A DNA stretch of 41,357 nt, taken from IMG/VR virus record IMGVR_UViG_3300033149_002390, positions 1 through 41,357 of that record; one strand, given 5' to 3'. The stretch comes from a virus. Made by a program: the position numbers and the translations under genes. The notes beneath the pieces are model-generated. The model worked only from the letters and a program-made list of their open reading frames with translations. It ran no database searches and was not told the origin of the DNA. Numbering within the stretch: the first letter of the stretch is position 1; the number at the start of each line of letters is the position of its first letter. Of the stretch, positions 1 to 41,357 are shown in pieces.

Positions 1-93
1 CACGAAATTATTATTAAAATTTTAGAGTTTATTATTGGCGCTGGTCTTGAAATTGTAATAGGTTATTTTCTTTTTGGATGGCTGGAAGTGTGA
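1..93 (+). CDS. Small membrane peptide, 3' part (left copy)
   Basis: This is the repeat copy of the end of the 32-aa peptide described at 41238-41336. Only codons 3 to the stop (TGA at 91-93) are present here, because the GTG start lies left of the window edge. It is hydrophobic and probably membrane-inserted. Confidence 0.5.
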   Translation, partial: HEIIIKILEFIIGAGLEIVIGYFLFGWLEV

Positions 94-114
94 AATGCTC
101 TATTCAATTATAAT
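1..114. repeat. Left copy of 114-bp direct terminal repeat
   Basis: These 114 bases are identical to 41244-41357. Joining the ends makes one continuous reading: the 32-codon gene that starts at 41238 and the gene that starts at 41338 both run through the junction. This means either an assembly overlap of a circular or circularly permuted genome, or a true short direct terminal repeat. Confidence 0.95.
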
Positions 115-166
115 CATAGTCCTGATAATTTTCTTTGCCTCTCGGAATGTGTATAAAGAAGGGTAA
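95..166 (+). CDS. 23-aa hydrophobic membrane peptide
   Basis: The ATG at 95 lies one base after the stop of the preceding small peptide (TGA at 91-93). The product is 23 residues: a run rich in Ile, Leu, Val and Phe from residue 2 to about 15, followed by a polar basic tail with Arg and Lys. This is the shape of a single-pass membrane micro-protein. Its end overlaps the ribosome site (AAGAAGG) of the methyltransferase fragment that follows, which suggests translational coupling. The first 20 bases are repeated at 41338-41357. No family is recognised; holin-like or toxin-like roles are only guesses. Confidence 0.5.
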   Translation: MLYSIIIIVLIIFFASRNVYKEG

Positions 167-173
167 AAACATT

Positions 174-395
174 ATGACCGGCTCATTCAAGACGCCTAAC
201 GAACAAACAATACTAATTCCCTTTGCAGGCAGTGGTAGCGAAATCATTGGTGCAATCAAGGCGGGATTTAAGAACATTAAAGCGTGCGAAATAAATCCTG
301 AGTATGTTGAAATTGCGAAAGGTCGAATAGAATACTGGCGTAAAGAATTCGATAAGAAAAAAGGATTATTCGAGCTAATGGAAGGAAAACTATGA
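174..395 (+). CDS. Motif-I-only fragment of a beta-class DNA methyltransferase
   Basis: The 73-aa product starts at the ATG at 174, behind AAGAAGG. It contains the C-terminal AdoMet-binding half of an N4/N6 DNA methyltransferase: the ILIPFAGSGSE motif (motif I, residues about 13-23), then the second strand ending CEINPEY and a helix with AKGRIEYW. In beta-class enzymes this half follows the catalytic DPPY half. Here no DPPY motif exists upstream, so the protein cannot methylate alone. The next gene overlaps by 4 bases (ATGA) and encodes a complete enzyme of the same class. It is either a decayed remnant or a retained accessory subunit; the intact ribosome site and coupling favour expression. 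Confidence 0.75.
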   Translation: MTGSFKTPNEQTILIPFAGSGSEIIGAIKAGFKNIKACEINPEYVEIAKGRIEYWRKEFDKKKGLFELMEGKL

Positions 396-1216
396 GCTGG
401 AAAGAAATATTCCCAAAAGATAGTATTTATTATGAAACAAAATACGGTATTTTGTATTGTGGAGATTGTTTAGAGATTATGCCTAAATTTCCTGAAAAAA
501 TATTTGATGCTATAATAACAGACCCTCCTTATGGAACTACTGCTTGTAAATGGGATACAGTTATACCTTTTGAAGATATGTGGAGAGAATTAAAAAGAAT
601 AAGAAAAGATAGAACTCCTATTGTATTATTTGGTAGTGAACCTTTTAGTAGTTATTTAAGAATTAGTAATATTAAAGAGTATAAATATGATTGGGTATGG
701 AATAAAATAAGCGGTGTAAATTTTCTAAATATTAAGAACCGTCCGTTTAAAACGCACGAGAATATTATTATTTTCGCTGACAATGCAAATTTTACATTTA
801 ATCCCATAAGAACCCCAAGAAGTCCGAAATCATTGTTACGGCAACCCAAAGGCAAAAAGCGCATAATAAAAAGAAAAGGGCATATAGAAGTTTATGACAC
901 AAAATTAGAAAGTGTTATAGAAATTCTGTCTGATGGATTAAAGCACCCTGTAAGTATTATAACTTTTTCTCGGGCGGAGAAGGGACGGTATAAATATAAG
1001 CATCCCACTAAAAAGCCGTTAGCGCTTTTGGAATATCTTGTAAAAACTTATACAAATGAGGGTGATTTAGTATTAGACTTTACTTGTGGTAGTGGAACTA
1101 CCTTAGTAGCTTGTGAAAAATTAAACAGAAGGTGGATAGGCATAGAAATAAATAAAGAGTATTGTGAAATTGCCGTTAACCGTGTTAAAGAATGGGAAAA
1201 CACTCTATTTTGTTGA
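392..1216 (+). CDS. Beta-class N4/N6 DNA methyltransferase
   Basis: 274 aa, complete. The catalytic motif TDPPYGTT lies at residues 43-50, followed by the central target-recognition part. The C-terminal AdoMet pocket begins with HPTKKPLALLEYL, continues to LDFTCGSGTTLVAC (motif I) and ends GIEINKEYCEIA. This DPPY-before-FxGxG order defines beta-class adenine-N6 or cytosine-N4 enzymes acting on double-stranded DNA. No restriction endonuclease is nearby, so the likely role is protecting phage DNA from host restriction. The target site cannot be read from sequence. The start overlaps the stop of the upstream methyltransferase fragment. Confidence 0.9.
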   Translation: MSWKEIFPKDSIYYETKYGILYCGDCLEIMPKFPEKIFDAIITDPPYGTTACKWDTVIPFEDMWRELKRIRKDRTPIVLFGSEPFSSYLRISNIKEYKYDWVWNKISGVNFLNIKNRPFKTHENIIIFADNANFTFNPIRTPRSPKSLLRQPKGKKRIIKRKGHIEVYDTKLESVIEILSDGLKHPVSIITFSRAEKGRYKYKHPTKKPLALLEYLVKTYTNEGDLVLDFTCGSGTTLVACEKLNRRWIGIEINKEYCEIAVNRVKEWENTLFC

Positions 1217-1229
1217 GAGGAACAATAAA

Positions 1230-1577
1230 ATGAATAAACAGCTGTTTAACGAAGAACAAGATTTTTCTATTCGACGACAAGCTGAAGAAATACTGGGAAA
1301 AGCTGTTAAAGAAATAAATGGGCATACCTATTTGCGAGGCTACATTTTCATCTTGCAATCTATTGCGAAAGATATTGATAAGCATATTGCATCGGAAAAC
1401 TCAAAGAACGATAAACTAATTAGCGCAATAAATCGACTTAACAAAAATGTTAAACAATTATCTGATGCGGTTTCAGGAATTTTCAAAACACAACAGCAGT
1501 TATTCGACATCAATAGAACATTAAGAGAGAGAGTTGAACTACTGCATAAAGATATTTGCAAAATTGAGAGGAAATAG
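1230..1577 (+). CDS. Coiled-coil protein of unknown function
   Basis: 115 aa from the ATG at 1230, 11 bases after a GAGAGG ribosome site. A longer in-frame reading from 1164 would run into the methyltransferase gene and is less likely. The C-terminal two thirds are helical, with heptad-like hydrophobic spacing (INRLNKNVKQLSDAV, then LRERVELLHKDI), consistent with a coiled coil. No catalytic or metal motifs and no membrane segment are visible. The family is not recognised. Confidence 0.7.
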   Translation: MNKQLFNEEQDFSIRRQAEEILGKAVKEINGHTYLRGYIFILQSIAKDIDKHIASENSKNDKLISAINRLNKNVKQLSDAVSGIFKTQQQLFDINRTLRERVELLHKDICKIERK

Positions 1578-1753
1578 ATTATAGCGGATTTTGGAATTAA
1601 CGATTATATATTACTTTGTATTACAATTTATTTTATAGTGGACTGATAGCATTTTATGTTGTAAAGTTAAAATAGAACAGGGTTGATGATTAAAGATGTG
1701 CTTAAAAACAGTCGAAAACAAGATTAAACTATTTAAGAGAAAGGGTTGATGCA
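1578..1753. other. AT-rich intergenic gap
   Basis: A 176-base gap between two co-oriented genes. The phrase GGGTTGATG occurs twice in related form (about 1680 and 1744). A 17-codon reading (1696-1749) ends at the ribosome site of the next gene, but I do not call it. No clear promoter or terminator is seen. Confidence 0.4.
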
Positions 1754-2011
1754 ATGACAAAAATTGAAGACTTAAAATCGATGAAAGAAAATGTTCAGAT
1801 TGCTATTGGAAAAGCAATCAAGATGATGGACGAATCGGAATCTGATGTTGAGCGGTTGAAGTTGAAAATGATTATTGCTCCTCTTAAACAAGCCCGCCGA
1901 GAAATTGACGATATGCTCCCTGCCGAGAAACCGCCGATGAGCGAGGAAGGTAAGGTTTGGTTCGATATAGCAAACTCAATCGCTCAAATTAAATTACAGG
2001 GGGTGTTATAA
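1754..2011 (+). CDS. Small acidic helical protein upstream of the exonuclease
   Basis: 85 aa, charged and predicted helical, with no Cys, no membrane segment and no recognised motif. The ATG follows GAAAGG. Its stop codon TAA shares its last A with the ATG of the YqaJ-type exonuclease (2011), so the two are translationally coupled. The position suggests an accessory to the recombination pair, but this is inference from context only. Confidence 0.75.
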   Translation: MTKIEDLKSMKENVQIAIGKAIKMMDESESDVERLKLKMIIAPLKQARREIDDMLPAEKPPMSEEGKVWFDIANSIAQIKLQGVL

Positions 2012-2946
2012 TGCCTATCACAGAAAAGCAAAAAAAAGAACGAAAGAAGCATATCGGGTCGAGTGATATGCCTGCCATTTTGGGCGTATCTCCGTTTGCG
2101 AGCGCTTATGATGTCTGGCTTGAAAAGACAGGTAAAGTTGAGCAGGGCGAAGCAAATCAAGCTATGCAGGCGGGAAACGCTCTCGAAGATTGGGTGTTAG
2201 ACCAAGCGGAAGCTGAATTAGGCGAGATGAAGCGAAATGTTCAGGCTATTTGTAAGGTTCTGCCTATCCTTGTAGCTAATGTTGATGCGGTGCGTAATCT
2301 CGATAGTTGCCCAGTTGAGGCGAAAACTGTCGGGCTGTATCACCCGTCGAGCGAGCGATGGGGCGAGCCCGGGACAGACCAAGTTCCTGATAGAGTAATT
2401 GTTCAGTGTGCGGTTCATCAAGCCTGTCTTGGAGTTGAGGATGTTTGTTTTGTGCCTGCCTTTATAGCTCATCGTGGATTGGTGATTTACGAGATACCAT
2501 ATTCAAAAGAATTATCGAATTTGATTGTTGATAAGGCTGGCGAGTTCTGGGAAAAGTATGTCGTCAAAGATATTCCGCCGGAAGATAGTTATGCGAGCCT
2601 CGATTATGTTAAGCGAATAATTAGAGTGCCAAAAAAGATAACAACAGTGCCTACAGATGTAATTAGCGAATGGATAACCGCAAAGGCTATGCTGAGAGAG
2701 TATGAGCAGCGAGAAAAAGAAGTAAGAGCTAAACTGTTGACGCTGCTTGAAGACGCTGAAGTTGGGATAGCAGAAGATAAAGAGTTTGGTGCTATTACGT
2801 ATTTTAAGCAATCACGTTCGAGTATAGACACTAAACGGCTGAAAGAGGAATATCCGGAAGTTTATAATAATGTTGTGCGTAGCTCGGAATATCGTGTTCC
2901 GAGATTTACTAAAAAAGTAGATAAATTTTTAGATGTAGAGGAGTAA
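2011..2946 (+). CDS. YqaJ-like viral recombinase/exonuclease (lambda Exo fold)
   Basis: 311 aa. The N-terminus has the YqaJ signature GSSDMPAILGVSPF (residues about 13-26), followed by an AGNALEDWVLDQA helix. The PD-(D/E)xK metal site appears as VANVDAV (Asp) and PVEAKTVG (Glu-x-Lys). This family digests one strand of double-stranded DNA 5'-to-3' and works with a single-strand annealing protein in phage recombination. The next gene, 5 bases downstream, encodes the probable partner. The C-terminal region (after residue 200) is helical and less conserved. RusA resolvase downstream completes a recombination set. Confidence 0.88.
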   Translation: MPITEKQKKERKKHIGSSDMPAILGVSPFASAYDVWLEKTGKVEQGEANQAMQAGNALEDWVLDQAEAELGEMKRNVQAICKVLPILVANVDAVRNLDSCPVEAKTVGLYHPSSERWGEPGTDQVPDRVIVQCAVHQACLGVEDVCFVPAFIAHRGLVIYEIPYSKELSNLIVDKAGEFWEKYVVKDIPPEDSYASLDYVKRIIRVPKKITTVPTDVISEWITAKAMLREYEQREKEVRAKLLTLLEDAEVGIAEDKEFGAITYFKQSRSSIDTKRLKEEYPEVYNNVVRSSEYRVPRFTKKVDKFLDVEE

Positions 2947-2951
2947 TTAAA

Positions 2952-3863
2952 ATGAAAGAAAACAAACAAAAACAAACAGTAGAAGCTGAAATAATGCCTG
3001 TCCAATCAGAGCAGGCTGGTATTGCAAGGGCGAGCGATTTTGGGGCTGTTAGCCGAGAACATCATCAGCCCTCAGCGCTTGAAATTGCAACGTCGAGGGT
3101 TGCACAAGAGGTTCAAGCTCAGATGGTCGTCGCAAAGAAGTTTCCACGCAACGAGGCGGTATCGTTCGATAAGATTATGCGAGCTTGTAAGCGTAAGGGT
3201 CTTGCGGAGCAATCTATGTATGCTTATCCGAAGGGCGGGACGTTAGTACAGGGTGCGTCAATACGTCTTGCAGAGGAGCTTGCCCGCGATTGGGGTAATA
3301 TTGATTTCGGGATTGTCGAGCTTGAGCAGAAACGAGGCGAAAGCGTAATGATGGCTTATTGCTGGGACTTAGAGACTAATGTAAGGCAAACAAAAGTCTT
3401 TACCGTTCCGCATAAGCGATATACGAAGAAGGGAGCGTATCCACTAACCGACCCGCGAGAGATTTATGAAATGACAGCAAATCAAGGTGCAAGGCGGTTA
3501 CGAGCTTGTATATTAGGCGTTATTCCGGGCGATGTGGTTGAGGCAGCAGTCGAGGAATGCAAAAAGACGTTAGCTGGCAATAATCAAGAACCTCTGACTG
3601 ACCGAGTGCGCAAAATGGTTGCTGCATTTAGCCAGATGGGCGTAACAGTCGAGCAAATCGAAAAGCGTCTCGGGCATAAACTCGATGCAACCACAGAAAT
3701 TGAGCTGGTAAATTTACGCTCGATATACACTTCAATCAAGGACAATATGGCGGATATTAGGGACTTCTTCCCGATAGAGGAAAGTTCTGAAAGCAAAAAA
3801 TCTGCTGTTGACAGTTTGGTTGACAAAGTTAAAAAAGGTGCTGGCAACGAGGAGAAAGATTAA
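2952..3863 (+). CDS. Probable single-strand annealing protein (RecT-like)
   Basis: 303 aa, starting behind GAGGAG immediately after the YqaJ exonuclease. The N-terminal 45 residues are polar and probably disordered. The core has a helix-rich start (ALEIATSRVAQEVQAQMVVA), a glycine turn (YPKGGTLVQGASIRLAEELA) and basic strands (TKVFTVPHKRYTKKGAYPL, NQGARRLRACILGVIPGD). The C-terminal part (VEQIEKRLGHKL with a following short helix) resembles the C-terminal domain seen in phage RecT proteins. Pairing with YqaJ is the classic exonuclease/annealase arrangement. I am confident of the role from context, less so of the exact family. The stop overlaps the next start (ATGA-type). Confidence 0.7.
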   Translation: MKENKQKQTVEAEIMPVQSEQAGIARASDFGAVSREHHQPSALEIATSRVAQEVQAQMVVAKKFPRNEAVSFDKIMRACKRKGLAEQSMYAYPKGGTLVQGASIRLAEELARDWGNIDFGIVELEQKRGESVMMAYCWDLETNVRQTKVFTVPHKRYTKKGAYPLTDPREIYEMTANQGARRLRACILGVIPGDVVEAAVEECKKTLAGNNQEPLTDRVRKMVAAFSQMGVTVEQIEKRLGHKLDATTEIELVNLRSIYTSIKDNMADIRDFFPIEESSESKKSAVDSLVDKVKKGAGNEEKD

Positions 3864-4072
3864 TGAGCAAAATAAAGATTGAGATTTATCCGTATGAGAA
3901 CTTTGGTTGGTCATTTCGAATTGTATCTCGCAATGTGATTTTGCTCGATAGCGACCAAGTGTGGGATTCGGCTAATAGGGCGAAAGCAGAGGCTAAACGA
4001 GTGGTTGAGCAGATAAAGAATGCGGTAATAACCAAAATAGATATTTTAGGGGATGAATTTAAGGTAGCATAG
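3863..4072 (+). CDS. Small hypothetical protein (69 aa)
   Basis: 69 aa, overlapping the stop of the annealing protein by one base and preceded by GAGGAG. The product reads as short beta strands (KIKIEIYPYENFGWSFRIV) followed by one helix (ANRAKAEAKRVVEQIKNAV) and a final strand, a compact alpha/beta shape similar to YegP-type (DUF1508) domains such as the one at 35268. No active-site residues can be named. It is in the recombination operon. Confidence 0.7.
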   Translation: MSKIKIEIYPYENFGWSFRIVSRNVILLDSDQVWDSANRAKAEAKRVVEQIKNAVITKIDILGDEFKVA

Positions 4073-4084
4073 AAAGGAAAAACA

Positions 4085-4273
4085 ATGACTAAATTAGAGA
4101 AATTAAATGTAGAGGAGTTTAAGTTGCAGTTGGCGGATTTAATTAAAGCTGCGATTGATTTGCCATCTGGATACGAAGCAATTAAGGTTTCCGTCTTGCA
4201 TTTAGCTGAAGAGTTTGAACGAATTGAAAAGTTGCGAAAGGAAGCGAAAAATGGAAAACTTGTTAATAGTTAG
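4085..4273 (+). CDS. Small helical hypothetical protein (62 aa)
   Basis: 62 aa, starting behind AGAAAGGA. Almost entirely helical and amphipathic (LEKLNVEEFKLQLADLIKAA, then HLAEEFERIEKLRKEA). No recognised family. Its last 23 bases overlap the start of a tiny membrane peptide at 4251 in another frame, suggesting coupled expression. Confidence 0.65.
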   Translation: MTKLEKLNVEEFKLQLADLIKAAIDLPSGYEAIKVSVLHLAEEFERIEKLRKEAKNGKLVNS

Positions 4274-4343
4274 CGATATGACGTATAGCTTGTTTGTAAT
4301 CGCAATGGTATGTTTAATATTTGTTATCACGAAGGGAGAATAG
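4251..4343 (+). CDS. 30-aa single-pass membrane peptide
   Basis: The ATG at 4251 sits behind AAAGGAAG, inside the end of the upstream gene. The 30-aa product has one hydrophobic stretch (YSLFVIAMVCLIFVI, residues about 12-26) and ends with the polar TKGE, so it is a predicted single-span membrane peptide. The stop is 1 base before the ATG of the next gene. The tight overlap on both sides and a real ribosome site support it. Function unknown. Confidence 0.55.
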   Translation: MENLLIVSDMTYSLFVIAMVCLIFVITKGE

Positions 4344-4344
4344 A

Positions 4345-4608
4345 ATGAGTGGGGTTGCAATTGAAAAAAGCAATCTCGAATACATCGCTGAAAGGATTGC
4401 GGAGCTGGCGAAAAAGTATATCAGCGCAGAAAAGGGCAATCCGTATTATTTCGAGGATATTGAAAATCTTGAGGCTCATATCGAAAAGGCGATTGAGGAA
4501 TATGACAAGAACGAGATTATCGATATGCTTCATCTAACCAATGAAATTTTCGAGCTGACGAAAGAGGCGCTTAAGGAATATTTTCCCGAAAAAGAGCATA
4601 GTTGGTAA
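4345..4608 (+). CDS. Acidic helical hypothetical protein (87 aa)
   Basis: 87 aa from the ATG at 4345, 7 bases after GAAGGGAG; the longer TTG reading from 4321 lacks such a site. The product is acidic and helical (ERIAELAKKYISAEKG, IENLEAHIEKAIEEYDKNE), without Cys or membrane segments. It belongs to the small-protein string downstream of the recombinase. Function unknown. Confidence 0.7.
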   Translation: MSGVAIEKSNLEYIAERIAELAKKYISAEKGNPYYFEDIENLEAHIEKAIEEYDKNEIIDMLHLTNEIFELTKEALKEYFPEKEHSW

Positions 4609-4629
4609 TTGTAGCAAGGAGAATAAGAG

Positions 4630-5439
4630 ATGAAGAAATACGAGTTGATTAAAGACGAGTCTATTGATTGGAATGGACGACGCTTGTATAGGATTAGAGC
4701 ACTTCGTGATATTCCTGATGTAGGGGTAGGGGAGGGCGATAAAGGTGGATATATAGGGAAGGAAGATAATCTTTCGCACAAGGGCAATGCTTGGGTAGGC
4801 AGTAATGCTCGGGTATATGATAATGCTTGGATAGGTGGTAATGCGCAGGTATATGATAATGCTTGGGTAGGTGGCAATGCTTGGGTATATGATAATGCAC
4901 ATGTACATGGCAATGCTTGGATATATGGTGATGCACATGTAAGGGGTAATGCTTGGGTGGATGGTAATGCTTGGGTGTATGGTGAGGCTCGGGTAGGTGG
5001 TAATGCTCGGGTGTCTAACACTGTTTATGTAGGTAGTGGTTTTTTGTATAAAAAAGAGCCTAAAAATAGACTTGAAAAAATCAGATACCATCTTGCGGTG
5101 CAGCTTGGAATTTACCCCATTGAGGATTATGTAATTCTCTACAAGAGGGTTTGTAAGATGGGTAACAACACTTATTGCTCCAATTACGATGTGATGTTTA
5201 CGTATAAAATTGGCGAATGGGCAGAAGAAAAAGATCCTGATATGTCCAATGAAAGTTGTGCAAGGGGTATTCATCTGTCAACACCACTTTATTGGGAGAG
5301 AGGAGATGCTCTTATAGCTTGTAAAGTGATGCTCGAAGACATTATCACAGTGCAAGAAGGTAAGGTGAGGTGCAAAAAGTGTTTACCTGTTAAGGAAATA
5401 AAAATGTTTTCAAGCAAGGAGGAAGACAAAAATGTATAA
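4630..5439 (+). CDS. Hexapeptide-repeat (NAxVxG) phage protein
   Basis: 269 aa. Residues 1-45 match a phage N-terminal module (ending DKGGYIGKEDNLSHKGN). Residues about 52-128 are about thirteen hexapeptide-type repeats of the form NAWVYD, NAHVHG, NARVGG, expected to form a short left-handed or polymer-forming beta helix. The C-terminal 120 residues form a separate domain (SNESCARGIHLSTPLYW and two more Cys), similar to domains that follow such repeats in other phages. The gene starts behind AAGGAG. It may be an assembly or scaffolding-like factor; the true function is not known to me. The repeats are almost exact at the DNA level. Confidence 0.75.
   Translation: MKKYELIKDESIDWNGRRLYRIRALRDIPDVGVGEGDKGGYIGKEDNLSHKGNAWVGSNARVYDNAWIGGNAQVYDNAWVGGNAWVYDNAHVHGNAWIYGDAHVRGNAWVDGNAWVYGEARVGGNARVSNTVYVGSGFLYKKEPKNRLEKIRYHLAVQLGIYPIEDYVILYKRVCKMGNNTYCSNYDVMFTYKIGEWAEEKDPDMSNESCARGIHLSTPLYWERGDALIACKVMLEDIITVQEGKVRCKKCLPVKEIKMFSSKEEDKNV
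4783..5013 (+). repeat. Tandem 18-bp imperfect repeats inside the hexapeptide gene
   Basis: The unit GGTAATGCTTGGGTATAT (18 bases, six codons) recurs about thirteen times with small changes. The homogeneity suggests slippage or unequal crossover, so the copy number may vary between isolates. Confidence 0.85.
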
Positions 5440-5875
5440 CTGGATATTCTTGCCGTTGTTGCTTACATCGCAATCTCCTACCAATAATGAGAGCTACCGT
5501 TATAGCTGGTTTGAGGTTTTCGATGCGCTTGCTTGGAAGGAGAGCAATCACGGGCAAAATACTACATCTGAACGAGCAAAGAAGGAAAACGCAGTTGGAT
5601 GGTATCAAATACGCCCGATTTACGTTCGAGACGTAAACCGAATATTGAAGTTGCAGGGCAAAAAGAAACGCTTTAAGCTCGAGGACAGAAAGTCAAAGCA
5701 CAAATCAGAACAGATGATTAAAATCTTGACTACGTTTTACATCAAACACTACAAGCTACCTTTGACGGTCGAGAATGTTGCACGGATACATAACGGCGGG
5801 GCAAAGGGCTGGAAAAAGAAATCAACGCTGAAGTATTGGCAAGCTGTTCGGGATTATCTATTAAAGAGGAAGTAA
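5432..5875 (+). CDS. Lytic transglycosylase-like endolysin
   Basis: 147 aa. The N-terminus MYNWIFLPLLLTSQS looks like a short signal or membrane anchor. The rest fits the goose-lysozyme/SLT fold: catalytic Glu37 in ALAWKESNHG, the AVGWYQIRP motif around residue 60 and the RIHNGGAKGW motif near residue 118, all typical of soluble lytic transglycosylases that cleave the MurNAc-GlcNAc bond. It overlaps the end of the hexapeptide gene by 8 bases. It could be the lysis enzyme or a virion-borne muralytic protein; its distance from the membrane-protein cluster at 34-36 kb leaves this open. Confidence 0.82.
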   Translation: MYNWIFLPLLLTSQSPTNNESYRYSWFEVFDALAWKESNHGQNTTSERAKKENAVGWYQIRPIYVRDVNRILKLQGKKKRFKLEDRKSKHKSEQMIKILTTFYIKHYKLPLTVENVARIHNGGAKGWKKKSTLKYWQAVRDYLLKRK

Positions 5876-5876
5876 T

Positions 5877-6305
5877 ATGCAATGGTCAATAACAATACCA
5901 ATAATGCCACAGGCAAAGCAGTCTTTTCGTTATGCGTCAGTTAATAACAAGATTATTCGCTATCAGCCGAAAGGGAAGACAAATTATGTCGGAGCAATAA
6001 AGACGTATGCAATGAGTAAGCGCCCGGAGCGGTTGCTCGAAGGCGCGCTTGTCTTGTCAGTAACGTTCGTATTTCCGTTTATTAGCAAGCACGGCAAGAG
6101 ATTGCGAGAGCAGGTAATAAATAATGAAAAAAGGCTTGTCAAGACTACAAAGCCTGATTTAGATAATTTACTTAAGCCTATCAAGGATGCCCTCAAAGGC
6201 GTTGTCTATGCAGACGATAATCAAATATCGGCGTATTATAAGATTGATAAGATATATGGCGAGAGCGGAAAAATAGAAATCAATGTTCGTGAAATAGGAG
6301 AATAA
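5877..6305 (+). CDS. rusA: RusA-like Holliday junction resolvase
   Basis: 142 aa, the usual RusA length (about 120-140). The signature KPDLDNLLKPIKDALKG (residues 92-108) followed by VVYADDNQI (109-117) supplies the conserved acidic residues that bind metal in RusA. The N-terminus (IPIMPQAKQSFRY) matches the family's first strand. RusA dimers cut four-way junctions; in a phage this resolves recombination and replication intermediates before packaging, consistent with the YqaJ/annealase pair upstream. The start is one base after the transglycosylase stop. Confidence 0.92.
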   Translation: MQWSITIPIMPQAKQSFRYASVNNKIIRYQPKGKTNYVGAIKTYAMSKRPERLLEGALVLSVTFVFPFISKHGKRLREQVINNEKRLVKTTKPDLDNLLKPIKDALKGVVYADDNQISAYYKIDKIYGESGKIEINVREIGE

Positions 6306-6307
6306 CA

Positions 6308-7288
6308 GTGAATAAAGATGAAGCTCGGCAATTAGCGAAATTAGTGATATTGCAGTCAAACGAAACCCTGATTGATAACATTGCGCAGGCATTGCTTTCT
6401 ATTGAGCCAAAACCAGAACCTACCCCGCAACCAGAGCCAGTAGTTGATATGAAACCTATCATAAATTTTGTTACGGGCGGGACATCGACAAAGCGCTATA
6501 TTGATGGACAGCGAAATGCAAATGTTATGGTTGACAATAAATTCCGTGGTGTTTATCGAATAACAAATTGTGAGAATTTACGGTTCTTCTTCGATGGCAA
6601 TGCACCGCATAAGATTATTCTTGACATCAGAGATTGCAAAAATATTCGGTTTAAGGATATGTTTTTGTTGTCCGATGGTGATAAAGCTGGTTCGAGTTAT
6701 GGCTTAACAATGATAAAAGACTCACAAGATATTCGATTTGAAAATCCGCGTATTGAAATGAAACAACCTGCAGGTGGACAGTATGAAAAAGAAACTGATA
6801 TACACGGATTTTCGATATTGAGGAATTGCTCCAATATTATAATCAATGAAGGTTACATTGACGGTTGTTATGGCGACGGCATTCAAATTCACGGCGAGAA
6901 CATTCGAGACATTGTAGTTGGCAAAAGTAAATTTTATAAGTGTTGGGAAAACGGAATTGACGTTAAGGATGGTGAGAATGTAAAAGTGTTAGATTGTGAG
7001 TTTGTAGGTTTTTCTATTCCTAAAAGCGAAAGTTCCGACGGAGCTGCTGTTTGTTTTCACGACAGAGCGAGAGAAGCGATAGTTAATCAATGTGTATTTG
7101 TAAGCTGCAGAAAAGGTGTGCGTATAAATTGTAATGGCGAATTTTGTGTTTACGGTAATTATTTTGGTAACTGTAATATTGGCATCCATTGTTGGGATAA
7201 GCCAACTATCCGTTTGCGGGATAATACGCACGAAGATGTAATCGCAGAGCTATTGAATGATGGCAATGCAAAAATAATAAGGGAATAA
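6308..7288 (+). CDS. Right-handed parallel beta-helix protein
   Basis: 326 aa with a GTG start behind AGGAGAATAACA. Residues 1-33 are helical, followed by a Pro-rich linker (EPKPEPTPQPEPVVD). The remainder shows repeating strands with Asn/Cys ladders (NCENLRFFFDG, DCKNIRFKDMF, NCSNIIINEGYIDG, DVKDGENVKVLDCEFVG), typical of pectate-lyase-like beta helices used in phage tailspikes, depolymerases and some cell-surface proteins. Its place far from the tail genes is unusual. I cannot identify catalytic residues. A structured terminator-like element begins at its stop codon. Confidence 0.78.
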   Translation: MNKDEARQLAKLVILQSNETLIDNIAQALLSIEPKPEPTPQPEPVVDMKPIINFVTGGTSTKRYIDGQRNANVMVDNKFRGVYRITNCENLRFFFDGNAPHKIILDIRDCKNIRFKDMFLLSDGDKAGSSYGLTMIKDSQDIRFENPRIEMKQPAGGQYEKETDIHGFSILRNCSNIIINEGYIDGCYGDGIQIHGENIRDIVVGKSKFYKCWENGIDVKDGENVKVLDCEFVGFSIPKSESSDGAAVCFHDRAREAIVNQCVFVSCRKGVRINCNGEFCVYGNYFGNCNIGIHCWDKPTIRLRDNTHEDVIAELLNDGNAKIIRE

Positions 7289-7390
7289 CCGCCCGATAGC
7301 GTATTAGGTGTGTTGCCTAATGCGGAGTATTAACGAAAACAAGGTTTTGCATTTTTCTATCAACTTTTATTGTCGGGCGGTTCGTTTTAA
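7287..7390 (+). terminator. Three-way-junction RNA or complex terminator
   Basis: A 12-bp stem (7287-7298 with 7371-7382; core CCGCCCGA/TCGGGCGG) closes two inner hairpins: CGTATTAGG/CCTAATGCG (7300-7308 with 7316-7324) and AAAAC/GTTTT (7336-7340 with 7344-7348). TTCGTTTTAATAATT follows. It starts on the stop codon of the beta-helix gene. A terminator is the simplest reading, but the three-way junction is more elaborate than needed. Confidence 0.6.
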
Positions 7391-7412
7391 TAATTAAAAG
7401 AAAGGTGCTAAA

Positions 7413-7586
7413 ATGTCAGAGTATCAGCGAAAGCCCAAAGTTAAATATGAAAGAATACGAAGACCTTGCCTAAAATGTGGTAGGATGTTTACGGCACAAA
7501 GTAGGTTTAATCGATTATGTTTGAAATGTAAACAGGAAAATGCTATGATGTCTGGAGTGAGGTGCGGACGGCTTACTTTGGCATAA
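7413..7586 (+). CDS. 57-aa zinc-ribbon protein
   Basis: 57 aa, starting behind AAAGGTG. It contains two CxxC knuckles (PCLKCGRMF and RLCLKCKQE, residues about 18-41) spaced 14 residues apart, with a basic N-terminus (YQRKPKVKYERIRR). This is the pattern of small phage and bacterial zinc-ribbon proteins that bind nucleic acid; phage Mu Com is a functional analogy only. It ends 4 bases before the first helix of the structured RNA at 7591, so the protein and the RNA may be partners. Too short for many gene finders. Confidence 0.7.
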   Translation: MSEYQRKPKVKYERIRRPCLKCGRMFTAQSRFNRLCLKCKQENAMMSGVRCGRLTLA

Positions 7587-7590
7587 GAAT

Positions 7591-7863
7591 ATGCGGGTGC
7601 GGACAAATTCTTTCCTCTATATCATCCTCAAGACATATCAACCCTCTGCGACTTGTCCAAGCCCGTATAATAGGGGAGCAAATGGATTTGGTTCGGCTAA
7701 AAGCTATGGATAGCAAGCCGAATACGTGGGTTCGACTCCCACGCTCTCCAATAGGCGTCCGAATGACAACTGAATATTTCCTTGACGGCTGTATGGTCAA
7801 GGCAGGTGAAATCAAGATTGTAGGCGAATTGCGGAGCAATATCGGACGCCTTAAGCTCCGCAA
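7591..7863 (+). ncRNA. Candidate structured ncRNA with embedded tRNA-like domain
   Basis: This stretch fills the whole gap between the zinc-ribbon gene and the ParB-like gene with abutting helices. Domain 1: 7591-7597/7662-7668 stacked on GGACAA/TTGTCC (7601-7606/7653-7658). Domain 2: the tRNA-like element 7673-7750. Domain 3: AGGCGTCCGA/TCGGACGCCT (7753-7762/7842-7851, 10 perfect bp) enclosing CCTTGAC/GTCAAGG (7780-7786/7796-7802), interleaved with TTGCGGAGC/GCTCCGCAA (7829-7837/7855-7863, 9 bp). Linkers between domains are 2-4 nt. TATAATA lies at 7666-7672. A 36-codon reading (7763-7873) overlaps domain 3; I judge structure the better explanation. No known RNA family is recognised with certainty. 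Confidence 0.7.
7673..7750 (+). ncRNA. tRNA-like element, tmRNA-style, with G3-U70 pair
   Basis: A 7-bp acceptor stem (GGGGAGC 7673-7679 with GCTCTCC 7743-7749) has a G.U wobble at the third pair, the alanyl-tRNA synthetase identity element, and discriminator A at 7750. The T arm GTGGG-TTCGACT-CCCAC (7726-7742) is canonical. There is no D stem and no normal 7-nt anticodon loop. Instead one long arm forms TTCGGCT/AGCCGAA (7692-7698/7716-7722) capped by GCTA/TAGC (7703-7706/7711-7714). The segment TGGATTTGGTTCGG resembles the D-loop analogue of tmRNA. CCA is not encoded. It could be a tmRNA-derived mimic, an aminoacylatable element or a structural module. Confidence 0.65.
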
Positions 7864-7881
7864 AAAATTATAGGAGTTTGT

Positions 7882-8643
7882 ATGATGTTGATAATTAGTA
7901 AGGATATAGCAGAGCTTAAGCCTGATGATAGGAATGCACGCAAACACGATAAGCGTAATCTTGAAGCTATAAGGAATTCGTTGGAGCGGTTCGGGCAGCA
8001 AAAGCCGATTGTAATTGATAAGAACAATATAGTTATCGCTGGTAATGGTGTTTATTTTGCTGCTAAAGAATTAGGGTGGAAAGAGCTAAATTGTGTAGTT
8101 TGTGAATTAGATGATTTGAATAAGATGGCGTATGCAATAGCTGATAATAGAACGAGCGATTTGTCAGAATGGGACGATATGATATTGCAATCAATTTTAA
8201 CTGAATTGTCAAATCAAAAAATTGATGTGCCGGGTTATAACGAATCGGAATTGGATAAGATTTTGGGTGATATAGATGAGCGCAATATTTATACGGATAA
8301 AATAAGTATGCCTGATTATGAGCCGTTAGGGATGCCGGTAGATATAGATGATTTGTATGATGATAGTAAGGCTCGTGAACTAATTGCTGAAATTGATAAA
8401 TCTAATATAAGTGATGAATTAAAGAATTTTCTGCGGTTAGCTTCATATCGGCATGTTAAATTTGATTATGAAAAGATAGCGGAGTTTTATTCGCAGAATA
8501 AAGATAATAAGTTAATCAAAAAGTTGTTTGAGGATAATGTATTGGTGATAATTGATATGGAAGGGGCGATAAGGGCTGGAATAGTACAAATCAGGGACGA
8601 GGTTATGGAATTGTTCAAAAAGGAATATGAAGATGAAAGTTGA
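7882..8643 (+). CDS. ParB-like nuclease-domain protein
   Basis: 253 aa behind TAGGAG. Residues 1-75 form a ParB N-terminal domain: NARKHDKRNLEAIRNSLERF then PIVIDKNNIVIAGNG and FAAKELGW, the fold found in ParB CTPases and in phage DNA-modification operons. The usual GHRR-type arginines after the AG are replaced here by GNGVYFAAK. Residues 76-110 continue as a helix (MAYAIADNRTSDLSEWDD) typical of phage ParB/Srx proteins. The rest is charged and helical. The next gene (glycosyltransferase) overlaps its end by 17 bases. Known ParB-TAGT neighbourhoods suggest a role in base modification, which is inference. Confidence 0.85.
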   Translation: MMLIISKDIAELKPDDRNARKHDKRNLEAIRNSLERFGQQKPIVIDKNNIVIAGNGVYFAAKELGWKELNCVVCELDDLNKMAYAIADNRTSDLSEWDDMILQSILTELSNQKIDVPGYNESELDKILGDIDERNIYTDKISMPDYEPLGMPVDIDDLYDDSKARELIAEIDKSNISDELKNFLRLASYRHVKFDYEKIAEFYSQNKDNKLIKKLFEDNVLVIIDMEGAIRAGIVQIRDEVMELFKKEYEDES

Positions 8644-9508
8644 TAAAGCGGGGAAAATAGAAGATTTTGCTATATTTGTTTTATCGCATAGGCGAGCCGA
8701 TAAGGTTTATACGTGGAATATGCTAAAAAAATACGGTAATAAGCAAGATGTTTATATTGTAATAGATGATAGCGACGATGAGGCCGATAAATATGTAAAG
8801 CGTTTTGGTCGAAATAAAATAATAATTTTTAACAAAGATACAATGCGTGGAACTTTTGATATGATGGATAATGATACAGCTAATACTGGTGTTGTTTTTG
8901 CCCGGAATAAAGTTTATGATATTGCTGAACAATTACAATTGAAATATTTTTTGGTATTAGACGATGATTATAGTAAATTGGAATTTAAGATGGATAATTA
9001 TGGACGGTATCATGCAGCTGGAAAGGTTGTTAAGGATTTAAATACAATAATAATTAAACTTGTAGAAGTTTACGAGAAGATGCCTGATTATGTTGTAACA
9101 ATAGCTATTGCACAGACAGGTGATTTTATTGGCGGTAGGGCTGGGGGTCTTGCAAGAACTTTTGCGATAAAGAGAAAGGCTATGAATTGGTTTATTTGCA
9201 GCCCGAAAAGGAGAGTGGAATTTATCGGGCGGTTGAATGAAGATGTAAATACGTATGTTGCAGATGGTATGAAGGGAAAGGTCTTTTTGTCGATACCTTA
9301 TGTTTCTTTACGTCAAAGGCTTACGCAACAAAATACGGGAGGTTTAACAGAGATGTATTTAGACATGGGGACTTATCGGAAGAGCTTTTATTCAGTAATA
9401 TGTAATCCGAGCAGCGTTAAAATCATTAAAATGGGGACTATTTATCCGCGAATACATCATTTTGTCCAATGGCGATATGCTGTTCCTAAAATTTTGCGAG
9501 ATGGATAA
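8627..9508 (+). CDS. TAGT/GREB1-type glycosyltransferase
   Basis: 293 aa. The GT-A-like features are FVLSHRRADKVYTW near the N-terminus, the IVIDDSDDE strand, a metal/sugar-nucleotide DDD in FLVLDDDYSK (residues 112-114), then GDFIGGRAGG, MNWFICS, GRLNEDVNTY and a C-terminal GTYRKSF ... RIHHFVQW block. These match my knowledge of the TET/JBP-associated glycosyltransferase (TAGT) family, which phages use to glycosylate modified DNA bases and which is homologous to animal GREB1. The upstream ParB gene is coupled to it. I find no TET/JBP dioxygenase or hydroxymethylase in this genome, so the acceptor is unknown. A second possible start is ATG 8633. Confidence 0.8.
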   Translation: MKMKVDKAGKIEDFAIFVLSHRRADKVYTWNMLKKYGNKQDVYIVIDDSDDEADKYVKRFGRNKIIIFNKDTMRGTFDMMDNDTANTGVVFARNKVYDIAEQLQLKYFLVLDDDYSKLEFKMDNYGRYHAAGKVVKDLNTIIIKLVEVYEKMPDYVVTIAIAQTGDFIGGRAGGLARTFAIKRKAMNWFICSPKRRVEFIGRLNEDVNTYVADGMKGKVFLSIPYVSLRQRLTQQNTGGLTEMYLDMGTYRKSFYSVICNPSSVKIIKMGTIYPRIHHFVQWRYAVPKILRDG

Positions 9509-9679
9509 ATTTTGCCAGCTTTCTGCGGAAAAATTTTAAAAAAAATTGTATAATCGTCCAGCCGAGTTGAATATTTGTCTGAATTTTACAGCCTCCCCAA
9601 AATCGTTATTTTGGCTCGAAACATAGGTTTCGTGGCAGTTTTCGGGGGTTTTCGGTATTTCGGGGGATTTCTCGGGGGA
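9509..9679. other. Hairpins and repeated G runs upstream of the strong promoter
   Basis: Two perfect tetraloop hairpins, CCAAAAT-CGTT-ATTTTGG (9597-9614) and CGAAAC-ATAG-GTTTCG (9617-9632), are followed by three CGGGGG runs (G tracts at 9644-9648, 9662-9666 and 9674-9678). The G runs could be protein-binding repeats; a three-tract G-quadruplex is less likely. TATAAT also occurs at 9549-9554. Confidence 0.55.
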
Positions 9680-9748
9680 TAAAAAATCAAAAAAAATTGA
9701 AAAAAATTTGAAAAAAATTTGACTTTTTGTAGTATAATGTAGTATAAT
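9680..9748 (+). promoter_or_regulatory. Phased A-tracts and strong sigma70-type promoter
   Basis: Runs of seven or more A recur at an 11-bp step (about 9688, 9699 and 9710), which bends DNA and can act as an UP element. They lead directly into TTGACT (-35, 9719-9724), an 18-nt spacer and TATAAT (-10, 9743-9748); a second TATAAT is at 9733-9738. It should drive the hairpin-rich gene cluster from 9785. Confidence 0.8.
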
Positions 9749-9784
9749 TATAATAGAGAGGTTGATAATTGAAAGGGCAAAGCA

Positions 9785-10228
9785 ATGAAAAAAGAAAAAA
9801 ATTCTCCTGAAAAGAAACTCAATTTTTTCTTGATGGGGAGCTTTTACTTTAAATGCAACGGGGTGGTTGTACGAATATCTGACCACCCCGATTTCGGATA
9901 CCCGGGTCAAGAGGCTGACCTGGGTATTTTTTATAGCCCTTCTCTTGATTTAGGAGAGGGGTTTGTTTTTTACGTTCGCACCCGTTCAATAGATGGGCGG
10001 GTACGAAAAGTGAGGTTAGAGAAGCCTGCAAGTTTGCAGAGCTTCTTTAGCCTTGTAAATTATCTGCGATACTTTGCCGAAAAGGGTAGGCAAAGTGTTG
10101 TGGATAATCCTCACCATATTCCTGATTTCTCCGGAAATTGGGATATGGTTAAAAGGTGGGCAATCAGGCGATTGCCCAAAAAAAGTATAAACATAAGGCG
10201 GGAGATTTATCACTCTCGCCAATTTTAA
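9785..10228 (+). CDS. Hairpin-saturated gene A, unknown protein
   Basis: 147 aa from the ATG at 9785, behind AAGGGC. The N-terminus is Lys-rich, followed by beta-strand-like sequence (FYFKCNGVVVRISD, GFVFYVRTRSI) and a helix (SLQSFFSLVNYLRYFAEKG). No family is recognised. The striking point is the DNA: from 9859 to 10220 nine stems follow one another, for example CGGGGTGGT/ACCACCCCG (9859-9867/9882-9890), a 12-bp stem at 9898-9909/9916-9927 with one G.U, and TGGGCAATC-AGGC-GATTGCCCA (10157-10178). It is first in a run with the genes at 10239, 11363 and 11517. Confidence 0.75.
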   Translation: MKKEKNSPEKKLNFFLMGSFYFKCNGVVVRISDHPDFGYPGQEADLGIFYSPSLDLGEGFVFYVRTRSIDGRVRKVRLEKPASLQSFFSLVNYLRYFAEKGRQSVVDNPHHIPDFSGNWDMVKRWAIRRLPKKSINIRREIYHSRQF

Positions 10229-10238
10229 GGAGAATGCG

Positions 10239-11315
10239 ATGAATAAGGAATTGAACAAAATGGAACAGATAACTCCCACCCGGAATAAGCGTGGCGGGTG
10301 GGATTGGAAGTCCCCCGAATTTGGGCGGGAGAAGATTTGCTTTTACCCGCTCGAAGGCGGGGACAATAAATTTGCCGACGGCGACCAAATTGAGGTTGCC
10401 GTCGGTGAAGCTCGTCCTACCGGACGGGCGGATAGGCGGGGTGTGCCTATCTGGGTATGCCCCGCTAAATTTGCGCGCAAAGTATGGTCTGCATACGACC
10501 CTGCGCATTTGTGTTGTGGACAAAACAAGTATCCCCCCCGTGATGTTAGGTGGGGGGGATATAAAATAACTGCAGACGGGCGTAATGTCCGCCTGTGGTT
10601 AGATATAATAGCCCCTGACGGGCAGGTAATCGCCTGTGAAGATGTCAGGAGCTTTCGGGATGTCTGCGTAGGCAGGGCTGATAAACTCCTTGCCTATGCA
10701 GGCGAAAAAGCCTGCGCTGAAATAAAGGCGTGGGCTAATGGTTTACGGAATGAGCAGCAGCAACGGAATGCTGTTGCTCAAAAGCAGGCGGACGAACGCT
10801 TACAAAAGATGGTCGAGTGGGCAAAAGAAGAGCTTGCTCGACCGATGCCACGTCATCGTATAACGATTGATGGTGTGGCGGTTCGTTTCTATCTCCCCCC
10901 TGAAACGGATAAGGAAAGTCCGTTTACGGGTGGAGTTTATATCCGCCCAGCGGGGCGTGTTATCAGGGATGGTAATACGTCTATTTGGGTCGAAGATAAG
11001 GTGGGGAAGGGGGAGGAATATTGGGCGGTGTTCGTCCCGAAGGGAGTTATCCCGAAAGGACTGAATACCGTCCCGCCAGCTGTCCCTGACGAGGTTGGGG
11101 ACTTGCTGGCGACTTGGGATGAGGCGGTCGGGGCGACTCCCGACTATAATCTCATCTCAAGAGCAGTGTCTCATTATCACAAGAGACACTGCGTCAATAT
11201 CACAATTAAAATCAATCGACAGGATAAAGCCCCTGTTGATTGGGAAAGGGTCGGGGGCTGGAAAGAAGTAGGGGAAGAAATTAAGATTGGTAGGTATGTA
11301 TGCGGGCAGGGATAG
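10239..11315 (+). CDS. Hairpin-saturated gene B, unknown two-domain protein
   Basis: 358 aa behind a good AAGGAG site. Residues about 15-150 are beta-rich with Gly/Trp/Pro (GGWDWKSPEFG, GVPIWVCPAKFARKVW); a helix follows at about 155-205 (KACAEIKAWANGL, ERLQKMVEWAKEEL), then a second beta-rich part (HRITIDGVAVRFYLPPETD, TSIWVEDKVGKGEEYW). No known family is recognised. The coding sequence consists almost wholly of adjacent stems and is richer in GC than its neighbours. An open frame of this length with a good ribosome site argues that the protein is real. Its stop codon lies in the 3-nt loop of the terminator hairpin. Confidence 0.75.
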   Translation: MNKELNKMEQITPTRNKRGGWDWKSPEFGREKICFYPLEGGDNKFADGDQIEVAVGEARPTGRADRRGVPIWVCPAKFARKVWSAYDPAHLCCGQNKYPPRDVRWGGYKITADGRNVRLWLDIIAPDGQVIACEDVRSFRDVCVGRADKLLAYAGEKACAEIKAWANGLRNEQQQRNAVAQKQADERLQKMVEWAKEELARPMPRHRITIDGVAVRFYLPPETDKESPFTGGVYIRPAGRVIRDGNTSIWVEDKVGKGEEYWAVFVPKGVIPKGLNTVPPAVPDEVGDLLATWDEAVGATPDYNLISRAVSHYHKRHCVNITIKINRQDKAPVDWERVGGWKEVGEEIKIGRYVCGQG

Positions 11316-11331
11316 TCTCTGCCCGTTTTTT
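11303..11331 (+). terminator. Rho-independent terminator at the end of gene B
   Basis: CGGGCAGGGA (11303-11312) pairs with TCTCTGCCCG (11316-11325), 10 bp with one G.U, followed by six T. The loop is the TAG stop codon of gene B itself. Confidence 0.88.
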
Positions 11332-11362
11332 GTTTGGTTCTTTTAATGAAGGGAGAAATGCG

Positions 11363-11512
11363 ATGAAAAAAAGAGAAAAAAGTCAGGTCGAACGAATGAA
11401 AAACGCAATTAGGAAAGACATCAGAGCCAGGAAAAAAAGCCAAAAGAAAAAGGCAGAACAAGAATTCTTAATCGCCTTTTTTGATTTACTGGCTAAACGT
11501 AGGCGAGGGTAG
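11363..11512 (+). CDS. 49-aa highly basic protein
   Basis: 49 aa from the ATG at 11363, behind GGGAGAAATGCG. About 40% of residues are Lys or Arg (KKREKSQ, RKDIRARKKSQKKK), with a short hydrophobic helix near the end (FLIAFFDLLAKRRRG). This suggests a nucleic-acid-binding peptide. Unlike its neighbours, its DNA carries no notable hairpins. It lies between two terminators with genes B and C and could bind the structured transcripts, which is speculation. Confidence 0.6.
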   Translation: MKKREKSQVERMKNAIRKDIRARKKSQKKKAEQEFLIAFFDLLAKRRRG

Positions 11513-11516
11513 AAAA

Positions 11517-11888
11517 ATGAAAAGCAGAGTTATAGTAATTTTGAATGAGCAGCATCAGTTGCTCGACGAGCAGCGCCAAATACTTGATTTCAGGTTTGGC
11601 ACTGGGAAATGGGAAATTCTACACGTTCCGGCAGGAGGCTGGACGTTAGAACAAGTTTGGGAAGTTGCCGACAAGTTGAGCAACTTCTCAACGACCGTCA
11701 TTTTTGCCTCCCCCGTGCCAGCACTTATGAAAGAGCTGGCATACAGGGAAGGACGACGGGACGGGGCAGAGTATGGAGATGCCCCATTTACCGTAAAGCT
11801 GTTTCACAACGACCGTCGGGAAAAGAAGGAGCTGCCTGATGGTCGGCAGATTTCGGTTGTCGCCAAAGAAGGGTGGCAACTGGTGTAG
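11517..11888 (+). CDS. Hairpin-saturated gene C, Rossmann-like small protein
   Basis: 123 aa from the ATG at 11517 (GAGGG upstream). Alternating strands and helices (VIVILNEQHQLLDEQRQIL, EILHVPAGGWTLEQVWEVAD, TTVIFASPVPALMKELAYRE, FTVKLFHNDRR) suggest a small alpha/beta Rossmann-like fold. It is clearly paralogous to the product of 12465-12764 (VPIDGWSYNDILKITEELK, FVANIPVMLMFLAS, VHLFHCD). The DNA of this copy is made of adjacent stems (for example GAAGTTGC/GCAACTTC 11661-11668/11680-11687 and TGCCAGC/GCTGGCA 11716-11722/11735-11741); the paralogue's is not. Function unknown; a nucleotide-sensing or ring-nuclease-like role is only a possibility. Confidence 0.75.
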   Translation: MKSRVIVILNEQHQLLDEQRQILDFRFGTGKWEILHVPAGGWTLEQVWEVADKLSNFSTTVIFASPVPALMKELAYREGRRDGAEYGDAPFTVKLFHNDRREKKELPDGRQISVVAKEGWQLV

Positions 11889-11893
11889 GCTGT

Positions 11894-11919
11894 AGCCGGG
11901 TGATCCTGCCCGGCTTTTT
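11894..11919 (+). terminator. Rho-independent terminator after gene C
   Basis: AGCCGGG (11894-11900) pairs perfectly with CCCGGCT (11909-11915) across an 8-nt loop and runs into TTTTT. It ends the hairpin-gene transcript before the ASCH gene. Confidence 0.9.
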
Positions 11920-11961
11920 GTTTATTTGTTCTGGGTATCCGTGTAATGAAAGGAAAATGAA

Positions 11962-12276
11962 ATGAAAGCATTATGTATCAAACAACCTTATGCCAGCGAT
12001 ATTATGGCTGGGCGGAAAACTGTCGAATGGCGAAGCTGGCGGACGCATTATCGAGGAGAGCTGATAATAACGTCAGCCAAAAAGCCTGCCGAAAGGCTTG
12101 ACAACAAAAAAGATTATCCGTTAGGTTATGCCCTCGGGACTGTCGAGCTGGTCGATGTTAAGTATTTCCCGGATGAGGATTGCTACGGCTGGATATTTGA
12201 AAATCCCAAGCCGTTCAAAAAACCTGTTCCGGTGAAAAGTCAGTTAGGTATATTTAATTTGGAGATACAATTATGA
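11962..12276 (+). CDS. ASCH-domain protein
   Basis: 104 aa, a complete ASCH domain. The start LCIKQPYASDIMAGRKTVEW, the RTHYRGELIITSAKKP strand and the late ALGTVELVDVKYF strand match the family, which shares the PUA-like beta barrel. ASCH proteins bind RNA or modified nucleosides; the YqfB branch hydrolyses N4-acetylcytidine. It lies directly after the hairpin-rich genes, so an RNA ligand encoded next door is an attractive idea. The stop overlaps the next start (ATGA), indicating coupling with the ribbon-helix-helix gene. Confidence 0.85.
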   Translation: MKALCIKQPYASDIMAGRKTVEWRSWRTHYRGELIITSAKKPAERLDNKKDYPLGYALGTVELVDVKYFPDEDCYGWIFENPKPFKKPVPVKSQLGIFNLEIQL

Positions 12277-12452
12277 AAAAGCAAATGAAGAAAAAATACC
12301 CTTCACCCTTCAGCGTGAGATTAAATCCAGACGATTATAAGAAGCTCCGCAAACTCGCAACGAAAACAGGAATTTCTTCAGGTGCTATTGTTAAGATGGC
12401 AATTAAAAGAGTATTGGACAATCCGAAACTTATGTTGGACGTTTTGAAGTGA
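12273..12452 (+). CDS. Ribbon-helix-helix DNA-binding protein (59 aa)
   Basis: 59 aa, overlapping the ASCH gene by 4 bases. After a Lys-rich start, the strand PSPFSVRLNPDDYKKL is followed by two helices (LRKLATKTG, GAIVKMAIKRVLDNP), the Arc/MetJ/CopG pattern in which paired strands enter the DNA major groove. It is a likely small transcriptional regulator of this early region or of its own operon. The usual family length is 45-60 aa. Confidence 0.75.
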   Translation: MKKQMKKKYPSPFSVRLNPDDYKKLRKLATKTGISSGAIVKMAIKRVLDNPKLMLDVLK

Positions 12453-12464
12453 AAGGAGAAGAAA

Positions 12465-12764
12465 ATGCGAGCTATTATCATTGTTGATAAAAACATAGGA
12501 TTAACTGTGGAACAAAAAGAAACGCTAAATCGATTTTATCCGAAGCAGCAAATAATGGAAGTTCCTATTGACGGTTGGTCTTATAATGATATTTTGAAAA
12601 TAACAGAGGAATTAAAAGAGAAATTGGATGTTGGCTTTGATATCGTTTTTGTTGCCAATATTCCAGTTATGCTAATGTTTTTGGCGTCTTATGTTAGTTC
12701 TTGCTACACAAATGGGTCGGTGCATTTGTTTCATTGCGATAAATCGATATCTATATTTATTTGA
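12465..12764 (+). CDS. Hairpin-free paralogue of gene C
   Basis: 99 aa behind AAAGGAGA. It shares with gene C the first strand (AIIIVDKNIGLTVEQKETLN), the VPIDGWSYNDI turn, the central FDIVFVANIPVMLMFLAS strand-helix and the VHLFHCDKS strand, and is shorter at the C-terminus. It is AT-rich and I see no comparable stems in its DNA. The pair therefore separates protein-level constraint from the RNA structure of gene C. Function unknown. Confidence 0.78.
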   Translation: MRAIIIVDKNIGLTVEQKETLNRFYPKQQIMEVPIDGWSYNDILKITEELKEKLDVGFDIVFVANIPVMLMFLASYVSSCYTNGSVHLFHCDKSISIFI

Positions 12765-12814
12765 AATGAAAGAAGAAAAATTATGAGCGAATACCTTGCA
12801 TAAAAACTTTTTGC

Positions 12815-12850
12815 TTGACGCCCGCCTGATAGCGCTATATATATCTTGAT
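12815..12850 (+). promoter_or_regulatory. Promoter giving a leaderless sigma-like mRNA
   Basis: TTGACG (12815-12820), a 17-nt spacer and TATATA (12838-12843) place the expected transcription start at about 12850-12851, the A of the sigma-like gene's ATG. No Shine-Dalgarno sequence precedes that ATG, so the message is probably leaderless. Confidence 0.65.
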
Positions 12851-13216
12851 ATGCACGATATTACAGATGACGATATTGGGTGGGCGTCGCAGGTTGTCGA
12901 GAAATTAACTCGCAAATGGCATACGCCATACAACCTCAAAGAGGATTTACACTCTGCTGCTTATCTGGGGCTGGTTAAGGCTGCAAAAAGGTATTCCCGC
13001 AAAAAAGCAAAACGACTCGCCAAAAAATTAAATCGAGCCCCCTCGACCTTCCGGACTTACGCAATGTATTGGATACTCAAGGAATGCAAAATGTTAATCG
13101 ATGCTGAAAAAAAACAAAAAATGCTCTTGAACAACGTTAAAGACAGTATAATATTTCATAGGGGGAAAGGCGTTTTAGAAATTTCCGACATTGTGCCGGA
13201 AGAAGAAAGTGAATAA
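12851..13216 (+). CDS. Sigma-70-like protein with region 2 only
   Basis: 121 aa. The stretch from NLKEDLHSAAYLGLVKAAKRY (minus its last residue, residues about 28-47) through the basic KKAKRLAKKL to STFRTYAMYWILKECKML matches sigma-70 region 2: 2.1/2.2 core binding, then 2.3/2.4, which melts and reads the -10 box. It stops about 35 residues later with an acidic tail (DIVPEEESE). There is no helix-turn-helix region 4, which normally reads the -35 box, and no frameshifted continuation that I can find. It sits just before the late genes, suggesting control of late transcription. The start has no ribosome site, but an in-frame stop at 12830-12832 excludes a longer reading. Confidence 0.75.
   Translation: MHDITDDDIGWASQVVEKLTRKWHTPYNLKEDLHSAAYLGLVKAAKRYSRKKAKRLAKKLNRAPSTFRTYAMYWILKECKMLIDAEKKQKMLLNNVKDSIIFHRGKGVLEISDIVPEEESE
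13143..13153 (+). promoter_or_regulatory. AGTATAATA promoter-like motif inside the sigma-like gene
   Basis: ACAGTATAATA, followed by TTTCATAG, matches the word found at 19044, 23017 and 29112. It lies about 100 bases upstream of the structured RNA at 13254 and could drive it. No -35 box is visible. Confidence 0.45.
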
Positions 13217-13253
13217 ATGAGAAAATGAGTAGAAATATTTACAAAAAAACAGA

Positions 13254-13533
13254 CTCGAAGATGTTAATCAACAACGGGGTTAGTGAGACCGTGCGTTTCT
13301 CCCCGATGCTGAAGAAAATAGTAAGCATCAAAAAACGCTGGGATGTATGGTTGCTAACGCTGATTAGCAGCCTGCCGAGTATGACACAAGCGGTCGCAAG
13401 AAGGTGGAGCTTTGGCTTGGCTCCTGACCGTGCCCAAATAGCCAATTTAATTTTTATGGGCTCGATACTCGGACAAGCATCAAAAACTACGACTTCACAT
13501 CTTCGAGCCTATTAAATTTTCAAGTAAGTCGTA
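13254..13533 (+). ncRNA. Candidate large structured ncRNA upstream of the terminase genes
   Basis: An 11-bp perfect helix (CTCGAAGATGT 13254-13264 with ACATCTTCGAG 13497-13507) closes a series of hairpins: CGGGG/CCCCG (13275-13279/13301-13305) with an inner GAGAC/GTTTC; ATGCT/AGCAT (13306-13310/13324-13328); GGTTGCTAA/TTAGCAGCC (13349-13357/13364-13372, one G.U); CGGTC/GACCG (13391-13395/13426-13430) with GGAGC/GCTCC inside; and GCCCA/TGGGC (13432-13436/13457-13461). A 9-bp perfect helix, CTACGACTT/AAGTCGTAG (13487-13495/13525-13533), crosses the closing helix as a pseudoknot with a 17-nt loop. A 96-codon reading at 13225-13515 overlaps it, but has only a poor ribosome site and no family. Possible roles are a packaging RNA or a ribozyme. 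Confidence 0.72.
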
Positions 13534-13797
13534 GCACATAGTCAGCTTCTAAATAGCCTCTTAATTATTATGGCTATTGAAACTTCTTATGCGCCTATCT
13601 ATAAATATTATACCGCAAAAACAGTAAAAATCAAGAAAAAAATTAAAATAGGCTATCTTGGTAGAATAGACAAAATAGTTAAAATATATAAAATAGGCAT
13701 TATATTATAATCTCAAAAAAGGGCGGAATTGTGTATAATATTTATAGGCGTAAGTAGCGCGAATATATATATGTTAATTATTGTTAGATAAGAGAAT
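13534..13797 (+). other. AT-rich gap before the terminase genes
   Basis: It holds a 7-bp hairpin AATAGCC/GGCTATT (13552-13558/13572-13578) and a TATAAT at 13734-13739 (GTGTATAATATTTATAGG) that is the likely start of the packaging transcript. A 46-codon Lys/Ile-rich reading at 13570-13710 has no ribosome site and is not called as a gene. Confidence 0.45.
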
Positions 13798-14343
13798 ATG
13801 CCAAAACAAGGTCGAGTTGAAATTAAAAAAACTGCGGACGGTGAAGAATATCAGGCGGAATATGATAATAACGATATTCGAGCTGTCCCGCTGAAATACA
13901 GACACCTCAAGCCCGGAAATCCGTTATACGATTTAGCTATTCGTGGATTAAAGATGGGGTTATATGTAAAGACGGTTGCTGGTTGGTTGGGCATAGACAC
14001 TGCAACGATATATAAGGCTGCGAAAAAATATCCTGAATTAGCAGAGGCGCTTTATGAAAAGGGCAATCAAACAAAAATGGGAATATTAGCGAGAGTGATA
14101 AATAAAGCTGCGATTGAAGATAATTTATCAGCACAGATTTACTATCTTAATCGAATTGCGAATGCTCCGAGCAAGGTTCAGCGTGCTGATGATTATCGTA
14201 ACCCTGCCAAATTTATAAAGTTACCTGTTGTCCCACCTGAATGGGTAGATAACGATGAAGGCGATGATGATGAAGAAGATAGCGAAGCTGAATTAGGTTC
14301 GGGGGAAAGTTCAGAGGAAGGTTCGGGGGATTATGGCAGTTAA
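13798..14343 (+). CDS. Terminase small subunit
   Basis: 181 aa. A central helix-turn-helix-like part (GLKMGLYVKTVAGWLGI, DTATIYKAAKKYPELAEAL) resembles the DNA-recognition domain of phage small terminases. It is followed by a helix and a strongly acidic tail (NDEGDDDEEDSEAELG). The large subunit gene starts 11 bases inside its end. It should bind phage DNA at the packaging start and recruit the large subunit. The start ATG is behind AAGAGA, a weak ribosome site. Confidence 0.8.
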   Translation: MPKQGRVEIKKTADGEEYQAEYDNNDIRAVPLKYRHLKPGNPLYDLAIRGLKMGLYVKTVAGWLGIDTATIYKAAKKYPELAEALYEKGNQTKMGILARVINKAAIEDNLSAQIYYLNRIANAPSKVQRADDYRNPAKFIKLPVVPPEWVDNDEGDDDEEDSEAELGSGESSEEGSGDYGS

Positions 14344-15784
14344 GTTCGTTTTACAACCTGATTTATGGATATTCTGGGAAGGTGGGCAGCGGGATTTTGT
14401 TTACGATTTCAAGCATAGGTATATTGCGATTGAGGCTGGCTGGATGAGCGGGAAAACGTATGCAGGCGCTCGAAAACTTATCTCTCTGCATTTGCTCAAT
14501 TCGGTGGACGCTCGGGGCAAGCCTACTTATGTCCCTTCACTTGTAGTTGCCCCGTCGATAAATGCGCTTGAGGATTTTATGATACCGGAACTCGAAAAAG
14601 CCTGCTCTGAAATAAACCTTGATTTTGAATATCAGCCCGGAAAGCGCAGGGTTGCATTGCCCGATTTGGGGCATAGGGGGGGGATGATTTCACATATCAA
14701 GATGCGGACAGCGGAACGTCCTGATTTGATTACAGGCTTTGAGGTTGGGGCGATATGGGGCGACGAGGCTGCAAGATGGAAGTGCGATATGCATAATCCG
14801 AAAAACGACCCGTTTATTCAGTGTATTGGTCGTTTGAGACACCCGAAAGCGAATATTCTTCAAGCATTGTTCACTTATACAAACGAAGGGGATACAACGA
14901 GAGTTTACAAGTGGATACGAGAGCAAAATGAACAACGGGACAGGGCAGTTTATCAAGCTCGGACATTGGATAATCCAGTCGCAAAAGATTTTTATGAGGC
15001 TATGTCTGGGGCTTTGACAGACGATTTGAAAGTTCAATATCTTGAAGGTGGAGCGATAACGCTATCTGGTGGCAATGTATATCGAGCATTCAATCCTGAT
15101 GTCAACATCGACCAAAATATAGGCTATGACTTTAATCTTCCGCTACAGATTTCGATAGACTTCAACATATCGCCCGGAATGCACTTGATAATCGGGCAGT
15201 ATGATTTAGAGAAGGATTTGTTTACTGCGATTGATGAGTGTTTTGTTCGGCGTGGTTCGGTTCGAGAAATAGTTGAGGAGTTTGGACGGCGGATAAAGCA
15301 TATTATTGAGGCGAGTGCAGGCAAAAGATTTCCGTTTCCAGCATTGGAGGTTTACGGTGATGCTACCGGAAAAAGCGAATGGGCGGGGACTGGTGAGAGC
15401 TGCTATATGATACTCGGAGACGGGCTTACTTTGCTGCAGAAAAGACTAAATGTCGATTTTGGTGTTCGAGCAAAAATCCCGAAAGTAAATCCGTATATAG
15501 AAGAGCGCATAAACGCTGTAAATGTGGCATTCAGGGACTTAAACGGTAATTGCCATTATAAGATACATCCAAGATGTGAGAGGCTTATACGGGATTATAA
15601 AGAGCTTAAACGAAATGCTAAAGGTGAGGTCGATAAAAATAGCGACCCTGAATTGTCTCACGCCTCAGACGCTGAAGGTTATCGGATACATTATCAGAGA
15701 CCTGTTAGAAAAATAGGTAATAGAATGGGCGGGCGAGTAAGTGTTAATGCTACTGTCTATAATAATCCAATCGTATCTGTATAA
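14333..15784 (+). CDS. Terminase large subunit (ATPase and nuclease)
   Basis: 483 aa. Walker A is AGWMSGKT (residues 35-42), a variant of the usual G-rich loop. Walker B is VGAIWGDEAARW with Asp144/Glu145. The C-terminal RNase H-like nuclease has Asp in LQISIDFN, EVYGDATGKSEW near residue 342 and Asp in SHASDAEGY near residue 444. This enzyme pumps DNA into proheads and cuts it. It is complete, and its place before the Mu-like portal is standard. Whether it makes cos, direct-repeat or headful ends is not decided by the sequence. Confidence 0.95.
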   Translation: MAVKFVLQPDLWIFWEGGQRDFVYDFKHRYIAIEAGWMSGKTYAGARKLISLHLLNSVDARGKPTYVPSLVVAPSINALEDFMIPELEKACSEINLDFEYQPGKRRVALPDLGHRGGMISHIKMRTAERPDLITGFEVGAIWGDEAARWKCDMHNPKNDPFIQCIGRLRHPKANILQALFTYTNEGDTTRVYKWIREQNEQRDRAVYQARTLDNPVAKDFYEAMSGALTDDLKVQYLEGGAITLSGGNVYRAFNPDVNIDQNIGYDFNLPLQISIDFNISPGMHLIIGQYDLEKDLFTAIDECFVRRGSVREIVEEFGRRIKHIIEASAGKRFPFPALEVYGDATGKSEWAGTGESCYMILGDGLTLLQKRLNVDFGVRAKIPKVNPYIEERINAVNVAFRDLNGNCHYKIHPRCERLIRDYKELKRNAKGEVDKNSDPELSHASDAEGYRIHYQRPVRKIGNRMGGRVSVNATVYNNPIVSV

Positions 15785-15819
15785 TAATTAAAGAAAGCTA
15801 TAGTAGGAAGTTTTGAATT

Positions 15820-17217
15820 ATGGCAAAGAAAAAGAGCAATGTTAAGATTAAGGACACGGAACGAACAGGTTATCAAGGGCTTGCGAGCTATAATCTCGAC
15901 GAAATCAATTTTATCGGCAAGACAAATCGCAGCTACGAAGTTTATCGTATTATGCGAAGACACCCGACTATTGCTATTGCAAGGGCTTGTGCTACCGCTC
16001 CGATATTGGCAAGTAAATGGAGTGTTGAAGCTGATGACGGTGTCTCTGATGATTATGTTAAGTTTATTGATGAGCAGATAAGCTCGATATGGGATGCTTA
16101 TATAAAGAACTCGATATTTTCGCTCGATTACGGGTTTCAGGTATTCGAGAAGATTTTTGCTGTTAATGAAGATACAGGTTTAATCGGGATAGGCAAAATT
16201 AAACCGCTTATGCCTGATTTGACTAAATTTGTTGTAGATAAGAAGACAGGCGAGCTTAAAGGTGTGCGCAATAACGCAGTTGAGTTAAAGACGAGTGATG
16301 TAATTGTTCTTGTGAATGATAAAGAGGGGGATAATTATTATGGTAATTCCCGGATGGAGAATTGCTGGGAAGCGTGGAAGCGGTGGAAAGAGATTGATGG
16401 AAAGTTTCAAACGTATATTACAAAAGTTTCAAACGTAATCCCGATGATAGAATATCCGCCTGGTGAGAGCAGAGATGTTACAGGTGCGACTGTAGATAAC
16501 TTCAAGATAGCTCAATCGGTATTGCGGGAATTAGGCAAAGGAGCGGGAATTGCTATGCCGAATACGCTTGCTGAATATGTAAGCGAATTGTCTCGGCTTG
16601 GCGGTAATGTTAAGGATATGCGAGCTTGGAATATAGATTTTCTTGAAGTGGGCAGCTCACACGGCTCGGAATACGAAACGATGATGGACAAATACGAGCG
16701 GTTAATGATACGAGGCTGGCTTGTTCCTGAACGTGCTATATCGGAAGGTAAATTCGGGACGAAAGCTGAAGCGGAAACGCACGCAGATATAGCATTACTT
16801 ATTACTAATCTGGTTTATCGCTCGATTATATCAGTATTAAATGAGCAGCTGGTAAATGATTTAGTGCGATACAATTTCGGCGATGATTATGTTGGCAAGA
16901 TAAAGGTAATTGGCTCGGAGCTTGACAAAGACCAGCAGGAATTTTATCGAGAAATTCTAAAGGGCGTATTGACTAATCCGAACAATGTTGACTTGCTTAT
17001 TCAGTGGCTCGATGTTGATGCTCTTGTTGACGTTGCGGGATTGCCGAAGGGGCAAGATGTAATTGATGTGGACAACATCGACATCACAAAGAAACGTGTC
17101 GAAAATACAGCTGAAATTGAGCAAGAGCAGCAACAGCAGCAAGGTAATCTTTCTATGGTGAGTATATTATCTGACATTAGCTCCGAGATGGGTGAATATC
17201 GCAAATCTGTAATATGA
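15820..17217 (+). CDS. Portal protein (Mu gp29/DUF935 family)
   Basis: 465 aa behind GTAGGAAG. Typical Mu-type portal features: an early RSYEVYRIMRRHPTIAIA helix, KWSVEADDG, FSLDYGFQVFEKIF, DNYYGNSRMENCWEAWKRW and a late YETMMDKYERLMIRGWLV stretch. It ends in a Gln-rich tail (EIEQEQQQQQGN). Twelve copies would form the DNA entry pore. It overlaps the next gene by 4 bases (ATGA). Confidence 0.9.
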   Translation: MAKKKSNVKIKDTERTGYQGLASYNLDEINFIGKTNRSYEVYRIMRRHPTIAIARACATAPILASKWSVEADDGVSDDYVKFIDEQISSIWDAYIKNSIFSLDYGFQVFEKIFAVNEDTGLIGIGKIKPLMPDLTKFVVDKKTGELKGVRNNAVELKTSDVIVLVNDKEGDNYYGNSRMENCWEAWKRWKEIDGKFQTYITKVSNVIPMIEYPPGESRDVTGATVDNFKIAQSVLRELGKGAGIAMPNTLAEYVSELSRLGGNVKDMRAWNIDFLEVGSSHGSEYETMMDKYERLMIRGWLVPERAISEGKFGTKAEAETHADIALLITNLVYRSIISVLNEQLVNDLVRYNFGDDYVGKIKVIGSELDKDQQEFYREILKGVLTNPNNVDLLIQWLDVDALVDVAGLPKGQDVIDVDNIDITKKRVENTAEIEQEQQQQQGNLSMVSILSDISSEMGEYRKSVI

Positions 17218-18194
17218 TAACTCAATCGCAACAAATAGGGATAATCGAGAAATATCATAATAGGCTTGATGTGGCTATAAACAAGGCTGTTCAGACTATC
17301 AAGCCGACTATGGTGCGTTATCAAAACGCAATATTGAAATCACTCCAAACAGGCTCATCTGTATCAGGAGCAAAAGATATTACGCACAAGCGGTTATCGA
17401 ATCTGTTAGCTCAATCTATGACTATTGCGCATTTATACGGTATTCAAAGCGGATTTGAAATATACGATGTTCACGTTGGCAATAAGAGGCTATCTATCGA
17501 GCTTGAGCAAAAGATTGATGCTTTCCTTTTTGCTGGTGGGTTTAATCCGTTTAGGGCTGCTTTGAAATTTCCAATTTATGAGAAAGCAGTAAAGCTCTTC
17601 CCGAAGCTGCTGGGTTTAACTGACGAGGAGATAGCAGCGATATTGGCTCGATATTCGGCTGATAGTGAAATGGTGGTCGCTAAAATGCTTCTTGGGATAG
17701 ATAGGGAAATTAATGAGGCTGTCGCAAAAGCGGTTGCACAGGGATTACACGCTAAATCTGGTATCCAGTATGTTCGGGAGCGGTTAATAAATTTAGGCAT
17801 ATCGGTTAAGCCATATTTAATTGAGACATTATTGCGAACGCAGATGCAGCTTGCTTTTTCGGCTGGTTCTAAATCCGTTGATGAAACGCCCGCTATGCGT
17901 GAGATATTATGGGGCTATAAATACGTTACAGCTCACGATGATAGAGTTAGACCAAATCATAGAGTAATGGACGGCGTAACTCTTCCAAGAGATGATAGCT
18001 TTTGGGACAAGAATTATCCGCCAAACGGTTATAATTGCAGGTGTATGGTTATTAAGATATTCGATAGGCCGAAGACTGTTAGATACCCGCAGGAAAAGGA
18101 AATTGAAGGGGTGAAGGTGCAGCCGAAGGCGGATACGGGATTTGATTTTGACCCGTCGCAAGTATTCAAGTCGGTTTTGCCTATTCGAAAATAA
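17214..18194 (+). CDS. Minor head protein (Mu gpF/SPP1 gp7 family)
   Basis: 326 aa. The N-terminal 190 residues are helical. The C-terminal domain has the family's hallmark sequence: TLLRTQMQLAFSAG, then TAHDDRVRPNH, MDGVTLPRDDSFW and YPPNGYNCRCMV, with the two paired Cys. These proteins bind the portal and a few copies enter the head with the DNA. Gene order after the portal is as in Mu. The 4-base overlap with the portal indicates coupled translation. Confidence 0.93.
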   Translation: MITQSQQIGIIEKYHNRLDVAINKAVQTIKPTMVRYQNAILKSLQTGSSVSGAKDITHKRLSNLLAQSMTIAHLYGIQSGFEIYDVHVGNKRLSIELEQKIDAFLFAGGFNPFRAALKFPIYEKAVKLFPKLLGLTDEEIAAILARYSADSEMVVAKMLLGIDREINEAVAKAVAQGLHAKSGIQYVRERLINLGISVKPYLIETLLRTQMQLAFSAGSKSVDETPAMREILWGYKYVTAHDDRVRPNHRVMDGVTLPRDDSFWDKNYPPNGYNCRCMVIKIFDRPKTVRYPQEKEIEGVKVQPKADTGFDFDPSQVFKSVLPIRK

Positions 18195-18202
18195 GTATAA
18201 TA
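18194..18202 (+). promoter_or_regulatory. AGTATAATA promoter-like motif
   Basis: AGTATAATAGTTAATAGAG lies 35 bases before the protease/scaffold gene. It matches the other copies and has no visible -35 box. Confidence 0.5.
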
Positions 18203-18236
18203 GTTAATAGAGAGTATATATAGGAGTTTAAGAAAA

Positions 18237-19652
18237 ATGGATAAAATAAGTGATTTTGCAGTTTGGACGACAAAATATATCAATGATTTGCCTGATAGCG
18301 CCTTTCTTTATATCGAGTCTGGCGGGAAAAAAGATGAGGAAGGCAAGACTACGCCCCGAGCATTAAGGCATTTTCCTTATAAAGACGCAAGCGGAAAGAT
18401 AGATTTACCGCATTTGAGGAATGCTATTGCCAGAATACCTCAATCTAATTTGTCGGAAAGTCTAAAGAAGACGCTACAGAATAAGGCTAAAGCGTTATTG
18501 GAGCAAGAGAAAAAGAGGCGAGGCTTATCGCTTTACGGGTTGGAATACGAGTCGAAAGAATTTCAGGAAACTGCAGAAAAGCAGCGGTTTGTTAAAGATA
18601 TTATGCGAGTCGGCAAATATACGCACCCGATAGCGGGATGGACGTTAAATGTCGATACAGCTCGAATGGATAGGTGGATTGCAGCTTTTCGGAAGATGCG
18701 GGCTAACGGAATAGATATTGAAGTTGTCAAAGACCATTCTGCAAGAGCAGAAGATGTTGTTGGTTATTTGGTGGATATGTATCGCGAAGGAGATGTTTTG
18801 TTTGGCGTTCACGAATTGATTGGCGAGCAGTCTATTGATTTAGCACGCAGGGTAAAGAATGTCAGTGTATCGGTTATGAGTGATTTCGTTGACGGGCAGG
18901 GCAGGCATTATGGTGAAGCTATTGTTCACTCGGCTATTGTTCAGCGCCCTGTAGTACCCAATCAAGAGCCGTTTATTCAGATAGCAGCTTCGAGTTTGGC
19001 GGGCAGCGATTGCAAGCAAGTCGAATTTTTACAGCGTGATGACAGTATAATATTTAATGAAGACTATAATGTTAATGTTAATAATTCAAACGGAGATAAT
19101 GAAATGGACAAACTTATCGAACAATTAAGCCAGTTAATTGGCAAGGAATTGGATGAGAAGAACGCAATTGACGGCGTAAGGTCTTACATAGATGAGCTTA
19201 AATCGGCTCAAGAAGAGGCGAATAAAAAGCTATCTATGTCGCAGTCGCAAGATAAGCAAGAGAGCGATAAGAAGCCTGAAATTGATCCTGATGCGCTCGA
19301 AATGCTTGTCGAGAGTGCGGAAGAGAAATTTAATTCTCTTGTTGAGAAGGGCAAAATAACGCCTTCCGTTGCTAAAAGGCTGAAAGAATTGTTTATTGGC
19401 AAGAAAGATAATTATAATCTTTCGATGTTGAGCAAGAGATTCTCTAACGGCGATAAATCTGTCGTAAAACAGGTTGTCGAAATACTTGAGGAAAATCCGT
19501 CTATTGTAAATCTTTCGAGCAAAACCGGTGTTCAAATAATGAACAATTCGCTTTCAGATAGCGAAGATGCTGAAAAGGCAGCGAAAGAGAAGGAACAGCT
19601 GATCAAAGAAATGTCCGCAATGGCGGGCATAACCGTATCAGATGATAAATAG
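18237..19652 (+). CDS. Prohead protease with C-terminal scaffold (Mu gpI/gpZ type)
   Basis: 471 aa behind ATAGGAGT. Residues 1-100 are charged and contain an uncommon N-terminal segment (LPDSAFLYIESGGKKDEEGK, then RALRHFPYKDASGKID). Residues 105-260 match the Mu gpI-type protease (VGKYTHPIAGWTLNVDT, KDHSARAEDVVGYLVDMY, HELIGEQSIDLARRVKNVSV, YGEAIVHSAIV). After residue 280 an acidic, helical scaffold follows. An internal in-frame ATG at 19104 with its own ribosome site probably gives the free scaffold. The protease matures the prohead and then destroys the scaffold. Confidence 0.88.
   Translation: MDKISDFAVWTTKYINDLPDSAFLYIESGGKKDEEGKTTPRALRHFPYKDASGKIDLPHLRNAIARIPQSNLSESLKKTLQNKAKALLEQEKKRRGLSLYGLEYESKEFQETAEKQRFVKDIMRVGKYTHPIAGWTLNVDTARMDRWIAAFRKMRANGIDIEVVKDHSARAEDVVGYLVDMYREGDVLFGVHELIGEQSIDLARRVKNVSVSVMSDFVDGQGRHYGEAIVHSAIVQRPVVPNQEPFIQIAASSLAGSDCKQVEFLQRDDSIIFNEDYNVNVNNSNGDNEMDKLIEQLSQLIGKELDEKNAIDGVRSYIDELKSAQEEANKKLSMSQSQDKQESDKKPEIDPDALEMLVESAEEKFNSLVEKGKITPSVAKRLKELFIGKKDNYNLSMLSKRFSNGDKSVVKQVVEILEENPSIVNLSSKTGVQIMNNSLSDSEDAEKAAKEKEQLIKEMSAMAGITVSDDK
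19044..19052 (+). promoter_or_regulatory. AGTATAATA motif inside the protease gene
   Basis: ACAGTATAATATTTAATGAAG lies 52 bases upstream of the internal scaffold start and could give scaffold its own transcript. No -35 box is visible. Confidence 0.45.
19104..19652 (+). CDS. Internal in-frame scaffold protein
   Basis: 182 aa, the same frame as the protease, from codon 290. CGGAG lies 8 bases upstream of the ATG. The sequence is acidic and helical (MDKLIEQLSQLIGKELDEK), as expected for a head scaffold. Mu and lambda both make scaffold from an internal start within the protease gene, so this arrangement is well precedented. Confidence 0.7.
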   Translation: MDKLIEQLSQLIGKELDEKNAIDGVRSYIDELKSAQEEANKKLSMSQSQDKQESDKKPEIDPDALEMLVESAEEKFNSLVEKGKITPSVAKRLKELFIGKKDNYNLSMLSKRFSNGDKSVVKQVVEILEENPSIVNLSSKTGVQIMNNSLSDSEDAEKAAKEKEQLIKEMSAMAGITVSDDK

Positions 19653-19713
19653 AGATTGGTAAATGTTTAAACAGGATTAGATAACTTTTTTGATTTAATA
19701 GGAGTGTAAAACA

Positions 19714-20394
19714 ATGGCTACTTATGGAACGATACAAACTCAAACGGCAACACCTCGCAATGTAATTTGGGGTGGAAAGCCTGATTTGCTTCCGGGTGGA
19801 GCTGTTATTGACGGTTCTGAAGCTCGGGATATTGGTAATTCACCAGTATTCGATTTAAGAGCTGGATTGCTTTTAGGCAAGGAAACGTCCAACGGATTAT
19901 GGGCGCCGTCTATTATTGGTGTTACGACTGCGGATTATTCGTCTGGCGAAACTACACTTACAGTTTCGACTGCTACGGCTGTTGAGATTGTTAGGCGAAT
20001 AGGTTCGAGTGGGTCTGGGACGATTAAAATTACTGGTTATACGTCTGGAGACTCATCTGTAACGACTAAAGCTATAACGTTTAGCGCTGTCAATACAACG
20101 AATGGTGAGATTACTGTAACAGACTTGCAAGATGATTTCGATAGCGGTTCATTTATCCAGCCTGCAGATGGCTCGGAGACTATTCTGGGTATTCTGGGCG
20201 ACCCTTACGGCGTAAGAGTTGTTGACGAAGACCAGAATGACATTGATGTTCCTGCTTCGCAGATAATCATCGGCGGGATAATCGACACTGATTATATCGT
20301 TCATTATCCGTCCCTTGCATTGCTCAAGAGCTGGATAAAAGAACAGCTTCGAGCAAATGGAACGGGCTATGCGTTTGATGACGATTTGAGCTAA
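19714..20394 (+). CDS. Head decoration-like or capsid-associated protein
   Basis: 226 aa behind ATAGGAGT, between the scaffold and the major capsid protein. It is rich in Thr, Ser and Gly beta strands (TTLTVSTATAVEIV, GTIKITGYTSGDSSVTTK). The position and composition match head decoration or capsid-stabilising proteins. No specific family is certain. Confidence 0.65.
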   Translation: MATYGTIQTQTATPRNVIWGGKPDLLPGGAVIDGSEARDIGNSPVFDLRAGLLLGKETSNGLWAPSIIGVTTADYSSGETTLTVSTATAVEIVRRIGSSGSGTIKITGYTSGDSSVTTKAITFSAVNTTNGEITVTDLQDDFDSGSFIQPADGSETILGILGDPYGVRVVDEDQNDIDVPASQIIIGGIIDTDYIVHYPSLALLKSWIKEQLRANGTGYAFDDDLS

Positions 20395-20431
20395 ATAGGT
20401 TTAACAATAATCATTATAGGAGTAAATAAAA

Positions 20432-21508
20432 ATGGCTACATTAGAACAAGTTTTAGGATATGATAATCTAACGCAGCTTGCTGTGAGTATTAGAGGTGGG
20501 CTACCGAAGCCTTTGCCTGCTTCATTATATTCGGTAACAAAACGAGTTAGCGGTAATCTTGCGAAGTATAGGAAGGTTTCCGGAACTCGTGAAGTTGCAA
20601 GGATGGTTCAGTATGGTTCGCCGAGCAAAGCTGCTCAGCAAAAGGGTGTTACTGAAGAAACCGTCAGATTGTTGCACTCAAGCGAGCACGTATGGCACGA
20701 CCCATATACGTTGATTGCGTTGCAGCAGCTTGATAATGCAGCTCAGCAGAAGCTGGGGCAGCAAGAGATTGCACGTCAGACGAGAGAGTTTGCAACTCGA
20801 TTTACAAACCTTCGGACAACTGCAATAGCTTCGGCTTTTGCGTTAGGTGCGATATACTTCGATTCGGACGGCAACCTGCTTCCTTCGAGCTCGGGGGCAA
20901 CTTACACAGTAGATATGGGCATACCTGCAGCCAATAAGAACCAGATTGGCGGTATTATTGGCGCAAGTTGGGCAACGAGCACGACTGATATTGCAGGCGA
21001 TATTCAGGCGATTAAGCGTAAGGCATTGCAGACGACTGGCTATCCGCTTCGTTATGCAATTTACGGCTTGAACGTGCTCAATTACTTGCTTGGCAATGAC
21101 ACGATTAAGGAGCTTATACCTCGCAGTGCTGCATACAATGAAAGTGCTCTTGCTGGTGCAATAAAGAATGGATTTATGGGGCTTGATTGGATTGATGGCT
21201 CTAACGCCTTCTTTGTCGATTCGAGCGGAAGTGTTCAGCAGCTTGTAGGCGATGATACGGTAATTTTCTTGCCTGAACCTTCGCCTGATTGGTATGAACT
21301 TATCGAAGGTTCTGTTCCTATTCCGAGCAGCATTAACGTTTCAAGCGATGCGACGACTGCTTTGCGGAATATTACAGAAGTCTATGGTATGTTCAGCTAT
21401 GCGACTGTTAAAGATGACCCGACGGGAATTAAACAAGTTGCAGGCGATACTTTCTTGCCTGTAATTAAAGTTCCTTCGGCTGTATTTATCGCTGATGTAA
21501 CTCCGTAG
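20432..21508 (+). CDS. Major capsid protein
   Basis: 358 aa behind ATAGGAGT. The position after protease/scaffold and decoration, and the length, fit an HK97-fold capsid protein. Recognisable parts are the long helix (QQEIARQTREFATRFTNLRT), AIASAFALGAIYFDSDGN in the E-loop/P-domain area, the conserved PLRYAIYGLNVLNYLLGN and the C-terminal FLPEPSPDWYELIEGS with the Mu/capsid-E type end. It should be the most abundant virion protein. Confidence 0.88.
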   Translation: MATLEQVLGYDNLTQLAVSIRGGLPKPLPASLYSVTKRVSGNLAKYRKVSGTREVARMVQYGSPSKAAQQKGVTEETVRLLHSSEHVWHDPYTLIALQQLDNAAQQKLGQQEIARQTREFATRFTNLRTTAIASAFALGAIYFDSDGNLLPSSSGATYTVDMGIPAANKNQIGGIIGASWATSTTDIAGDIQAIKRKALQTTGYPLRYAIYGLNVLNYLLGNDTIKELIPRSAAYNESALAGAIKNGFMGLDWIDGSNAFFVDSSGSVQQLVGDDTVIFLPEPSPDWYELIEGSVPIPSSINVSSDATTALRNITEVYGMFSYATVKDDPTGIKQVAGDTFLPVIKVPSAVFIADVTP

Positions 21509-21531
21509 TGATGGTTAGGACTTGAGATGCT

Positions 21532-21972
21532 ATGGCAAATTATATATCGCAATCGGATATCGAGAGTGTTTTCGGGATTGAAAACGTTAAGTATTGGTCA
21601 GACCTTGATGATAGCGGGTCTGTAGATACCGATAGGGTAGCAAAGGCGATAGAATTTGCCGAAGCAGCGATAGACGATTGGTTTCGTGATTCTGAATATG
21701 AAGTGCCAATAGTCGGCGTTGATGGCAATACACCTGCAAAGGTGGTCGATTGGGCTGCCAAATACGCTGGCTATTGGCTCTATTCTTCTCGTGGCTTGCG
21801 TGATGTTGACGATGATGATAATAAGATTAGCAGAATAAAGAGGGAAGTAGATGAGGAGATACGCTCATATTTGTCTGGTCAGCGAAGGCTGAATGCTGAA
21901 ATCAAATCGCAGATGCCAAATTCGCCTTTTATTGTCGATGAAAAGAAGCGATTTAATTCTAAATGGAATTAG
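21532..21972 (+). CDS. Head-tail adaptor (Mu gp36/DUF1320-like)
   Basis: 146 aa. The start SQSDIESVFGIENVKYWSDL (residues about 6-25) and the helix RVAKAIEFAEAAIDDWF, with DWAAKYAGYWLYSSRG later, match the DUF1320 family (Mu gp36), a head-completion protein that docks under the portal. The ribosome site is weak. It sits directly after the capsid gene, as in Mu-like phages. Confidence 0.85.
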   Translation: MANYISQSDIESVFGIENVKYWSDLDDSGSVDTDRVAKAIEFAEAAIDDWFRDSEYEVPIVGVDGNTPAKVVDWAAKYAGYWLYSSRGLRDVDDDDNKISRIKREVDEEIRSYLSGQRRLNAEIKSQMPNSPFIVDEKKRFNSKWN

Positions 21973-21982
21973 CGGAAATGAT

Positions 21983-22528
21983 ATGTTCGTGATTAAGGTT
22001 ATCAACAATTTTGCGCCTCTTAAAAAGTTTGCTCGATTATTTGCATCGGGTTCAAGTTTTAGCGGTTTCAACTCTCCGTTTCGCAATATGCTTGAACAGT
22101 GGGGTGAGCGTTATTTATCTTATGCGCAAAATCATTTCTTAAAATCTTCTCGTGGTGGTGGTGATTGGCCAGCCCTTAAGCCTGCTACTATACGGCAGCG
22201 CAGAAAAGGTAAAGGCAAAGGTAAGCCTTCAATTCTTTACGATACAGGTATGCTGTTTCGTGCTTTAACTCGTGGGCAGCGGGGAAATCGTTTTGATATT
22301 AAAGGATACTCTGTAACCGTTGGCTATGCAGGTAATTCACGGCATAGGAAGGGGAAATTAACGATTAAAGAATTGGCGGAAATTCATAATGAGGGCAAGG
22401 GACACGTTCCTAAAAGACAAATAATCATTAAGCCTGATGGGCGATTATTGCATCAAATGCGTAACGACGCAAAAAGAGCGACGCGAAGGGCTTTAGCTAA
22501 ATATTCAATAAGAGGAAAAGGATTGTAG
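21983..22528 (+). CDS. Tail-completion protein (Mu gpG/virion morphogenesis family)
   Basis: 181 aa from the ATG at 21983; an earlier in-frame start would overlap the previous gene deeply. GGDWPALKPATIRQR, SILYDTGMLFRAL and the KGHVPKRQIII strand are the signature of the Phage_tail_S family, followed by a basic helical tail (NDAKRATRRALAKY). It connects head and tail. It lies 10 bases after the DUF1320 gene. Confidence 0.85.
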   Translation: MFVIKVINNFAPLKKFARLFASGSSFSGFNSPFRNMLEQWGERYLSYAQNHFLKSSRGGGDWPALKPATIRQRRKGKGKGKPSILYDTGMLFRALTRGQRGNRFDIKGYSVTVGYAGNSRHRKGKLTIKELAEIHNEGKGHVPKRQIIIKPDGRLLHQMRNDAKRATRRALAKYSIRGKGL

Positions 22529-22532
22529 GATT

Positions 22533-23009
22533 ATGGCAGACCCTTTTACAACAATTTATAACGCATTGTGGGACTTGCTCGAAAGCGACACGGATTTTAC
22601 GTCTGCTGTAAGAACGGCTAACAGGATAAAGTTTACATCGTCTTCAAGAGATCCGAGAAAAAAGGCATTGCAGGACGCTGATGCTCCTTACGTCGAGATT
22701 GCGCCGAGCGATGGCAATGTCGAGTTTTATACAACGAGCGAGGCTCATAGATTTGAGATGCAATATGATATTCGTGTATTCACGGGCGATTTGCGGGTAA
22801 ATCAAAAGCTATATCCGCTGATATGGACAATCGTAAAGGCGTTGAGTAATGCCAATGATACGCTCAATCTTGATTATGTTCAATCAGTGCGGGTTGCGAG
22901 TCTCAATGTCGAGGAGTTCGATAAGGATTTGAACAGAGGGACTTCTGGCTGGGTTTTTGTGATTAAGGTTATGGTGCAATGTTATTTTAATCGGGCAGAT
23001 TGGTCTTAA
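22533..23009 (+). CDS. Tail terminator-like protein
   Basis: 158 aa. It starts with a helix (FTTIYNALWDLLESDTDFT), continues with strands (APYVEIAPSDG, EMQYDIRVFTGDLRV) and ends with VFVIKVMVQCYFN. Order (after gpG-like, before the tail tube) and length point to the tail terminator or head-tail joining protein. The family assignment is from shape and place only. Confidence 0.65.
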   Translation: MADPFTTIYNALWDLLESDTDFTSAVRTANRIKFTSSSRDPRKKALQDADAPYVEIAPSDGNVEFYTTSEAHRFEMQYDIRVFTGDLRVNQKLYPLIWTIVKALSNANDTLNLDYVQSVRVASLNVEEFDKDLNRGTSGWVFVIKVMVQCYFNRADWS

Positions 23010-23016
23010 TTAAAAC

Positions 23017-23025
23017 AGTATAATA
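23017..23025 (+). promoter_or_regulatory. AGTATAATA promoter-like motif
   Basis: AACAGTATAATAATTATAG lies 52 bases upstream of the tail tube gene. It is almost identical to the copy at 29112. No -35 box is visible. Confidence 0.5.
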
Positions 23026-23076
23026 ATTATAGAGTTTCGCAATTTTGGAAATAGATATTAATAGGAGAACATAAAT

Positions 23077-23466
23077 ATGGCTACTGGAGCAATATCAGGT
23101 AAGGGTGGTTCTGCTACCATTGGCGGTTCAACTGTTGAGGTCAAGCAATGGTCGCTTGAGATGAAGTATGATAATCCGGCATTTAATTCGTCAGAAACAG
23201 GCGGAAAGACTAACCGTGTTGCCGGTAATTATGACTTTTCTGGCACGATAGAAGTTATTTTGAGCGGAGGAGAAGCTCTATCTATCGGACAAGGTGATTA
23301 TGTTGCTATAGACTTAAGTTCTGCTGATGGTACTACAATTCTCGAATCTACAACTGACGGAGATTCTATTATCGACGGTATATCGTATAATGTAAATATC
23401 GAGTCCGCAGAACCGCCGTCAGCGACAATATCATTTAGTCGCGGCAGAGACCACGTTGCTACGTAA
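23077..23466 (+). CDS. Major tail tube protein
   Basis: 129 aa behind TAGGAGAAC. It is all-beta, with SGKGGSATIGGSTVEVKQWS, NRVAGNYDFSGTIEVILSGG and PPSATISFSRGRDHVAT, the pattern of siphovirus tube proteins. It has its own promoter-like motif, which suits a highly expressed protein. No sheath gene precedes it, so a non-contractile tail is likely. Confidence 0.82.
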   Translation: MATGAISGKGGSATIGGSTVEVKQWSLEMKYDNPAFNSSETGGKTNRVAGNYDFSGTIEVILSGGEALSIGQGDYVAIDLSSADGTTILESTTDGDSIIDGISYNVNIESAEPPSATISFSRGRDHVAT

Positions 23467-23488
23467 TATTTATTTTTAAGGAGCTTTT

Positions 23489-23941
23489 ATGGCTAATTTA
23501 CCGCAATTGACGCAAGCTAAAGGACAATTCAAGACGAAAGATGGTTTGGTTGTTAGAATTCGCCCCTTAACGATGAAAAGTTTGGGGGCGATATTGCAAT
23601 CATATGTTGCATCGCTTAAGGAGCAGGCGAAGGAGATTATTGAATTTTCCGGGCTTTCGGGACAAGAAAAGGTTCAGCTCTGGCGTGATGTAATCAAAGA
23701 GGCAAGCTCTGCTAATTTGATTGACAATCCGGACATATTTACATCGCCTGCTGGTCTTGAAGCTATGATAAGTGAATCAGTTGAGCTTCCGGCAGAAATG
23801 AGCTTTGATGACTTCAAGAACAGATTGGAATTATCTGAAATTGCCGAGCTTGGTAGTGAGATTGCGTCTTTGTCTGGGTTAGTCGATACGGGTAATAGCA
23901 ACATCCCTTTTCAGGGGACAAAGAAGTCAAAGACACCGTGA
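23489..23941 (+). CDS. Tail assembly chaperone (lambda G-like)
   Basis: 150 aa behind AAGGAG. It starts with LPQLTQAKGQFKTKDGL and is mostly helical. The place between the tube and tape measure genes is that of the tail chaperone. A canonical slippery heptamer near its end allows a longer product with the next frame (see 23905-23911). The chaperone binds the tape measure protein during tail growth. Confidence 0.78.
   Translation: MANLPQLTQAKGQFKTKDGLVVRIRPLTMKSLGAILQSYVASLKEQAKEIIEFSGLSGQEKVQLWRDVIKEASSANLIDNPDIFTSPAGLEAMISESVELPAEMSFDDFKNRLELSEIAELGSEIASLSGLVDTGNSNIPFQGTKKSKTP
23905..23911 (+). promoter_or_regulatory. -1 ribosomal frameshift site CCCTTTT
   Basis: In the zero frame this reads C_CCT_TTT, a perfect X_XXY_YYZ heptamer. 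After a -1 slip, TCA GGG GAC and onward are open to the stop at 24156, giving a fusion of about 222 aa, the lambda G-GT arrangement. Confidence 0.75.
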
Positions 23942-24156
23942 AAGATAAAGTGAATTGGTCTGATGTATATATGGTTTTATCGCAATTATACGGCTGGACG
24001 CCTGCGGAAATAAATCAATTAACGTTACCGCAGGTTTTAGCTTATATAGAAGGTATTAAAGGCGATAGCAGTGATAGTGCGGTTAAAACAATATATGTTA
24101 GAAGTTTTAAGGACGTGATGAAACTTTACAAGCAGGATATGGCTAAAAAAGGATAA
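23938..24156 (+). CDS. Second tail chaperone frame (lambda T-like)
   Basis: This frame encodes a helical segment with KVNWSDVYMVLSQLYGWT and LTLPQVLAYIEGIKG, a pattern found in tail chaperone second domains. It lies in the -1 frame relative to the upstream gene and overlaps its stop (GTGA). It is most likely made as the C-terminal part of a frameshift fusion starting at 23489. A free product from the GTG at 23938 would be 72 aa, but no good ribosome site precedes it. Confidence 0.75.
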   Translation: MKDKVNWSDVYMVLSQLYGWTPAEINQLTLPQVLAYIEGIKGDSSDSAVKTIYVRSFKDVMKLYKQDMAKKG

Positions 24157-24163
24157 CGAATAA

Positions 24164-25894
24164 ATGGCGTATGTATTAGGCGAAAGTTTTATAACCTTTA
24201 ATGCAAAAACGAGCAAGCTTCATTCTGCCTTGCAATCTATAACAACAGGGATAAAAAAGAAGCTTAGGCTTGTGGTTGGCGCTGTTGGCGCTGCTGCTAC
24301 TAAGATTCGTCCTGCCTTGCAATCTATAACAGCAGGAGTAAAGAAGGTTGGGCTTGTTGTTGGCGCTGCTGGCACTGCTGCTATTTATGCTGGAATAAAG
24401 TTTGTAAAGATGGCAAGCGATGTCGAGGAAACGTCAGCTAAATTCAAGACTGTGTTTAAGGAGCAATCGAAAGCTGTAGAGGCTTTCGCTGTATCATTAT
24501 CAAAATCTATCGGTGGCAGCAGATACGAATTTATGCGTTTCCTTGCATCAATGCAAGATACGTTTGTCCCTTTAGGTTTCGCTCGTGATAAATCGGCTGA
24601 GCTGTCAAAGGCTGTTGTTCAGTTAGGAATGGACTTAGCGAGCTTTAATAACGTTGCGAGAGGCGATGCTTTGCGTGATTTGCAATCTGCTTTGGTTGGC
24701 AACCACGAGACTGTGCGCAAGTATGGAATTATTATTACCGAAGCTGCCCTGAATCAAGAATTATTGAATATGGGCTTTAAGGGTGGTACTCGCGCAGCTA
24801 CGGAGCAGCAAAAGGTAATGGCGCGCTTGAGTATAATAATGAAAAGCTCGACTGATGCACAAGGCGATGCTATTCGGACATCAAAATCATTTGCAAACCA
24901 GTTTAGGGCGTTCAAGGGTGAGCTTTACGATTTAGCCGTGAGTATCGGAAAAACATTGCTGCCTACTGCAAAGAAGATTGTTTCCGTGTTTCGTAACCTT
25001 GTCAGCGGATTTGGGAATTTCGTATCGACTCATTCTGAGCAAATAGCTCAAATAGTAAGTAACATTGTTGCGGTGATTGGTGGCGTGTTCGTAAGTATAG
25101 GCGAATATTTAAGCTCATTCTACAACAGCGCAAAAAAAGCTACCAGTGGATTAGGCACGCTGTCCATTATGGCACAAACATTTGTTACCGCAGGGAATCT
25201 CGTAAGAGGCACGCTCTATGCTATTGCTACTGCTATAGCTGCTGTTGTTGGTGGCGTTTTTATGCTTGTGAATGCACTGAAGAGTGGTATCAATATGCTG
25301 GTAAATTGGGCGACGGGTAACCGCAAAGCAAACGAATCGCTTACCAGAGAATTAAAAGAAAACTGGCTCACATATAAAAACCTAATTAAAGACCTTGCAA
25401 AAGAAACAAAGAACAGCTTCGAAAACGCTTTTAGCAACGTCAATGAGCAATCTGACAGCTTGATTGATAAGCTCACAGCGAATATCAATAAGTTCAAAGA
25501 TAAATTCAATGATGCGTTTAAGGATACGGGTAAAAATGCAAAGAATACGTTCAAGGATATGAAAAATCTGTTCGGGAAAGATTTTCTTGCCGGTCTTGCT
25601 GGTGGCAAGCAAAAGCCAGCTGCTATGCCGAAGATTGATGTTAGTAAATCTGCAGCTGGTATAAGTTTAGCCTCACTCGAAAGCGTTTGGAGCAAAATCC
25701 AAACATCAATTAAAGAGCCGAAAGAGAACAAGGCTAAAGACGCACAAATAAAATCAGAGCAGCATTTAGCGAAAGTGAAAGAGGACGAAATTAAGCAGTC
25801 ATCTCTTCTTGAGCGTTTGACAAAAGAGCAAATACCAGATTTGATTAACGCCGTTAAGCAATCTAATGCGCGTGTTGCGGTTGTTGGGAGATAG
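24164..25894 (+). CDS. Tape measure protein
   Basis: 576 aa, long and largely helical. The N-terminus holds an internal duplication (LQSITTGIKKK..LVVGAVG and LQSITAGVKK..LVVGAAG, residues about 23-40 and 51-68). Residues about 80-260 match the minor tail protein core (SKSIGGSRYEFMRFLASMQD, QLGMDLASFNNVARGDALRD, ALVGNHETVRKYGI). Hydrophobic segments around 280-375 may cross the host membrane during DNA entry. The length suggests a short-to-medium tail. It follows the chaperones, as expected. Confidence 0.92.
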   Translation: MAYVLGESFITFNAKTSKLHSALQSITTGIKKKLRLVVGAVGAAATKIRPALQSITAGVKKVGLVVGAAGTAAIYAGIKFVKMASDVEETSAKFKTVFKEQSKAVEAFAVSLSKSIGGSRYEFMRFLASMQDTFVPLGFARDKSAELSKAVVQLGMDLASFNNVARGDALRDLQSALVGNHETVRKYGIIITEAALNQELLNMGFKGGTRAATEQQKVMARLSIIMKSSTDAQGDAIRTSKSFANQFRAFKGELYDLAVSIGKTLLPTAKKIVSVFRNLVSGFGNFVSTHSEQIAQIVSNIVAVIGGVFVSIGEYLSSFYNSAKKATSGLGTLSIMAQTFVTAGNLVRGTLYAIATAIAAVVGGVFMLVNALKSGINMLVNWATGNRKANESLTRELKENWLTYKNLIKDLAKETKNSFENAFSNVNEQSDSLIDKLTANINKFKDKFNDAFKDTGKNAKNTFKDMKNLFGKDFLAGLAGGKQKPAAMPKIDVSKSAAGISLASLESVWSKIQTSIKEPKENKAKDAQIKSEQHLAKVKEDEIKQSSLLERLTKEQIPDLINAVKQSNARVAVVGR

Positions 25895-25896
25895 TA

Positions 25897-26817
25897 ATGG
25901 CTGGAATCGTAAAAGTAAATCCGAGCGGTTTTGATTACGAAGAAATTGATATTCGTTGCGAATATCAAACTAACGGATTAACCGGCGTTCGTAAATTTAA
26001 GTGTAAATGGTCGGACGCGAAAGAATTGGCTAAAGCGTTTCTCGGCAGAATGTCTTATTATCCACCTTGCAAGTTCCCGTATGATTGGCGTGCTTTTGCT
26101 ACACGTGCGAGTATTGAACCGTTGGGAAAGGGCAAAGTCAACGAAAATATACAGGAATGGGATACTAATAGTGGCAGAATTGAATATGATTATGCTCTTG
26201 TAACTGTTTATTATGAGACACATCACGGGCGACTTGTTCACCCTGACGATACAACTACAGATATATCTCCGCAAACTGGTAATCCGCTAAAGGACAACGA
26301 AAACCAAGAGTCAACGATAAGGATTACGTATGATGTGTCGCCTTCGGTTGAGGCGCTGAATATACCATCTAATAAATTATACTGGGATAATCAGCAGCAA
26401 AATGCGCTTGGTACAGATGAAATCCCGATGATGGTTATTTATAATTGTGAGTTTGTTGTCGAGGTTTCGGGCGCAAAGAAAATTCCTACATACTGTTTGT
26501 CGAATTGGGGGAAAGTAAATAATGGTGCTGTATATTGGCAATGGAGTTCTGATTCTGCTTGGATATTGGCAGCTGGTACTCTGATGCTCGGTGCTCCTCA
26601 CGTAGCGATGGAATTTTCCGAAGGCGATGCAGGCTGGACATACACGGTTAGGTTAAGGGCTTTGTATAAATCGAGCGGATGGAATAAATTTTATAAATCT
26701 GGTAATCAAGCTCCGCAAATAATTTACGATGATAGCGGTTCGCAATTTAAGCCTTACGAAGAAATTTCGTTTGATTCTACTTGGTGGCATAAGCTGGACG
26801 CTGATGATTTCAGGTAG
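25897..26817 (+). CDS. Tail-tip/baseplate protein, unknown
   Basis: 306 aa, beginning 2 bases after the tape measure stop. Beta-rich with many Trp and Tyr (YALVTVYYETHHGRLVH, WQWSSDSAWILAAGTLMLG, PHVAMEFSEGDAGWTYTVRL). The position fits a distal tail or hub component. The family is not recognised. Confidence 0.6.
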   Translation: MAGIVKVNPSGFDYEEIDIRCEYQTNGLTGVRKFKCKWSDAKELAKAFLGRMSYYPPCKFPYDWRAFATRASIEPLGKGKVNENIQEWDTNSGRIEYDYALVTVYYETHHGRLVHPDDTTTDISPQTGNPLKDNENQESTIRITYDVSPSVEALNIPSNKLYWDNQQQNALGTDEIPMMVIYNCEFVVEVSGAKKIPTYCLSNWGKVNNGAVYWQWSSDSAWILAAGTLMLGAPHVAMEFSEGDAGWTYTVRLRALYKSSGWNKFYKSGNQAPQIIYDDSGSQFKPYEEISFDSTWWHKLDADDFR

Positions 26818-26829
26818 ATTAGGGTTATT

Positions 26830-27282
26830 ATGGACTGGAAACCGTTAATACCGAACAGAAGCATTGTATCTGCGAGGCAATTTAATCAGCTTGGCAGGCA
26901 GACAGCGTCGATAAGCAAATCCGCTGTTATCGGTTCTGGTGCGATTGCTTCGAGCGCTGGTATTTCGGCACGCCCGCCAGTAATAGCCTCAAGGGGCGGA
27001 TATGTTGTTCCCGCTGTTGTTGTGGACGTAGATGTAAACTATCCGCATTCTCATTTGTATCAAGTCAAGCTATTAGACGGTACTGAAACGGTTGTAGGGA
27101 CAACAGGTGATACATCGGATTGGTTAAGCGTATTGATGGATTATTGCTCACAAATCAGGTATGCTCCGTTATCTGTTGACTCTTATTGTGTCGCAGTAAA
27201 AGGAGTTGTGGACGGGCAAGAGCAATGGCTTGGAATTTTGAGACCTGAAGCTCCGTTAGCGATAGCTTGCTATTGTTCGTAG
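26830..27282 (+). CDS. Tail-associated protein, unknown (150 aa)
   Basis: 150 aa. A Ser/Ala/Gly-rich N-terminal third (SKSAVIGSGAIASSAGISAR) is followed by a small beta domain (AVVVDVDVNYPHSHLYQVKL, DGTETVVGTTGD) ending in Cys-Tyr-Cys-Ser. It lies between two tail proteins with short spacers. The beta domain resembles the small barrel domains of tail-tip proteins, but no family is assigned. Confidence 0.55.
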   Translation: MDWKPLIPNRSIVSARQFNQLGRQTASISKSAVIGSGAIASSAGISARPPVIASRGGYVVPAVVVDVDVNYPHSHLYQVKLLDGTETVVGTTGDTSDWLSVLMDYCSQIRYAPLSVDSYCVAVKGVVDGQEQWLGILRPEAPLAIACYCS

Positions 27283-27292
27283 GAAAACAAAT

Positions 27293-28744
27293 ATGAGCTA
27301 TATGGAAAGTTACGAAAAAGACTTAATTCAAGAACTTGACCTCGTGTATGGTGGGAGCTGTGGAGGGTCTGGTGAACTACAGCAGGCTAATTGGTATTTA
27401 TATAGATGTGATAATTTGCAACCAGATGAAGTCGCTTATAGACTCAAAAAGGGTGTCCGACATCTCCCGCCTTGTTGTGAAGAATGCTTTCCTGAAGAAG
27501 CTAAATTGGATTGTTGCGATACGCCTCTTGCGTTTGAATATGAGGAAATAGAAGACCCTCTTTACCCACCGATTTTGTGGGAAGTTTTAAGAGCAAAAGT
27601 TATTTCTTGTGAAGTACTTGAGGTTACAAAGAACTATACAACGAATTGGACGCATTATTGCTATGATTGTAACGGAAATCATTGTCCAGATAGTTGGACG
27701 ACAGATGATTTGTTTTCTTGGCTAAATGCAGGCTTAACAGAAGACCAAAATCGTAATATATACGTGGGCAGTCATTGTTGGGTAAGTTGGTATAATTGTG
27801 AATGGGGAGATTATGTATCTCAATGTTCTTATGCTGATTGCCGGTTTTATAATAGTAAAACTTGTAAAATTTATATAGCGACGTGCGGAACAATGGAAGA
27901 GGATTGTATAAAGGTAGGAGTCGTTTGGACTCCATCTATTTTTGTAGCAAGCGTAGATACAAATTATCCGGAAGATGATTGTTTCTTATGGGTTACATTA
28001 CCGACTGAGTATCACAAGTGTAATATTTGTAGTTTAACTGGAAATCCTTATGAGAACTCTTATGTTTGTTTGCGTCCAGAGGAATTGACTAAACCGATAG
28101 AAATAGAAACTTATGGTAGTTTGATTGAAACTGATTATAACGGTTCTAATAGGAGCGTAGGCAGTTATAGAGTTAAAGTTACGGTTCAGATAGAAACTCC
28201 TTCTGATTATGGGCAGATAAAATATGTCGATATTACAAATGTAAATTTTCCAACGAATGAAGACTATTATTGTTCTTGGTCTCCGAGAGAGCAGATAATA
28301 GCTGCAATGAATGACGCTAATAGCAGAATTAGTGGCGGATATGAGGTCAGACTTATATCTTCGACTTGCGGAGAGAGCTGCTCTCTTGCGTCTCCATTAT
28401 TTCCTATCCCCGGTTATAATGGATGGTTTTATAGTTTTGGATGGAACGGGGGTACAACTGTTGATGGAAATGATGCGTCAATTTTGACAATGTATGTTCA
28501 CGATTATTCCAACTACTATAAGATGTGCTATGAAGGTATCTATTCAGAGTGTTATTGGAATAGCTATGAAGTTTTTAACGGTTATGTTTCTGGGCATTGC
28601 AATGGCGGAACATTTTCAAATAACAATCTCGATGATTACACTTGCGAGGATGGTCAGAATTGCGGGGGCTGTATATCGGCTTCTGTAAATATATGTCGTG
28701 GTGGATTGCGCAGCGGAACAATTACTTGTAGTTTAGCGACATAG
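27293..28744 (+). CDS. Extremely cysteine-rich tail protein
   Basis: 483 aa containing 33 Cys (about 7%), spread over the whole length, often as CC, CxxC or CxxxC (PPCCEECF, LDCCDTP, YCYDCNGNHC, HKCNICS, CEDGQNCGGC). Trp, Tyr and Asn are also frequent, and Lys is scarce in the second half. There is no signal peptide. It looks like a disulphide- or metal-stabilised extracellular fibre or tip protein. It is flanked by a tail gene and a zinc-finger-like gene. The family is not recognised. Confidence 0.65.
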   Translation: MSYMESYEKDLIQELDLVYGGSCGGSGELQQANWYLYRCDNLQPDEVAYRLKKGVRHLPPCCEECFPEEAKLDCCDTPLAFEYEEIEDPLYPPILWEVLRAKVISCEVLEVTKNYTTNWTHYCYDCNGNHCPDSWTTDDLFSWLNAGLTEDQNRNIYVGSHCWVSWYNCEWGDYVSQCSYADCRFYNSKTCKIYIATCGTMEEDCIKVGVVWTPSIFVASVDTNYPEDDCFLWVTLPTEYHKCNICSLTGNPYENSYVCLRPEELTKPIEIETYGSLIETDYNGSNRSVGSYRVKVTVQIETPSDYGQIKYVDITNVNFPTNEDYYCSWSPREQIIAAMNDANSRISGGYEVRLISSTCGESCSLASPLFPIPGYNGWFYSFGWNGGTTVDGNDASILTMYVHDYSNYYKMCYEGIYSECYWNSYEVFNGYVSGHCNGGTFSNNNLDDYTCEDGQNCGGCISASVNICRGGLRSGTITCSLAT

Positions 28745-28755
28745 AGGTGAGAGAG

Positions 28756-29103
28756 ATGATAAATATTCACCATATTGTTCATCAGATGGCTTCTCGCAGA
28801 AAGAGTGGAGATGAAAGGATTATTGCGTCCGCCTCCAAGATAAACACAGAGCTTGTTAAGCAATGCCTCGAAATCTGCCGTCAATGCGAATGGTATCGAC
28901 CTGAAAAATTGACTGCGGAAAATTCCGACGCGCCGATGCCTGTTCGTGTTGTCGGCAATGCGATTTATTCATTCTTTAAGAGCTTGGGTGTTGAGCCGTT
29001 TAGGTGCGGTAAATGCGGTTGTTTTGGCTCGCTGAAAGCAAAGCTATTACGTGGTAAAGGATGCCCACTTAAAAAGTGGCCGGGGGATAAAGAGCAAGAG
29101 TAA
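28756..29103 (+). CDS. Zinc-binding protein in the tail region
   Basis: 115 aa from the ATG at 28756 with GAGGTG just upstream. The N-terminal half is helical; CLEICRQCEW and FRCGKCGCFGSLKAKLL with a final GKGCPLKKW supply seven Cys able to hold one or two zinc ions. Similar Cys-rich proteins sit beside tail genes in other phages. It may assist folding or be a minor tip component. Confidence 0.65.
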   Translation: MINIHHIVHQMASRRKSGDERIIASASKINTELVKQCLEICRQCEWYRPEKLTAENSDAPMPVRVVGNAIYSFFKSLGVEPFRCGKCGCFGSLKAKLLRGKGCPLKKWPGDKEQE

Positions 29104-29111
29104 TTATAAAC

Positions 29112-29120
29112 AGTATAATA
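29112..29120 (+). promoter_or_regulatory. AGTATAATA promoter-like motif
   Basis: AACAGTATAATATTATATAG lies only 17 bases before the ATG at 29137, so its transcript would have a leader of about 10 nt with a poor ribosome site. No -35 box is visible. Confidence 0.5.
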
Positions 29121-29136
29121 TTATATAGAAACGGCT

Positions 29137-29637
29137 ATGATTATAAGTTTGATACAAAATCATAATAACGAATACGGCTTGCAGGTCAAGCTGCAATATA
29201 ATAGCGGTGAGACTTGCGAGGTAAGCCAACGCGATTATGGTAATTGGAAAGAATACTGGGACGGCGCTAAAAGTAAGATTGGTTTCGGTTTAGGGAATTT
29301 TGGGGAAAAGAGTTTTGGCTGGAGCGGGTTCGGTTTTGAAAATGCGGATTATGGCGAAGGCTTTGGAATTGCGTGTTATCAGGCTTTAGATGGTTTAGGT
29401 TTCGGATATGGCAATTTCGGTATCGCAGCGAAAGATATTAGCTGGGATTTTGGCAAGACGAGCGATATGGGTATTCCTGAAGGAACGTATAGCTTTAAGA
29501 TTGCCTATAAAGACGTGGCAGGCAATATTAGCTACGGGTCTTGCTTTACTCGATTCGTATGCAAGACACCGCAAGCTGTTAGTAATTTGACTATTACGGA
29601 CATTACAGGGCAAACTATTACATTAAGTTGGAGTTAA
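29137..29637 (+). CDS. Gly/Phe-rich tail protein
   Basis: 166 aa. A central low-complexity stretch repeats Gly-Phe-Gly units (IGFGLGNFGEKSFGWSGFGF, then GLGFGYGNFG). The C-terminal 60 residues are Ig- or FnIII-like strands (GTYSFKIAYKDVAGNISYGS, ISLTITDIT-type end). It probably belongs to the tail fibre set and lies just after a promoter-like motif. Confidence 0.6.
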   Translation: MIISLIQNHNNEYGLQVKLQYNSGETCEVSQRDYGNWKEYWDGAKSKIGFGLGNFGEKSFGWSGFGFENADYGEGFGIACYQALDGLGFGYGNFGIAAKDISWDFGKTSDMGIPEGTYSFKIAYKDVAGNISYGSCFTRFVCKTPQAVSNLTITDITGQTITLSWS

Positions 29638-29645
29638 ATAGAGTT

Positions 29646-30479
29646 ATGAGTGAAACATATGAAAATTCGAGCTTTTACGAGGCGTTAAGTGGGACTACGG
29701 ATAATGAGCTTGGCATACCGTTCATTACAAAAGGCACGGGGCTGGATTGGTACGCAACTTATATGAAGATGCTTTACACCTTGCGCAATTCATTCTTTCC
29801 CGCTGGACAGTTGCGTGTCTATAAAGATGGAGATTTGACTGTAGGCGTTTATGCGGGTAAATGGCTTAACGGTAACGCCGAAGTTAGCTATTCAGGCAGT
29901 TCGAGTAATGCGCTGACAGATAACGCAACGAATTATGTTTATCTAACGGCTGATGGGACGCTGACAATTAACGCAACGGGCTATCCTGACCCTATAATTA
30001 CAAGTCATATTCGGCTTGCTCGTGTTGTAACGTCGAGCGGGGCAATAACTAATATTTATGATGATAGGGCATATAATCTATGGGCGTTTGCTGGGTCTGG
30101 TGGAATTTGCAGATATTCGTTATCTGGAACAACAACGGATGCAACGGAAACGGAGATATTTGTCAATGGGGTTGCAGATAGCAGGATAACTATTGCAAGC
30201 GGGTATTGTTATACGTTTATGGTTCAAATATCTGCCAAACGCACAGAAACTTCGATGGAATGCGCAGGCTATAAAATTGAAGGTGTAATTAAAAATGATA
30301 GCGGAACGACTTCATTGGTCGATGCGCCAACAGTAACTTCGATTGCTGAAGATGATAGTAACTGGGACGTAACCGCAGAAGCAGATGATATTAATGACGC
30401 ACTTGTAATCAAGGTTACTGGAGCTGCGAGTAAAACTATAAATTGGGCTGCTACTGTTAATTTAACAGAGGTAAATTAA
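29646..30479 (+). CDS. Tail fibre/receptor-binding protein
   Basis: 277 aa from the ATG at 29646; the longer reading from 29628 overlaps the upstream gene. Helical start, then Ser/Thr/Asn/Gly-rich beta sequence (ADGTLTINATGYPDPIITSH, IRLARVVTSSGAITNIYDDR). The latter part resembles the oligomerising segments of phage fibres. No adhesin family is named with certainty. Confidence 0.6.
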   Translation: MSETYENSSFYEALSGTTDNELGIPFITKGTGLDWYATYMKMLYTLRNSFFPAGQLRVYKDGDLTVGVYAGKWLNGNAEVSYSGSSSNALTDNATNYVYLTADGTLTINATGYPDPIITSHIRLARVVTSSGAITNIYDDRAYNLWAFAGSGGICRYSLSGTTTDATETEIFVNGVADSRITIASGYCYTFMVQISAKRTETSMECAGYKIEGVIKNDSGTTSLVDAPTVTSIAEDDSNWDVTAEADDINDALVIKVTGAASKTINWAATVNLTEVN

Positions 30480-30480
30480 A

Positions 30481-31095
30481 ATGGCTTATGAGATAAAAAG
30501 TAGCGATGGTATTATAATTCGGTCGAATACCGTTTTTTATAACGATGCTGTTACGTGGAAAGATTTGGAAAAACCGTTGTTCGGCAGAATGATAGATACG
30601 TCTGCAGGTAAATTGGATTACAATTATACAAAATTAGGTATAGATTTTCCTACGGGAATTGATATTACCGACAATACTCATTGTTTGCTTTTTACTTATC
30701 AAATAAATCACGAAATAAAATTAGACGGGCAATTTTGGCTTCATTGCCACTGGTGGCAAGAACAGGCTGCTACGCCTAATTGGTGGCTCAAATATAGAAT
30801 ATGCAAAAATGGTTACGATGCTGGCTCGTGGATACAGTTAGCTTGGAACGAAAACGTTGAACCCTACAGTAGCGGAACGATTTTGCAGATGACTAAATTT
30901 CCATCCATTGATTTAGCGCCTCTCAATTTAGGATTATCTGACCATATACAAGTAGCGTTTACTCGTGATGATGGCAATGATAGCGGACTTTTTGCTGGAA
31001 GCGATGGTATTTCTGGCAGTGTTTGTTGTATATCTGTCGATGCGCACGTGCAAGTAGATAGCAATGGCAGTAGAACAGAATTGTCTAAAACATAA
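30481..31095 (+). CDS. Beta-sandwich tail fibre-type protein
   Basis: 204 aa, starting one base after the previous stop. Rich in aromatic residues and strands (DGQFWLHCHWWQEQA, NWWLKYRICKNGYDAGSW, LSDHIQVAFTRDDG). This composition is typical of carbohydrate-contacting fibre tips. The next genes are fibre-associated as well. The family is not recognised. Confidence 0.55.
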   Translation: MAYEIKSSDGIIIRSNTVFYNDAVTWKDLEKPLFGRMIDTSAGKLDYNYTKLGIDFPTGIDITDNTHCLLFTYQINHEIKLDGQFWLHCHWWQEQAATPNWWLKYRICKNGYDAGSWIQLAWNENVEPYSSGTILQMTKFPSIDLAPLNLGLSDHIQVAFTRDDGNDSGLFAGSDGISGSVCCISVDAHVQVDSNGSRTELSKT

Positions 31096-31108
31096 AAGAG
31101 GCTGAAAA

Positions 31109-31306
31109 ATGGAAATACTCAAAAAGTATTCTTACGCAAATAAATATTATGCCAAGATACAGGATAATGATAGAACAATTACAGAAATTTCGTCGGTGAA
31201 AGAATTGACTGATGAAGAGTGGGAGAGTTTATATGGCGAGCTTAAACGAGCGGAAAATACAAAAGTCGAATACGAGCTTGAAGCCGAAGACGGTGAAACA
31301 GTGTAG
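31109..31306 (+). CDS. Small acidic protein (65 aa)
   Basis: 65 aa behind AAAGAGGC. Short strands (YYAKIQDNDRTITEISS) then a helix (LTDEEWESLYGELKRAEN) and an acidic end. Overlaps the next gene by 74 bases in another frame. Function unknown. Confidence 0.55.
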   Translation: MEILKKYSYANKYYAKIQDNDRTITEISSVKELTDEEWESLYGELKRAENTKVEYELEAEDGETV

Positions 31307-31487
31307 GCTCAAGTTCGACAAATTAGCCAAGCGTTGGTATGAGCGGATAAGCGCAGATGATATTATCAATCCTTATCGAGAAATCTTATCTATCTGGAAT
31401 GAATTACCTACGGAAAAGCGTGAGGCGTTTTTGAAGCATTCGCCTAATTTTCGTAAACTTTACGAAGCCTTTGGAGGGCTTGAATAA
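31233..31487 (+). CDS. Small basic helical protein (84 aa)
   Basis: 84 aa from the ATG at 31233, preceded by GGGAGAG; an earlier in-frame ATG at 31212 is less well placed. Basic N-terminus, then KLAKRWYERISADDIINPYR and EKREAFLKHSPNFRKLYEAF. Its final A overlaps the ATG of the large fibre gene, so the two are coupled. It may be a fibre chaperone, which is inference from position. Confidence 0.6.
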   Translation: MASLNERKIQKSNTSLKPKTVKQCRLKFDKLAKRWYERISADDIINPYREILSIWNELPTEKREAFLKHSPNFRKLYEAFGGLE

Positions 31488-33259
31488 TGGCAACAATTAC
31501 GTCAGTTCAATCTGGTAATTGGTCAAACTCATCAACGTGGTACAATGGACATATTCCTGCTGATGGTGATACGGTTATAATTGAGCCAGGGCATACGGTA
31601 ACTTTTGATGTTGACCAATCATCTTTCGCTAACGGGGTTGATTTGACAGTCGATGGAACGTTGCAAGCGAGTGAAACTGCAGGCTCATATTATTTGAAAT
31701 GCTCTGCCAATATCGACGGTTCGGGTGAGGTAAAAGCGGGAACGAGCGAAGCAAATCCATATCCTTCTAATTGTGAATTTACCATAGACTTGAATGGACA
31801 TTATATTAGCGGGGGTGGAAATCTTTTATTAAATTTGTTTTGTGCAGAGCCTTCAATTCGCTGGACAAGACTTTCGAGTGGTATATCCACAGGTGCGACC
31901 TCTTTACCTGTCGTTGATGATGTAAGTGCAGAATGGAGCAATAGCAAGAATATATGGATTTGCAAGCATAACAATAAATCTTCTTATTCTGGCAATCTCG
32001 AACAACTAATAATATCTTCGATGACCTCAACGACAATAAACGTTTCGGCTGGGGTATCGCAAGATTATCCTGCGGGGGCATTCATTGCTTATGAGTATAG
32101 AAATGTTCAAATTATAAATCCGACAACTTCAAGTCATCAACCACTGGATAATATTAAAGATGGCTCTAATGTTTTCGTATATCTTGAGTCTGGCTATGGA
32201 TTTGCTAATTCTATTCTGAATTTTGTAGGTGGCGGTTTCTGGTTATGCAACACGACAAGTACTACAGATTTGTGTAAGGATGTCGAATTAACGTTTAAGG
32301 GCATCTGTGTTGCTACCGTATCATCACGTAATTTTGTACACAATTTGAATTATAAGCTGACTTTGGAAAATGCCTTGTTTATGGGCTTGGTAAGAATTGC
32401 TTATGAAAGTTTTATCTGCGAAGTAAACAATGTTGTTAGTGTTTGTAATTATTGTTGTATGGATAGCGCTATTCGTGTATATGGAACAAGCTTGACTTGT
32501 TATGGGCAGACAGTAAGTACGTTCCAGCGATGTTATATTGATATAGAGAACTTGACAGTAGAACACGCTTTGTATGTGGGAATATTAACATACGGGAGCA
32601 TTTCTAATCTTTCGACAACTGATGTTGATTATGGAATTACTTATTCATCAATTGTAAGTTTTTATAATGGTGATTTTTCTGGGATAGCGACCGAGAACGG
32701 CGATTATAACTTTTCACATCGACACTCTCCTATTGATTTCTCCGTTTCATATGACCACAACAAAGTTTCGGGAGCAGTCAAGGCTTGGACGCTGGGCGGG
32801 TTAATTATAAAAGATACTACAGATATTGCGAGTCTTGGATATTCATATCAGTTAGTACCAGAACAAAATTCAGACGGTAATTATTATTGGTGCTTTTGGG
32901 AGGAGGAATATGAGCTGAATAATGACGATGAATTATTTATTAAGGCTTATTATTTGCTGGATTCGAATATAACCGAAGCGAAAGCTCAATTAGTTAATGT
33001 ATTTGAAGACCCGCTTATAGATAGTAATGCAACGGCGTTAGCGGAGGGTTCATTCAATGCAGCGAATTATGGGATACAGCAAGTTAATTTGCATTATAGC
33101 TTTACTGATGAGACGCCGAAGCGAGTTAAGTTGCGATTGATGGCAAAGGGAGACGGTAATTGTTATATGGTTGCACGGGCTTATATACTACAAAAAGGAA
33201 TGCCTAAATTGTTAAGCCCGAAGCCTGTATTTGCAAATATACAAGGAGTTGCGAGATGA
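31487..33259 (+). CDS. Large tail fibre with beta-solenoid-like N-terminus
   Basis: 590 aa. The N-terminus (TSVQSGNWSNSSTWYNGHIP, DTVIIEPGHTVTFDV) is typical of G8-like and carbohydrate-associated fibre domains. The centre has strands and Cys/Asn-rich turns, and the C-terminal 130 residues form a beta domain (YHYSFTDETPKRVKLRLM-like end with GDGNCYMVARAYILQ). Probably the host-recognition fibre. It overlaps the next gene by 4 bases. Confidence 0.65.
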   Translation: MATITSVQSGNWSNSSTWYNGHIPADGDTVIIEPGHTVTFDVDQSSFANGVDLTVDGTLQASETAGSYYLKCSANIDGSGEVKAGTSEANPYPSNCEFTIDLNGHYISGGGNLLLNLFCAEPSIRWTRLSSGISTGATSLPVVDDVSAEWSNSKNIWICKHNNKSSYSGNLEQLIISSMTSTTINVSAGVSQDYPAGAFIAYEYRNVQIINPTTSSHQPLDNIKDGSNVFVYLESGYGFANSILNFVGGGFWLCNTTSTTDLCKDVELTFKGICVATVSSRNFVHNLNYKLTLENALFMGLVRIAYESFICEVNNVVSVCNYCCMDSAIRVYGTSLTCYGQTVSTFQRCYIDIENLTVEHALYVGILTYGSISNLSTTDVDYGITYSSIVSFYNGDFSGIATENGDYNFSHRHSPIDFSVSYDHNKVSGAVKAWTLGGLIIKDTTDIASLGYSYQLVPEQNSDGNYYWCFWEEEYELNNDDELFIKAYYLLDSNITEAKAQLVNVFEDPLIDSNATALAEGSFNAANYGIQQVNLHYSFTDETPKRVKLRLMAKGDGNCYMVARAYILQKGMPKLLSPKPVFANIQGVAR

Positions 33260-33669
33260 TTTATAAACTTTACATAACTGAAGATGGTGCGCCAAAGACT
33301 GGATTAACTCCGACGTGGAATAGTTTGCGAGCTATTGACGGGACGGACAAATCGGCTTCTGCGCCTTCTATTGACGAAATAGGGGGCGGTTGGTATAAGT
33401 TCGAATTAACTTATGGGACAGCGCCGTTTGATGTAGCTGAATTAGTTGGGGTAATAGATGCTGGAAGTAGCTTAGCGGGTTATGAGCGATATATACCGGT
33501 AGTGATTACGTTGCGTGATTTAGCGTTGGTTAGACAAGTCAATAAAGCTGTTTACGATACGGCTACAATGACAGAGACCATTTATGCTGATGACGGCACT
33601 ACGATAGAGGCTAAATTAGATGTTAATGAGTCTAATGGAACGCAGACAAGAGAAACGAGTGGGGGATAA
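33256..33669 (+). CDS. Fibre-associated protein (137 aa)
   Basis: 137 aa behind AAGGAG, coupled to the large fibre gene. Beta-rich start (MIYKLYITEDGAPKTGLTPT), then YKFELTYGTAPFDVAELVGV, a short helix and a Thr-rich end (ATMTETIYADDGTTIEAK). Small proteins of this kind are common beside phage fibre genes and may cap or trimerise them. Confidence 0.6.
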   Translation: MIYKLYITEDGAPKTGLTPTWNSLRAIDGTDKSASAPSIDEIGGGWYKFELTYGTAPFDVAELVGVIDAGSSLAGYERYIPVVITLRDLALVRQVNKAVYDTATMTETIYADDGTTIEAKLDVNESNGTQTRETSGG

Positions 33670-33674
33670 TCGTT

Positions 33675-34352
33675 GTGGATATTCAAGTTCACAATCTGAT
33701 TACCAACGGCTGGTTTCCCGAGCTGGGGACTGGGCAGCAATTATTTAATGGCTGGTTCTTTCCGTATGGGGCAAATATCGGGCGATACGGCTTGTATATA
33801 AAAGAGAGTTCTCAGCCAAACGTGGATAGCGAATTGCCGTATCTTATTTTTACTCCTGCCAATAACTCATATTCATTCTCGTATCCGTATAACGCTAATT
33901 CGCTATATTATATTGCGCTTACACGATTTTCGGCTTGTGGAGACGAAAGCGATGCCAGCTATGTAGTTGTATGGACTGATAGCAGCGGTAATCCGTATGT
34001 AATTTGCTATGCTCCAACGCACGTTTCGGTCAGAAGTTTATCTGGTGGACAGATTTACGTTAGCTGGCAATATGAGCGGTTGGGCAATATGGGAATTATT
34101 GACCCTGATAGCTTTACTGTTCGATTAGAGGGCTTTCCTGAATATGACGAATATAAATATGAGCAATCCGTATCGTATAATAGCACAAAAAAAGATTATG
34201 GAGCTACAATTATATTACCGCCTGAAGCGTGGGGTAATGGATATGTATCTATTTATGGAGTAAAATCTGGGCATTCGGGTATATTAAGCCGGTATAATAT
34301 TTATAGACAAGATGATAGTGTTTCAGCAACGATAGATGTTCTAACAGAGTAA
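33675..34352 (+). CDS. Fibronectin-III-like tail protein
   Basis: 225 aa with a GTG start behind GGGGGAT. The segment from about residue 115 (APTHVSVRSLSGGQIYVSWQ) followed by FTVRLEGFPEYDEY and GYVSIYGVKSGHSGIL resembles a FnIII domain. The N-terminal part is Gly/Trp/Phe/Tyr-rich (NGWFPELGTGQQLFNGWFF). It closes the fibre block. Confidence 0.6.
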   Translation: MDIQVHNLITNGWFPELGTGQQLFNGWFFPYGANIGRYGLYIKESSQPNVDSELPYLIFTPANNSYSFSYPYNANSLYYIALTRFSACGDESDASYVVVWTDSSGNPYVICYAPTHVSVRSLSGGQIYVSWQYERLGNMGIIDPDSFTVRLEGFPEYDEYKYEQSVSYNSTKKDYGATIILPPEAWGNGYVSIYGVKSGHSGILSRYNIYRQDDSVSATIDVLTE

Positions 34353-34366
34353 AGGAAGTTGATTAG

Positions 34367-34588
34367 ATGAACGAATTTGACGCTCAAAAAGGATTGATAG
34401 CTATAATAGGTTCAATGATTATTGCACTTTGGGGTTGGTTTGTTGCTCATATACGAGACTTAAGCGCACACGGGAACGGGACAGGAAAAGTAACTCAAGC
34501 TGTATGCGATGAACGGTTTAAGGCGCTTTTGACACGGCTCGAAGAAGTTAGGGAAGATATAAAATGGTTGCGTGATAGGTTAGGATAA
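34367..34588 (+). CDS. XhlA-like membrane protein, possible lysis component
   Basis: 73 aa. One membrane segment (LIAIIGSMIIALWGWFVAHI, residues about 10-29) followed by a charged amphipathic helix (FKALLTRLEEVREDIKWLRD). This single span plus coiled coil resembles haemolysin XhlA or holin-accessory proteins, here in reversed order (the span comes first). Genes downstream encode further membrane and lipoproteins, so a lysis cassette is plausible. Confidence 0.6.
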   Translation: MNEFDAQKGLIAIIGSMIIALWGWFVAHIRDLSAHGNGTGKVTQAVCDERFKALLTRLEEVREDIKWLRDRLG

Positions 34589-34597
34589 TAGCTTGAT

Positions 34598-34813
34598 ATG
34601 TGGCTTGAATGCAAACGCAAACATCAAGACAAACCGCCTGATTATGTTGCAATCAAAATAGACGATATAATTGCGTTCGAGCCTGATAATAGCACAGGAG
34701 AAGCGTTGACAACCGTATATCTGAAAAGCAATATCGTGTTCACTTGTTGTATATCCTATAATACTTTTCTTCAGAAGGTGGCTGATAAATGCGTATCCCT
34801 ACTGGCAAAATAG
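34598..34813 (+). CDS. Small beta protein, paralogue 1 (71 aa)
   Basis: 71 aa. Pattern: basic N-terminus, VAIKIDDIIAFEPDN, ALTTVYLKSNIVFTCCISYN, then a helix. It is probably related to the next gene's product, which has the same order (IEISQIGYIKIDN, EVVIVMEDGEQIPVVGS, helix). It overlaps that gene by 25 bases. Function unknown. Confidence 0.6.
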   Translation: MWLECKRKHQDKPPDYVAIKIDDIIAFEPDNSTGEALTTVYLKSNIVFTCCISYNTFLQKVADKCVSLLAK

Positions 34814-35010
34814 AATTTCGAAGGAAAGATAATCATAAGTTTGCTTCGATAGAAATCTCGCAAATAGGATATATTAAGATAGATAATCTGGCAGAGGTGG
34901 TTATAGTAATGGAAGATGGCGAACAGATACCTGTTGTCGGTTCTGTCGAGTGGGTTTTGCACAGGCTTAAAAATTTTGTAAAAGAAAGGGCAAATCAAAA
35001 TGAATGCTAA
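34789..35010 (+). CDS. Small beta protein, paralogue 2 (73 aa)
   Basis: 73 aa behind AGGTGG. Strands ASIEISQIGYIKIDNLAEVV and MEDGEQIPVVGSVEWVLHRL, with a basic helical end. Its layout matches the upstream neighbour, so a tandem duplication is likely. The end overlaps the start of the lipoprotein gene by 11 bases. Confidence 0.6.
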   Translation: MRIPTGKIEFRRKDNHKFASIEISQIGYIKIDNLAEVVIVMEDGEQIPVVGSVEWVLHRLKNFVKERANQNEC

Positions 35011-35281
35011 AATGTTATGGCGAGACGTTGGATTGGTTGTTTTAGTCGGACTATTTTTGGCTTATATTGCAGGCTGCAAGAGCTTGCAAACAAAGGACAA
35101 TATAGAAGTTTTGCGAGGAATTACAGATGCAGCTAAAACTGGCAACGTTGCGGGTACGCTTAAAGTGCATATTGTTGGCGCTGCTGAAGCGTATCAGCAC
35201 CTCAATTTCGGTATCGGCAATCCGAACACAATCATCGACGCTGACTTGCAATTCCGGTTTGATGACGATGGACAGAAATGA
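35000..35281 (+). CDS. Phage lipoprotein
   Basis: 93 aa. A basic N-terminus and hydrophobic segment (VGLVVLVGLFLAYIAGC) end in a lipobox, so Cys26 should be lipidated and the rest sit on the far side of the membrane. The mature part has TDAAKTGNVAGTLKVHIVGA. It could be an outer-membrane spanin-type subunit or a superinfection-exclusion lipoprotein. The lipobox suggests export in the host but does not prove the Gram type. Confidence 0.65.
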   Translation: MNAKMLWRDVGLVVLVGLFLAYIAGCKSLQTKDNIEVLRGITDAAKTGNVAGTLKVHIVGAAEAYQHLNFGIGNPNTIIDADLQFRFDDDGQK

Positions 35282-35486
35282 TTATATCAGGCGAATAACC
35301 ATCTTTCCGGGCAAAGATGGACAGTATTATTGGCGAGCGCAAGGCTGGAATTGGCAAATATTGTTTGCTGGCGAAGGATACAGGCGATACGAAAAGGCGG
35401 TCAAGGCAGCAGAAAAGCTTGCTTATGCTCTTGAAGGACACGTTGAAATTTTTGACAAAGTTCATAATACCGTTTCTTTTTCATAA
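35268..35486 (+). CDS. YegP/DUF1508-like domain protein (72 aa)
   Basis: 72 aa from the ATG at 35268, overlapping the lipoprotein end by 14 bases. ITIFPGKDGQYYWRAQGWNW followed by ILFAGEGYRRYEKAVKAAEK and a final HVEIFD strand gives the beta-beta-beta-alpha-beta shape of the YegP family. Function unknown; similar domains are common in phages. Confidence 0.65.
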   Translation: MDRNDYIRRITIFPGKDGQYYWRAQGWNWQILFAGEGYRRYEKAVKAAEKLAYALEGHVEIFDKVHNTVSFS

Positions 35487-35536
35487 CGCTTTCTCCTTTC
35501 AGGTTCGCTGGCGGTTCGCTACCGTCAGCGGGCTTT

Positions 35537-35890
35537 ATGATGATGCAAGAAAAAAATACGATTGTTGATTGGTTATTGACGTTTCTTTTTATAGCGGTTA
35601 CAGGCTGGCTATTGATATGGCTATTTGCTGGCTGCTCCTGCTTATCGCCGAAAACAAGCACACGTGATATAGCGTCAGCTAATAAAGTTATGTCTGAAAA
35701 CGCCCTGCAAGTCCACGAGAGAGCGCAGGAGCGACGAACGCAGGTTGGGCTGATAAATGTATCGTCCGAAATGAATTTAAGGGAATTTGCGGGCGTTGTG
35801 GCGCTTACACTTATATTGCTGTTTGTTATATACAAGCTGTTTTATCATTGGAAAAATTCGCCTACGGGGAGTTTCCTGAAAGATGATTAA
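35537..35890 (+). CDS. Membrane protein with lipobox and C-terminal span
   Basis: 117 aa. Residues about 10-32 are hydrophobic and end in LFAGC (a lipobox-like site); a polar, helical middle follows (ANKVMSENALQVHERAQERR); a second span lies at about 82-102 (VVALTLILLFVIYKLFYHW). The pattern could be a unimolecular spanin (lipid at one end, span at the other), which would link both membranes at lysis. It overlaps the next gene by 8 bases. Confidence 0.6.
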   Translation: MMMQEKNTIVDWLLTFLFIAVTGWLLIWLFAGCSCLSPKTSTRDIASANKVMSENALQVHERAQERRTQVGLINVSSEMNLREFAGVVALTLILLFVIYKLFYHWKNSPTGSFLKDD

Positions 35891-36296
35891 AATATATGTG
35901 GTTGGTGCTTATAGAGACAAACGAGGTGCTAATTTTGTGCGTAATAACATTCGAGCTGCAGAATTGGCTGGGCAGGAATTAGCATTATTGTCGGATAAGA
36001 TTTGCCCGATAGTTCCGCATTTGCTCTGGGGACTATGGGACGGGCTAAAGGCTGAAGATTATTTTCTCGAATGCGGTAGAGCGGTTTTAGGAATGTGTAA
36101 CGCAATTTTAGTCTTGCCTTCATATAAAAATTCCGAAGGCTCGAAAAGAGAAATAGAGCTTGCTCGAAAGTCGGGCAAGCATATTTTTTATTATCCGCAA
36201 GATATGCCTAAAATAACTGAATATGTTAATAAAGTAGAATGGAGCGTAGTCAATGAGCAAAAAGGCAATTCGCAGGAAAAGACCGAAAGTAAATGA
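35883..36296 (+). CDS. Nucleoside deoxyribosyltransferase-like (DUF4406)
   Basis: 137 aa. IYVVGAYRDKRG at the N-terminus, IRAAELAGQELALLSDKICP and the C-terminal YKNSEGSKREIELARKSGK with the conserved Glu match the nucleoside 2-deoxyribosyltransferase superfamily (DUF4406 branch). Members cleave N-glycosidic bonds of nucleosides or nucleotides. In this phage it might edit nucleotide pools or act in DNA modification or defence evasion. Substrate is unknown. Confidence 0.82.
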   Translation: MIKIYVVGAYRDKRGANFVRNNIRAAELAGQELALLSDKICPIVPHLLWGLWDGLKAEDYFLECGRAVLGMCNAILVLPSYKNSEGSKREIELARKSGKHIFYYPQDMPKITEYVNKVEWSVVNEQKGNSQEKTESK

Positions 36297-36531
36297 TGTT
36301 GTTTGTGTCAAATGGAAAGATGCTTGTTTACACGGGCAAGTAACAAACAAAAAAGAGGCTACGCCTGCAAAGGCTATCAGTTTCGGTGTCTTATTAGAAA
36401 ATAGTAAGCAGCATATAAAGCTTGCCCATACCGTTTGGGATACTGAACAAAAAGATATAATAACAATTCCGAAAACGTGGGCAACAAAAGTAATTCTGCT
36501 GCTCGAAAGTAATCCGTTTGCAGAGGAGTAA
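36253..36531 (+). CDS. Hypothetical basic protein (92 aa)
   Basis: 92 aa in a different frame overlapping the previous gene by 44 bases. Basic start (SKKAIRRKRPKVNDVVCVKW) with SH3-like strands (HGQVTNKKEATPAKAISFGV, QKDIITIPKTWATKVILLLE). It may be a small barrel. Function unknown. Confidence 0.6.
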   Translation: MSKKAIRRKRPKVNDVVCVKWKDACLHGQVTNKKEATPAKAISFGVLLENSKQHIKLAHTVWDTEQKDIITIPKTWATKVILLLESNPFAEE

Positions 36532-36534
36532 ACT

Positions 36535-37407
36535 ATGAATGTATCCGGACAGCGCCTTATCGTCCATTCGTCCCGCAAAGATGTATTTACTATCTGGAAT
36601 TTCAGCGATGTTCATTATGGAAATAAAGCCTGTGCGTTAGAAGCGTTTAAGGCAGATGTCCAAAAAGTAAAGGATGACCCGCATAGCTTTTGGCTCTCGA
36701 CAGGCGATTTATGCGATTATATCTCGTATAGTGATAGGCGATTTGACCCAGATGTAGTTCCTGATTATATTTCTGTCAAGGATTTAGCTCGGCTTGGCAA
36801 AAAGCTGATAACCGATATGCGGGATATGCTTATGCCTATTAAGGACAAGTGTTTAGGTATCGGGTTAGGCAATCACGAGCTTAAATATATGCGCTATAAT
36901 GAGCAGATTGACTTACATTCTTGGCTATGCACAGAATTGGAATGCCCGAATCTGGGGTACTCGTCGCTATTTGACATCACCTTTGTGCGGTATCCCAAGT
37001 GGAGAAAAAAGCCTTCGTTAATACCATATAACAAGCGTCCATCTCATAGTGGAACTGAACCGCATAAGTATAGAATTTATACACATCACGGAGCGGGATT
37101 TGCTACAACGCCGGGCGGTAAACTTAATAGACTGATTAGATTTATGGAATACTTCGATGCTGATATATATTTTTGCTCTCACGTCCACGACCAGAAGGGA
37201 CAGCGATTAGTGGTTATCGGAGCTGATGAGCAATGCACAAAATTAGTGCAGAAGGAAAAAATAGGCGTTATTTCCGGGTCTTATCTCAAAACTTACGCAG
37301 AAAATACTATAGGCTACGGTGAGCAAAAGGGTTATTATCCGACGGTGTTAGGTGCTTCATTCGTGCGAATAGACCCGGATAAACAGAGAGTAACCGCTGA
37401 AGTGTAA
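36535..37407 (+). CDS. Calcineurin-like metallophosphoesterase
   Basis: 290 aa behind GAGGAG. The two-metal motif set is complete: IWNFSDVHYGN (Asp25, His27), STGDLCDY, GLGNHELKYM, YTHHGAGF and CSHVHDQKG. These enzymes hydrolyse phosphodiesters or phosphomonoesters; phage members act on nucleotides, RNA or DNA ends. The length is typical. It ends its transcription block, with an AT-rich repeat region downstream. Confidence 0.88.
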   Translation: MNVSGQRLIVHSSRKDVFTIWNFSDVHYGNKACALEAFKADVQKVKDDPHSFWLSTGDLCDYISYSDRRFDPDVVPDYISVKDLARLGKKLITDMRDMLMPIKDKCLGIGLGNHELKYMRYNEQIDLHSWLCTELECPNLGYSSLFDITFVRYPKWRKKPSLIPYNKRPSHSGTEPHKYRIYTHHGAGFATTPGGKLNRLIRFMEYFDADIYFCSHVHDQKGQRLVVIGADEQCTKLVQKEKIGVISGSYLKTYAENTIGYGEQKGYYPTVLGASFVRIDPDKQRVTAEV

Positions 37408-37412
37408 TACAA

Positions 37413-37502
37413 TTATTTTTTATATTTATTATAAGTGAAAAGTTGTGTTATAATTAAAATGTGCATAGTGGTTTTTCAGTTATTTTTTATATTTGTTATA
37501 AG
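37413..37502. repeat. Two 23-bp AT-rich direct repeats around a -10 box
   Basis: 37413-37435 and 37480-37502 are identical except for one base (A/G). TATAAT at 37449-37454 lies between them. They could be operator copies controlling the zinc-ribbon membrane gene at 37519. Confidence 0.65.
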
Positions 37503-37518
37503 ATAAAGGAGTAACATT

Positions 37519-37767
37519 ATGCCCAAACAATTTGTTTGCACAACTTGCGGTTATGTCGGTAGTCCGAAAAGGATTACAAAAGGAAGCATTTTAATTGAAA
37601 TTGCTTTGTGGCTATTCTTTGTCGTTCCCGGATTGATTTATTCAATCTGGAGATTAACCACAAAGTATGATGCGTGTCCAAAATGTAAAAATGCTTCTAT
37701 GATTCCCGCTGATTCTCCAGTAGGACAAAAATTAGTCGGGAAAAATAAAATTGAGGGTAGATTATGA
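37519..37767 (+). CDS. Zinc-ribbon membrane protein (82 aa)
   Basis: 82 aa behind AAAGGAG. CTTCGY and CPKCKN form a zinc ribbon in which the two knuckles are separated by a hydrophobic hairpin (ILIEIALWLFFVVPGLIYSI), so the metal site is next to the membrane. This arrangement is known in small bacterial zinc-ribbon membrane proteins. It overlaps the next gene by 4 bases. Confidence 0.7.
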   Translation: MPKQFVCTTCGYVGSPKRITKGSILIEIALWLFFVVPGLIYSIWRLTTKYDACPKCKNASMIPADSPVGQKLVGKNKIEGRL

Positions 37768-38024
37768 GCGATAATATTTATTCAAGCCGAGAAAAGATGT
37801 TAGAAAACGTTCCCAAGCTATACTGCAACCGTTTTAAGCGAGCTTGGTCTGGCAGGTCTCAACAGGCTGCTATACGGGCGCACTGCTTAATGTGTATGGG
37901 CTTCAATCAAACAGAAGTCGATAAATGCACTGCCGTTGCTTGTCCGCTATACGAATATAGGAATACAAAAGCGTTTAGCAAACACAAAAGAAACGTCAAA
38001 AGTCGAGCTGCAGCGAAGGATTAG
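37764..38024 (+). CDS. Cys-rich small phage protein (86 aa)
   Basis: 86 aa with a basic middle (NRFKRAWSGRSQQAAIRAHC) and the Cys pattern CLMCMGFNQTEVDKCTAVACPLYEYR. This C-x2-C-x(10-11)-C-x4-C knuckle is familiar from small phage proteins of unknown role and probably binds zinc. The C-terminus is Lys/Arg-rich, suggesting nucleic-acid binding. Confidence 0.7.
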   Translation: MSDNIYSSREKMLENVPKLYCNRFKRAWSGRSQQAAIRAHCLMCMGFNQTEVDKCTAVACPLYEYRNTKAFSKHKRNVKSRAAAKD

Positions 38025-38153
38025 CACTCTATTTTGCGACTTTTTACTTCGAGCCGTAGTAAACATCGGGAAAAATAAAAACGTCGCTTAAAATTCGAGA
38101 AAATGCGTTGTATTGAAGTTGCGGGAGCTATTAGGAATTTCCGAATAGTTTAG

Positions 38154-38181
38154 TTGCAAAAAAGCAAATTGATGGTATAAT
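38154..38181 (+). promoter_or_regulatory. Promoter of the replication leader RNA
   Basis: TTGCAA (38154-38159), a 16-nt spacer and TATAAT (38176-38181, in the GGTATAATAATTATGG context) place the start at about 38188, directly before the structured leader. The -10 context resembles the AGTATAATA family. From 38025 to 38150 I see nothing definite. Confidence 0.7.
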
Positions 38182-38198
38182 AATTATGGTGGAAAAAT

Positions 38199-38287
38199 GA
38201 ACTGCGGAACAAGACAATCGAATAAATGTTTATTAAGCCTATCAGTGGGAATTCCTCCGCAGTTCGCCTGCTGGTAGGCTTTTTTTA
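38199..38287 (+). ncRNA. Structured leader with interleaved helices and terminator
   Basis: GAACTGCGGA (38199-38208) pairs perfectly with TCCGCAGTTC (38256-38265); AAGCCTATCAG (38235-38245) pairs with CTGGTAGGCTT (38271-38281, one U.G) and runs into seven T. The order A-B-A'-B' means the helices form a pseudoknot or, since only 5 nt join A' to B', compete as an attenuator. A small AATAA/TTATT hairpin lies between. With the promoter 10 bases upstream it could be a free RNA of about 100 nt or a switch controlling the replication genes. Confidence 0.72.
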
Positions 38288-38305
38288 TTTTAGGGAGATG
38301 AAAAG

Positions 38306-39280
38306 ATGACAGAAGTATGCGAAAAATTAAAAGGTATCAAATTGACGGGCAATGTAGTGCCTATGCAGTGGCTACAAATTATCGTTACTGAAAAAGGCAA
38401 GCCAGATTTATTAGCTATTATGATATTGGCGGATATTATATATTGGTATCGTCCTTCTGCCGTGAGGGATGAAATCGGGAATGTTATTAGCTGGAGAAAG
38501 AAATTTAAGGGTGATTTGCTTCAAAAATCATATAAACATTATGCAGAGCTTTTTGGGTATTCCAAGAAAAGAATTAAAGAGGCTTTCGATTTGCTTGAAC
38601 GAATGAAGTTAATAAAAAGAGAATTCCGAACTATTGAAGTAAAACTGTTCGATGATAATTACACCGCCAACAACGTGATGTTTGTCGCATTAAATGTTGA
38701 TAATGTATTAGCTATCACACAAACGGGAGAAATAACCGAGCCAGAAAACGAAGAAAATAAGCAGGATAGTGCGTCCCAAGATAGTGCAGAGGCTATATCT
38801 AAAGATAAATTAGACCCTCCCCCCCAAAAAAGAGGGGAGGGGGGTAACAATAAAGAGGGGACAAATACAGAGAATACTCCAGAGAATATTTCAGAGATTA
38901 CATCAAAAGAAAAAGAGGGGGTAGAAAAAGAAAAAAATAAAAAAGAAAAAGAAAAGAGACCAGAAGATGGGGATTTTCTTGAATTCGCCCCTGAAAAACT
39001 TAAACAGGATAAGAAGTTCATAGCAGCGTGGGCTGAATGGATTGAGCATCGAAAAGAAACTCGAAAGAAGCTAACGCCTATGGCAGCGAAAAAGCAATTA
39101 AAGTTCTTGGCAGAGCAGCCTAATCCCGTTAAGTGCATCGAAAATTCGATAATGAACGGTTGGCAAGGGCTGTTTCCGTATAAACCGCCCGAGATGCCTA
39201 AATGCGGATATACAGATGAGGAATGGAAGCAGAATATGCTCAAACGGATAAGAGAACAGGAAGCAAAAGAAAGGAGATGA
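38306..39280 (+). CDS. Replication initiator (DnaD/phage O-like)
   Basis: 324 aa behind GGGAGATG. The N-terminal winged-helix part has HYAELFGYSKKRIKEAFDLL and LERMKLIKREFRTI. A disordered charged linker covers residues about 150-225. The C-terminal part (WAEWIEHRKETRKKLTPMAA, then IENSIMNGWQGLFPYKP) is the conserved block at the end of many phage replication initiators and DnaD-like proteins. It should bind the origin and load replication proteins with the gene at 39535. The linker DNA contains a C/G-rich hairpin (38815-38841). Confidence 0.8.
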   Translation: MTEVCEKLKGIKLTGNVVPMQWLQIIVTEKGKPDLLAIMILADIIYWYRPSAVRDEIGNVISWRKKFKGDLLQKSYKHYAELFGYSKKRIKEAFDLLERMKLIKREFRTIEVKLFDDNYTANNVMFVALNVDNVLAITQTGEITEPENEENKQDSASQDSAEAISKDKLDPPPQKRGEGGNNKEGTNTENTPENISEITSKEKEGVEKEKNKKEKEKRPEDGDFLEFAPEKLKQDKKFIAAWAEWIEHRKETRKKLTPMAAKKQLKFLAEQPNPVKCIENSIMNGWQGLFPYKPPEMPKCGYTDEEWKQNMLKRIREQEAKERR

Positions 39281-39284
39281 TAAA

Positions 39285-39524
39285 ATGGTGGGAGATTTAA
39301 TCTTAAACGATACTGGCAAAAAAATCGGAAAACTGCGATTAGACGACGATAAAGTTATGGATTTATTCAACGGCTATACACTAATTGTTAAATTATTGTC
39401 AAAAGGACAGCTAAAAAAGATAGAAAAATTGGAAAATAAATATAATCAAGCTATACAGCTATATATAAACAATAGGCGGATTATGTATAGCAATTATGGA
39501 AATGCTTATGTTTTGTTAGATTAG
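39285..39524 (+). CDS. Hypothetical protein between replication genes (79 aa)
   Basis: 79 aa behind GAAAGGAG. Lys-rich, with a strand-helix pattern (DLILNDTGKKIGKLRLDDDK, LIVKLLSKGQLKKIEKLENK). It may be a small replication accessory. No recognised family. Confidence 0.65.
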   Translation: MVGDLILNDTGKKIGKLRLDDDKVMDLFNGYTLIVKLLSKGQLKKIEKLENKYNQAIQLYINNRRIMYSNYGNAYVLLD

Positions 39525-39534
39525 GAAACCCAAA

Positions 39535-40320
39535 ATGACTGAAACGGAATGGCTTGAAGTGTCCGACATCTTAATCCGCTATTTTCCAACACTGAAGGAC
39601 AAAGACGGAATAGTTATGTCCTTGTGGCATAAGAAGTTAAAGAAGTGGCTCAAGAAAGATGTGATTAAGGCTATTGAATTTTATGCAGTAAAAGACAAGA
39701 AGCCGTCTATTGCGGGAATAATGGAGCTGCTCAATGCTTGGAAGTCGCCAAAAGACATCGAACAAATACAGGTGTTTTACGATAGCGCGGTTATGGGCTA
39801 TTTGCACGCTTTGCGAGAAAGGTTTCCGGGCAAAACTGATGATGAGCTTATCGAAATTCAAGTCAATTCCGATAGGCTACGCCAATATTCCATTATCGTC
39901 GGCGGGAAATATACCGTCGAGCAGGCAATGGAACAGGCGCAGGAACGGATTGATGAAATCGAGGAATTTCATAATAGATTTAGTGATGACGAGTTATCGG
40001 TTATGCGACAGGCTTTAGGAATAAAATCTGATAGTTTATATAATCGTTGGCTGCTCTGGAAGGTATTCGGGGTTGTCAAACACGGAACGCCGTATTATTA
40101 TCACGTCAAGCGTAAAGTCGATTTACATTGTATAAGTGATGAACCAGCAACGAGAGAACATTGGCAGCTCTGGGAAAAAGCCCGCAAAATTGCCTCACAA
40201 TCGACGAAGCCGAAACTTATTGATGTAGAAGCCGACCAGATGGAAGAAATCGCACCAGAGCCAACTACGGCAGACACAGAGGAAACTAAACTTATATCAG
40301 ATGACGATATTCCGTTTTAG
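39535..40320 (+). CDS. Helicase-loader-like protein ending in an SSB tail
   Basis: 261 aa. Residues 1-65 (ILIRYFPTLKDKDGIVMSLW, KKDVIKAIEFYAVKDKKPSI, AGIMELLNAW) resemble the N-terminal domain of phage helicase loaders/inhibitors (G40P/gp39 type). The middle is helical without a Walker A, so it is not a DnaC/DnaI ATPase. The last residues, SDDDIPF, after an acidic disordered stretch, are the same as the C-terminal tip of bacterial SSB, which docks RecO, PriA, exonuclease I and others. It could attract host replication proteins to the phage origin. No OB fold is evident. Confidence 0.7.
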   Translation: MTETEWLEVSDILIRYFPTLKDKDGIVMSLWHKKLKKWLKKDVIKAIEFYAVKDKKPSIAGIMELLNAWKSPKDIEQIQVFYDSAVMGYLHALRERFPGKTDDELIEIQVNSDRLRQYSIIVGGKYTVEQAMEQAQERIDEIEEFHNRFSDDELSVMRQALGIKSDSLYNRWLLWKVFGVVKHGTPYYYHVKRKVDLHCISDEPATREHWQLWEKARKIASQSTKPKLIDVEADQMEEIAPEPTTADTEETKLISDDDIPF

Positions 40321-40336
40321 TTTGAGAGGCTAACGC

Positions 40337-41260
40337 ATGAATGTATTATCTCTATTTGATGGACTCTCTGCTGCACAAATAGCATTATGCAGGGCTGGTA
40401 TAGTATATAAAAACTACTATGCCAGCGAGATAGACAAATATGCGATTGCAGTAACTCGGTATAACTATCCAAACACGATTCAGCTTGGCGATGTGAATAA
40501 TGTCAATTTTGCAGAATTCGGTAAAATAGATTTACTTATAGGTGGCTCGCCGTGTCAAGGGTTTAGTATTGCTGGTAAGCATTTGAATTTTAATGATAAC
40601 AGAAGTAAGCTATTTTTTAAATTTGTTGAAGCATTAGAAACAACTAAACCGAGATACTTCCTACTTGAAAATGTAAGTATGAAAAAGGAATGGCGGGATA
40701 TTATTACTTCATATCTCGGAGTTGAGCCTGTCAAGATAAATAGCGCTATTTTCTCTGCACAAAATAGAATTAGATTATATTGGACAAATATCCCTTTAAG
40801 GGAAATACCAGAAGATAAAGGGATAAAATTACAGGATATATTAGAGAGCGGATATACCGATAGAGAAAAATCATATTGCATTACCGCTATATATTGTAAT
40901 ACCGGAAACTTAAAAGATTATTTTGAAAGGGGAAAACGCCAACTAATCTATCAAATACCACGAGGAAACAATAAGGGTGGTATCAAGGCTGTGAATGGGA
41001 AAACTCCGTCCTTAACAACATCTTCCTGGCAATATAATAATTTCCTTATTAGTAAATATGGAATGCGGAAATTAACGCTAATTGAATGTGAGAGGCTTCA
41101 AACTATTCCTGATAATTATACTAAATATGGCATATTTAATGGGCAAGTTAAACAAATATCAAATACACAAAGATATAAAATGATTGGTAATAGTTTTACT
41201 GTTGATGTTGTAGCTTATATCTTGAAAGGAATGAATTGTGCTACACGAAATTATTATTAA
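40337..41260 (+). CDS. dcm: C5-cytosine DNA methyltransferase
   Basis: 307 aa, complete. Motif I LSLFDGLSAAQIAL, motif IV GGSPCQGFS with catalytic Cys73, motif VI LLENV (residues 109-113), motif VIII SAQNRIRLYW, target-recognition region at about 185-240, motif IX TLIECERLQTIPDNYT and motif X GNSFTVDVVAYIL. It forms 5-methylcytosine in double-stranded DNA, most likely against restriction. It could also supply the methylated base for further modification by the TAGT glycosyltransferase, but no oxidising enzyme is seen. Confidence 0.92.
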   Translation: MNVLSLFDGLSAAQIALCRAGIVYKNYYASEIDKYAIAVTRYNYPNTIQLGDVNNVNFAEFGKIDLLIGGSPCQGFSIAGKHLNFNDNRSKLFFKFVEALETTKPRYFLLENVSMKKEWRDIITSYLGVEPVKINSAIFSAQNRIRLYWTNIPLREIPEDKGIKLQDILESGYTDREKSYCITAIYCNTGNLKDYFERGKRQLIYQIPRGNNKGGIKAVNGKTPSLTTSSWQYNNFLISKYGMRKLTLIECERLQTIPDNYTKYGIFNGQVKQISNTQRYKMIGNSFTVDVVAYILKGMNCATRNYY

Positions 41261-41336
41261 AATTTTAGAGTTTATTATTGGCGCTGGTCTTGAAATTGTA
41301 ATAGGTTATTTTCTTTTTGGATGGCTGGAAGTGTGA
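41238..41336 (+). CDS. 32-aa membrane peptide spanning the genome junction
   Basis: GTG start at 41238 with AAAGGA 7 bases upstream, inside the end of the methyltransferase gene. Product: HEIIIKILEFIIGAGLEIVI then GYFLFGWLEV, one predicted membrane segment. It ends one base before the next membrane peptide (ATG at 41338, whose complete copy is at 95-166). The pair resembles a two-peptide membrane operon (holin-like is one possibility). It was probably missed because it crosses the ends. Confidence 0.55.
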   Translation: MLHEIIIKILEFIIGAGLEIVIGYFLFGWLEV

Positions 41337-41357
41337 AATGCTCTATTCAATTATAAT
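41244..41357. repeat. Right copy of 114-bp direct terminal repeat
   Basis: Identical to 1-114. The last 20 bases (41338-41357) are the start of the 23-aa peptide that is complete at 95-166. Confidence 0.95.

Follow-up and report, generated by a model that had tools for sequence, protein, structure and literature searches.

The window analyzed here—that is, the whole 41,357-base virus contig—carries genes for phage terminase, portal, head, and tape-measure proteins, and no tRNA genes were found in it. A short element with the architecture of a tmRNA reduced to its tRNA-like domain lies within a co-directional stretch of genes, its nearest neighbors being the small ORF at 7413-7586 and the gene for a ParB-like protein at 7882-8643. 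Searches with the ParB-like, TerL, and glycosyltransferase proteins returned no close relatives of the window phage. The glycosyltransferase, encoded at 8627-9508, belongs to the TET-associated (TAGT) family, and DNA methyltransferase genes are located near both contig ends (392-1216 and 40337-41260), a combination suggesting that the DNA of the window phage may be modified.

The preliminary description of the locus had reported a 7-bp acceptor stem with a G3-U70 pair, a discriminator A, and a T arm, joined by one long arm, and all of these parts were located at the site in both the sequence and the fold. The acceptor strands GGGGAGC and GCTCTCC form seven base pairs, with G3 opposite U70, and the minimum-energy fold (-32.7 kcal/mol, z -4.21, equaled by 0 of 200 shuffles) is exactly the acceptor/single-arm/T-arm structure listed in the table. 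The missing D stem, which had been taken as a tmRNA-like trait, is indeed absent, and the D-loop (AAATGGATTTG) is of the tmRNA type, being closer to a tmRNA start than to a tRNA start. CCA is not encoded in the window element, the discriminator being followed by ATA. Pairing is also found in the two flanks: upstream, 7590-7669 contains a stem of imperfect 17-nt arms (z -2.69), and downstream, perfect 10-nt arms lying 79 nt apart (7753-7851) enclose position 7763, where an ORF of 36 aa may begin.

Table. Positions of the mini-tmRNA and its parts in the window, with the sites in Streptomyces phage Tomas
Feature	Position	Strand	Remarks
Whole element, tRNA-like-domain-only tmRNA (mini-tmRNA)	7673..7750	+	78 nt including discriminator A
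5' acceptor strand GGGGAGC	7673..7679	+	G3 = 7675; alignment pairs 1:105 to 7:99
tmRNA-type D-loop AAAUGGAUUUG, without D stem	7680..7690	+	family form AAUGGUUUCGAC
Single arm, short P2-like stem GUUCGGCU / AGCCGAAU	7691..7723	+	
Asymmetric A-rich internal loop	within 7691-7723	+	
Cap hairpin inside the single arm	7703-7714	+	4 bp
T arm GUGGG-UUCGACU-CCCAC	7726..7742	+	
3' acceptor strand GCUCUCC	7743..7749	+	U70 = 7747; then discriminator A 7750
Tomas sites	L211 2976-3056; NC_070781.1 97147-97421		

In the window, ARAGORN reported neither a tRNA nor a tmRNA, and Rfam models at gathering thresholds gave no match. Regarding the covariance-model check proposed with the preliminary description, the tRNA model RF00005 did not match the element, and the tmRNA model RF00023 matched it at 38.5 bits (E 1e-15), below the curated cut-off of 47 bits. 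That cut-off was exceeded by 47 of 48 relatives, each giving one single match of about 65-83 nt that covers model positions 1-374 with ~300 of these positions deleted, such that the entire message domain is absent; the full-length tmRNA of record G049 (418 nt) served as the positive control. When one relative (L148) was aligned to RF00023, identity was seen at GGGG, UGG.UUCGAC, GGACG, and the T arm. A message-like region, resume codon, tag frame, and pseudoknots are absent from the 78-nt element, and no further tmRNA match was found elsewhere in the window record. An ordinary or armless tRNA was ruled out, with the D and anticodon arms absent and both ARAGORN and RF00005 negative, and so was a two-piece (permuted) tmRNA, with both acceptor strands in one RNA and no gathering match to RF04321 or the clade models in the window.

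What is present at the locus is, then, a complete tRNA-like domain without a tag frame in a phage genome, as in CDS-less (TLD-only) phage tmRNAs. Relative to standard tmRNA (ssrA, RF00023), the family shares the acceptor G3-U70, the D-loop GG.UUCGAC without a D stem, the GGAC preceding the T arm, and the T arm itself, and RF00023 aligns end to end with it; the family differs in lacking the message, the resume codon and tag, and the pseudoknots, and the window member falls under the cut-off. Judged from its sequence—that is, from the RF00023 match with the message part deleted, the covariation, and the G3-U70 pair (the latter two described below)—the element is a message-less tmRNA comprising the tRNA-like domain only, and this identity is secure. 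The initial label of a mini-tmRNA-like element with an alanine identity pair was thus well chosen.

Viral contigs were scanned with a pattern in which a short gap separates the tmRNA D-loop from a T arm, yielding 88 stretches that, inspected singly, were mostly the same kind of RNA with a few tRNAs; a strict pairing filter on the pattern loci left 55 distinct relatives. The pattern scan together with blastn against named phages provided 61 further distinct sequences of the same architecture (62 with the window), so that the proposed search in other phages revealed a family spread over dozens of unrelated phages. A covariance model, R1, built from 37 relatives from other phages and with the window excluded, matched the window element at 66.5 bits (E 3e-15), indicating that the resemblance is not due to chance. 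Over 864 kb of other tRNA-rich phage DNA, obtained as background with a T-arm-only pattern that retrieved mostly tRNA-bearing contigs, the best R1 score was 38.7 bits; on reading, the top two background matches fall at the 3' ends of phage tmRNA genes of the ordinary kind, and tRNAs score lower. The window stretch itself had no match among named phages. Named carriers of the family are Streptomyces phages LuckySocke, GiJojo, Alone3, pSt2308, and BRock and Stenotrophomonas phage Jojan60. The mini-tmRNA is unannotated in all named-phage records fetched, and in Jojan60 it is partly overlapped by an annotated 'hypothetical protein'.

Among the 62 aligned sequences, paired cells amount to 95.2% (65.9% when shuffled), double-changed cells number 370 (~108 when shuffled), and the covariation score is 0.716 (0.147 when shuffled and <=0.106 with the structure slid), all values biased towards the model to which the alignment was fitted. 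On a plain MAFFT alignment, RNAalifold recovered double changes in 14 of 20 pairs. Compensatory change was observed in all eight P2-like pairs and in three of the five T-stem pairs, and it is through such changes that pairing is kept across the wider family. The family covaries strongly, a sign of selection at the RNA level.

Such covariation bears on the question of whether the element could be what is left of a host tmRNA gene, as a decaying relic or an attachment-site copy. Phages integrate at tmRNA and tRNA genes, and the divergence of the window member would suit a relic, as would the cases of TClif and Yeezy, in which only the 3' acceptor/T arm is matched and adjoins a tyrosine integrase. 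However, the window element keeps its complete 5' acceptor, D-loop, and P2, no integrase was seen among the window proteins scanned, P2 covaries at every pair across the family, and gene neighborhoods unrelated to one another contain this same reduced form. A relic is therefore considered extremely improbable, and its attachment-site form was rejected on the grounds of the complete 5' half and covarying P2, unlike in TClif and Yeezy.

The G3-U70 pair was found in 62 of 62 sequences under a search pattern that fixed G3 and left the 3' acceptor strand, including U70, free. The discriminator A is likewise present in all 62, while acceptor pairs 5 to 7 vary freely. U70 occurs in 55 of the 61 distinct raw pattern matches, the other six being tRNA-like or unrelated by eye. 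The invariance of the alanine signal beside freely varying pairs suggests that charging is under selection, and since a pure SmpB sponge would need no G3-U70, it further points to more than titration. The same signal could be expected if the RNA donated alanine to a non-ribosomal reaction or acted as a decoy for alanyl-tRNA synthetase alone, an enzyme for which a minimal acceptor/T-arm RNA suffices. Such a role is nevertheless very improbable: the neighbors read include no identified gene for an aminoacyl-tRNA-dependent transferase, and neither the conserved tmRNA D-loop nor the GGAC linker that precedes the T arm would be accounted for.

Conservation extends to the loops and the single arm. 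In the D-loop, the putative SmpB platform is kept: A10, G13, and G18 never vary, U11, G12, U15, and U16 hardly do, and the window has all seven. Most members came from one pattern in which the D-loop and T loop were partly fixed, and conservation in these columns may be overstated. The window D-loop (GGAUUUGG) is of the GG.UUCGAC type, with C17U common to 11 others and A19G to one other, and this variant, used as a pattern of its own, had no match in viral contigs. In the single arm, most members retain the A-rich internal loop and the CC...GG cap (A29 in 57/62, C33 in 51/62, and G42 in 47/62), with four shorter members (L125, L140, L142, and L168) lacking the cap. A C follows the discriminator in 57 of 62 sequences, and the window is the sole sequence with an A there. 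With UUUGG for UUCGAC, no CCA, and 38.5 bits against RF00023, the window member is divergent and could be drifting.

SmpB was detected in none of 50 virus records and none of five complete named phages, whereas the positive controls were detected; contigs of family members are often fragments. Any SmpB acting with these RNAs must, for the records tested, come from the host. Within the DNA available per locus, a tRNA lies within 3 kb at 12 of 56 loci and at none of the other 44. The neighboring genes fall into several unrelated sets, the largest comprising 13 loci, and no partner gene common to the whole family was found in the gene neighborhoods. This varied context without a shared partner points to a self-contained RNA reliant on host partners. 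At seven loci (L138, L143, L160, L163, L178, L190, and L203), the upstream gene ends in a TAG whose G is also G1 of the element, so that processing at the 5' end would turn the mRNA of that gene into a non-stop mRNA, and at two others (L128 and L204) an upstream TAA directly abuts the element; a similar arrangement is the smpB-ssrA overlap in Carsonella (PMC4131195). That several relatives abut the upstream stop codon exactly, and that the element lies between co-directional genes, would be in keeping with a processing signal acting in cis, whose tRNA shape would mainly offer RNase P and 3' processing a cut point separating phage mRNAs. A cut point, however, requires neither an invariant G3-U70 nor a tmRNA D-loop, making this explanation quite improbable.

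The preliminary description had held that such a phage RNA would be new, which proved incorrect, as the kind has been published: Mycobacterium phage DS6A encodes a tRNA-like-domain-only tmRNA (PMC4131195 Table 2; PMC11915505). Furthermore, as related in these two articles, Mao et al. (2009) found that a DS6A-like tRNA-like-domain molecule strongly inhibits E. coli tmRNA, and the account in PMC4131195 describes the inhibition as independent of alanylation ('whether or not chargeable'). The DS6A molecule is likewise phage-encoded, barely more than a tmRNA tRNA-like domain, and without a tag reading frame; it is one published phage case, in contrast to the 62 distinct sequences here, and was compared by its published description. 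In a tmRNA census, only 9 of 97,179 entries are 'standard, no CDS' (PMC11915505). Mitochondrial tmRNAs without a tag frame (RF02544), known from jakobids (PMC11915505, citing Jacob et al., 2004), and plastid forms of ~65 bp have also kept the tRNA-like domain and lost the message, but the mitochondrial genes are mostly permuted, and the SmpB partner of the organellar forms is nuclear-encoded in the same cell rather than supplied by an infected host. Full-length phage tmRNAs, known from mycobacteriophages such as Bxz1 and Wildcat (PMC4131195), and the two-piece tmRNA of methylophage Melnitz (PMC9004378) are further known systems; they are also phage-borne, but have a message domain and could tag, which the window element cannot. 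No paper on a phage family beyond DS6A was found in our literature search, which is not proof of absence. As far as this search shows, the breadth of the family, its conserved P2 cap, its invariant alanine signal, and its members in cultured Streptomyces and Stenotrophomonas phages are new, and the window element is a divergent addition to the kind known from DS6A.

Trans-translation is found in nearly all bacteria, and a phage-borne tmRNA that is unable to tag poses a puzzle. In tmRNA, alanylation is directed by G3-U70, SmpB binds at the elbow formed by the D-loop and T loop, and ribosomes stalled at the end of an mRNA can be entered by such an RNA once it carries alanine together with SmpB and EF-Tu. 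By analogy, the mini-tmRNA is probably alanylated, binds host SmpB and EF-Tu, and blocks or diverts host trans-translation. We infer the following course: the RNA would be transcribed and cut from the transcript of the tailed phage by host tRNA-processing enzymes, receive its CCA from the host CCA-adding enzyme, be charged with alanine through G3-U70, and be bound by host SmpB at the elbow and by EF-Tu. The charged mini-tmRNA would compete against the host's own tmRNA for SmpB and EF-Tu as well as for the A site on stalled ribosomes, and, on accepting a nascent chain, would offer no resume codon, so that tagging could not follow. The net effect would be an inhibition or diversion of host trans-translation during infection.

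Alternatively, the alanylated mini-tmRNA together with SmpB might be a productive, message-free rescue RNA that takes the nascent chain in stalled ribosomes. The peptidyl-RNA would subsequently leave the ribosome and be hydrolyzed, freeing the ribosome and an untagged peptide for the phage. The invariance of G3-U70 favors this possibility by implying that charging and peptidyl transfer matter, and tag-less mitochondrial tmRNAs co-occur with a mitochondrion-targeted SmpB and are thought to be helpful there (PMC11915505). The seven TAG/G1 overlaps, where excision would create a non-stop mRNA in cis, are also in its favor. Nevertheless, the sole reported experiment on a similar molecule resulted in tmRNA inhibition, and rescue of this kind, including the release that follows the transfer, is regarded as unlikely. 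Moreover, no release activity is known, which also counts against it.

Inhibition or diversion of trans-translation is preferred over message-free release on account of that reported inhibition of E. coli tmRNA by a DS6A-like molecule, interference with trans-translation having already been raised in the preliminary description. Whereas the reported inhibition works without charging, all sequences here keep the charging signal, and this conflict is the most interesting point. From the invariant signal, charging seems to belong to the function of the RNA, a feature that simple titration of SmpB would not predict. More broadly, and tentatively, there may exist a widespread family of ~65-83 nt phage RNAs with their own P2 cap that, alanylated and acting with host SmpB, serve as an anti-trans-translation agent or a message-free ribosome-release factor. 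If so, a strategy hitherto known from a single phage would be general, and, should the family be active, an RNA of 80 nt would let phages of many unrelated groups switch off or redirect ribosome rescue. The cultured carriers named above make the family directly testable.

A point against inhibition is that some phages, such as those of record G049 and Tomas, carry a full tmRNA, indicating that phages are not uniformly helped by inhibition. Apparent 3' tRNA-like ends of full or permuted tmRNA genes were also seen in L217, L219, L033, and L064 (human-gut phages, Synechococcus phage S-CAM1, and other phages), those in L217 and L219 bearing no such annotation. Among the records searched, a full tmRNA beside a mini element occurs only in Streptomyces phage Tomas, in which the full-length tmRNA is accompanied by a degenerate mini-tmRNA (43.8 bits) located 9 kb away in a tRNA array. 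The Tomas pair may show one route by which a mini element originates or decays.

What the first reader, a model, noticed from the sequence alone, without database searches (positions are those of the whole stretch)
9859..11888. Three protein genes built from consecutive RNA hairpins
In genes A (9785), B (10239) and C (11517) nearly every 20-45 bases form a stem of 5-12 bp, one after another, while the open frames are kept. Examples: 10375-10386/10394-10405 (12 bp), 10530-10539/10552-10561 (10 bp), 10664-10674/10691-10701 (11 bp), 10751-10762/10769-10780 (12 bp), 11163-11172/11183-11192 (10 bp). Chance or codon bias cannot easily give this. I know of no described phage gene class with such structure; possible roles are protection of mRNA from RNases or RNA-targeting defence, decoy RNA for host double-strand RNA sensors, or an RNA that works in the virion.
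Basis: seen in the sequence. Interest (0 to 1): 0.95.

Follow-up and report, generated by a model that had tools for sequence, protein, structure and literature searches.

The report
Phage genes folded into tandem hairpins
Three neighbouring protein genes of an uncultured tailed DNA phage are written so that their messenger RNA should fold into about 45 consecutive hairpins, more densely than the genes of the RNA phages MS2 and Qbeta, which points to an unrecognised selection on the RNA itself; what the folded RNA does is not known.

Summary
In genes A (9785-10228), B (10239-11315) and C (11517-11888) the sense RNA is predicted to fold into about 45 consecutive local hairpins. Folding energy beats shuffles that keep protein and codon usage at z = -10.7, -15.3 and -8.0. 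No shuffle that also keeps dinucleotides reaches it. The energy ratios to shuffles (1.81, 1.56, 1.44) exceed those of MS2 and Qbeta genes (1.28-1.39); T7 genes lie near 1.0 and most other genes of this phage do too. Next to Watson-Crick stem cores G.U pairs are enriched (52% against 21% expected) while A.C is not, so the sense-strand RNA, not DNA or antisense, seems to carry the signal. The hairpins share no sequence. Ribosome-binding sites and a small ORF (11363-11512) stay comparatively open. The block has promoter- and terminator-like signals and lies between TAGT and terS genes. No homologue of A, B or C was found except a 26% paralogue of C at 12465, so covariation could not be tested. 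Best reading: gene-scale structure selected in the mRNA, probably shielding it from single-strand RNases or RNA-guided attack. The function is inferred, not shown.

The parts
9719..9748 (+). sigma-70-like promoter (TTGACT-18-TATAAT, 11/12), best in the region, just upstream of gene A
   Evidence: consensus match only
9785..10228 (+). gene A, 147 aa, no known family; CDS folded into about 10 hairpins (strong ones 9859-10220)
10239..11315 (+). gene B, 358 aa, no known family; about 25 hairpins from 10274 on; first ~30 nt after the start comparatively open
11302..11326 (+). intrinsic-terminator-like hairpin (11 bp, 3-nt loop, then TTTTTGTTTG) overlapping the stop of B
11363..11512 (+). small Lys/Arg-rich ORF (49 aa) between B and C, not hairpin-structured
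11517..11888 (+). gene C, 123 aa; about 10 hairpins including the one after the stop; low-confidence alpha/beta model
11894..11915 (+). intrinsic-terminator-like hairpin after C (9 bp, then TTTTGTTTAT)
12465..12764 (+). paralogue of C (26% identity, E 1e-9) with only weak excess structure: within-phage comparison
11962..12276 (+). ASCH-domain gene downstream of C, not hairpin-rich
7882..9508 (+). ParB-like gene and TET-associated glycosyltransferase (TAGT), neighbours of terS/terL in other phages; mark the left side of the inserted block
13798..15784 (+). terS (by position only) and terL, right side of the inserted block

Best explanation
A, B and C form an accessory block of a tailed dsDNA phage, probably transcribed from its own promoter. 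The coding sequences have been selected, at the level of the sense mRNA, to fold almost completely into short local hairpins while translation starts are left comparatively open. The most likely purpose is that structure per se shields this mRNA from factors that need single-stranded RNA: host or defence endoribonucleases, RNA-guided effectors, antisense RNAs or Rho. Shown computationally: the excess structure, its restriction to three gene bodies, the preference for G.U over A.C, the lack of shared sequence. Inferred: that the RNA folds so in cells, that the block is one mRNA, and that protection is the benefit.
For: Energies far below codon-, protein- and dinucleotide-preserving shuffles; stronger than MS2/Qbeta, with T7 and most genes of the same phage near 1.0. 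G.U next to stem cores 33/63 against 21% expected (p 2.8e-8) and A.C 9/63 against 15% expected: sense-strand RNA. No shared sequence motif among hairpins. Mean pairing at -20..+2 of A, B, C starts 0.23, 0.35, 0.27 against 0.54-0.60 at +33..+132. Domains of 5-23 bp and longest uninterrupted helix 20 bp, mostly below the two helical turns that RNase III prefers (own knowledge). Promoter- and terminator-like signals around the block. Structured viral RNA that evades sensing has a precedent in GORS viruses (PMC3950689).
Against: Only three of some 60 genes are built so, and the small ORF in the same block is not, which general mRNA protection does not explain. No homologues, so no covariation. All structure is predicted. 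Host and its defences unknown. ORF-wide structure predicts translation efficiency in bacterial operons (PMC5318159, abstract only), so such heavy structure may cost output.
Confidence: 0.35

Rival explanations
1. Dual-function or decoy RNA: the transcript acts in trans as a mass of short dsRNA stems that titrates a host dsRNA-binding protein (RNase III, a dsRNA-sensing cyclase of the CdnE kind, other sensors) or interacts with phage proteins; the proteins are a second product.
For: Structure without sequence conservation is what a dsRNA-binding target would need. Phage RNAs with hairpins from the terS-terL region are sensed by the CBASS cyclase CdnE03 (PMC10686824); this block lies upstream of terS. 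A small basic ORF lies inside the block.
Against: A decoy need not be three ORFs with start sites kept open. cabRNA activates defence, so a phage would rather lose such structure. No protein partner known.
Confidence: 0.2
2. Expression tuning in cis: ORF-wide hairpins set translation speed and efficiency of A, B and C relative to the unstructured small ORF, or keep nascent RNA from R-loops, Rho or antisense pairing.
For: Structure stops at ORF borders and spares the small ORF; bacterial operon mRNAs have ORF-wide structure units that predict translation efficiency (PMC5318159, abstract).
Against: The degree exceeds the ssRNA phages tested; far simpler ways exist to weaken translation.
Confidence: 0.17
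3. Mutational origin: local template switching repeatedly made or homogenised inverted repeats in these genes (quasipalindrome correction), with little or no selection for RNA structure.
For: Template switching between inverted repeats does change coding genes (PMC8604942, abstract); stems occur in all three codon-phase registers, including 3:3; the parts of C that its paralogue lacks lie in hairpin regions, as most of C does.
Against: G.U enrichment without A.C enrichment is not expected without strand-biased mutation; both arms are equally atypical in codon usage (though shuffles reproduce most of the stem/loop difference); it does not explain why starts and the small ORF are spared.
Confidence: 0.13
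4. The block derives from, or behaves like, an RNA-virus-like or virion-packaged RNA, i.e. the structure compacts the RNA for packaging.
For: Only ssRNA phage genes came near in the same test.
Against: No levivirus or replicase family in A, B, C; MS2 and Qbeta lack the G.U enrichment; C has a paralogue in the phage itself.
Confidence: 0.05

Closest known systems
[quoted passage not shown]
   Same: Pervasive RNA structure through coding sequence, not made of discrete shared elements; proposed to hide the RNA from sensors (PMC3950689).
   Different: Here it is in the mRNA of three genes of a dsDNA phage, not a whole RNA genome; the rest of the phage is ordinary.
ssRNA phages (Leviviricetes: MS2, Qbeta)
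   Same: Coding sequences with folding energy far below codon-preserving shuffles.
   Different: A, B, C show larger ratios; G.U enrichment at stem edges is absent in MS2/Qbeta, plausibly because there the minus strand must fold too; no replicase, coat or maturation homology.
cabRNA of staphylococcal phages (CBASS-activating RNA)
   Same: Hairpin-bearing RNA transcribed from coding genes at the terS-terL region of a dsDNA phage (PMC10686824).
   Different: cabRNA is about 400 nt or shorter and arises from terS/terL themselves; this is about 2 kb over three accessory genes upstream of terS.
Large structured phage ncRNAs (GOLLD, ROOL) and palindromic elements inserted into ORFs (Rickettsia RPE)
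   Same: Long structured RNA in phages; hairpins inside ORFs (own knowledge).
   Different: No Rfam family above gathering score, best sub-threshold hit E 0.003; hairpins are simple, unrelated in sequence and lie in intact ORFs.

Membership tests
[quoted passage not shown]
[quoted passage not shown]
   dsDNA phage; only 3 genes
ssRNA phage (Leviviricetes) gene set | maturation, coat or replicase homology | tested here: not met
   no Pfam, PHROGs or NCBIfam match of A, B, C to such families
Known structured RNA family (Rfam) | covariance-model match above gathering score | tested here: not met
cabRNA | binds and activates a CdnE cyclase | not testable with these tools
   needs biochemistry
cabRNA | transcribed from terS/terL | tested here: not met
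   array ends about 1.9 kb upstream of terS
Covariation-supported RNA structure | compensatory changes in homologues | tested here: inconclusive
   no homologues found

The most novel reading that the evidence does not exclude
A dsDNA phage carries a transcription unit whose protein-coding RNA is itself a selected functional object: a 2-kb tandem array of about 45 dsRNA hairpins that encodes three proteins and also acts as RNA in counter-defence (shield or decoy).
Probability: 0.4. Interest if true: 0.9.

Novelty: new variant of a known kind. Interest (0 to 1): 0.74.

Why it matters
If the structure is functional, selection on mRNA structure in DNA phages can reach or exceed the level seen in RNA phages, but confined to single genes. 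That would point to a pressure on phage mRNA (RNases, RNA-targeting immunity, dsRNA sensing) that can be tested directly by synonymous recoding, and it suggests scanning phage genomes for hairpin-packed genes as a class that homology searches cannot see.

Tried and rejected
DNA-level function (cruciforms, origins): disfavoured by the G.U versus A.C test. Chance, codon bias, dinucleotide content: rejected by three kinds of shuffle. Repeat or integron-like arrays: no shared sequence. Known RNA families: none. Bridge by homologues: tblastn of A, B, C in phages, of B in plasmids, and IMG/VR scans with A, B, the C paralogue, C plus paralogue, TerL and TAGT gave no relative of A, B or C; TerL and TAGT alignments gave 160 viral loci and TAGT gave 32 bacterial loci, none with A, B or C homologues or an array as dense. 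Structures: C modelled at pLDDT 57 (alpha/beta, no confident PDB match), B at pLDDT 42 (unusable). Rare codons in stems: mostly reproduced by shuffles, so not used as evidence. A first pairing-probability run returned zeros for technical reasons and timed out; one search replaces both.

Full report
What is in the window. G000 is a 41-kb virus record of a tailed dsDNA phage: terminase, portal, head protease, major head and tape-measure genes, a ParB-like gene, RusA, YqaJ and two DNA methylase genes and a TET-associated glycosyltransferase, TAGT. It is a distant lineage: the best TerL relatives are about 29% identical and the best TAGT relatives about 47%. In other phages the ParB-TAGT pair lies next to terS/terL (also 49 for TAGT-terL). 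Here a 4-kb block (about 9.6-13.7 kb) sits between TAGT and terS, and genes A, B and C are its left half. This looks like an accessory insertion.

The observation. Read as sense RNA with pairs at most 60 nt apart, A, B and C fold into 10, 25 and 10 hairpin domains, one after another. Folding energies are -43, -44 and -38 kcal/mol per 100 nt. Shuffles that keep protein and codon usage give z = -10.7, -15.3 and -8.0 on the sense strand. Shuffles that also keep every dinucleotide count give z = -5.5, -10.9, -4.5 and never reach the observed value in 200 trials each, although they change only 24-47% of codons. The excess is present at a maximal span of 40 nt and without limit.

How unusual. With the same test, MS2 and Qbeta genes give energy ratios to shuffles of 1.28-1.39, phiX174 1.00-1.15, T7 genes 0.93-1.21, and most other genes of this phage 0.93-1.19; A, B, C give 1.81, 1.56, 1.44. 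Exceptions in the phage are 19714 (1.28) and the C paralogue 12465 (1.34 over few codons, weak z). Among 5784 windows of 600 nt from the phage and from viral loci, the four strongest array windows rank 1, 2, 3 and 5 for composition-corrected stem excess. An AT-rich stretch of L094 is fourth; other windows of the array (for example 10501, 11701) are less extreme and overlap the background tail. In 32 bacterial loci nothing reaches those four. Candidates picked from the background list gave folding ratios of 1.11-1.28, except L094 at 1.44.

DNA or RNA. Stem cores were defined by Watson-Crick pairs only, which is neutral to strand. At their edges G.U makes 33 of 63 non-Watson-Crick positions against 21% in synonymous shuffles (binomial p 2.8e-8; the positions are not fully independent), and A.C, which would be G.U on the other strand, 9 of 63 against 15%. 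Ordinary genes of this phage and of T7 show no G.U excess, nor do MS2 and Qbeta. The simplest reading is selection on the sense RNA; strand-biased C-to-T mutation is an alternative that I could not exclude.

Are the ORFs real? Each has no stop in 147, 358 and 123 codons while other frames have many, and the codon score is highest in the annotated frame. C has a paralogue, 12465-12764, at 26% identity. Regions from -20 to +2 of the three starts have mean pairing of 0.23-0.35 against 0.54-0.60 further in, as expected for a translated mRNA, although reduced structure near starts has been surveyed in dsDNA viruses in general (PMC3072339, abstract). In C the structure resumes within the first 30 nt. 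The small basic ORF between B and C is not structured: 11363-11512, mean pairing 0.37. The z of 0.0 was computed on coordinates shifted by one base (11364-11510), and the longer frame 11300-11509, which includes the terminator-like hairpin, gives z -2.1.

Transcription. The best promoter-like match of the region is at 9719-9748 (11 of 12), and terminator-like hairpins follow B (11302-11326) and C (11894-11915). These are consensus matches, not proof, and a hairpin-rich region itself raises the number of terminator-like hits.

Mechanism. The hairpins share no sequence, are short (longest uninterrupted helix 20 bp) and pack with few unpaired bases between them. So structure itself, not a repeated recognition site, seems to be selected. 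I favour a shield of the mRNA against factors needing single strands (35%), over an RNA decoy or dual-function RNA (20%), cis-tuning of expression (17%) and mutational template switching (13%). None is shown. What limits the case is the lack of any homologue of A, B or C: covariation could not be tested, and one record cannot be told from a rare oddity. An assembly artefact is unlikely, because three reading frames and their start sites are intact, but raw reads were not available.

Known kinds. It works like GORS (PMC3950689) or the structured coding RNA of ssRNA phages but is a member of neither. cabRNA (PMC10686824) shows that hairpin RNA from coding genes of dsDNA phages can matter to immunity. 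My paper searches found no report of hairpin-packed genes in a dsDNA phage; the library is incomplete.

Noticed in passing
window 19714-20394: The gene just upstream of the major head gene also has significant excess structure (z -4.3 to -7.2 depending on the null, ratio 1.20-1.28), milder than A, B, C.
   Followed up: partly
window 12465-12764: Paralogue of C two genes downstream, AT-rich and only weakly structured; a low-confidence model of C suggests an alpha/beta Rossmann-like core.
   Followed up: partly
window 11363-11512: 49-aa Lys/Arg-rich ORF between B and C; a possible nucleic-acid-binding peptide.
   Followed up: no
window 12851-13216: Small gene with a weak sigma-70 region 2 match (Pfam E 1.6e-4, below cut-off), upstream of terS.
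   Followed up: no
window 9560-9680: Intergenic stretch upstream of the promoter with short repeats such as TTTCGGGGG.
   Followed up: no
window 7882-9508: ParB-like plus TAGT pair next to terminase recurs in phages of very different hosts, which suggests DNA hypermodification in this phage too.
   Followed up: partly
L094 3801-4901: AT-rich (26% GC), largely non-coding stretch with an unusual density of hairpins (ratio 1.44).
   Followed up: no

Follow-up and report, generated by a model that had tools for sequence, protein, structure and literature searches.

Genomic setting of the gene

The window, meaning the whole stretch of viral DNA analysed here (41,357 nucleotides), represents one complete, circular genome of a phage (41,243 bp), as its first 114 bases recur at the end. 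All tabulated genes run from left to right. The late genes comprise the small terminase (terS, starting at 13798), the large terminase (14333), the portal (15820), a minor head protein (17214), the maturation protease (18237), the major head protein (20432), connectors and the tape measure (24164), and this block is flanked on both sides by replication, recombination and DNA methylase genes. As listed in Table 1, a gene coding for a 121-aa sigma-like protein lies directly before terS, at the border between early and late genes. A gene for a ribbon-helix-helix (RHH) protein, overlooked initially owing to a length cut-off, is located ~400 bp further upstream.

Table 1. Features of the phage genome discussed in the text, by position in the window
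Feature	Position	Strand	Context and basis
RHH (CopG/Arc-like) regulator gene	12288..12452	+	RHH_1 2e-5; Arc-like repressor 8e-5
Host-type promoter of the sigma gene, TTGACG-17-TATATA	12815..12843	+	Consensus match only, 9/12
10-bp perfect palindrome ATAGCGCTAT	12829..12838		Read directly from the sequence; overlaps the promoter spacer
Gene for the sigma-70 region-2-only protein, 121 aa	12851..13216	+	Profile libraries, six-frame HMM, structure model
Candidate late promoter CAGTATAATATTTCATAG	13146..13160	+	Within the 3' part of the sigma gene
ORF adjoining the sigma gene	13225..13515	+	No family match; codon statistics
Sole reverse-strand motif copy, exact consensus	13599..13613	-	Intergenic before terS; points back over the sigma gene
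Candidate late promoter GTATAATATTTATAG, exact consensus	13733..13747	+	Before the small terminase gene
Small terminase subunit gene (terS)	13798..14343	+	PHROG; first late gene 3' of the sigma gene
Candidate late promoter	15779..15793	+	Before the portal gene
Candidate late promoter	18195..18209	+	Before g18237 (head maturation protease)
Candidate late promoter	19045..19059	+	Inside g18237; upstream of g19714, major head protein
Candidate late promoter, exact consensus	23018..23032	+	Before g23077
Candidate late promoter	24831..24845	+	Within the tape-measure gene
Candidate late promoter	29113..29127	+	Predicted +1 ~11 nt ahead of the start of g29137, which lacks a Shine-Dalgarno (SD) sequence
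Candidate late promoter, exact consensus	34292..34306	+	End of g33675, before the post-structural genes
Motif copy	38175..38189	+	Before replication initiator gene g38306; also a 4/6 -35 match at 16 bp; may be an ordinary host promoter

Several other features were seen in the window. Two small proteins encoded next to each other on the plus strand upstream of the sigma gene (11481-11888 and 12465-12764) look like paralogues by eye, and gave no convincing family in Pfam or PHROGs. The product of a plus-strand gene at 8627-9508 is assigned by Pfam to the TET-associated glycosyltransferase family (TAGT, 1e-25), which, together with the two DNA methylases, suggests that the phage DNA is modified. 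A tRNA-like RNA that lacks a D arm (7672-7752, plus strand) lies directly 3' of a copy of the octamer GTATAATA at 7666. It has a 7-bp acceptor stem, a 5-bp T arm with TTCGACT and a single long composite stem, its fold z-score is -4.3, and it has no ARAGORN or Rfam match.

Sigma region 2 without region 4

The original prediction held that the gene codes for a sigma factor with region 2 and no region 4. The ORF opens with an ATG, has no alternative in-frame start upstream, and holds no other ATG, GTG or TTG start ahead of the core helices. Regions 2.1 to 2.4 occupy residues ~1-90 and are followed by a short acidic tail, the protein ending ~30 residues past region 2. Regions 1.1 and 3 are absent, and an 11-residue insertion separates region 2.2 from 2.3. 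The Pfam model Sigma70_r2 (PF04542) matched the protein with an E-value of 1.6e-4, a match that falls short of the curated cut-off; with the identical model the proven phage sigma factors phiEco32 gp36 and T4 gp55 score weaker (0.002 and 0.087, respectively). PHROG returned an RNA polymerase sigma factor (2e-5), and NCBIfam returned SigK (3.9e-6) and sigma70-ECF (6e-5), both short of the cut-off. A further HMM, derived from 111 viral sigma factors, scored 1.9e-10 for the sigma ORF and 1.4 for the runner-up among all six-frame ORFs of the window; its seed was the FxTYAxYWI motif of the 121-aa protein itself, which makes it somewhat biased in that protein's favour. Neither region 3 nor region 4 could be detected, whether in the protein itself or among the six-frame ORFs of the genome; the search for a region 4 elsewhere that could belong to the same protein was therefore negative, and the protein is not a complete sigma-70 factor, which would carry region 4 in the same chain.

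The predicted structure was examined as well. A model made from the single sequence was too poor for use (pLDDT 48), and an AlphaFold model computed with an alignment of the region 2 segment reached a pLDDT of 87. The leading Foldseek and VIA matches were sigma domain 2 structures, including domain 2 of sigmaA bound to TATAAT, and T4 gp55 in the open complex (7d7c_F) came lower among the fold matches (Z 7.1). Because the alignment included sigma factors and high scores come readily to helical bundles, these matches show consistency and are not independent proof. A match to another fold had been named as the outcome that would speak against a sigma factor, and what emerged was sigma domain 2. 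With four profile sets and the predicted fold in agreement, and a six-frame scan negative for region 4, the prediction of region 2 without region 4 is borne out, and by its sequence the protein consists of sigma domain 2 alone, which would make it a minimal sigma factor of the phage.

The residues of the melting motif in region 2.3 (F67, T69, Y70, A71, Y73 and W74) are invariant in an alignment of 67 sequences, which had themselves been picked by a motif of the FsTYAxYWI type. In region 2.1, the core-binding QEG is replaced by SAA. Domain 2 is the main core-binding part of sigma, and this, together with the missing region 4, would fit a sigma mimic that occupies the clamp helices of the polymerase and shuts off host transcription without reading promoters itself. 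We consider such a role very unlikely, since the promoter-melting residues are conserved whereas it is the core-contact QEG that has drifted, and since a matching class of -10-only promoters is present (see below). Relatives of the protein were found neither in viral or genome contigs nor in phages or plasmids, by pattern-based scans that reach close relatives only, so that distant ones may exist.

Expression of the sigma gene

The start of the sigma gene has the weakest SD sequence in the genome, ranking 50 of 50 genes, with an anti-SD duplex energy of +1.7 kcal/mol. In the 190 bp before the ATG, a single site scores at least 9, namely the promoter TTGACG-17-TATATA, with TTGACG at 12815 and TATATA at 12838-12843; this is moderate evidence, as ~0.3 such sites per 110 bp are expected by chance. 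When the +1 is placed ~7 nt past the -10 element, the predicted start falls on T12850/A12851, at the ATG. The earlier proposal of a promoter that would put the transcript start at an ATG lacking a ribosome site agrees with these positions, and a leaderless sigma transcript is plausible but no more than that, judging from the promoter spacing and the missing SD sequence. The palindrome in the spacer is a possible operator, and the RHH protein is a candidate regulator of this promoter. The sequence TAGCGC followed by a TATATATAT-like sequence was seen at 12830, and again at 13755.

A repeated -10-only motif in the late region

A sigma factor with region 2 only would read only a -10 element, and the genome should therefore hold -10-only promoters. 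Such a motif was found (Table 1). A de novo k-mer search upstream of the late genes gave it as the top 8-mer, SD-like words set aside, and alignment of the sites yielded the consensus CnGTATAATAwTTATAG (C at -3), with low information content upstream of -3 and clear information content downstream to about +14. Its octamer GTATAATA occurs 12 times on the plus strand and once on the minus strand, with ~2 expected per strand by an order-3 Markov model. The excess lies in the late region, where 10 plus-strand copies compare with 0.87 expected, and outside it there are 2 versus 1.06 expected. Among its 280 anagrams the octamer is the commonest, and it ranks joint first upstream of genes. The 15-base consensus with up to 2 mismatches occurs 8 times on the plus strand versus 0.55 expected. 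An order-6 Markov model expects 7.8 copies of the octamer versus the 12 observed; this is an unfair null, because its 7-mers themselves derive from the motif, and orders 1-4 were used instead. A T4-type motif, TATAAATA, was tried and rejected, having only 5 copies per strand and no bias.

The best -35 match (to TTGACA, at the appropriate spacing) at the 12 plus-strand octamer sites has a mean of 2.08 of 6 positions versus 2.51 at random, and most sites have no TGn extended -10. Only half of the 12 copies are found upstream of an annotated start at a distance of no more than 130 nt (p=0.007), one of these preceding the doubtful ORF at 13225. Some copies are intragenic (19046, 24832 and 34176). 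The 282-bp AT-rich gap before terS (13516-13797) contains two exact late-promoter motifs that face outward, and several copies of ATAGGC in both orientations. The region before terS also carries two 10/12 matches to host-type promoters (13577 and 13667).

Kin phages as a comparison

Kin phages were found by a terminase pattern, and have terminase, portal, capsid and neck genes in common with our phage, at roughly 30-50% identity, the values for terminase, portal and capsid being 40-47%. An earlier set of terminase kin (25-31% identity) proved too distant and carried no region 2. None of the terminase-pattern kin contains a relative of the 121-aa protein, an absence that is not firm for each of them, many of the records being fragments. 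In 165 kb of AT-rich kin sequence, GTATAATA occurs 2 times on the plus strand versus 4.6 expected, and the k-mer search brought out no word like it upstream of kin genes. Some kin of this lineage, as defined by terminase and portal, do carry sigma-like proteins. In two of them (L260 and L261) a DUF4406/DUF7768 domain is fused to region 2 and, as in our protein, region 4 is not recognised; three others (L263, L264 and L266) have an ECF-like protein of ~200 aa with an HTH at its C-terminus. All differ in sequence from the 121-aa protein, and their phages do not share the GTATAATA motif. The fused genes lie at 865-1770 (minus strand) of L260 and 1414-2328 (plus strand) of L261, and their DUF4406/DUF7768 domain is nucleoside-deoxyribosyltransferase-like; a DUF4406 domain standing alone is encoded at 35883-36296 of the window. 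Another kin phage, L237, has many ACACCTAC repeats upstream of genes in its late region, with 9 of 9 copies on the plus strand, forming a repeat array. The contig that carries one relative, 6.5 kb long, was binned as Humisphaera, which hints weakly at a planctomycete host.

The kin bear on the chief rival to a late sigma factor, namely that the host sigma uses the GTATAATA sites as ordinary promoters with a good -10 element, aided by another phage activator, and that the region 2 protein serves some other purpose. As the motif contains the canonical TATAAT, the host sigma could also bind it; moreover, TATAAT alone is enriched on both strands (50 and 45 copies versus ~30 expected), and an RHH regulator is encoded nearby. 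However, the sites have no -35 element and mostly no extended -10, the conserved downstream TTATAG is foreign to the host consensus, and the motif is absent from kin phages of similar AT content. On balance, we regard the host sigma explanation as unlikely.

The adjoining ORF and the question of a partner

The original prediction stated that a sigma factor able to read only a -10 element would need a special promoter class or a partner protein. The first part found support in the candidate class GTATAATAwTTATAG, which has no -35 element and is absent from kin; as to the second, no partner was recognised. The ORF that adjoins the sigma gene (Table 1) was considered as a region 4 partner, based on an LxxLP...FGL pattern seen by eye, and rejected: Pfam, PHROG, PDB and HMM searches were empty and its reading frame does not look like the coding one. 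For 13217-13515, codon statistics favour another frame that contains several stops (TGA and TAG), and read-through of that frame gave no family match either. The ORF therefore looks non-coding in its listed frame and is probably not a partner gene, and the segment separating the sigma gene from terS may be what is left of a former gene.

Pfam and PHROGs recognised no sliding clamp and no partner like T4 gp33 among the proteins scanned, gp33 being hard to detect. In T4, gp33 sits at the flap of the polymerase, does not read DNA and has no sequence similarity to sigma (PMC2988020). The protein might thus be half of a split sigma factor, with an unrecognised region 4 or flap-binding partner provided by the phage or the host. 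Pairs of this kind exist, as in T4 gp33 and SigO/RsoA, a partner without similarity to sigma could be missed, and for many of the small phage genes no family was matched. Nevertheless, this appears improbable, as the adjoining ORF looks non-coding, the HMM detects no region 4 genome-wide, the promoters have no -35 element for a partner to read, and no sliding clamp was recognised among the proteins scanned.

The coding-like frame with several stops next to the sigma gene, and the codon bias of the sigma ORF itself (0.13 bits per codon, weaker than most genes), could also point to a decayed or non-functional sigma fragment. Yet the sigma ORF is intact, none of the other five frames is better than its own, and the active-site-like residues are kept, which makes decay a most improbable explanation.

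A proposed late-gene switch and known systems

We propose that the sigma gene is expressed from the host-type -35/-10 promoter at the early/late border, perhaps as a leaderless message. The protein would then bind the clamp helices of the host RNA polymerase, displacing the host sigma factor, and melt promoters with only a -10 element and a conserved downstream part (CnGTATAATAwTTATAG). The head, tail and later genes, which begin immediately downstream of the sigma gene, would thereby be switched on, a timing that we infer. A minimal, domain-2-only late sigma factor that directs the host RNA polymerase to -10-only promoters is the reading that we consider fairly likely. A more specific version is tentative: that TATAAT is retained while selectivity comes from the flanking G/A and the downstream TTATAG, that domain 2 alone is enough, with no region 4, partner or clamp, and that the protein's own message is leaderless. 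Several points speak against a late sigma factor, namely the change of QEG to SAA, the 11-residue insertion, the intragenic motif copies and the 10/12 host-type matches before terS, and the link between sigma factor and promoters, drawn from genome sequence, is an association and not proof.

Region-4-less sigma factors with -10-only promoters are already proven in T4-like and phiEco32-like phages. What would be new here is a smaller, unrelated-looking one with its own candidate promoter class, in a 41-kb siphophage of a lineage in which neither had been seen. Should it need no partner, it would show how little protein suffices to open promoters specifically. A single small protein and some ten predicted promoters lend themselves to a direct test, and the kin phages, which have other sigma-like genes but not the motif, can serve as a natural comparison.

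The position immediately upstream of the terminase genes is one that the sigma gene has in common with the late activators of Gram-positive phages of the RinA/ArpU type, which are encoded just before terS; those are HTH or region-4-like proteins, whereas the protein here is region 2. In the two-subunit sigma factor RsoA/SigO of Bacillus subtilis, region 2 is likewise a separate small protein, and SigO supplies region 4. RsoA, however, needs SigO, and no region 4 partner was detected in the phage genome.

In T4, the late promoters lack a -35 and carry a -10-like element (PMC7892883, PMC2988020). T4 gp55 resembles our protein in having sigma domain 2 without region 4, in its -10-like late promoters without a -35 element (here known as a sequence motif only) and in the acidic stretch at its end. 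It differs in its length of 185 aa, in extra N- and C-terminal segments that include a clamp-binding tail, and in acting with gp33 and the gp45 sliding clamp, whereas the phage described here has the GTATAATAwTTATAG motif and, among the proteins scanned, no recognised clamp or gp33. BLAST gave no similarity between the two (best E=24), and the terminal segments of gp55 are absent from the 121-aa protein, which argues against orthology. The middle/late sigma factor of the kuravirus phiEco32, gp36, is also a phage sigma without a region 4 homologue, and uses a single element, tAATGTAtA, with the +1 6-8 nt downstream (PMC8948821). It differs from our protein in its length (214 aa), its C-terminal sequence, its promoter element and its origin in an unrelated podophage, and the sequence relationship between the two is limited to region 2. 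Together, the mini-sigma and the repeated -10-only signal probably make up a switch for late genes of the kind known from T4 and phiEco32, which suggests that late control by a sigma factor with domain 2 only arose more than once.
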